In this document: piece after piece, positions 1-26,357 of the stretch
How the letters are laid out: each line of letters begins with the position of its first letter
How positions within the stretch are numbered: the stretch's first letter is position 1
IMG/VR virus record: IMGVR_UViG_3300037134_000176
Coordinates: 1 to 26,357 of that record
Source of the DNA: a virus
Direction: 5' to 3' (one strand)
Length of the DNA stretch: 26,357 bases
Position numbers and translations under genes: made by a program
The notes under the pieces: model-generated
Told to the model about the DNA's origin: nothing
Seen by the model: the letters and a program-made list of their open reading frames with translations, nothing else
Databases searched by the model: none

Positions 1-2
1 AG

Positions 3-293
3 CAAATAGCGGTGGACGAAAACGATCCCGAGTGGCCGCGTCAGTTTGCGTTCTACAACACGATTTCCGATACTTTTATCGACCTTGGCGGGAACGGTCA
101 TGTTTGGGATTCATGGATAGACATTCTCAAATATGCTAAAGCCGATAGTAAGTTGTTGGATCGCCTTTGGAGTCTGTCGCCGGAATGGACCAAAGAAGGA
201 ATTCATCCAGATGCCGCAGCACGTATAAAGGCCGGCCCTACACAGGAAGAGATTGAAGCGATGTGTGCCAATTTCTTTCGAGGTGTGAGATGA
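3..293 (+). CDS. Hypothetical protein, 5' end probably cut by the window edge
   Basis: The reading frame is open from the first complete codon at base 3. A GTG at 12 could start a 93-residue protein, but no Shine-Dalgarno site can be seen so close to the edge and the frame continues upstream, so the gene is probably partial. The product is acidic and aromatic (early residues DENDPEWPRQFAFYN) with no motif I recognise. Its TGA (291-293) overlaps the ATG of the next gene at 290 in an ATGA arrangement, which indicates translational coupling and supports this frame as real. Function unknown. Confidence 0.6.
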   Translation, partial: QIAVDENDPEWPRQFAFYNTISDTFIDLGGNGHVWDSWIDILKYAKADSKLLDRLWSLSPEWTKEGIHPDAAARIKAGPTQEEIEAMCANFFRGVR

Positions 294-649
294 CCTACAC
301 TTATGTGATCTTGCCCATTTCCCCTGCGGCTTACGCTGAGATCCGGCGTAAGTTGACGGATGCCGGATACACTGATCAGTTCCATGACGACCGAGACGGC
401 GACGGGGTTGTCATCGACATGCACGGCATCGCCCTCAGCGAGGAAAGAGAGAAAACTATGCAACAGCATCAGCAGCGTGTAGTGGATGAGAAGAAGGAAC
501 TCGACGAGAAGAGTTCCAAACTCAATGCGTTCTTCAACACCGCGATATTCGATAAACTGAGCAGTGAGGAACAGGACCGCATGCACCGTCAGTATGAGCT
601 TATGGTGCAATATTCCGCGGTGCTTGGCGAGCGCATCGCGGCGTTCTAG
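290..649 (+). CDS. Small phage protein, crAss001_48-related-like C-terminal helical region
   Basis: The 119-residue product starts at the ATG overlapping the previous stop; a GTG at 263 in frame is less likely because the ATGA coupling is so typical of this window. Residues 1-55 resemble a small alpha/beta domain (MTYTYVILPISPAAYAEIRR). Residues 60-119 form a helical segment with the pattern RVVDEKKELDEKSSKLNAFF, then an L-x3-EQDRM block and QYELMVQYSAVLGERI. From memory this matches the widespread small phage family named after crAss001_48 (E-K-x-EL-x-K-x2-KL-x2-F, then Q-x2-M-x2-Y-x2-L-x2-RI). The role is unknown in that family too. Assignment rests on pattern memory only. Confidence 0.7.
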   Translation: MTYTYVILPISPAAYAEIRRKLTDAGYTDQFHDDRDGDGVVIDMHGIALSEEREKTMQQHQQRVVDEKKELDEKSSKLNAFFNTAIFDKLSSEEQDRMHRQYELMVQYSAVLGERIAAF

Positions 650-691
650 GAAGTATTGCTCCTAACCAGATCCAACTCGAAAGGACCCCAA

Positions 692-1348
692 ATGTCACGT
701 CTCGCCGCAGTCCATACCGGTCAGCCCACCCAGGGCCTTGGCACCGTACCCGCAGTCAAACCGGCGCCCAAGTTGGCAGTCAAGCCGGCAGCAGCACTTG
801 AGCGCCAGTATGCCTCCCCTCTTGAAGCCCAGCGCGCTGAAGCTGAAGCTGCTGAAGCTGCTGAAGCGGCGGATGCAGGCTCCGCCGTGGTCAGAGCCCT
901 GCGGGCCGAACTTGAGCCCGAGCCGGCGGTCGTAAATCCCCGCAATCCCTACTCCACCCTCGCCGCGGCCAACGTCGCCGCCGCGCTCGCGCTCTCCGCG
1001 ACGGAGCTGGAGGTCAGGCAGTATTTCCGCAAGCTCCCGGTCGCCTCCGGCCTGGAGATGTTGGCGAAGATGCGGCACCAGTGTGACCTCGCGGCCGAGA
1101 CTCTGCAGGGTAGGATGGACGAGAGCAACCAGGAGCGTTGCACCGGCTGCGGAAAGACCTTGGAGGAATCTCGAAAGAGTCAGTGGATTATGTCCGGGGC
1201 GGAAGTAGATCCCGAGACAGGCGTGCCCATGCCCTACCGATACTGCGGAGTTCAATGCGTTCGCGAACGTAATCGCGAGAAGATGCTTCCTCCGGAGGAA
1301 CGGAACAAGCTGCGGTTCGACGGACAAGAAGAGGGGGAAATTCGATGA
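692..1348 (+). CDS. Hypothetical protein with Ala-rich N-terminus and zinc-ribbon-like C-terminus
   Basis: The 218-residue product is read from the ATG at 692, preceded by AAAGGA at 680-685; the frame is open from a TTG at 656 that lacks a good ribosome site. Residues 1-75 are low-complexity Ala/Pro/Glu (repeated EAAEAAEAAD). Residues 85-150 look helical (ATELEVRQYFRKLP). The C-terminal part has CTGC and, about 40 residues later, YCGVQC, that is two Cys pairs able to hold zinc, with an Arg/Lys-rich end. It lies two genes upstream of terL, where a small terminase is often found, so a packaging DNA-binding role is possible, but no small-terminase signature is visible. The TGA overlaps the next ATG. 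Confidence 0.75.
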   Translation: MSRLAAVHTGQPTQGLGTVPAVKPAPKLAVKPAAALERQYASPLEAQRAEAEAAEAAEAADAGSAVVRALRAELEPEPAVVNPRNPYSTLAAANVAAALALSATELEVRQYFRKLPVASGLEMLAKMRHQCDLAAETLQGRMDESNQERCTGCGKTLEESRKSQWIMSGAEVDPETGVPMPYRYCGVQCVRERNREKMLPPEERNKLRFDGQEEGEIR

Positions 1349-1521
1349 TGGTAAGGCCGCCACGCCCGGTTACCATAGTCGGGGATGTAGGAATTCTTCC
1401 TCTTACTAAGGGGAAGCAATCTGTGATTGATGCCTGTGACGCACAGCGTGTGGGCGACCGTTGCTGGTTTTCCATGTATGACCCAAAGGGACAAAGGACT
1501 TGGGAGTGTGCGACACCATAG
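1345..1521 (+). CDS. 58-residue protein resembling the N-terminal module of HNH/AP2 homing endonucleases
   Basis: The ATG at 1345 overlaps the previous TGA (1346-1348) and the frame runs to TAG at 1519-1521. The product contains ILPLTKGKQSVIDACDAQRV, then RCWFSMYDPKG. Many HNH homing endonucleases begin with the pattern I-x-LT-x-G-x3-VD-x2-D-x8-W-(Y/F), and this protein fits it, but no HNH or AP2 domain follows. It is either a free-standing small protein using that module or a remnant. A related stretch lies just downstream of terL (3478-3560). Resemblance is by eye. Confidence 0.6.
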   Translation: MMVRPPRPVTIVGDVGILPLTKGKQSVIDACDAQRVGDRCWFSMYDPKGQRTWECATP

Positions 1522-1609
1522 AAGAGGGGCGTAGCATTTACAACGAAGCCGCGCTCAAATTGTATGGAGAATTTGCTAGAGTGAGCTAAGCAGGAGGCCC
1601 GTCATTCCG

Positions 1610-3415
1610 TTGCAATTGGATCACGTTGAGAAATTCTTCAGTCGTCTTGTGATTCGAGATCGCGACGCGGGAAACTTTCCTAATTTCATTCTTCGTCCCC
1701 AGCAGCAAGAAGTTTTCGATATGGCCAGGGCGCATTTTGCGCGGCGCCGCCGGCTGTATATTATTTTCCTCAAAGCTCGCAGAGTCGGAATTTCTTTACT
1801 CTCTACGGGCCTCGGTCAAGCGCACTGCATTGCGCATCCGGGAGCGCTGGCGCGCTGTGTTGCACAGAAGGCCAATGTCGCCGCCGAGAACTTCAAGACG
1901 GCGTGTGGGTTTTTTAATGATTGTCGGGAGCTTTACCCGAACGCGCCGAAGCCTACCAAGATGATTCTAACTTGGCCACATTCTGACGGCCCGGATTCCA
2001 TATACACACATCACACTGCCGCGACGGTCGAAGGCGCACGCGGTTTGACTTCTAGTTTCTTGCACGCTACCGAGGCTGGATTTTATCCCCAGGCGGGCGT
2101 ATTCACGTCACTGATGAACACACTATCTTCCGATCCGAACAACATAAGTCTAATAGAATCAACAGCTAACGGCATGGAAGGCCCCGGTGAAGCGTACTAC
2201 CAATACTGGGAAGGCGCGGTGTCCGGCGAGAACGAGTTCTTGCCGATATTCCTTCCATGGTGGGGTGACGATTCGTACACGCTCCCCGATGAGTTCGCTC
2301 AAGACGCTCCACGAGATGAATATGAGCGCTTCCTGATGAACGACATCAAGCACTGGAAGACGGGCAAGAAGGTCAGTATTAGCCGGGGCCAGATTGCGTG
2401 GTTTCGCGACACTCTGGCTACCCGGTGTGAGGGAATCATCGAACGGTGGAGGGCTGAGTTCCCAGGGACGCCAGAAGAGGCGTTCATTGCCACTGGAAAT
2501 CCCGCTTTCACTATCGAAGAGATGCAATTTGCTGACAGTTCAGTGGTCAGGATTCCGTGGCAGGGAAGGTGCGTTTTGTCTGCTGATGGCAAGCGTGGGG
2601 AGGTACAAAAAGGGACTGATGGTCCGCTTTGTCTTTATGAGACCCCGCAAAAAGGTCATCACTATTTCATCGGTGTGGATACAGCCCGTGGTGAGGAAAC
2701 CACGATGGCTCCTGGCGATTACAGCGCAATGGTTTGCTGGAATGCTGAGACCGGAAATCTTGCTGCCAGGTATATGTCGCGCGTGAGCCCAGAGGAGCTA
2801 TCCCCGATCGTCGCCGCGTTGGGCTATTACTTCAACGGCGCGATGGTCAACGTCGAGTTGACGGGCAGCTTGGGGTACATCGTGATGAGCACATTGCGCG
2901 ATCGTCTCTACTACCCGACGCAGTATCGTTGGAAGGGTCGTGACGACAAAGCCGATATGTCCAAGCACGGCATGGCCTACGGATTCGAGACTTCGGATCG
3001 ATACCGTCGAATGATGTTTGCGTTGTTTAGGACCGCGTTGCACAACAAGCGTGTTGTGCCCAAGGACAAAATTTTTGTCGAACAAATGAAGAAGTCAAAA
3101 CTGGAAATGGGTTTCCGCTGGAACGTTGCTGTGGGCCACGACGATGTATTAATGTCCGGATTTCTTGGCTGGATAGCACTCGAACAAAACCACCCAAATC
3201 CATGCCAAACGAAGTTGTCAAAGAACGTAATGCTGACGAAGGAAGAACTCGAAATGTCGGGCTTCTCCCCCACCCGAGGCCAAATGCCGGAGTGGTTGCG
3301 TGATCCGAGTGTCACCGGGGCCGGGATGTTACTGACCAGCGGGAACGATCATCTCAGGAAGTTGGAGATATATTCAAAACGGAAACAGAAGATGAACCGA
3401 TTGGAGTTCATATGA
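1610..3415 (+). CDS. terL: Terminase large subunit (packaging ATPase and nuclease)
   Basis: TerL is the motor that pumps DNA through the portal into the prohead and cuts it. The 601-residue product has the two expected domains. The ATPase has a deviant Walker A (LKARRVGIS, residues 54-62), a Walker B ending in the catalytic acid (FLHATEAGF, 150-158) and coupling motif III (IESTANG, 182-188). The RNase H-like nuclease has IGVDTARGE (Asp357), VNVELTGSLG (Glu416) and the double acid in GHDDVLMSG (Asp511/Asp512). Length is normal for the family. There is no ATG or GTG in frame after the nearest upstream stop. TTG at 1610 lies 12 nt from AGGAGG (1592-1597), while an ATT at 1604 sits at the better 6-nt spacing. 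The stop overlaps an ATG at 3412. Confidence 0.95.
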   Translation: MQLDHVEKFFSRLVIRDRDAGNFPNFILRPQQQEVFDMARAHFARRRRLYIIFLKARRVGISLLSTGLGQAHCIAHPGALARCVAQKANVAAENFKTACGFFNDCRELYPNAPKPTKMILTWPHSDGPDSIYTHHTAATVEGARGLTSSFLHATEAGFYPQAGVFTSLMNTLSSDPNNISLIESTANGMEGPGEAYYQYWEGAVSGENEFLPIFLPWWGDDSYTLPDEFAQDAPRDEYERFLMNDIKHWKTGKKVSISRGQIAWFRDTLATRCEGIIERWRAEFPGTPEEAFIATGNPAFTIEEMQFADSSVVRIPWQGRCVLSADGKRGEVQKGTDGPLCLYETPQKGHHYFIGVDTARGEETTMAPGDYSAMVCWNAETGNLAARYMSRVSPEELSPIVAALGYYFNGAMVNVELTGSLGYIVMSTLRDRLYYPTQYRWKGRDDKADMSKHGMAYGFETSDRYRRMMFALFRTALHNKRVVPKDKIFVEQMKKSKLEMGFRWNVAVGHDDVLMSGFLGWIALEQNHPNPCQTKLSKNVMLTKEELEMSGFSPTRGQMPEWLRDPSVTGAGMLLTSGNDHLRKLEIYSKRKQKMNRLEFI

Positions 3416-3425
3416 TGTTAAAATG

Positions 3426-3486
3426 GGGTGTCAGGCGCTGTAAACGCCGGACAAGCCTATTCGCCCAAGGAGCGAGCATGACACCC
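3426..3486 (+). promoter_or_regulatory. Inverted repeat enclosing a ribosome site and pairing over the start codon
   Basis: GGGTGTCA at 3426-3433 is exactly complementary to TGACACCC at 3479-3486, which includes the TG of the ATG at 3478. Between them lie the AAGGAG site (3468-3473) and a smaller hairpin (GTC-A-GGCG at 3430-3437 with CGCC-G-GAC at 3445-3452). The inner hairpin shares bases with the outer pairing, so the two folds are mutually exclusive. In mRNA the outer stem could hide the start. This may be chance; no experiment or homologue supports it here. Confidence 0.3.
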
Positions 3487-3797
3487 TCCAAACTATTGTA
3501 CCGCTTAATACCGTTGACACAAGGCCAGTGGGCCGTCGTAGACACCGCCGATTACGATATGGCCACGCAGTCTCGGTCAATGGCCACACGAATTCCCAAG
3601 GTGCATCATGGGGCTGGAACGGTTCGATGGACAAGCCGACTTTCACGCCGTCGATCAATTGCAACAAAGACGAGCCGGAGCACCATTGTCACTCGATCGT
3701 GGTGGATGGCAGGATTCAATTTCTTAGTGATTGCTTTCATGAACTGAAAAACCAGACTATCGAGATTCCTGATTGGGACGAAGAGGATTCGATATGA
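3478..3797 (+). pseudogene. DUF6527-like protein, reading frame broken near 3560
   Basis: From the ATG at 3478 (AAGGAG at 3468-3473) one frame encodes YRLIPLTQGQWAVVDTADYD and then loses sense. From about 3560 the neighbouring frame encodes YGHAVSVNGHT, WGWNGSMDKPTFTPSI, CHSIVVDGRIQFL, DCFHELKNQT and EIPDWDEED to the TGA at 3795-3797. This matches my memory of DUF6527 proteins (WNGS-x3-PT-x2-PSI, RCHSFV-x-DGRI-x-FL-x-DC-x-H). One missing base near 3560 would join the halves into about 106 residues. Alternatively the DUF6527 part starts alone at GTG 3528, giving 89 residues. The N-terminal piece resembles the HNH/AP2 leader module also seen at 1345. Function of DUF6527 is unknown. Its TGA overlaps the next ATG. 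Confidence 0.55.
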
Positions 3798-4033
3798 GCG
3801 ATCTCAAAAAGTGGCAGCCGGTGTTTCTTTATTTTGTTGGTGACATGATCGAAACGCCAGAGGACACCAAGCAAGTCGTCTTGTGGGCTGGGCATACCGG
3901 ATCAGCCGAGCCTTTGTGGAAACAAAAGCGTGGTGAGTACACGGACGATTACGGTGTGCGTTGGCAGTGCGTCGTCTTGTGGGCTGGGCATACCGGATCA
4001 GTCGAGCCTTTTGTGGAAACAAAAGCGTGGTGA
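3794..4033 (+). CDS. Hypothetical protein, altered by an internal 96-bp duplication and a frameshift
   Basis: The ATG at 3794 overlaps the previous TGA and the frame gives 79 residues (starting MSDLKKWQPVFLYFVGDM). Residues 28-59 (VVLWAGHTGSAEP through RWQC) are encoded by the first copy of a tandem repeat. The second copy begins in frame, then an extra T in the run at 4009-4012 shifts it to a stop at 4031-4033. Removing one copy and the extra T gives a protein of about 70 residues ending GGKVNGVENER, whose TGA (4101-4103) overlaps the ATG at 4100. That is surely the ancestral arrangement. No family recognised. Confidence 0.6.
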   Translation: MSDLKKWQPVFLYFVGDMIETPEDTKQVVLWAGHTGSAEPLWKQKRGEYTDDYGVRWQCVVLWAGHTGSVEPFVETKAW

Positions 4034-4067
4034 GTACACGGACGATTACGGTGTGCGTTGGCAGTGC
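3875..4067 (+). repeat. Tandem direct duplication, 96-97 bp unit
   Basis: Copy 1 is 3875-3970 (96 bp) and copy 2 is 3971-4067 (97 bp). They differ by one C-to-T substitution (3905 versus 4001-4002 region, GCCGAG to GTCGAG) and one added T (CCTTTG to CCTTTTG). They are otherwise identical and directly adjoining. The unit is a multiple of three, so the duplication alone kept the frame; the extra T broke it. Near-identity means the event is recent or an assembly artefact. Confidence 0.95.
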
Positions 4068-4099
4068 GGCGGAAAAGTAAATGGGGTTGAGAATGAACG

Positions 4100-4603
4100 A
4101 TGATAGAACAAGACCACAACAAACTGATCCTGACCTTCCCGTCGGAGGCCTCGGCGACGACCTTCGCAGCTTTCTTGCGGAGCCTGCTAAACCCAGAGTC
4201 CGCAACCTCCGCCCCACCTTCAGGCCTGTTCCCGGACAATCATCCACCGGTTTCCCAGGAACAAGAGCTTTCTCCCGCGCAACTGTTCCGGTCGCGCCAC
4301 ACCGTCCTGACCCCCGAGCGGCAGGACCAAATCTTCAATCAGCGCCAGGCCGGCCAGGGCGCCCACCAAAGGTTCCTCAGAGCCCAGACGACTCTGCGCG
4401 ACGGGGCGCTGCCGTTCAGCAAACCAGGCCAGACTCCACAACCGACAGGGCAGCCCAGTCCGCGGCAGAAGGCGGCGGTGGAGGGGACGTTCGCCGACGG
4501 CGCCCCGGAGGGGCGCGCACTGCGGCCGACAGTGTCGGCCGATCCGGGCGTTCAGCCGGAAGTGGGAAGAAGGATAAGCCGGCTGCGACCCGTCGTGCCG
4601 TAG
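4100..4603 (+). CDS. Hypothetical protein, N-terminal part of a gene split by a frameshift
   Basis: The ATG at 4100 overlaps the ancestral stop of the preceding gene (TGA 4101-4103). The product begins with a compact domain (MIEQDHNKLILTFPSE, then TTFAAFLRSLL), followed by a Pro/Gln-rich linker including LSPAQLFRSRHTVLTPERQ. This frame has natural protein composition and GC-rich third positions to about base 4560. It then runs into rare codons (AGA AGG ATA) and stops at 4601-4603. The sensible continuation lies in the -1 frame (next entry). One additional G in the GGG run at 4564-4566 would join them into 313 residues. Function unknown; it sits between terL and portal genes. Confidence 0.65.
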   Translation: MIEQDHNKLILTFPSEASATTFAAFLRSLLNPESATSAPPSGLFPDNHPPVSQEQELSPAQLFRSRHTVLTPERQDQIFNQRQAGQGAHQRFLRAQTTLRDGALPFSKPGQTPQPTGQPSPRQKAAVEGTFADGAPEGRALRPTVSADPGVQPEVGRRISRLRPVVP

Positions 4604-5040
4604 CCCTCCCCAGGGACATAGCAAAGCTGGTCCCCAAAAGCGAGGCTTCACCGTCCAAGATCATCCCTACCGAGGCCGAGCGTTCTGACGCGCGGCGCTT
4701 GTTCCGCGAAATCGGTGAGACCTTCAATAACAATCGGAAGAAGTCGAAGACCGCAGCCTACGCGGCCTTCCGCCACGACCTGATGGCGAACCTGGACACG
4801 CTGATCATGGGTGGCGCGCTCGACCTGAAAGAAGCGACTTCGATCATCACCAACCTGGAGCAGTACACCAAGGAGACCGAGGCGGAGTCGACAGAGACGC
4901 CCGCGACGGTCCTGGGCCGATGGCTCAGGATGGATGCGGCCGAGGTTGCGGGGCTTTCAGTTGGGTCTGTGGAAGAAGCTGTGGAAGATGAGGAAAACTC
5001 AGGAGAAGATGTTGAGGAGTCGGATGAAGAGCCGGAATAG
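4564..5040 (+). CDS. Hypothetical protein, C-terminal part of the split gene at 4100
   Basis: This frame reads KKDKPAATRRAVALPRDIAK, then a helical region (EAERSDARRLFREIGETF, KTAAYAAFRHDLMANLDTL, LKEATSIITNLEQY) and a strongly acidic tail (EDEENSGEDVEESDEEPE) to TAG at 5038-5040. The same frame is open back to 4081, but there it translates to unnatural Arg/Pro/Gly-rich sequence. No ATG, GTG or TTG with a ribosome site lies near 4560. I therefore read it as the second half of the 4100 gene rather than a separate gene. A helix-rich middle with an acidic tail is compatible with a head or scaffold accessory, but no family is recognised. Confidence 0.65.
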   Translation, partial: GKKDKPAATRRAVALPRDIAKLVPKSEASPSKIIPTEAERSDARRLFREIGETFNNNRKKSKTAAYAAFRHDLMANLDTLIMGGALDLKEATSIITNLEQYTKETEAESTETPATVLGRWLRMDAAEVAGLSVGSVEEAVEDEENSGEDVEESDEEPE

Positions 5041-5129
5041 CATTGGTGTTATGGCGTTCTACCCCAGCCTTCATCCCCTCTGCGTTATTCTCTCCCTAGC
5101 CCCCATCCGGAGCAGGAGGCTCCCACCTC

Positions 5130-5336
5130 GTGTCCAATACCGCCCGTCCCAAGTTCTCGACTACGGCCCCGGCTTACTTTGAAGCCAATCAGACGGAGAA
5201 TCCTCGCAAGAGCTATCATTCGCGCGAGGCCAGACCCCCCGGCCGCTCCGGCGGCGCGCCTCCTGTCTCCACCCCACATCGCGTTTCATCTTCGATTCGT
5301 AAAAGGACGAAGAAAGCGAGCCGCCGCCGTGGATGA
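5130..5336 (+). CDS. Small basic hypothetical protein
   Basis: GTG at 5130 follows AGGAGG (5114-5119) with a 10-nt gap. The 68-residue product begins MSNTARPKFSTTAPAYFEAN and ends in a basic block, SSIRKRTKKASRRRG. Its TGA (5334-5336) overlaps the start of the next gene at 5329 by 8 nt. Like 6217-6366 and 6370-6555 it ends in a run of Lys/Arg. The 89-bp stretch before it (5041-5129) is pyrimidine-rich and contains no gene. Function unknown; DNA or RNA binding is a guess from charge alone. Confidence 0.5.
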   Translation: MSNTARPKFSTTAPAYFEANQTENPRKSYHSREARPPGRSGGAPPVSTPHRVSSSIRKRTKKASRRRG

Positions 5337-5697
5337 CGATTACGCATCTTCTGCCCCTCCGGAAGTCACCATCTCCCCTGCAGACAATGGCCACGTCGTC
5401 CGCTGGCACCAGCGCTCCGGCAAAAAGGGCGAATCCGGCCGGTCAGTCACTCGCGTAGCTTCCAGCAAGGAAGAGGCTCTCGGCCACGCCGATGAGGCTT
5501 TGGGTGGCGGTGGGTCAACCAAGTCATCCAAGAAACGAAGCATTACACGGGATGGGCAATCTGGAGCCGGGTCCGACCCGGCTGCCGAGGGGGAGTCAGG
5601 CTCGACCTCCTCCCCCGCTGCCCACCATCGCAGCAGCCGTAACCCCACCCGTTCGGCCCGCCGGCGCAGATCCAGAATTGGCGGACGGCGCGCATAA
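5329..5697 (+). CDS. Hypothetical protein with a small alpha/beta domain and basic Ser/Arg tail
   Basis: The GTG start at 5329 overlaps the preceding stop by 8 nt; the frame is open from an ATG at 5179, but the upstream translation (RRRILARAIIRARPDPPAA) looks non-coding. The 122-residue product has an ordered first half (APPEVTISPADNGHVVRWHQ, then RVASSKEEALGHADEALG) like short phage proteins that pair a 'hvvr-hh' strand with an 'A-x-s-x-EEAL-x-H' helix. The second half is disordered and ends RSARRRRSRIGGRRA. I cannot name the family. A strong ribosome site for the next gene follows directly. Confidence 0.6.
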   Translation: MDDDYASSAPPEVTISPADNGHVVRWHQRSGKKGESGRSVTRVASSKEEALGHADEALGGGGSTKSSKKRSITRDGQSGAGSDPAAEGESGSTSSPAAHHRSSRNPTRSARRRRSRIGGRRA

Positions 5698-5717
5698 CCG
5701 AGTTTAAGGAGGTTCTT

Positions 5718-6203
5718 ATGTCCACGACATCGATTCCAGCAGTACCAGTTGCAACAGTCGCACCAGTGGCAGTGCCAGCACCAGCCGCACCAGTGGCAGT
5801 GCCAGCACCAGCCGCACCAGTGGCAGCACCGGCACCGGTGCCGCACGCAGTCGCGCCCGCAGCGCCCAAGCCGAAGACTTACGCCCTCCGCGTTCCAGCC
5901 CCTTTGGAGGTTGCAGCGGTTCAGTATCTCGGCAAGCCCGACGCCCACAACTCGTTTGCCGGCTACCCAACCCGCGAAGATCCTCTGCATCACCAGACTG
6001 TCGTCCTTGTCCAGACTGCTCAGGGCGGCCGCCCAGCGTTCGCTGGTGACTGGATCGTGACGGATAGCGAGGGGAAGTCGTCCGTGGTCAAGGACGCCGA
6101 TTTCCGGACCAAGTTTGTGGTGGATGCGCCGGTTGCTTCCGTGCCGGTTGCTCCAAGCGTCATCGAGCCGGCGAAGCAGCCAGCCCCGTCGATTCTCACT
6201 TAA
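5718..6203 (+). CDS. Hypothetical protein: Ala/Pro/Val repeat arm plus a small folded domain
   Basis: ATG at 5718 follows AAGGAGG (5706-5712). Of 161 residues, about 1-50 are an extended Ala/Pro/Val arm with nine-residue repeats (VAVPAPAAP). Residues 52-135 form a folded domain: AVQYLGKPDA, then QTVVLVQTAQGGRPAFAGDW, IVTDSEGKSSVVKDADFRTK. The GDWIVTDSEGK...DADFRTKF segment resembles the common phage domain with P-G-D-W-x-V-x-D/G-x-G-x12-F, whose role is not known to me. The C-terminal 20 residues return to Pro/Val. The arm may act as a tether or spacer in the virion; this is inference. Confidence 0.7.
   Translation: MSTTSIPAVPVATVAPVAVPAPAAPVAVPAPAAPVAAPAPVPHAVAPAAPKPKTYALRVPAPLEVAAVQYLGKPDAHNSFAGYPTREDPLHHQTVVLVQTAQGGRPAFAGDWIVTDSEGKSSVVKDADFRTKFVVDAPVASVPVAPSVIEPAKQPAPSILT
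5761..5826 (+). repeat. 27-bp tandem repeat coding an Ala/Pro/Val arm
   Basis: Two perfect 27-bp copies (5761-5787 and 5788-5814), each beginning CACCAGTGGCAGTGCCAGCA, are followed by a 12-bp start of a third copy (5815-5826). The unit is nine codons and stays in frame inside the gene at 5718, giving repeats of VAVPAPAAP. Copy number probably varies by slippage. Confidence 0.9.
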
Positions 6204-6216
6204 TTGGAGGTGTTTG

Positions 6217-6366
6217 ATGAAGTCCAGTAAAGAGTGCGGTATGAAAGAATCTGACGAGACCCCCGGCTACGAAGCGAAGTCGCATTCGACCGCTTTCCTG
6301 CGCAAGGCTGTGAAGGCTTCTGAGGCGAAGAAGTCAGGCAGGCGCGCGGCAAAGAAACGGGGCTGA
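6217..6366 (+). CDS. 49-residue basic hypothetical protein
   Basis: ATG at 6217 has GGAGG (6206-6210) six bases upstream and begins 14 nt after the previous stop. The product starts MKSSKECGMKESDETPGYEA, continues with a short helix-like stretch (HSTAFLRKAVKASEAKKS) and ends GRRAAKKRG. The same frame is open further upstream, but only inside the preceding gene. Basic tail and short length match its neighbours. No family recognised. Confidence 0.65.
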   Translation: MKSSKECGMKESDETPGYEAKSHSTAFLRKAVKASEAKKSGRRAAKKRG

Positions 6367-6369
6367 TTC

Positions 6370-6555
6370 GTGCCCTGGACGGCATCCGAGGCCAAGAAGC
6401 ATAACCGCGCGGTCAAGTCGCCGAAGCGCAAGCGGCAGTGGGCTGCGACGGCCAATGCCATCCTCGCTAGGACTCACGACGATGCTCGCGCGATCCGCGG
6501 TGCTAACAGCGCGGTGAAGAAAACATCTTCCAAACGTAGTCGCCGCCGGAGTTGA
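6370..6555 (+). CDS. Small basic protein of the MPW...AN-x-V family
   Basis: GTG at 6370 begins 3 nt after the preceding stop, suggesting coupling; there is no strong ribosome site of its own. The 61-residue product reads MPWTASEAKKHNRAVKSPKR, then KRQWAATANAILARTHDD and AIRGANSAVKKTSSKRSRRRS. I recognise the pattern (MPW start, K-x-RQWA-x-xAN-x-xL-x-R, AIR-x-AN-x-V) as a widespread small protein of phages and bacteria with no established role. The gene ends 8 bp before the minus-strand endonuclease gene, so the two converge. Confidence 0.75.
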   Translation: MPWTASEAKKHNRAVKSPKRKRQWAATANAILARTHDDARAIRGANSAVKKTSSKRSRRRS

Positions 6556-6562
6556 TGCGGCG

Positions 6563-7159
6563 CTACGAGAGTATTTCTGCAAGGCGTTTTTTGCGGATTG
6601 TTTTGATTTTGGCTCGTCGTGCGGGAATCGTGAGGGCTTCTTCGACGGTCCATCCGAGGTCGAGGCGGGCTTCAATAGTATGGTGGGACAGTTCAACCGT
6701 GCGTGCCCATTCTGCCGCACATTTAGTTTCTCCACGGAACGTAAGTAGGCGGTTACTTTTCTGGTTCTGGTTCTGCTCTCGGGGTGTCGCCCACCGACAG
6801 TTCTCCTTGCAATACCCTAGCTTCCCATCGATCCTGTCGAGGCTTTTTCCTACTGGGCGTTCCCCGAGGTCAGCAAGAAAAGTAACGAACGACTTTCTCC
6901 AAGCTTTCGAGACAGTTACGCCGGCGCCTCCCCACTTAGGGAAATCCGCAGCCTTGGGGTTGCAGCATCTTTGGATCATTGCTTCCCAACTCATATAAGT
7001 GCGGCTCTCGGTTTTGCCGTGGATTATGTGGCCACCCTTGGCGTTGCATGAGCGAGAGCAAAATTTTCCCCCGCCACACTTAACAGCGCACGCGTACACA
7101 TAGAATTCTTTGCCGCAGTAGTTGCAGTGGCGGAGTACACTTGGACCTGGGGGTGTCAT
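6563..7159 (-). CDS. Free-standing HNH homing-type endonuclease with zinc finger
   Basis: The 198-residue product has three parts. Residues 12-38 form a zinc finger (CNYC, CSRSC). Residues 106-129 hold the HNH core of the type SLDRIDGKLGYCKENCRWAT followed by EQ, preceded by FLADLGERPVG, which is usual for this group. Residues 138-180 form a DNA-binding tail (FRGETKCAAEWARTVELSHH, then GWTVEEALTIP) seen in phage HNH proteins. Such enzymes nick or cut phage DNA and spread the locus. It is the only minus-strand gene in the head region. AGGAGG six bases upstream of the ATG (complement near 7166-7171) marks a clear start. No intron or split target gene is visible next to it. Confidence 0.9.
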   Translation of the reverse strand: MTPPGPSVLRHCNYCGKEFYVYACAVKCGGGKFCSRSCNAKGGHIIHGKTESRTYMSWEAMIQRCCNPKAADFPKWGGAGVTVSKAWRKSFVTFLADLGERPVGKSLDRIDGKLGYCKENCRWATPREQNQNQKSNRLLTFRGETKCAAEWARTVELSHHTIEARLDLGWTVEEALTIPARRAKIKTIRKKRLAEILS

Positions 7160-7189
7160 ATTCGTCCTCCTGAGACGATTAGGCTTCGC

Positions 7190-7205
7190 CGGGGCTCGAA
7201 CCCCG
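7190..7205 (-). other. Stem-loop with tRNA T-arm-like sequence
   Basis: On the minus strand the sequence CGGGGTTCGAGCCCCG forms a perfect 5-bp stem and contains GGTTCGAGCCC, which fits the T-arm consensus GGTTCRANNCC. No matching acceptor, D or anticodon arms can be found in the flanking 80 bases, so it is not a complete tRNA gene. It lies in the leader of the HNH gene. It could be a tRNA remnant or a simple hairpin. Confidence 0.35.
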
Positions 7206-7213
7206 ACACCCTC

Positions 7214-7246
7214 ATTGTACGCTCCTTGATCAAGGGGTGCTAGTAT
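7214..7246. promoter_or_regulatory. Divergent promoter-like region around a 12-bp palindrome
   Basis: CCTTGATCAAGG (7224-7235) is a perfect palindrome, extendable to 7222-7237 with one G-T pair. On the plus strand it is followed by TGCTAGTAT (7238-7246), an extended -10-like element facing the portal gene. On the minus strand it is followed by TACAAT (7214-7219), a -10-like hexamer facing the HNH gene. The hexamers sit almost symmetrically about the palindrome centre. Neither has a good -35, as expected for promoters that need an activator or rely on an extended -10. Inference only. Confidence 0.4.
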
Positions 7247-7266
7247 ATAGTTGGACGGGGGTTTAG

Positions 7267-9048
7267 ATGGCGAACATTCAATTCATCGGAGCCGCGCGGA
7301 AGTCCCAGAAGCAAGAGAATATCGATCCGAGGTCGCGCCATCTTCAGGATTGGATATCCGCGTCGGATTCCGCCCGCAACAAAGCGTTAGGCGAAAATTT
7401 TTTTCGGGATGCTGAGAGTCTTTACAATTTTCAAGATGCGATGACTCCAGGCCCTGTCTATCGGCCTAGCCTTTCAATCCCGATGCTTCAAAGAATAATG
7501 CTCGAAGAAGCAAATCAAGTTAGTAACCTCTCGCCAAAGATGTACGTTTTCCCGAGCGCTGGCTCCTCCGATCCCTCCTACGCTGCGGCGCGCCAGGCTG
7601 ATCCTGACGATCCTGCCACCCGGCCCACCGCTCCTCGTGATCTTGCTCGCGAGGTTTCTTTACAGGCTCAATGGCAAATCTCGAAGATGAATCTTCATCT
7701 GCTGATGGCGGGGTTGACCGCCCGGTATTGTGGAGCTGGATGGATCGTGGCTGGGTTTGATCCAGATTTGGGCCGAGCCCGCGGCGGCATGTGGGCCAAA
7801 TCGATTGATCCGCGGTTGGTCTTCTTCGATCCTGGCACAGATTACACTTGGAACCCCTCCTACGCTGGCTGGGGAACATGGATGAATTTGGAGGACGTTA
7901 GGCTCAAGTGGCCGGTGACATCGAGGGCGATCAAGCCTCGGCATACATCCGGTGGGTTCCAGCCCTTCTCCGGTGATTCCGGCTACGGAATCGGCCAGCC
8001 GCCGGGGCCGATGAGCACGATGCCCAACTCTCCCGGAAGTAATTCAAAAACCCAGAGCAGCGAATGGCGTGTTTTAGTCCATCACTGCTTCTGTTGGGAT
8101 TACACTCGTGAGACCGTTGAGAAGGACGATGTTCCTGCGACATCCTTGATCGATCCAGAAGTCCGGTTGAAGTATCCCAACGGTCGTTGGTTCATCGATT
8201 GCGAGGGGATTATCCTCCAAGATGGGGATAATCCGTACCCGCGGCGCCGCGACATCAATGCCCCCCGGTTCCCCATCTTCCCGAACTACATATTGCCTCC
8301 CCTCTTCGGTCCCTGGGGCATCCCTGTCACCCGCATGACCGAGAATATGCAGCGTCTCGGGCAGAGGTTCATGTCACAGACCTTCGAGAATGGTCTACGC
8401 ATGAACAACGCCCTATGGGTTATAGAAGAAAATACAGGAATCGATATCGATGGGTTCGGCGGTCTCCCCGGCGAAGTGGTGACAATCAAGCCGGGCTCGA
8501 AGCCTCCCACGCCGATCACGCCTAACGCTATCGGGAACGGAGCATTACAGGCTGTTGACAAACTGTTTTCGATGCAGAATGACGTGCTTGGATTTTCGGC
8601 TTCGCGACAGGGTGACCCCGGCGCCGGGAACGTTTCGACTGACTTGTTCGACAGTGCGGTTTTGCAGTCTTCGGGGCTGTTGCAATTGGCCGGCAGATTT
8701 TTGAGCGAGACGGTGGAGTCAATTGGTACTTTTTATTTCGACTGCATGTGCAAATTTCAAGCGAAATCTAATTTGGCGTATAAAGGTCCCGAGGGAATCA
8801 CCCTTGCTAGTTGGGACGGGATGGTCGATCCTTCAACTTATGATCTGGCACTGGACGACGCTTCAGTCAGGCCTTTGTCCGAGGCCATCGTCAGAAAGAT
8901 CACGCCAAGTTTGATGGAAAAGGGAATTGTCGGGCCGGAGCGTGGGCTGCGAACTTTGGGTTATCCTGATCCTGAAGGAATTGCTCAAGAGCAGCAGACC
9001 CAGCAGGCATTGCAAGCACTAGCTAAAGTCCGATCGGGCAAGAAATAA
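7267..9048 (+). CDS. Portal protein
   Basis: The portal forms the dodecameric ring at one capsid vertex through which DNA passes and on which the terminase and tail assemble. The 593-residue length is typical of short-tailed phage portals. Supporting stretches are RGGMWAKSIDPRLVFFDPG (residues 172-190), GPWGIPVTRMTENMQRLGQR (348-367), a helical stem region (QTFENGLRMNNALWVIEENT, 371-390), and NDVLGFSASRQGDPGAGNVS (438-457) followed by long amphipathic helices (LLQLAGRFLSETVESIGTFY). Residues 230-262 are a Gly/Ser/Pro-rich loop. The ATG at 7267 follows a G-run (GACGGGGG). Position between terL and scaffold agrees. The call is from order and sequence pattern, not a catalytic motif. Confidence 0.88.
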   Translation: MANIQFIGAARKSQKQENIDPRSRHLQDWISASDSARNKALGENFFRDAESLYNFQDAMTPGPVYRPSLSIPMLQRIMLEEANQVSNLSPKMYVFPSAGSSDPSYAAARQADPDDPATRPTAPRDLAREVSLQAQWQISKMNLHLLMAGLTARYCGAGWIVAGFDPDLGRARGGMWAKSIDPRLVFFDPGTDYTWNPSYAGWGTWMNLEDVRLKWPVTSRAIKPRHTSGGFQPFSGDSGYGIGQPPGPMSTMPNSPGSNSKTQSSEWRVLVHHCFCWDYTRETVEKDDVPATSLIDPEVRLKYPNGRWFIDCEGIILQDGDNPYPRRRDINAPRFPIFPNYILPPLFGPWGIPVTRMTENMQRLGQRFMSQTFENGLRMNNALWVIEENTGIDIDGFGGLPGEVVTIKPGSKPPTPITPNAIGNGALQAVDKLFSMQNDVLGFSASRQGDPGAGNVSTDLFDSAVLQSSGLLQLAGRFLSETVESIGTFYFDCMCKFQAKSNLAYKGPEGITLASWDGMVDPSTYDLALDDASVRPLSEAIVRKITPSLMEKGIVGPERGLRTLGYPDPEGIAQEQQTQQALQALAKVRSGKK

Positions 9049-9056
9049 GGAGAAAA

Positions 9057-9311
9057 TTGGAAACTACGAGCAAGCCCGCAAAATCCGAGCCGCCCGCCGA
9101 TCACGCTTCATCCGCCCGCGGTATTCCTCCCCACAACTGGCGCGCGCATTGGCTAACAGTCAATGAGTTCAGCAGGATGATGGGCAGGCGTCCGCAAACA
9201 GTTCACACCTGGTTGCGAAATGGAACTTTGGCCGAATTTGGGATTCCAGTTTGCCAGTATCGCTGGGGCGGGCTGCACTCGGGCCGGACTTTTATATTGA
9301 ACATCTACTGA
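9057..9311 (+). CDS. Small helix-turn-helix (excisionase/MerR-like) DNA-binding protein
   Basis: TTG at 9057 follows TAAGGAG (9046-9052), eight bases after the portal stop, so it is likely co-translated. After about 30 polar residues (TTSKPAKSEPPADHASSA) comes WLTVNEFSRMMGRRPQTVHT, then WLRNGTLAEFGIPV, a winged HTH like those in excisionases: a 'wLT-x-x-E-x-A' helix, a recognition helix with TVxxWxRxGxL, and a short wing (RTFILNIY). Total 84 residues. Proteins of this kind bind DNA or assist recombination. Here it sits inside the virion-gene operon rather than near an integrase, so a regulator of late genes or a packaging-DNA factor is as likely. Confidence 0.7.
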   Translation: METTSKPAKSEPPADHASSARGIPPHNWRAHWLTVNEFSRMMGRRPQTVHTWLRNGTLAEFGIPVCQYRWGGLHSGRTFILNIY

Positions 9312-9438
9312 ACTCCAATTAGCCCCTCGTATTGGTGTTATTACCCCTTTCCCCGCTTCCCTCTCATCTGTTCTATCCTGACTCCAATCGCACTTTCACC
9401 GGCCTCACGGCCCCTGCTCGTGCGGAAGGAGAACCACC

Positions 9439-9495
9439 ATGAAGCATCGCAAGGAAACCAAGAAAGAGCGGCGCGCAGTCGCGCGGCGCAAGTAG
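9439..9495 (+). CDS. 18-residue Lys/Arg-rich micro-peptide
   Basis: AAGGAG (9426-9431) stands eight bases before ATG at 9439, and the frame ends at TAG 9493-9495. The peptide is MKHRKETKKERRAVARRK, with ten Lys/Arg and three acidic residues. It is too short for standard gene callers. I accept it because the ribosome site is strong and because it is one of four similarly short, similarly basic frames with strong sites in the next 700 bases. Role unknown; nucleic-acid binding or virion DNA neutralisation are guesses. The 127 bp before it (9312-9438) are pyrimidine-rich with no gene. Confidence 0.5.
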   Translation: MKHRKETKKERRAVARRK

Positions 9496-9503
9496 TTAAC
9501 CCG

Positions 9504-9519
9504 AGAGGGTTCGCCCTCT
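9504..9519 (+). terminator. UUCG-loop hairpin, possible terminator or processing hairpin
   Basis: AGAGGG-TTCG-CCCTCT makes a perfect 6-bp stem with a stable four-base loop, eight bases after the 9495 stop. It is followed by TTCTGTTG, a weak T-tract. It may be a partial terminator, or it may stabilise the mRNA 3' end. Confidence 0.4.
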
Positions 9520-9582
9520 TCTGTTGACCCTTGCCCCTGTTATCCGTCGCTGCATCAACTTTCCGAAAGGAGCCTGAGTCCC

Positions 9583-9717
9583 ATGGCCGGAACCCCCGCA
9601 ACAAGCTCCCGCGTCGTCAAGGACTTCGAGCAACCCAGGAAGTTCCTGCGCGACATGCGTGCCAAGATCGCTACCCGTGGCGCGAAGACTCGTTCTCGCC
9701 AAGCCAAACGATCCTGA
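9583..9717 (+). CDS. 44-residue basic small protein
   Basis: GAAAGGAG (9565-9572) precedes ATG 9583, and the frame ends at TGA 9715-9717. The product begins MAGTPATSSRVVKDFEQPRK, has an amphipathic middle (KFLRDMRAKIATRG) and ends AKTRSRQAKRS. It has 13 Lys/Arg against three acids. It is the second member of the basic micro-gene row. The following 119 bp (9718-9836) have no convincing start with a ribosome site. Function unknown. Confidence 0.6.
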   Translation: MAGTPATSSRVVKDFEQPRKFLRDMRAKIATRGAKTRSRQAKRS

Positions 9718-9836
9718 CTCATCCCGGAAACGGTGCTGCTGGCCTTCGCGCCCCGTTTTCTTAGCCGCCGAGCACCAGTCTGGACCAACCATCCTCTCTG
9801 GCCTGACTCAGCAACCGGAGCGAAGGAGGTACGCAG

Positions 9837-9896
9837 ATGGCAGCTCGTGGAGGCAGACGATCCACACGGCGTCGGCGCACCGCCGCTCGCAAGTAG
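9837..9896 (+). CDS. 19-residue Arg-rich (protamine-like) micro-peptide
   Basis: A near-ideal AAGGAGGT (9823-9830) stands six bases before ATG 9837; TAG is at 9894-9896. The peptide MAARGGRRSTRRRRTAARK has eight Arg and one Lys in 19 residues and no acid, a composition like protamines or polycation tails. The strength of the ribosome site is the main reason to believe it is translated. Function unknown; DNA condensation in the capsid or capsid-scaffold contact are possible. Confidence 0.5.
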   Translation: MAARGGRRSTRRRRTAARK

Positions 9897-9996
9897 AAGG
9901 GACTCAGGTTCCTTCGTTCGGCGACCGGAGGGGGAACTGGTGGGGGACTAGGCCCTGCCTTCCACGCCGAAAGCGTAGGATGCGCAAGACAGGAAA

Positions 9997-10035
9997 CGGC
10001 AGGGGGAGGGAGCGGTAACCTTCCCCCTCCTGCCG
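9997..10035 (+). other. Strong GC-rich stem-loop between micro-genes
   Basis: CGGC plus AGGGGGAGGG (9997-10010) pairs with CCTTCCCCCT (10019-10028) and GCCG (10032-10035). This gives about 14 pairs with one G-U, a three-base bulge and an 8-base loop. No T-tract follows, so a classical terminator is unlikely. Placed just before the ribosome site at 10042-10048, it may protect or define an mRNA segment. The only frame inside (ATG 9979, 12 codons) is not convincing. Confidence 0.45.
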
Positions 10036-10055
10036 AATCCCAAGGAGGTTTAACC

Positions 10056-10145
10056 ATGAAGTCAGCGAGTGTAGGCCACACGATTCCCAGGATGAAGAGG
10101 GCAGTGGACCGGCGCGTAGGCAAGACGTGGACGGGCCGAAAGTAG
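10056..10145 (+). CDS. 29-residue basic micro-peptide
   Basis: AAGGAGG (10042-10048) stands seven bases before ATG 10056, and the frame ends at TAG 10143-10145. The peptide begins MKSASVGHTIPRMKRAVDRR and ends VGKTWTGRK: nine Lys/Arg, one acid. It is the fourth member of the row of short basic frames with individual strong ribosome sites. Function unknown. Confidence 0.5.
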   Translation: MKSASVGHTIPRMKRAVDRRVGKTWTGRK

Positions 10146-10199
10146 CAGCCGGACAGTTCAACCAGCACGATCAGATACCAGCATCGAAGGAGCAGCAAA

Positions 10200-10388
10200 A
10201 TGGCAAAGATCAAGGAAGGTTTCGGGGTAAATTTCAACACCGAGATTTTTAAGTCCCCCCTCACTGTTGGCCGCACCGGCAATGAGCCCGGCCCCGACGT
10301 GAACAACACCCCCGTCGTCAACATCAAGGACCCCCTTGGCCTGATCCCCGAAGGCGGCGATAAGCCCTACTGGTCGGACAAGAAGTAA
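10200..10388 (+). CDS. 62-residue hypothetical protein
   Basis: GAAGGAG (10186-10192) precedes ATG 10200. The product reads MAKIKEGFGVNFNTEIFKSP, has TVGRTGNEPGPDVNNTPVVN in the middle and ends GGDKPYWSDKK. Unlike the four preceding peptides it is not strongly basic. Its Asn/Pro/Gly content suggests an extended surface or tail-fold protein. It ends 15 bp before the Gly/Pro-rich gene. No family recognised. Confidence 0.6.
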   Translation: MAKIKEGFGVNFNTEIFKSPLTVGRTGNEPGPDVNNTPVVNIKDPLGLIPEGGDKPYWSDKK

Positions 10389-10403
10389 GGCAGGCGGCTT
10401 TCA

Positions 10404-10928
10404 ATGGCAGCAGGCAATCCAGCACTCGCACAGATGATGGCCCGGCAGTTGATCGCCAAGATGGGCGCAGGTGGACCAGGTGGTCCTCCCGCCGGCCCTG
10501 GTGGCCCGATGCCTCCTCCACCCGGCATGACGGGAGCAGGCGGACCTCCGATGCCCGGTGGACCGGGCGCCGGTGGCCCTCCTCCAGGACCCGGTGGCCC
10601 CGGTGGTTCCAATGCTCCTCCCGCCACTCCGGCTGGGCTCCAGCTCTCTCAGCAACTGGCCGAGCTTCAAGGCGCCGATCCGGATGCGACAGTTAAATCG
10701 CTCACCTCAATCAAATCTCAGGTCATGACCTTGGTTACCCGCTGTGCGTTCACCATGCCAGGGACAACGCGCAATCTTTTCAACGTGGTCAAGTACCTCG
10801 ACAACGCGATTCAAGAAGCGGAGAAGGCCGCGGCCACTACCGCCTCAGCCGGACCGATCGCCAATAACGCAGCCATCCCTAACCCCGCCGGTCAGCAGTC
10901 AGGTGCGGGTAGTACGGGCGGCCAGTAA
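10404..10928 (+). CDS. Gly/Pro-rich hypothetical virion-region protein
   Basis: The ATG at 10404 has AGGCAGG upstream (10387-10393 region). Of 174 residues, 1-20 are helical (AAGNPALAQMMARQLIAKM). Residues 21-75 are collagen-like Gly/Pro (GAGGPGGPPAGPGGPMPPPP and similar). Residues 78-140 are helical (LQLSQQLAELQGADPDATVK, TTRNLFNVVKYLDNAIQEAE), and the end is Ala/Gly-rich. It is directly upstream of scaffold and capsid genes. A flexible linker between two helical ends could act in head assembly, but this is inferred from position. Not a true collagen: the Gly-X-Y register breaks often. Confidence 0.65.
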   Translation: MAAGNPALAQMMARQLIAKMGAGGPGGPPAGPGGPMPPPPGMTGAGGPPMPGGPGAGGPPPGPGGPGGSNAPPATPAGLQLSQQLAELQGADPDATVKSLTSIKSQVMTLVTRCAFTMPGTTRNLFNVVKYLDNAIQEAEKAAATTASAGPIANNAAIPNPAGQQSGAGSTGGQ

Positions 10929-10954
10929 CCCTGTAAGAAGGAGACCCTCCCCCC

Positions 10955-11929
10955 ATGGCCTTGAAAGATATTCTCTCGAACGCCAAGTACGCCGATGACA
11001 TGATTTTGAATCTGCCCGACGGATCGACAGTCAACGTGGGTGAAATCCGTGCCCTGCCCGTGGCTGAGCGCCAGGCTTTGACTGCCCAGATCGAGCAAAG
11101 GCAGTCTACTCTTGGTCAGGCCGAACTGGCCTTTGCGGCCAAGTTCCAGCAGGCTGTGCAGGCCGGCTGGCTGGCGCAGGATGGCAAGATTGTCGCTCCA
11201 GTGCAGCAACAGACTCAGCAAACTACCCAGACTCAACCGACTTCCACTCAGCTTCGTGCCGCGGCCCAGGCCGAGTACGGCCTTTCCGATGACGACCCGC
11301 TCCTTGGCCCGGTCGTGAAGCAAATGAAGGCGGAGTTGGCCCAGCGTGACGCCAAGCTCGCCGAACTCACGACTAAGCTCGACGCCCTGCCCGGCCAGTT
11401 CGATTCGCTCAAGTCCACCCTTACCAACAGCCTCGGCCAGGTGACCGGTGTCGTCAACACATCTGTTGGCCGCTATTTGAACGACCAGTACCAGTCGCAG
11501 TTCGCGCAGGCCACCAAGGATCTTCCCAAGGGTGTAGCCGTGGGTTACGAGGATGCATACAAGTATGCGTCCGAAAAGAACCTGAAGGACAAGGACGGTT
11601 TCCTTCAGATTGATGCCGCGGTGGACCGGCTGACCTGGGACGCGCGCAAGAAGGCCGAACGCGACGAGTGGAAGGCTTCGGAAACGGCCAAGCTGACCAA
11701 GGATATTGAGGAGAGGAACCGCATCTCCACCTTGACTCCTCCTTCGCGCAACCCGTTGAATTCGACGGCCAGGCCTGCCGCGGGTGAATTCGATCCTTAC
11801 AACGAGCGTACCGATGCCAAGGGGAACAAGACCCGGCAGGTCAAGTCCTTCGAGGAAGCGATGTCGGCGGCCATGTCGGACGAAGATGTTTTGAAGTCGG
11901 CACTGGGAAGTTCAGGAATGGTGCAGTAG
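10955..11929 (+). CDS. Probable capsid scaffolding protein
   Basis: Scaffolds guide procapsid assembly and are then released or cleaved; they lie directly before the major capsid gene, as here. The 324-residue product is helical and highly charged. It has a short ordered start (MALKDILSNAKYADDMILNL, PDGSTVNVGEIRAL), a Gln/Thr linker (residues 84-99), a coiled-coil-like stretch (GPVVKQMKAELAQRDAKLAE, residues 118-165) and a charged C-terminal region. This is the usual scaffold plan, but no sequence motif proves it. AAGGAGA precedes the ATG. Confidence 0.75.
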   Translation: MALKDILSNAKYADDMILNLPDGSTVNVGEIRALPVAERQALTAQIEQRQSTLGQAELAFAAKFQQAVQAGWLAQDGKIVAPVQQQTQQTTQTQPTSTQLRAAAQAEYGLSDDDPLLGPVVKQMKAELAQRDAKLAELTTKLDALPGQFDSLKSTLTNSLGQVTGVVNTSVGRYLNDQYQSQFAQATKDLPKGVAVGYEDAYKYASEKNLKDKDGFLQIDAAVDRLTWDARKKAERDEWKASETAKLTKDIEERNRISTLTPPSRNPLNSTARPAAGEFDPYNERTDAKGNKTRQVKSFEEAMSAAMSDEDVLKSALGSSGMVQ

Positions 11930-12032
11930 CCCAAGTTTCTCTGGGAGCAGGCTAGTTCTCCTCCCTTGACATCAACCGCAACCAACTGTCCGGCGACCTC
12001 CCCCATCCTCGCTTGGACCAGGAGAACACATC

Positions 12033-13019
12033 ATGGCGCAATCAGTTGTTGGCCTGGGATTGGCATCGCCGCCGGTACAGCTTTCGAACACCGTTAACGC
12101 GATCTCCCAGAAATTCATCGTTCCAATCCTCGGCGACAACGTCTTCAAACCCTCGCCTGTTTTCTGGGCGTTGACCCGAGAAGGCAAGCGGTTTGGAGCC
12201 GGCGAGCTGATCTTCCCGGAAATCTATCAGGAAGAACTTCCCGGTGGCGCCTATTACGGCGACCAGTTGCTGGATACCTCGGTCGTGGACTCGGTTCAGC
12301 CGGCGAATCAGCAATGGAAGCCATACCGCCAGCCGGTGGTCATTCCGATTACCGACATCATCCTCAACCGTGGTGGGTCGAACAATCTTGACATCATCCG
12401 GGCGAAGTTTCAGACCGCCTCGGGCTCCTTCCTTCAGAAGCTGTCCCGCGCGCTCTGGCACACATCGCCACAGAACACATCGCTCGATGTTGACGACTTG
12501 AACTCGTGGGTGGTTTCGACCACCAACACTATTGCCGGGATCAACCGCGCTTCGTCCGCGAATGCCTGGTGGCTGCCTGCGACCGCGGCTGCCGGCGGCA
12601 GTGCTGCGCTGACTTCGGCTACGGCCGAGCCTGCCTACCAGTCCGTCACCTGGGGCTATGATGAGCCCGATCTGTTCGTGATGAACCGGACTTCCTACGC
12701 GGCCTTCAAGAACAACTTCGTCAGCAACATCCGCTTTGGCCAGGGAATGCAGGACGACGAGGCTTTGCAGGTTGGATTCCGCAACCACTTCCTGTTCAAC
12801 AATGCCGTGACCGTGGCCGACTATTTTGCGACGGCTAACCAGGCGCTGCTATTGAATTCGAAGTACATCTTCCCGGTGTTCCACGAGGCGGATTACTTCA
12901 ACGTCGATCCGTTCCTCAAGCCGAGCAACCAGCGTGTTCTCGTTTCATGCATGTACCTGACCTGGAACTTGAGCTGCATCTCGCCCAGGATGAACGTCGC
13001 GATTACGCCAATCACGTAG
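12033..13019 (+). CDS. Major capsid protein (HK97-fold type expected)
   Basis: The 328-residue product has the features of phage major capsid proteins of this size. It has an N-terminal arm, then GAYYGDQLLDTSVVDSVQPA and QQWKPYRQPVVIPITDIILN (residues about 72-112), resembling the E-loop and spine-helix entry with the strand pattern W-x4-x-(V/I)-P-(I/L)-x2-x-E/D-x-x-x-N-x-G. A helical segment follows (LDIIRAKFQTASGSFLQKLS), then DEPDLFVMNRTSYAAFKN of the A-domain, and a C-terminal beta region. It follows the scaffold and precedes decoration-like genes. CAGGAG stands upstream of the ATG. The preceding 103 bp (11930-12032) contain a TTGACA (11966-11971) without a usable -10. Confidence 0.85.
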   Translation: MAQSVVGLGLASPPVQLSNTVNAISQKFIVPILGDNVFKPSPVFWALTREGKRFGAGELIFPEIYQEELPGGAYYGDQLLDTSVVDSVQPANQQWKPYRQPVVIPITDIILNRGGSNNLDIIRAKFQTASGSFLQKLSRALWHTSPQNTSLDVDDLNSWVVSTTNTIAGINRASSANAWWLPATAAAGGSAALTSATAEPAYQSVTWGYDEPDLFVMNRTSYAAFKNNFVSNIRFGQGMQDDEALQVGFRNHFLFNNAVTVADYFATANQALLLNSKYIFPVFHEADYFNVDPFLKPSNQRVLVSCMYLTWNLSCISPRMNVAITPIT

Positions 13020-13083
13020 GACTGAGCTGGGGAAGGGAGGACAGCCGTTTGCTCCTCCCCTCCTCGTTCCAAGGAGAACCACC

Positions 13084-13521
13084 GTGACATTACCTTTTCT
13101 TGATCCAGTCTCAGCGATTATGCCGGGGTATGGCTCAGCCTCGTGTAATGGCTCCGCGACTCAGACCATTACCACCACGGCAGGGCCTACGACCCTTACG
13201 ATCGCTGCGGCCACGACCACACCTTCGACCGGCGGCACATCGTTCAACCCCAACGGCGGCCCTCCTCCCTCGGGCGGAAAAATTCGCATCCGGACCAATA
13301 CGGTAAACGCGAGCACGACAACAGCCATTACCATCACGGTGACGGACGGAACGACTACCCTTCAGGTTGGTCAAATTCCTGCCACTGCCGCCGGCAACGC
13401 GATTGACGAGACCATCAATTTTCGTACCGATCTGGCTATCACCTCAGTCAGTATCGCGGTTACTCTGGGCGGATCGACTTTCACCGCATCCGTGGATTGG
13501 GAAGTTTCGCTGACGCCGTAA
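13084..13521 (+). CDS. Small beta-rich head-surface (decoration-like) protein
   Basis: GTG at 13084 follows AAGGAG (13071-13076). The 145-residue product begins MTLPF and MPGYGSASCNGSATQ. It then has a Thr-rich stretch and a C-terminal beta domain (PSGGKIRIRTNTVNASTTTA, TVTDGTTTLQVGQIPATAAG, FRTDLAITSVSIAVT). It is paralogous at both ends to the next gene. Position directly after the capsid gene and Thr/Gly/Ala beta composition suggest a capsid decoration or spike protein. Family unknown. Confidence 0.7.
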   Translation: MTLPFLDPVSAIMPGYGSASCNGSATQTITTTAGPTTLTIAAATTTPSTGGTSFNPNGGPPPSGGKIRIRTNTVNASTTTAITITVTDGTTTLQVGQIPATAAGNAIDETINFRTDLAITSVSIAVTLGGSTFTASVDWEVSLTP

Positions 13522-13579
13522 CCCAGCAACTCAGTACCAGCTAACCGGATTTTAGCTCAAGCAGGATTGGAGAAACACA

Positions 13580-14332
13580 ATGGCACTTCCATTCAAGAAT
13601 TCTGTTGCGCAGACGATGCCCGGGTTCGGCTCACCGTCCTGCTACGGCAGCGTGGCGCAAGTTGCCGCGGCAGCCGCCACCACTACCATAAACATTCCCG
13701 GCCCGGCCAAGGCTGGGCCAACCGGGTTTTCGGTAACGCCCGGAACGCCCGGAACGCTGATCGCTATCTTCGGCCTCGTTGCCATCTACGCCGATGGGTC
13801 GGTTTCGGCGCCGGTCTACTACACCTTGACTACGGCCAACGCATCCACGTCCACGTACATTTTCACCTGGACAGCGGCCACGGATGGCGTCTCCGGAACG
13901 ACCAAGTATTCATCTTTCCTGGTCGGATATGTCGGAGCGACAAGCGGTTACCCGATGATGGTTGCGCAGTTGATCGGAGCGAGCCCATACACGCTTTCGA
14001 CGGCTGTTCTGCCCACCACGGGTCTTGTGTCCTTCAGTGGCGGCCAGTCCGCAGCGTTCAACGCGGCCGGCGATCCAGCCCCGAGTTCGGGCAAGATTCG
14101 TGTCCGGACCAATACCGTCGGCTCAACCGGCACAACGACCGTGGTCCTCACGGTTACCGACGGCACAAATACCATGCAGGTGGGGCAGATTCCCACTACG
14201 GCGGCGGGAGTGGGGATTGACCAGGTGATCGATTTTGTGACCGATCTCGCGATTACCGGAGTCACCGCTGCGGTGACCATGGCGGTCTCGGCGCAGACTG
14301 CGGTTGTCGAGATGGAGTGCAGCCTGGTCTAG
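13580..14332 (+). CDS. Paralogous head-surface protein with an inserted Fn3/Ig-like domain
   Basis: The 250-residue product shares its start (MALPF, MPGFGSPSCYGSVAQ) and its C-terminal domain (SSGKIRVRTNTVGSTGTTTV, TVTDGTNTMQVGQIPTTAAG, FVTDLAITGVTAAVT) with the gene before it. Between them, residues about 45-150 form an extra segment. TLIAIFGLVAIYADGSVSAP, then YIFTWTAATDGVSGTTKYSS, looks like an Fn3- or Ig-like sandwich, common as an add-on to phage surface proteins for weak binding to cells or glycans. GGAG precedes the ATG. A duplication followed by domain gain or loss is the simplest explanation. Decoration role inferred from position. Confidence 0.7.
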   Translation: MALPFKNSVAQTMPGFGSPSCYGSVAQVAAAAATTTINIPGPAKAGPTGFSVTPGTPGTLIAIFGLVAIYADGSVSAPVYYTLTTANASTSTYIFTWTAATDGVSGTTKYSSFLVGYVGATSGYPMMVAQLIGASPYTLSTAVLPTTGLVSFSGGQSAAFNAAGDPAPSSGKIRVRTNTVGSTGTTTVVLTVTDGTNTMQVGQIPTTAAGVGIDQVIDFVTDLAITGVTAAVTMAVSAQTAVVEMECSLV

Positions 14333-14370
14333 GATCGGGTTGACCTGATTTTGTTGTTGCTGCCCACTGT

Positions 14371-14411
14371 CGGCGGATGGTCTACCTGACCGGGGCCATC
14401 CGTCGATTTTT
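14371..14411 (+). terminator. Rho-independent terminator between head and tail modules
   Basis: CGGCGGATGG (14371-14380) pairs with CCATCCGTCG (14396-14405): ten pairs, one G-T, with a 15-base loop, followed at once by ATTTTT (14406-14411). This is a good intrinsic terminator, 39 bp after the stop of the second decoration-like gene. It would separate or attenuate transcription between head genes and tail genes. The ribosome site of the next gene starts 4 bases later. Confidence 0.7.
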
Positions 14412-14426
14412 CGTTAGGAGGACCAA

Positions 14427-15770
14427 TTGGCCCAGTGGAGTTTAGTAGGCGATGTCCTCATGGCCTTGAGAGAAATGGCAGGAGACCCTCCTGCCAATCT
14501 CCCTGCGCCTTCCAACGTTGTTGTCACTCCTGCTCCGACCGGTGCGCTCAATATCTGGTTTTCTGTCACCCAACTCACTCCGTGGGGCGAGTCCCCTGCG
14601 TCCACTGAGGTTGCTGTCACCACCGGGGCCATCGGCTCGACCTTCACGATTACCGGCAACTGCTCGTTCGCCGCGACCCAGATCAACGTCTACTTTACCC
14701 TCGGCGGTGCCGGCGGTGAGGACCGCTACTTTCCCTACACCGTCCCCGCAGGGGGCATCGGCACGTTCTCGATTCCGTTCACTCTTTCAATCGCTGGAAT
14801 CGTACAGGGGTTCCCGCCAGCGCGCAGTTCAGCCTGGTTGCCGGATACGGATGGAACGGCATTGAGCGCGTCGGCGTTGTACAGATGGGTCGACGAAGGG
14901 CTGGATGTTATCACGTCGATCACGGAAGGCATTCGTGATGTGACAGGCATTCCCTCAACTTATGGCCAAGCCCAGTACCAGGTCATATCCAACTGGCGCT
15001 CGCTGACTTCGGGGTTTTTCGACGGGTATCCAATCACCATGGGTAGCAAGTCCGATATTTTTCGGCGCTCGGGTGTCAGAGGTATTTCAGGTACGACGGT
15101 TATGAACCAGGACTCGGTGGTTCAGCAGATCGAGCTTTACCCGCAGTCTTCACGAACCTCTGGCACGGGTGTTCTGTCTGCTCCGCTCTCCTCCACAGCG
15201 ACCGTGGTCCCATACACCGTAGGCGCGACCGGCTGGGTGCTTGGCTTCGGTCTTGCTTTGCTCGGGCCTTATCCGGCTGATCCGTCTGCCTCGGAACTCA
15301 TATACTATTCCGGCAATGTTTCCAATCAGCTCTCACCCTGCACCCGAGGTATGGGCGGGACCATCGCACAGGCATGGCCTGCCGGTACCCCTGTCTCGGA
15401 GTGCAACATCTACTTCTCTGGCATTCGCTATCCGCTGCACTACCAGCGTGGCCAAGCTAACAACCAGCTTCAGCTTCCTCCAGCTTGGATAGATGCTTTG
15501 AAGGATTATCTGTCGTCTCGGTTTAAGGGCGCCGAACAAGATATCGAAGGCCAGCAGGCAATGCTGAAATCTTGTGAGCAGAAGTGCCAGGCGATCAAAG
15601 GAAACCGACAGGTGATGAGCCCAAGACAGGTACAGGTTGGCGGGCAAAACGGCCCGGAGGTGTGTAGCGGGCTCGGAGGATTTTTCGGCGGCGTGATTTT
15701 GCCAGCTATCTTATTTGTTTTCTTGTGTTTAGGGTTGCCTCATGTGCTTCCCATAATTGTGGGGGGCTAG
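14427..15770 (+). CDS. Probable head-tail adaptor-like protein with Ig-like N-terminus and hydrophobic C-terminus
   Basis: TTG at 14427 has TAGGAGG (14415-14421) five bases upstream. Of 447 residues, 27-125 look like an Fn3/Ig-like domain (VTPAPTGALNIWFSVTQLTP, ATQINVYFTLGGAGG). Residues 145-200 hold a helical pattern ALYRWVDEGLDVITSITEGI followed by GQAQYQVISNWRS. This pattern is like short-tail adaptor (gp11/gp4-type) proteins, in which helices with 'W-(L/V)-x2-(G/A)-L-x2-(I/V)' precede a 'Y-x-(L/V)-P/S' strand. The last 30 residues (GGFFGGVILPAILFVFLCLG then LPHVLPIIVGG) are hydrophobic enough to span a membrane, unusual for an adaptor. The stop abuts the next ATG (15771). Function from position and faint pattern only. 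Confidence 0.6.
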   Translation: MAQWSLVGDVLMALREMAGDPPANLPAPSNVVVTPAPTGALNIWFSVTQLTPWGESPASTEVAVTTGAIGSTFTITGNCSFAATQINVYFTLGGAGGEDRYFPYTVPAGGIGTFSIPFTLSIAGIVQGFPPARSSAWLPDTDGTALSASALYRWVDEGLDVITSITEGIRDVTGIPSTYGQAQYQVISNWRSLTSGFFDGYPITMGSKSDIFRRSGVRGISGTTVMNQDSVVQQIELYPQSSRTSGTGVLSAPLSSTATVVPYTVGATGWVLGFGLALLGPYPADPSASELIYYSGNVSNQLSPCTRGMGGTIAQAWPAGTPVSECNIYFSGIRYPLHYQRGQANNQLQLPPAWIDALKDYLSSRFKGAEQDIEGQQAMLKSCEQKCQAIKGNRQVMSPRQVQVGGQNGPEVCSGLGGFFGGVILPAILFVFLCLGLPHVLPIIVGG

Positions 15771-18494
15771 ATGGCAGCGAAGACGGTTTCGCAAAAAAAG
15801 TTCGCTAAATTGGTGGCAAGCACGGGCTCTTTAAGCCAGCCCCCCGGCGCGCTCCCCCGTCTTTCGAACCTTCTTTTCAACCAGCGCGGATCTCTGCAAA
15901 TTTGCAACGGCTCCCACTCCATCGGCTCCCTCCCCGCCCCATTCCTCTCTCCCGCATGGCTGGCCGTCTTCACCAAATACGCCAGTGGACAGTATCCTCT
16001 CTACCCGACTCTGGCTTTTCCTAACGGGCTTCTTATTGCTGAGCCAACCGTATTTACCGCGTTCATAACTTCAGGTGCGGCGACTAATCCTCCTGGGGTG
16101 TACACCTTCGTTATCGTCGCCAAGGGGCCTATCATAGGGGAGCATTCTGACCCGAATTTAGCCTTTTTCCGTCTTAATGTCGGTGTGGCATTCCCTTCAG
16201 TGGTATTCAATTGGTCTGTTGTTCCCTATGCCACAAGCTACGATGTGTATTACACGGACGGTTTGTTTCCCGCGACAACAGGAAACTTGATACTTCCTGG
16301 GAACACAGGAAACACAGCGACCTTCACAGGTTCCCTGACCGCGGGCTCAACGCCCATCCCGCAAGGTAACACCAGTTTCCTTCTACAGCTTTTCATAGGT
16401 TCGGTCACTCCGCCTAGTAAGATCATTGATTTTGTTGCTGTTTCTGCTGGTGCTTTCCCGTCCACACAGCCACAGCCAGCGCAACTGGCCCCCGGCGACC
16501 CCAACTTTGTATTCGACACCATAAGCACGACTCCGCAGACTTTTGTCCCCAGTACGATCAACACCGGTGGCGTTGGGGCGGGTTCTAGTTACGGAAATCC
16601 GGTCGATACGAATTCCGCTGTGGTGGTTTCTGGGTTCCCTTCTTTTTCCCCGTCTCCTGGGCAGAGCCTTGTCCTCAGTCTGAATGTTAACGGTAGCATC
16701 ACACTCTCCTTTTCTGGGGGCAATGCGAGCAACGTTCAGTACCAATATTCCTTGGATGGAGGATCGTCGTGGGCTACGTTTAATTCGCAGTACCCCACCG
16801 GCGGCGGGGGTGGCTCATGGAACCAGAATTTGAATATCACCATTCCGTCGACCATCACAAATCTGAATCAGCTTCAAATCCGGATTGTCGCGACGGCTTA
16901 TCCTGGTGCTTTGCTCCCCGGTATCACCTCAGTCAACGGCAGTATTGGAGCGACTGTATCGCTGGCCACAGCAACTTCATCGTCCTTCTCGCCCTACGGA
17001 GGAATCTCCGGTCTGGCCTGCGTGATCCCGATGGAAGTCCAGTTCGCCGGCAAGGAAATCCTGATCCTGGGAAACGGTTACGCGCCGCAGCAATGCGATC
17101 CTTCGTTGCTCAGTTCGGCGGCGCCGACTCCTCTCACCAATACCTTTCAAGCTGCGTACCCGACCTGGCAGGTATCGGTTTCCTGGCTGACTGGATCGCA
17201 GATATCCGCCCTCTACGGTTCAACCAATTACCTGTTCACGGCCACCCAGGGCGGCGTCTCCGGTTCTGGCACGACTCCGTTCACCGGCACTCCGCCGGCG
17301 AAGGGGTCCGCAGTCGCCGACGGATCGGTAATTTGGACATCGCAAGGCCCAATCGTTGCCTCTGTTGCTCCCCGCGGTGCCGCGCATGCTGTTGCCTATG
17401 CTGGTTCCCTCTGGTTAGCCAACACATCTCCATCGACGACCTCCGATGGTATCGACGGGCCGACCTGCCTGAAAATGTCTGACTCGAATAACCCGAACTC
17501 TTGGAATCCGGTTAACACCGCTTTCATTGGCCGGGATGATGGGAGCCAGATCACTGGGCTTCAGTCGTTCACGATTGCGGCCCTTGGAATCTCTCCGACC
17601 GGCTCCCTTTGCGTGTTCAAGGAATTCCAGACCTATCAGGTGATTGGCGTCTTCGGTTCAGCCACCTTCGAGATCCAGCCGGCTCAAACCAATCTTGGTT
17701 GCCTGGCCGCCCGGTCGATTCAGTTTCTGCCTGGGTTCGGCGTTGTGCGCTTTAGCCACCTGGGCTTCGCCGTATTTGACGGGATCAACGACCGGTTGAT
17801 ATCGGAAGACATCAGGCCTTATCTATTCGGCGGGGTGGACTCGGAAGCTGACCTGGTCCCGGTCGATCCAGCCTATGCCTACCTATCGCAATCGGCACAG
17901 ACTGTCTCCCCACCGATGTACCTGTGCGCAATGCCGTTGGTTGGGGGCGTCGGCGCGCTCACCCGGCTGTTCTGCTACGACCTGGTGATGAAAGCCTGGA
18001 CTGTGCTCGATCTGCCCTGGGCGATCTCGTCTCTCAACGCAGTGTCGGCGGGCGAAGGCTATCCGTTGGTGCTCGCAGGCAAGACTGACGGCACAATCCA
18101 ACGCATGCAGTCCGGGGATTTGAATTGGGATCAGGGGGCGGCAGACCAGTCGAACGTGGCTTGGTCGTTCCGCACGCCCGACTTGTTTGGAGAAGGAAGT
18201 AGCCAGAAAATTTTTTATGAGCAGGCTGTGATTAAAGGCTATGGGTCGACTTCAATGGTCCAGTCGATCATCGCACAACTTTGGCTGGACGGCCAACAAC
18301 TCGGTCCCCAAGGAATTGACGTCGTTCCTCAAGGCGGATCAAACCTGTTTGAGGCCCGGGTCAAGATTTTCCGCTCCGGTTATCGCGCGCACATCGACTT
18401 CTCGGGATCGGGCGGCGGCGCGGCCGGGGTGATCGATGCCGTGGATTGGGCAGTTGCCCCAAAAAGCACTATGGCAAGGCGGATTATTAGTTAG
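15771..18494 (+). CDS. Tail nozzle / tail stabilisation protein (gp10/gp12-like beta-propeller)
   Basis: The 907-residue product has the hallmarks of short-tail nozzle proteins. Near the N-terminus is PPGALPRLSNLLFNQRGSLQ. In the C-terminal half come AYAGSLWLANTSPSTTSDGI, KMSDSNNPNSWNPVNT, DDGSQITGLQSF, LCVFKEFQTYQVIGVFG, LGCLAARSIQFLPGFGVVRF and GFAVFDGINDRLIS. The series 'D-x-x-(N/P)-x-W', 'D-G-x-I-x-x-L', 'FK-x-x-x-x-Y-x-(V/I)-x-G', 'GC-x-A-x-(R)-S-I' and 'G-(I/F)-x-x-x-DG' is typical. Residues about 80-220 contain an inserted Fn3-like domain (TPPSKIIDFVAVSA) and Ser/Gly-rich loops. It closes the tail and holds DNA before ejection. The last 8 bp overlap a convergent minus-strand gene. Confidence 0.8.
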   Translation: MAAKTVSQKKFAKLVASTGSLSQPPGALPRLSNLLFNQRGSLQICNGSHSIGSLPAPFLSPAWLAVFTKYASGQYPLYPTLAFPNGLLIAEPTVFTAFITSGAATNPPGVYTFVIVAKGPIIGEHSDPNLAFFRLNVGVAFPSVVFNWSVVPYATSYDVYYTDGLFPATTGNLILPGNTGNTATFTGSLTAGSTPIPQGNTSFLLQLFIGSVTPPSKIIDFVAVSAGAFPSTQPQPAQLAPGDPNFVFDTISTTPQTFVPSTINTGGVGAGSSYGNPVDTNSAVVVSGFPSFSPSPGQSLVLSLNVNGSITLSFSGGNASNVQYQYSLDGGSSWATFNSQYPTGGGGGSWNQNLNITIPSTITNLNQLQIRIVATAYPGALLPGITSVNGSIGATVSLATATSSSFSPYGGISGLACVIPMEVQFAGKEILILGNGYAPQQCDPSLLSSAAPTPLTNTFQAAYPTWQVSVSWLTGSQISALYGSTNYLFTATQGGVSGSGTTPFTGTPPAKGSAVADGSVIWTSQGPIVASVAPRGAAHAVAYAGSLWLANTSPSTTSDGIDGPTCLKMSDSNNPNSWNPVNTAFIGRDDGSQITGLQSFTIAALGISPTGSLCVFKEFQTYQVIGVFGSATFEIQPAQTNLGCLAARSIQFLPGFGVVRFSHLGFAVFDGINDRLISEDIRPYLFGGVDSEADLVPVDPAYAYLSQSAQTVSPPMYLCAMPLVGGVGALTRLFCYDLVMKAWTVLDLPWAISSLNAVSAGEGYPLVLAGKTDGTIQRMQSGDLNWDQGAADQSNVAWSFRTPDLFGEGSSQKIFYEQAVIKGYGSTSMVQSIIAQLWLDGQQLGPQGIDVVPQGGSNLFEARVKIFRSGYRAHIDFSGSGGGAAGVIDAVDWAVAPKSTMARRIIS

Positions 18495-18852
18495 CTGTAT
18501 CGCCAAGGTTTGCGGTTGGTTCGCTGCGTTCCCAAGTAACACGCATAGTTATAGGGCGTTGTGTCAATAACCTGCCTTGCGTTGCGAGTCGGCGTCGAAC
18601 CTCCTGCTGGTACTCGGGATTGGTCTTTACCTGAACACTCTGTACGCGGTTTCTGTCCCAACACACTTGGCAACCAAACACGTGGGTATGATCCTTATGC
18701 GCTAGGAAAAGCATCCTTTTGGATGTGCCTGCCGGGTGTTCCGGATTTTTGCAGTCAGGAGAGTCTGCGACTGCCGCAGCACCGGCCGATGTCGTTGCTG
18801 CGCTTACCGCGACCGCCGCAGTTAAAAACTGAATGAATTGGCGTCTGTTCAT
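18487..18852 (-). CDS. Hypothetical secreted protein with Tat-like signal peptide
   Basis: The minus-strand start at 18852 has AAAGGA five bases upstream; the frame is open further up to 18915 without a ribosome site. The 121-residue product opens NRRQFIQFLTAAVAVSAATT, a twin-arginine RRxF motif followed by a hydrophobic core and an AGA-A-type cleavage site near residue 25. The mature part has Cys34 and a HVFGCQVCWDRNR segment (Cys61/Cys64), then a charged region (NPEYQQEVRRRLATQGRLL). It could be exported to the periplasm or cell surface, for example to alter the host envelope, but no family is recognised. Last gene of a four-gene minus-strand cassette; its stop overlaps the tail nozzle stop by 8 bp. 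Confidence 0.7.
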   Translation of the reverse strand: MNRRQFIQFLTAAVAVSAATTSAGAAAVADSPDCKNPEHPAGTSKRMLFLAHKDHTHVFGCQVCWDRNRVQSVQVKTNPEYQQEVRRRLATQGRLLTQRPITMRVTWERSEPTANLGDTAN

Positions 18853-18866
18853 TTGAGTCCTTTCTC

Positions 18867-19208
18867 TTAATATGCTCCGCCAGGGAGTTCTTGCTGCTCG
18901 TCTTCGTTGGGCCAAGCGGGCGCGTGTCCGATTGCCTCCGGTTTCACATAGGCCCCCTTAGGAGGGGCATAGGCGGGCTCAACGACAAACTCAACCATCG
19001 GGCCTATCTTGAACCATTTCCCGCGGTTGGGGCAATCCGCCTCGCCCTCGATGTTCTGTGGCCGATGATAGACAGCATCGTGCGCGGAACTCCAGTAGAA
19101 CAGTTCTTTGCAGTAATGGCACAGCCCTGCTGGGCATAAGCCGGGGATAGTTCCGTCGTCGTTGCACAAATAAACAACCTGCATGTCGGTACGATTGTCA
19201 TTCGGCAT
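18867..19208 (-). CDS. Cys-rich (zinc-ribbon-like) hypothetical protein
   Basis: The start at 19208 has GGGAGAAG nearby upstream and overlaps the end of the preceding gene by 11 nt. The 113-residue product has Cys15, Cys25, Cys30, Cys33 and Cys59 (GLCPAGLCHYCKELFYW, then EADCPNRGKW), suggesting a metal-binding fold. The C-terminal 40 residues are Pro/Glu-rich (VVEPAYAPPKGAYVKPEAIG). It lies 14 bp upstream of the Tat-signal gene. Function unknown. Confidence 0.65.
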   Translation of the reverse strand: MPNDNRTDMQVVYLCNDDGTIPGLCPAGLCHYCKELFYWSSAHDAVYHRPQNIEGEADCPNRGKWFKIGPMVEFVVEPAYAPPKGAYVKPEAIGHAPAWPNEDEQQELPGGAY

Positions 19209-19497
19209 CTTCGACTTCTCCCGGCAGAGGCTTTGACAGATCGATGCAGCCGCCTGACGCCGCACTATCCACCGCCACGTTCGCTTGCATCGCCACCAGT
19301 ACATCATCGAGATGGAGGCATTCCTTGAGATTCACATACAGAGGCAGTGGGTCTTCTGTCACGAATTTCGCGTGGCCGCTACTGCTGTCCGGCTCAACAT
19401 CGTACAAAGGGGCAATTCTAGCCTGTCTGTAGGGAGGGGACCACAATACACGGTCCCCGTTCTCCGCTTTGCGGCCATTCTTGTAACATGCGATCAT
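19198..19497 (-). CDS. Hypothetical protein, 99 residues
   Basis: The ATG at 19497 overlaps the previous minus-strand stop (19494) by 4 nt in an ATGA arrangement. The product begins MIACYKNGRKAENGDRVLWS and has HAKFVTEDPLPLYVNLKECL, then HLDDVLVAM. The first 20 residues fit a short beta domain seen in small phage proteins (K-N-G-R-x-A-x-x-G-D-x-V). No family can be named. Its strict coupling to both neighbours supports the cassette as one operon. Confidence 0.65.
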   Translation of the reverse strand: MIACYKNGRKAENGDRVLWSPPYRQARIAPLYDVEPDSSSGHAKFVTEDPLPLYVNLKECLHLDDVLVAMQANVAVDSAASGGCIDLSKPLPGEVEDAE

Positions 19498-19817
19498 CTT
19501 CCCGCCTCTTTGGTGGAAGTTGTAATGATTTTGATTCCGGTTTCAGGTTTAGCTTGCCAGATTGATGGATTGGGGCCAATGCGTTCGACGGGGATTGTCA
19601 AATAATCCTGCTCGCCTACCGTGAAATGCGCAACACTAAGGTTTTCATACGGAACGCAAAGCCCGGGGCTTTTGAGAGGATATGTTCCTTCGCTCTTACC
19701 CAGTGTGGCCATTCGCAACCAATTGTGAATCGTCCTCTGTTCCTTCTTTGCCGCCGCTCGGATCGCCGCTGTTTCTTCAACGGAACATTTGATGTAAAAT
19801 GTAGTCGTCTTTGGCAT
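19494..19817 (-). CDS. Ribbon-helix-helix-like protein leading the minus-strand cassette
   Basis: The 107-residue product starts at ATG 19817; the frame extends to an ATG at 19847 that has no ribosome site and overlaps the -35-like TTGACA. Residues 1-45 (MPKTTTFYIKCSVEETAAIR, AAAKKEQRTIHNWLRMATLG) follow the plan of ribbon-helix-helix regulators and relaxosome accessory proteins: strand, then 'S-x-x-E-x-x-x-I-x-x-A-A-x-x-x-x-R-T-I-x-x-W-L-R'. Residues 60-107 are beta-rich (HFTVGEQDYLTIPVERIGPN). A DNA-binding role, perhaps control of its own promoter, is plausible. First gene of the cassette, with a 4-nt overlap to the next gene. Confidence 0.65.
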   Translation of the reverse strand: MPKTTTFYIKCSVEETAAIRAAAKKEQRTIHNWLRMATLGKSEGTYPLKSPGLCVPYENLSVAHFTVGEQDYLTIPVERIGPNPSIWQAKPETGIKIITTSTKEAGR

Positions 19818-19823
19818 TGCCCT

Positions 19824-19852
19824 ATTCGAGCAGAGTTTACGAGCCATGTCAA
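19824..19852 (-). promoter_or_regulatory. Promoter-like element for the minus-strand cassette
   Basis: On the minus strand TTGACA (complement of 19847-19852) is a perfect -35 hexamer. Seventeen bases on lies TCGAAT (complement of 19824-19829), a weak -10 match. Transcription would begin close to the ATG at 19817, so the message could be nearly leaderless; no Shine-Dalgarno is seen before that ATG. Confidence 0.45.
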
Positions 19853-19895
19853 GACTTTTTTAGGTTAATTGTAGACTACGAAAGAGGCATGAAAC

Positions 19896-20153
19896 GTGAA
19901 AGGCACTCGCAATTCCGCAATTGAGTTGTTTCCCTATAACGCCATGGGGCATGAGGACCCCAGCAACTACATCAGTTTTATCTTCGACAACCGGCTTATC
20001 GTGTCAGTTGACTTGGGAAAGAAATACCGCGCCCATCGGCCCAAGGTGGACTGCAAGAATATGGACACCGGCCAAGTAATTGTGCCTTCGACGCGCATGA
20101 CTGAGACGGAACTGGCGCTGCTATTTGGGCGTATGGCCAAAAGGAAGGGGTGA
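19896..20153 (+). CDS. Hypothetical protein, 85 residues
   Basis: GTG at 19896 follows AAAGAGG (19881-19887) at 8 nt. The product reads MKGTRNSAIELFPYNAMGHE, then NYISFIFDNRLIVSVDLGKK and TRMTETELALLFGRMAKRKG. A beta hairpin plus terminal helix is likely. It is the first plus-strand gene after the minus-strand cassette. Its TGA overlaps the next GTG (20150), so it leads a coupled plus-strand series. Function unknown. Confidence 0.65.
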   Translation: MKGTRNSAIELFPYNAMGHEDPSNYISFIFDNRLIVSVDLGKKYRAHRPKVDCKNMDTGQVIVPSTRMTETELALLFGRMAKRKG

Positions 20154-20605
20154 GCCAGGCCATCCAAGTTCGCAATCTCCGAGAGAACGAAGCCTCCTCC
20201 CTCCCTCCTGCTCTCCTCGATCATGGGATGCCGTTCCTAGTCCCTGAATGGACCTGGGTCATAGAACCGGTCAGTCTTCTTGGCCCATTCGCGCCTCCGG
20301 CCCCCTTCGCCATCGTCGTTTGTTCTTTTGCTAATGGCTGGCTGGTGTTATGGCGCTTGATCAGTCTCTCTCCTCTCCCGTCTGGAATACCGCTAAACTG
20401 GTTCCTAGAGGCCATCCCCCAGGTCTTCGCCGAGGCTCGTTTACGGGGATGCGCCGGGTTTTTGACCCTTCTGGCCGACAACCGGCCGCAGGAGGTCAAG
20501 ATGGCCAGGATCATTGCCTCACTGCCGGGAGCGGCCTTGTTGCCGTTTCAGGGATCGATGGGAGTCGGGCCACTGAGCGAGGCCGGGAAAGGGGAATCAC
20601 GATGA
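20150..20605 (+). CDS. Hypothetical protein, possibly GNAT-fold-like
   Basis: GTG at 20150 overlaps the preceding TGA (GTGA). The 151-residue product starts MSQAIQVRNLRENEASSLPP and has a hydrophobic strand-rich middle (FAIVVCSFANGWLVLWRLIS) and a helix LNWFLEAIPQVFAEARLRGC followed by FLTLLADNRP. The order 'strand - helix - AR-x-RG-C-x-x-F-x-x-L' and its place before an acetyltransferase-like gene suggest a diverged GNAT fold, but no acetyl-CoA loop (RxxGxG/A) is visible. Its stop overlaps the next ATG (ATGA at 20602). Confidence 0.6.
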   Translation: MSQAIQVRNLRENEASSLPPALLDHGMPFLVPEWTWVIEPVSLLGPFAPPAPFAIVVCSFANGWLVLWRLISLSPLPSGIPLNWFLEAIPQVFAEARLRGCAGFLTLLADNRPQEVKMARIIASLPGAALLPFQGSMGVGPLSEAGKGESR

Positions 20606-21099
20606 TCGTTGCTGAGGCTCAGGTCACAATCCTCCCGGTCTCCGTCGCCACGATCTTCGACGCGCCGAATGCCGCTGCCCTGATCCGCGCCTATGCTGCC
20701 GCATGTATAGTTCCCGACGCCGAGCCTCAGCGTCCACTTTACGATACGTTGGAGAAGGCGGGGGTGCTTCACGCCTTTGGGGCTTACGTTGATCTTGACG
20801 ATTCTTGTCTACTCATTGGCTTTGCTTCTGTTCTCTGCTCGATTATGATGCACGACGGCCACCTTGTTGCCACTCTTGGGGAACTGTTTGTCGATCTTCC
20901 GTACCGTCACACCAACGCTGAGGACTTGTTGCTCTCTGCCGTTGAGCAATTCGCATCTGATGCTGGCAGCCGTTGCTTTGTTTGTCAGTCACGTATTGGT
21001 AGCAAATACGACAAGAGGCTCTCACAGCGGGCGGGGTTCAGTCCGACTCACACACAATATGTAAAATGGCTGAACGGGTATAAGGGAGGCTGGCAATGA
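20602..21099 (+). CDS. GNAT-like N-acetyltransferase-fold phage protein
   Basis: The ATG at 20602 overlaps the preceding TGA; the frame is open further upstream but only inside the previous gene. The 165-residue product has a GNAT plan. A central strand GFASVLCSIMMHDGHLVATL leads to GELFVDLPYRHTNAEDLLLS (residues 93-112), where the acetyl-CoA loop would be R-H-T-N-A rather than RxxGxG/A. The helix AVEQFASDAGSRCF, then the SKYDKRLSQRAGFSPTHTQY ending (the usual 'y-x-k-x-GF'), follow. The glycine-poor loop suggests weak or altered activity. GNAT-like genes near tail genes are known in short-tailed phages; their substrate is unclear. Stop overlaps the next ATG. Confidence 0.7.
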   Translation: MIVAEAQVTILPVSVATIFDAPNAAALIRAYAAACIVPDAEPQRPLYDTLEKAGVLHAFGAYVDLDDSCLLIGFASVLCSIMMHDGHLVATLGELFVDLPYRHTNAEDLLLSAVEQFASDAGSRCFVCQSRIGSKYDKRLSQRAGFSPTHTQYVKWLNGYKGGWQ

Positions 21100-21617
21100 G
21101 CGATTTAGCTATTATGGACGCCCTTACGCAGATGTCGATGCTTACACCCAAGCCCACGCCGCCAGCTATCATTCCCGCACCGAGTCCGGCTGTGCTTGAT
21201 GCGCTTACACGTTTGCAAGAATTTTGCCTCGCATTACCCCCAAAGGATTTTCCCCAAATTCCTTTGGTCACCGAGCATCTTCTTCATGGCGGAATGTACG
21301 CACGCACAGTTCGACGCGAATTCGACTCGGTGACAATCGGATCACTTATCAACAAGGCGACCATTCTGATTGTCAACGGATCTTGCTCCATGCTGATTGA
21401 AGACCGGCGTGTAGACCTCGAAGGGTACAACGTACTGGCTGGACTGCCTGGGCGCAAGTCAATGTCTGTAGCGCACGGACCGGTCGAGATGACCATGATC
21501 TGTCCAACCTCAGCTAAGACAGTTGAGGAAGCGGAAAATGAAATTATTACCGAGTCCGATCAGCTCCTATCACGCAGGAACGATAACCGGAACCTGGTCA
21601 CGATCATCGACCGGTAA
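21096..21617 (+). CDS. Cupin-like conserved phage protein
   Basis: The ATG at 21096 overlaps the previous TGA. In the 173-residue product, residues 60-160 match a phage family I know by pattern: VTEHLLHGGMYARTVRREFD, then VTIGSLINKATILIVNGSCS, DLEGYNVLAGLPGRKSMSVA, MTMICPTSAKTVEEAENEII and ESDQLLSRR. The beta-strand series and GRK-x4-A-H-G loop indicate a cupin-type barrel. Residues 1-50 form a Pro/Ala-rich arm. Genes of this type commonly stand beside acetyltransferase-like genes in tail regions; biochemical role is not established. Stop TAATG-overlaps an ATG at 21617. Confidence 0.7.
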   Translation: MSDLAIMDALTQMSMLTPKPTPPAIIPAPSPAVLDALTRLQEFCLALPPKDFPQIPLVTEHLLHGGMYARTVRREFDSVTIGSLINKATILIVNGSCSMLIEDRRVDLEGYNVLAGLPGRKSMSVAHGPVEMTMICPTSAKTVEEAENEIITESDQLLSRRNDNRNLVTIIDR

Positions 21618-21649
21618 TGCGGATGAAAGGGCAGAAAGGAATTAGTCCC

Positions 21650-22213
21650 ATGTCGGCAGTCACTCTTGGTCTTACGGCGGCACAAATAGCGCTGATTGGT
21701 TCTGCTGTGGCCGCAACAGGCATTGGCGCCACTGCCTACGAGGCCAACAACTCCTCGATCGACAATGCCAATGCGCAAAAGGCCAACGCGGCTGCAACCC
21801 TCCAGGCGCAGCAGACCGCCGCCAATCAAGCCAACCTTACCAAGCAGGAAGCTGTGCTGGGTCAGCAAGGCCAGGCGCAGTCACAGACCGGCGGGTCGCT
21901 GACCGACCCCGGCACAGCCGCGCTGACCGATCTCCTGGCCGGATATCCGGGGTTTCAGAGTGGTGGCACCGGCGCGAGCACCGGGACCGGTGCAGGAAGC
22001 GGCGGGGTTTCTGGAGGAACAGCAACTCCGGCACAGGCAAGCGGCGCAAGCGGCACAGGCGCTCCCGATATCGCCTCAATCTTGGCGGCCTTGCGCGGCC
22101 AGGGAGGCGCTGGCGCTTCTGGCTCCAGTTCCAGCATCTCTGGCGGCAACTGGCAGACCCAACCCCCCGCCCCACAGTCTCAATTTGAACTGTCCAACCC
22201 GGTTATTGGTTGA
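21650..22213 (+). CDS. Ala/Gly/Ser-rich protein, candidate internal virion (ejection) protein
   Basis: I prefer ATG 21650, with AAAGGA (21635-21640) at 9 nt, to the in-frame ATG 21617 that overlaps the preceding stop. The 187-residue product opens with a hydrophobic helix (TAAQIALIGSAVAATGIGAT), then a Gln/Ala-rich helix (ATLQAQQTAANQANLTKQEA), then a long Gly/Ser/Thr region (GGTGASTGTGAGSGGVSGGT). Small, Ala/Gly-rich, N-terminally hydrophobic proteins in this position often belong to the set ejected with phage DNA. This is inference; no motif is diagnostic. Confidence 0.65.
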   Translation: MSAVTLGLTAAQIALIGSAVAATGIGATAYEANNSSIDNANAQKANAAATLQAQQTAANQANLTKQEAVLGQQGQAQSQTGGSLTDPGTAALTDLLAGYPGFQSGGTGASTGTGAGSGGVSGGTATPAQASGASGTGAPDIASILAALRGQGGAGASGSSSSISGGNWQTQPPAPQSQFELSNPVIG

Positions 22214-22229
22214 CGAAGGAGCTATTCTC

Positions 22230-22844
22230 ATGGACGGAATTACTCAGGCACTCCAATCGATTCAGCCCGAACTCAAAGCGGGCACTGAGATCGCGGGTAT
22301 TGGCTCCTCGGCCTACAACATGTACAACCAGTACCAAAGCCAGCAATACCAGAACCAGCTCCGGTCCTACGCACAGGACCCAGCGAAGATGAATGCTTAC
22401 GCCCAGCAATTCACCCAGCCCCTGACTGCTGGCCTGACGACCGGCGTTGCCAACCAGGCTCAGTCCGATCTCGCTACCCGCGGCCTGACCGATTCTCCTG
22501 AGATTTCTCAGCAGGTTTACGCGCAGGCCATCGCCCCGTACATCCAGCAGAACCAGCAACAGGGGTATCAGAACGCACTCCAGGCTCTTCAGGTTGGAGG
22601 CGGCGCGGTCAATCCGAACACCCAGTCTGCGAACTCCATTGCAGCGTTGGCCAAGCTGTTCGCTGGACCAGGCGGCACTCAGCCTAATCTCGCCGGCGCG
22701 TCTCAGCTTACCCGCATTCAGCAATTGGCCGCCGCAGCTCCGCAACCTGAGACTACGCCAAACTATCTGGACCAGATCATTCCGATGCAGAGTTTCGATA
22801 CGAGCTACGGCGGCGACCAAGCACCTTACGCAGGATCGGACTAG
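22230..22844 (+). CDS. Gln/Ala-rich protein, candidate ejection protein
   Basis: GAAGGAG (22215-22221) stands eight bases before ATG 22230. The 204-residue product has GTEIAGIGSSAYNMYNQYQS, AYAQQFTQPLTAGLTTGVAN, QAQSDLATRGLTDSPEISQQ and AQAIAPYIQQNQQQGYQNAL. The 'YNMYNQYQ', 'QPLTAGLTxGVANQAQ-x-x-LA-x-RGL-x-DSPxIS' run is a pattern I remember from many environmental short-tailed phages, where it sits among internal virion genes. Helical, no transmembrane segment. Function inferred from context. Confidence 0.65.
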   Translation: MDGITQALQSIQPELKAGTEIAGIGSSAYNMYNQYQSQQYQNQLRSYAQDPAKMNAYAQQFTQPLTAGLTTGVANQAQSDLATRGLTDSPEISQQVYAQAIAPYIQQNQQQGYQNALQALQVGGGAVNPNTQSANSIAALAKLFAGPGGTQPNLAGASQLTRIQQLAAAAPQPETTPNYLDQIIPMQSFDTSYGGDQAPYAGSD

Positions 22845-22853
22845 GAGGCCACA

Positions 22854-24134
22854 ATGGGATTCTGGAATGCTCTTTCGGTACTCGCTCCCGTGGCTCCGGC
22901 GCTCTCGGACGCTCAGGACATCCGCACCCAGCGGGCGCAGGACGCTGCCAAGTTCGCGCAGGACGCAGAGCTGAAGAAAGCGCAGATCACGGCGCAGCAA
23001 ATGGCTGCGCAAGCTGATCAGCAGCGAATTTTCAAGGAGAGCACAATCCGCGACTTGGGGTGGAACCCAGTCACGCTCTCTAATCAGGCTCTCGTTCAAG
23101 ACCCTAAAACTGGTGCGCTCACCGTCCAGGACGCTCCTGGCGGCATAGACCCCAGTGTACGATTCAAGAAAACTGTCGACGCTTACGAAAAAACCATGGG
23201 TCGCAAGGTCACTCCGGAAGAGAACCAGCGTTTTCTCATGCAGACCTATGGGATGCCTGGTTCAACATCGGCAGGTATAGGAGTTCCAAAATCTGTAACG
23301 CTTAAAGGTCCGAACGGAGAACCCCAGGCCGCGTCTTTTTACGGGGGAAAGTATTACGACGAAAAAGGCGAGGAAGTTACTAATCCGGAAATTTACCAGA
23401 AGGCTGCTCCCGTTCGTACTCCGTCAAATGACACTCGGTTCATCGCCATAACTGGACGGCCTGAATCCTCTTGGACTCCGGAAGATCGCGAGTTTGTCCA
23501 GGGTTATAAAAATATGGTCAATACAAAAACGACCGAACCGGGGGTGGCGCGCATGAACGCGCTGAGCCAGGGCCGTGTTGTCACCCCCGTTGACCCAAAC
23601 GATCCCGCTTCCGAAATTTATTCCACTGCCGGTCAAGCAATGCGCCAAGGGTTGCACGCTCCAGGAAGCATCGATTACCGCCTTCAGATGCCGACCGGAA
23701 CCGAGCGTGGGCGCGCGGACCTAGCCATGAGCGCGCGGGAGCAGATGACCGATATGGAGAATATTCTGCGCACACGTTCTGATTTGTTTGGTCCAGTAGC
23801 GGGTAAAATCACCAACGTCACACAATGGATCGGCTCACAAGATCCTGACGCGCAACGTTTCCAAGCTGCCGCACGAATCACAGCAGACCACTTAGCCGGG
23901 GTGTTCGGCGGGCGGTCCCAGACAGCTCTTAACGCCATTTACGAGCTTGTCGGGCGCAATGCCACGAATCCAAAGGCAGCTATTGCAGGCCTGGAACAAT
24001 TAGACAAAGCCGCGCGGAAAATTCAGAGTAGGGGGATCGGGCCAAATGCAGCGGGAGGGAGCAGTGGGGCCAGTGGTGGGGGGAAAATAAAAATAGTTCG
24101 CGATGCACAAGGACGGATTACGGGGATTGAATAA
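22854..24134 (+). CDS. Internal virion / ejection-type protein, 426 residues
   Basis: ATG 22854 follows TAGGAGG (22842-22848), partly within the previous stop. Residues 1-75 are helical with Ala/Gln/Asp (NALSVLAPVAPALSDAQDIR, KAQITAQQMAAQADQQRIFK). A middle part holds VRFKKTVDAYEKTMGRKVTP and EENQRFLMQTYGM. A small beta region follows (VTLKGPNGEPQAASFYGGKY). The C-terminal third is helical (REQMTDMENILRTRSDLFGP, HLAGVFGGRSQTALNAIYEL) and ends GKIKIVRDAQGRITGIE. No enzyme motif is visible. Location between two similar genes supports an internal protein. Its stop overlaps the next ATG (TAATG). Confidence 0.65.
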   Translation: MGFWNALSVLAPVAPALSDAQDIRTQRAQDAAKFAQDAELKKAQITAQQMAAQADQQRIFKESTIRDLGWNPVTLSNQALVQDPKTGALTVQDAPGGIDPSVRFKKTVDAYEKTMGRKVTPEENQRFLMQTYGMPGSTSAGIGVPKSVTLKGPNGEPQAASFYGGKYYDEKGEEVTNPEIYQKAAPVRTPSNDTRFIAITGRPESSWTPEDREFVQGYKNMVNTKTTEPGVARMNALSQGRVVTPVDPNDPASEIYSTAGQAMRQGLHAPGSIDYRLQMPTGTERGRADLAMSAREQMTDMENILRTRSDLFGPVAGKITNVTQWIGSQDPDAQRFQAAARITADHLAGVFGGRSQTALNAIYELVGRNATNPKAAIAGLEQLDKAARKIQSRGIGPNAAGGSSGASGGGKIKIVRDAQGRITGIE

Positions 24135-26357
24135 TGGCAGATCAAAATAATCCGTATGGGCTAAGCGATCAGGATAAGACTGATCTCGCGGAGATTCGCA
24201 AGCATCTTCCCGCTGGAGATCCACGACACGCTAAACTCGACACACTTATCGGTCCGGCTACTCCTGCCCCGTCCACTCCTGCCCCACCTGATCTCACCAC
24301 CAATTCCATTGATCCTGCCACAGGCACAGGTTATGGCCTCTACCGCATGGGCAGTTACGATTTCAATCAGGGGCAGGTCACCAAGCCGGAGATTCAAGTC
24401 CCTTACAATCGCGTGGCCGATGCACAGGCGGCAGGATACAACCTCCACCCGGATGAGGTCCCGCGCTACCAAAACGACACCAAACACAATGGCTCCTTGT
24501 CTCGCGCAACCGGCCAGGTGAAGTCCCTCCTCTCGCGCATGACCGAGCCGATGCTGGATCGCCCGTTGAATGGCACCCCTTTTCAGAACGCGGCTGCGGC
24601 GCTCACAAACGTAGGCCAACTCCCTTTCAACGTGGCCAACCGCACGGCGCGCGGCGTGGTTGGGCTCCCCCAAGGAATGGCGCAGGGAGCCATGGACTTT
24701 ACCCACGGCAATCCTGAAGGATTTGACCCTTTCGCCATGGCCGAGAATTCATATAAAGGGCTGCAGCAGGACACGGCCGATCTTGGCCCCATGGCCGCTT
24801 TAGGGAATCTCGGCGGGGATGCGGCGACAATGTATGCCGCTGGAAAGCTCGGGTCGCATGCCGTCGAGGCTGGCACAGAGCCGATGATGAAAGTTGTCAG
24901 GGGTGTGCGCAACGCCCCGGAGTTTGTTGCCCGCATCGCTACTGGCACCGGCAAAGGCCCGGTTGAAGAACTTGTCAAACAGCGCCGGCTCGCCAATGAA
25001 GGTATTGACGCGGCGAACGTAAAATCTCAGAGCCAGTACAACCGGAAGATCGGTGAGACTGCGCGGCAGAATCGTGAGTCTACTGCGGCTGAGCGCATTA
25101 AAGCCGATCAAGCTGCGCATTTACAAGTTGGCGGGTCGCAACTGATCTACGGGCTTCAGCAGCTCGACAAGACTCTGCGCGCGAAGGCCGGAGTCATGTT
25201 TGATGGTGTGCGCGAGCTAGTCGCCAAGTCCAAACAACCCCCTCTTCCAGGCACCGATCTTGGGGCCGCCGCTCGTGCTGCTCTGACCAAAGTCACAGGA
25301 TCTTCCGAACTGCCCAAGCCTTTTCGGGACATCTTGGGTAAGTACCCCGAGGCAGAACCCGACACTATTATGTATCAGGGTGCACAAATTCCCAAAGGCC
25401 ATCCACTTTACGATGTGCTGGCCAAGAATGGAGCGACTGCCACTCCTCCTGTTACGTTCGGTGATCTTCAAGGCTACTATTCTGAAACCGGAGCGGAACT
25501 CTCCAAAGGCGATCTCCCTGGTGACACATACACGGCCACAAAAGAACTTCACAACTCCATCGGCAACATGATGCAGAAGATGGCCAAGGATGCTGGTCCT
25601 GAAGCCAACAAGATGTTTTGGGACTCCCGTAAGTTTTACAGCGGCTACATGGACACATTCCATGAGCCCGCTGGGCCTTCTTCCTCTGGGTCACCTGTCG
25701 CACAAGCTCTCCTTGCCAAAGACCCCTTGGTTGCCGCGGACAAATTCTCCGGCAAGTCGGGTGATCGTGGCATCGCCGACTTACGCCGGTATTCGGACTC
25801 GCTGGCTAATCTCGCACAAGATATTCGACAGAGAGTGCAAACTGACATCAAAGTTCCTGCCCAGAAGTCCGTCATGGACCTCGGCAGGTATACCCCTGAG
25901 CCTCACCAGACCATTTCCGCCGGCGACATCACCGCTGCCAAGAAAGCCGCGGTGGAGGCCAGCGCAGGAAAGTGGTGGAACCGAGGACGCTGGGCGGCGG
26001 CCGCCCCGATTATTTGGGCCATACGTGGGTTTTTTGGCGGGCATATCCCGCCCCTGCTCACGACAGGCCTTGAATCCGGAGGCATCTTGGCTGCCTCTCA
26101 TGCCGCTGCTTCTCTTCTTCGTTACCCGCCGATGATCGAATTCCTGGCCAAGGCCCGGCCTGAAGATGTCGCGATGATCCCGCTCGATCTCCGTGGCGAT
26201 CTGCCCGGCTTGGTTTCTCAAGCTCAACGACAGGGAATCGAGGTCGCACCTGCGCTGATTGCAATAGCAGCGGGCGCGGCAGCGACCGGTCAAAATAGAG
26301 AACATCCACCTATCCCGATGGTGCAACCCGCTCAGCCTTCAGACCAGTCCCAAGGAG
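24134..26357 (+). CDS. Large internal virion / ejection-type protein, 3' end beyond the window
   Basis: The ATG at 24134 overlaps the previous stop and the frame stays open to the right edge (741 codons). It begins DQNNPYGLSDQDKTDLAEIR and has a Pro-rich linker (ATPAPSTPAPP). Helical regions with a glycine-rich hydrophobic block follow (LPQGMAQGAMDFTHGNPEGF; GNLGGDAATMYAAGKLGSHA). Coiled-coil-like stretches come next (NRKIGETARQNRESTAAERI), then a region around YETLQG-like helices (TATKELHNSIGNMMQKMAKD). Near residues 618-662 are two hydrophobic segments (WAAAAPIIWAIRGFFGGHIP, TTGLESGGILAASHAAASLL). Large size, hydrophobic patches and place at the end of the ejection-type row fit a protein that helps DNA cross the envelope. 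No lysozyme motif seen in this part. Confidence 0.75.
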   Translation, partial: MADQNNPYGLSDQDKTDLAEIRKHLPAGDPRHAKLDTLIGPATPAPSTPAPPDLTTNSIDPATGTGYGLYRMGSYDFNQGQVTKPEIQVPYNRVADAQAAGYNLHPDEVPRYQNDTKHNGSLSRATGQVKSLLSRMTEPMLDRPLNGTPFQNAAAALTNVGQLPFNVANRTARGVVGLPQGMAQGAMDFTHGNPEGFDPFAMAENSYKGLQQDTADLGPMAALGNLGGDAATMYAAGKLGSHAVEAGTEPMMKVVRGVRNAPEFVARIATGTGKGPVEELVKQRRLANEGIDAANVKSQSQYNRKIGETARQNRESTAAERIKADQAAHLQVGGSQLIYGLQQLDKTLRAKAGVMFDGVRELVAKSKQPPLPGTDLGAAARAALTKVTGSSELPKPFRDILGKYPEAEPDTIMYQGAQIPKGHPLYDVLAKNGATATPPVTFGDLQGYYSETGAELSKGDLPGDTYTATKELHNSIGNMMQKMAKDAGPEANKMFWDSRKFYSGYMDTFHEPAGPSSSGSPVAQALLAKDPLVAADKFSGKSGDRGIADLRRYSDSLANLAQDIRQRVQTDIKVPAQKSVMDLGRYTPEPHQTISAGDITAAKKAAVEASAGKWWNRGRWAAAAPIIWAIRGFFGGHIPPLLTTGLESGGILAASHAAASLLRYPPMIEFLAKARPEDVAMIPLDLRGDLPGLVSQAQRQGIEVAPALIAIAAGAAATGQNREHPPIPMVQPAQPSDQSQG

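What the first reader, a model, noticed from the sequence alone, without database searches (positions are those of the whole stretch)
9439..10145. Row of very short, strongly basic peptide genes, each with its own ribosome site, between portal and scaffold
Seen directly: four frames of 18, 44, 19 and 29 codons (9439, 9583, 9837, 10056), each preceded by a strong Shine-Dalgarno (AAGGAG, GAAAGGAG, AAGGAGGT, AAGGAGG). Lys/Arg counts are 10, 13, 9 and 9 against 3, 3, 0 and 1 acidic residues. Standard gene callers would leave most of this 0.7 kb empty. A phage does not usually leave so much space in the head operon. Inference: protamine-like cofactors for DNA packing, capsid cement or scaffold partners, or a translated leader system.
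Basis: partly seen in the sequence, partly recalled or inferred. Interest (0 to 1): 0.72.

Follow-up and report, generated by a model that had tools for sequence, protein, structure and literature searches.

The report
RNA-gated tiny basic peptide genes
A large group of uncultured tailed phages carries, in the operon that builds the virus head, a row of real genes for tiny, strongly positively charged peptides (down to 11 amino acids), and the ribosome start signal of the core gene is covered by a conserved RNA knot, which points to tightly metered DNA- or RNA-binding peptides that ordinary gene finders miss.

Summary
Observation confirmed, with one miscount (first peptide has 2 acidic residues, not 3). 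The window is an uncultured podovirus-like contig. Three of the frames recur in place in all 43 close relatives examined and the fourth in at least 42, with start, ribosome site (SD) and charge kept (dN/dS 0.23-0.48). Across 76 distinct related loci, down to 26% portal identity, 68 keep an SD-led peptide of at most 24 aa with at least 40% Lys/Arg (minimum 11 aa, usually MA...RK-stop).

Upstream of the 19-aa gene an H-type pseudoknot forms: a hairpin whose stem has more than ten unrelated sequences, with a loop (CCTTCGC) that pairs with GCGAAGG at the SD. Fourteen pairs over 19 distinct leaders: 99.2% paired, covariation 0.66 against 0.16 shuffled (0/500). Distant clades keep the architecture with other loop/SD sequences. 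A second covarying RNA lies before the 29-aa gene, and a hairpin can mask the SD of the 18-aa gene. No Rfam match.

Best reading: translationally gated, probably self-limiting nucleic-acid-binding peptides of head assembly or packaging. Coding and RNA structure are well supported; repression, ligand and virion role are inferred.

The parts
9382..9431 (+). Leader of p18: potential hairpin (CUCC 9382-9385 with GGAG 9428-9431; UCGCAC 9388-9393 with GUGCGG 9420-9425) that takes in the SD AAGGAG 9426-9431
   Evidence: fold z -2.10; SD complementarity in 35 leaders z 3.7; at least 5 of 6 pairs in 40 of 41
9439..9495 (+). p18, 18-aa peptide MKHRKETKKERRAVARRK (12-23 aa in relatives)
   Evidence: dN/dS 0.29
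9567..9572 (+). SD of p44 (AAGGAG), preceded by a small conserved CUUU-CCG-AAAG hairpin
   Evidence: sequence and conservation profile; no excess of distal SD complementarity
9583..9717 (+). p44, 44-aa peptide with conserved VVKDF-QPRKFLRDMRAK segment and basic tail
   Evidence: in all 43 close loci; dN/dS 0.48
9726..9760 (+). Hairpin of the p19 leader: stem GGAAACGG 9726-9733 with CCGTTTTC 9753-9760; loop holds CCTTCGC 9743-9749
   Evidence: stem covariation
9820..9830 (+). GCGAAGG 9820-9826, the pseudoknot partner of the loop, overlapping the p19 SD AAGGAGGT 9823-9830
9837..9896 (+). p19, 19-aa peptide MAARGGRRSTRRRRTAARK (core gene; 11-20 aa in relatives)
   Evidence: dN/dS 0.36 with dS only 0.20
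9916..10042 (+). Second structured RNA: P1 hairpin (TCGGC 9918-9922 with GCCGA 9966-9970; invariant loop GGTGGGGGACT), P2 9973-9985, AAGACAGG 9986-9993, variable P3, TCCCA 10038-10042 next to the p29 SD
   Evidence: covariation on 37 sequences
10042..10049 (+). SD of p29 (AAGGAGGT)
10056..10145 (+). p29, 29-aa peptide MKSASVGHTIPRMKRAVDRRVGKTWTGRK (21-51 aa in relatives; motif RM-----VDRRVGK)
   Evidence: dN/dS 0.24

Best explanation
A conserved head-operon module of up to four genes for tiny cationic peptides with strong but masked ribosome sites. SHOWN by comparative sequence: the frames are protein-coding and conserved; the leader of the Arg/Gly peptide gene (p19 type) folds as an H-type pseudoknot whose loop pairs with the SD; a second structured RNA precedes p29; the p18 SD can lie in a hairpin. 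INFERRED: the folded leader keeps the ribosome off; the peptides bind nucleic acid through charge, since K/R content and length class are kept while sequence drifts; peptide in excess over its DNA, RNA or procapsid target favours the closed leader and limits its own synthesis, as T4 gp32 or ribosomal protein S15 do; the peptides serve head assembly, for instance as local counter-charge or nucleation factors at portal, scaffold or incoming DNA. Bulk neutralisation of a 55-78 kb genome is unlikely: at about +9 each it would take more than ten thousand copies.
For: Four SD-led basic ORFs against 0.037 expected. p44, p19 and p18 in all 43 close loci, p29 in at least 42. 68 of 76 distinct loci keep an SD-led peptide of at most 24 aa with at least 40% K/R. 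Density of basic SD-led small ORFs 0.83/kb between portal and capsid gene against 0.06-0.07/kb on either side, same strand, and 0.01/kb on the other strand. Pseudoknot: 14 pairs, 19 distinct leaders, 99.2% paired, covariation 0.659 against 0.164 shuffled (0/500) and about 0.1 slid; all seven stem pairs with double changes; loop-SD pair C-G to U-A in L093/L094 and a G-U in L109. Other clades: same architecture, other loop/SD sequences, z 5.4. SD complementarity z 5.2 and 6.5 for p19-type and distant tiny genes, 0.2 for ordinary genes. Second RNA: 10 of 26 pairs with compensatory changes. Precedent for a leader pseudoknot with a nucleic-acid-binding product: T4 gene 32 and rpsO (PMC3014915).
Against: No expression, binding or virion data. 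Repression is inferred from masking; a pseudoknot at a ribosome site could also respond to another ligand. p44 and p29 show no excess of SD complementarity. Seven of 21 most distant loci lack a peptide by these criteria. Cultured comparators Mx9 and SU10 lack the row.
Confidence: 0.45

Rival explanations
1. The leaders are sensors of a small molecule or ion (polyamine, Mg2+, a metabolite), that is, riboswitches that set the output of cationic peptides by the state of the cell. The peptides may still work in packaging, but they are not the ligand.
For: H-type pseudoknots over an SD are also the build of known riboswitches such as SAM/SAH (PMC7367207, abstract). The p19-leader loop keeps GCTGG and GCC beyond the pairing, and the second RNA has long invariant unpaired stretches (GGTGGGGGAC, AAGACAGGA).
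Against: No Rfam riboswitch matches. Distant clades replace the loop sequence completely while keeping the pairing, which is unusual for a fixed aptamer. Both RNA patterns stay within one phage group.
Confidence: 0.2
2. SD masking without a ligand: the fold only times or couples translation (folding during transcription, opening by ribosomes from the upstream gene, protection of mRNA), and the peptides are ordinary small virion or assembly proteins.
For: Each tiny gene has its own spacer structure. Genes follow one another in one direction, so opening by upstream ribosomes is possible.
Against: Long conserved single-stranded stretches in the second RNA and the conserved loop flanks are more than a plain mask needs.
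Confidence: 0.25
3. The peptides act on the host (binding host RNA, DNA or ribosome, or mimicking small basic ribosomal proteins) and merely sit in the head operon.
For: They resemble small basic ribosomal proteins in composition, and r-protein genes are the classic case of leader autoregulation (established knowledge; PMC10931766 listed).
Against: Position between portal and capsid genes is kept in all the loci examined down to 26% portal identity; no family match for p44 and p29.
Confidence: 0.07
4. Not coding: the short frames are by-products of conserved structured RNA.
For: p19 is conserved at synonymous sites too (dS 0.20), and parts of the spacers are more conserved than the ORFs.
Against: Length changes are in whole codons with start, SD and stop kept; dN/dS below 1 in all four; p18 and p29 are diverged at synonymous sites (dS about 1.5) yet keep their peptides; the same kind of gene is present where the DNA is otherwise unalignable.
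Confidence: 0.03

Closest known systems
T4/T2/RB69 gene 32 autogenous translational operator (leader pseudoknot, gp32 ssDNA-binding protein)
   Same: Phage mRNA, H-type pseudoknot in the leader of a nucleic-acid-binding product, translational control.
   Different: The T4 pseudoknot lies about 67 nt upstream of the start and nucleates cooperative gp32 binding over an A+U-rich ribosome site (PMC3014915); here the pseudoknot takes in the SD itself. The product is 11-20 aa, not a large ssDNA-binding protein, and it sits in the head operon. Autogenous binding is not shown here.
Ribosomal-protein leader operators (rpsO/S15 pseudoknot and similar)
   Same: Pseudoknot operator ahead of a small basic nucleic-acid-binding protein.
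   Different: Phage head operon; no rRNA-mimic shown; protein far smaller.
Microviridae J / VP8 DNA-binding protein (phiX174, alpha3, SpV4)
   Same: Very small, highly basic, phage assembly gene; SpV4 VP8 is a short protein with pI 12.9 inside the capsid (PMC11281519).
   Different: Microviruses are ssDNA, T=1 and have no packaging ATPase motor; these are dsDNA tailed phages with terminase. No sequence match, several peptides per genome, and virion presence untested.
Small phage gene families from metagenomic surveys
   Same: Conserved short phage ORFs of unknown function; over 2 million small phage genes are reported (PMC11323111).
   Different: Here the genes come as a fixed row with covarying control RNA, and lengths of 11-19 aa lie below usual gene-calling limits. 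Whether any such survey holds these families was not checked.
Kuravirus SU10 and Myxococcus phage Mx9 head operons
   Same: Portal, scaffold, capsid order; weak portal similarity (SU10_portal, E 1.4e-5, below its cut-off) or 26% capsid identity (Mx9).
   Different: SU10 has one 79-aa gene and no room for the row between portal and scaffold; no such small basic ORF was found in the Mx9 interval.

Membership tests
Autogenous pseudoknot operators (T4 gene 32 kind) | H-type pseudoknot in the leader of the regulated gene | tested here: met
Autogenous pseudoknot operators (T4 gene 32 kind) | Gene product binds its own leader and represses translation | not testable with these tools
   needs binding and reporter assays
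Autogenous pseudoknot operators (T4 gene 32 kind) | A+U-rich unstructured tract over the ribosome site for cooperative binding | tested here: not met
   between pseudoknot and start lies GCGAAGGAGGTACGC, G+C-rich
Known Rfam RNA families, riboswitches included | Score above a family's gathering threshold | tested here: not met
   0 matches in the window and in 8 relatives; only chance-level matches at relaxed E-value
Protamine / microvirus J-like packaging peptides | Very short, strongly basic, in an assembly gene cluster | tested here: met
Protamine / microvirus J-like packaging peptides | Present in the virion, bound to the genome | not testable with these tools
   no proteomics held
Protamine / microvirus J-like packaging peptides | Sequence homology to known members | tested here: inconclusive
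   no match for p44 and p29; p18 and p19 fall below the 20-residue minimum of the profile tools
Intrinsic terminators (for the p19 leader hairpin) | Stem followed by a run of U | tested here: not met
   3' flanks in relatives are CACTCCCAAAAC, CTGAGATGAGGC, CAGCGGTCCCAA and so on

The most novel reading that the evidence does not exclude
A new kind of phage head-operon system: several minimal cationic peptides (down to 11 residues) made in metered amounts under self-sensing RNA pseudoknot gates and acting as protamine-like or nucleation cofactors in a motor-packaged dsDNA tailed phage. It would be a further viral case of pseudoknot autoregulation after T4-type gene 32, and among the smallest functional genes known.
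Probability: 0.3. Interest if true: 0.9.

Novelty: new variant of a known kind. Interest (0 to 1): 0.75.

Why it matters
It shows that genes of 11-19 codons can be recognised as real by combining conserved ribosome sites with covarying control RNA, a class that default gene calling discards. It offers two RNA structures absent from Rfam and a directly testable case of pseudoknot gating in a phage; [quoted passage not shown] If the peptides are found in procapsids or virions, it raises the question whether some motor-packaging phages use protamine-like helpers.

Tried and rejected
Chance ORFs: rejected by shuffles and conservation. p19 as a by-product of an RNA: rejected by codon-sized indels and dN/dS, although its synonymous sites are unusually constrained. 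Terminator reading of the p19 leader hairpin: rejected, no U-run in relatives. Known riboswitch or sRNA: no Rfam match. A simple minimum-energy fold of the p19 leader gave no signal (z 0.03), because a pseudoknot cannot be predicted that way; taken alone it would have misled. In the second RNA a loop-TCCC pseudoknot is possible, but both sides are invariant, so covariation cannot test it, and TCC may instead close P3 with GGA. Hosts or prophages: none in species genomes with the capsid-protein alignment or the p19-leader pattern, so the host stays unknown. Cultured comparators Mx9 and SU10 lack the row. An early script misfiled one p18 as p29 and missed p29 copies with GGGAG sites; corrected. 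A first attempt to pick the end of the second RNA chose wrong sites in some loci and was redone. Structure prediction of p44 was not run: a lone short helix would have told little.

Full report
What the window is. The record is a 26.4-kb linear virus contig. Its head module is read from terminase (1610-3415, PHROG 2), portal (7267-9048, weak Pfam SU10_portal) and major head protein (12033-13019, PHROG 9953). The scaffold at 10955-11929 is by position and composition only. Relatives by portal and capsid protein were fetched from IMG/VR. None was found among species genomes with the capsid-protein alignment, and the only annotated phage hit by capsid protein was Myxococcus phage Mx9 at 26%.

Observation. 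The four frames are there as stated, with one miscount of acidic residues. In 9312-10199 they are the only ATG ORFs of 10-60 aa with an SD match of at least 6 nt, and all four are strongly basic. Shuffling gives 0.037 such ORFs per sequence and no basic one in 1000 trials.

Are they genes? In 43 loci with portal identity above 75%, p44 and p19 are found in all, p18 in all after one misfiled case was corrected, and p29 in at least 42 when GGGAG-type ribosome sites are allowed. Pooled dN/dS is 0.29 (p18), 0.48 (p44), 0.36 (p19) and 0.24 (p29; 25 sequences), against 0.05 for portal and 0.13 for the 62-aa gene. Length changes come in whole codons. Relatives whose intergenic DNA is unalignable still carry SD-led peptides of 11-24 aa such as MARRKRHSKRK, MAHRGGRRRRRRMSRRY and MARRGRKHRRGGKRK. 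Of 76 distinct loci, 68 have at least one peptide of at most 24 aa with at least 40% K/R: 28/28, 5/5, 3/3, 18/19 and 14/21 in falling portal-identity classes; of 114 such ORFs, 92 end in Arg-Lys and 84 have Ala second. L095, counted as lacking one, encodes MARRKRHSKRK behind a weaker GAGAGGGGGT site (read). Basic SD-led small ORFs occur at 0.83/kb between portal and capsid gene, 0.06-0.07/kb before and after on the same strand, and 0.01/kb on the other strand.

The spacers hold RNA. The conservation profile puts some of the highest nucleotide identity outside the ORFs: at 9714-9766, around the p19 SD, and at 9916-9995. p19 itself has dS 0.20 where portal has 2.25, so its nucleotides are constrained beyond the protein; that extra constraint is unexplained.

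The p19 leader is an H-type pseudoknot. A hairpin carries GCTGGCCTTCGCGCC in its loop, and CCTTCGC is complementary to GCGAAGG in the SD region. Stem sequences are unrelated between relatives (GGGAGTG/CACTCCC, GACAATG/CATTGTC, ATCTCAG/CTGAGAT, TGAGCGA/TCGCTCA and so on), and each pairs with its own partner. Counted on 19 distinct leaders, 99.2% of cells pair, all seven stem pairs show double changes, and covariation is 0.659 against 0.164 (sd 0.024) shuffled and about 0.1 when slid. The arms were placed in the register of best pairing, which favours the percentage paired; but the 3' arm starts 0 or 1 nt after the loop core in every case, and the slid controls fail. The loop-SD helix is intact in all 19, with C-G to U-A in L093 and L094 and a G-U in L109; because this helix varies little within the set, its stronger support is that more distant relatives keep the architecture with other sequences: TCTTCTCTC/GAGAGGAGG (L098, L101), GGTCTCT/GGAGACC (L119), GGCTCTCC/GGAGAGCC (L182), TTTGCTCT/GGAGCAAA (L116). 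Over 57 leaders of tiny genes the combined score exceeds shuffles with z 5.4. SD complementarity alone: z 5.2 (p19), 6.5 (distant tiny genes), 3.7 (p18), -1.5 (p44), -1.0 (p29), 0.2 (ordinary window genes). Another copy turned up by pattern in L187, in the same setting.

The second RNA (9916-10042) was seen only in the close group. It has a P1 hairpin with invariant GGTGGGGGAC, P2, AAGACAGGA, a variable P3, and TCCCA next to the p29 SD. In 37 distinct sequences 97% of cells pair and ten pairs have compensatory changes. The p18 leader can fold a hairpin over its SD; the pyrimidine tract there could also belong to a promoter, which was not resolved.

Distribution. Exact patterns for both RNAs hit only this phage group in IMG/VR; the p19-leader pattern hits none of the species genomes. 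Rfam has no match.

Mechanism. Shown comparatively: coding, conservation, SD-masking RNA. Inferred: masking lowers translation; the peptides bind nucleic acid; free peptide closes the gate; the site of action is the head. The autogenous step is favoured because nucleic-acid-binding products with leader pseudoknots have that precedent in T4 gene 32 and rpsO (PMC3014915). A ligand-sensing gate and a plain mask are the main rivals. Against a bulk protamine role: at about +9 per peptide a 55-78 kb genome would need more than ten thousand copies to neutralise, and phages with packaging motors cluster apart from the viruses whose capsid charge follows genome size (PMC7096446). A local role (portal, scaffold, DNA end, early packaging) is therefore preferred.

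Limits. Loci are related, so counts are not independent events. Metagenomic contigs carry no host or expression data here. p18 and p19 are too short for profile searches. Classing this as a new variant rather than categorically new reflects the lack of any functional test.

Noticed in passing
window 9057-9311 (+): 84-aa ORF with TTG start right after the portal gene, resembling a helix-turn-helix protein (Pfam HTH_17, E 1.6e-4, below cut-off); conserved in position in many relatives.
   Followed up: partly
window 6217-6366 (+): A further SD-led basic ORF of 49 aa (MKSSKECGMKESDETPGYEAKSHSTAFLRKAVKASEAKKSGRRAAKKRG) upstream of the portal gene; no family match.
   Followed up: partly
window 6563-7159 (-): 198-aa ORF on the opposite strand between terminase and portal, looks by eye like a free-standing homing endonuclease; no Pfam match at E up to 1.
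   Followed up: partly
L116 +964 to +1395 from portal end; also in the portal-to-capsid interval of L099 and L107: Endonuclease-like ORFs (LAGLIDADG-like 'AAFIDGEGCI' by eye in L116 and L099) sit among the tiny genes in some relatives; the interval seems to take up mobile elements.
   Followed up: no
L085 +807, L087 +816, L105 +955, L106 +839 from portal end: In distant relatives a further basic peptide of 30-48 aa follows the 62-aa gene (e.g. MPKAAKMPFVHRKGVPRQAMPKAPRRTKRW); it may be a moved counterpart of p29.
   Followed up: no
L020 +545 to +604 from portal end: The near relative L020 has a fifth tiny basic gene (MAKSTKVSRRVARKSAHRY) between p18 and p44.
   Followed up: no
window 9837-9896: Synonymous sites of p19 are about ten times less diverged than those of the portal gene; the second half of the gene (CGTCGGCGCACCGCCGCTCGCAAG) is nearly invariant, which the leader pseudoknot does not explain.
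   Followed up: partly
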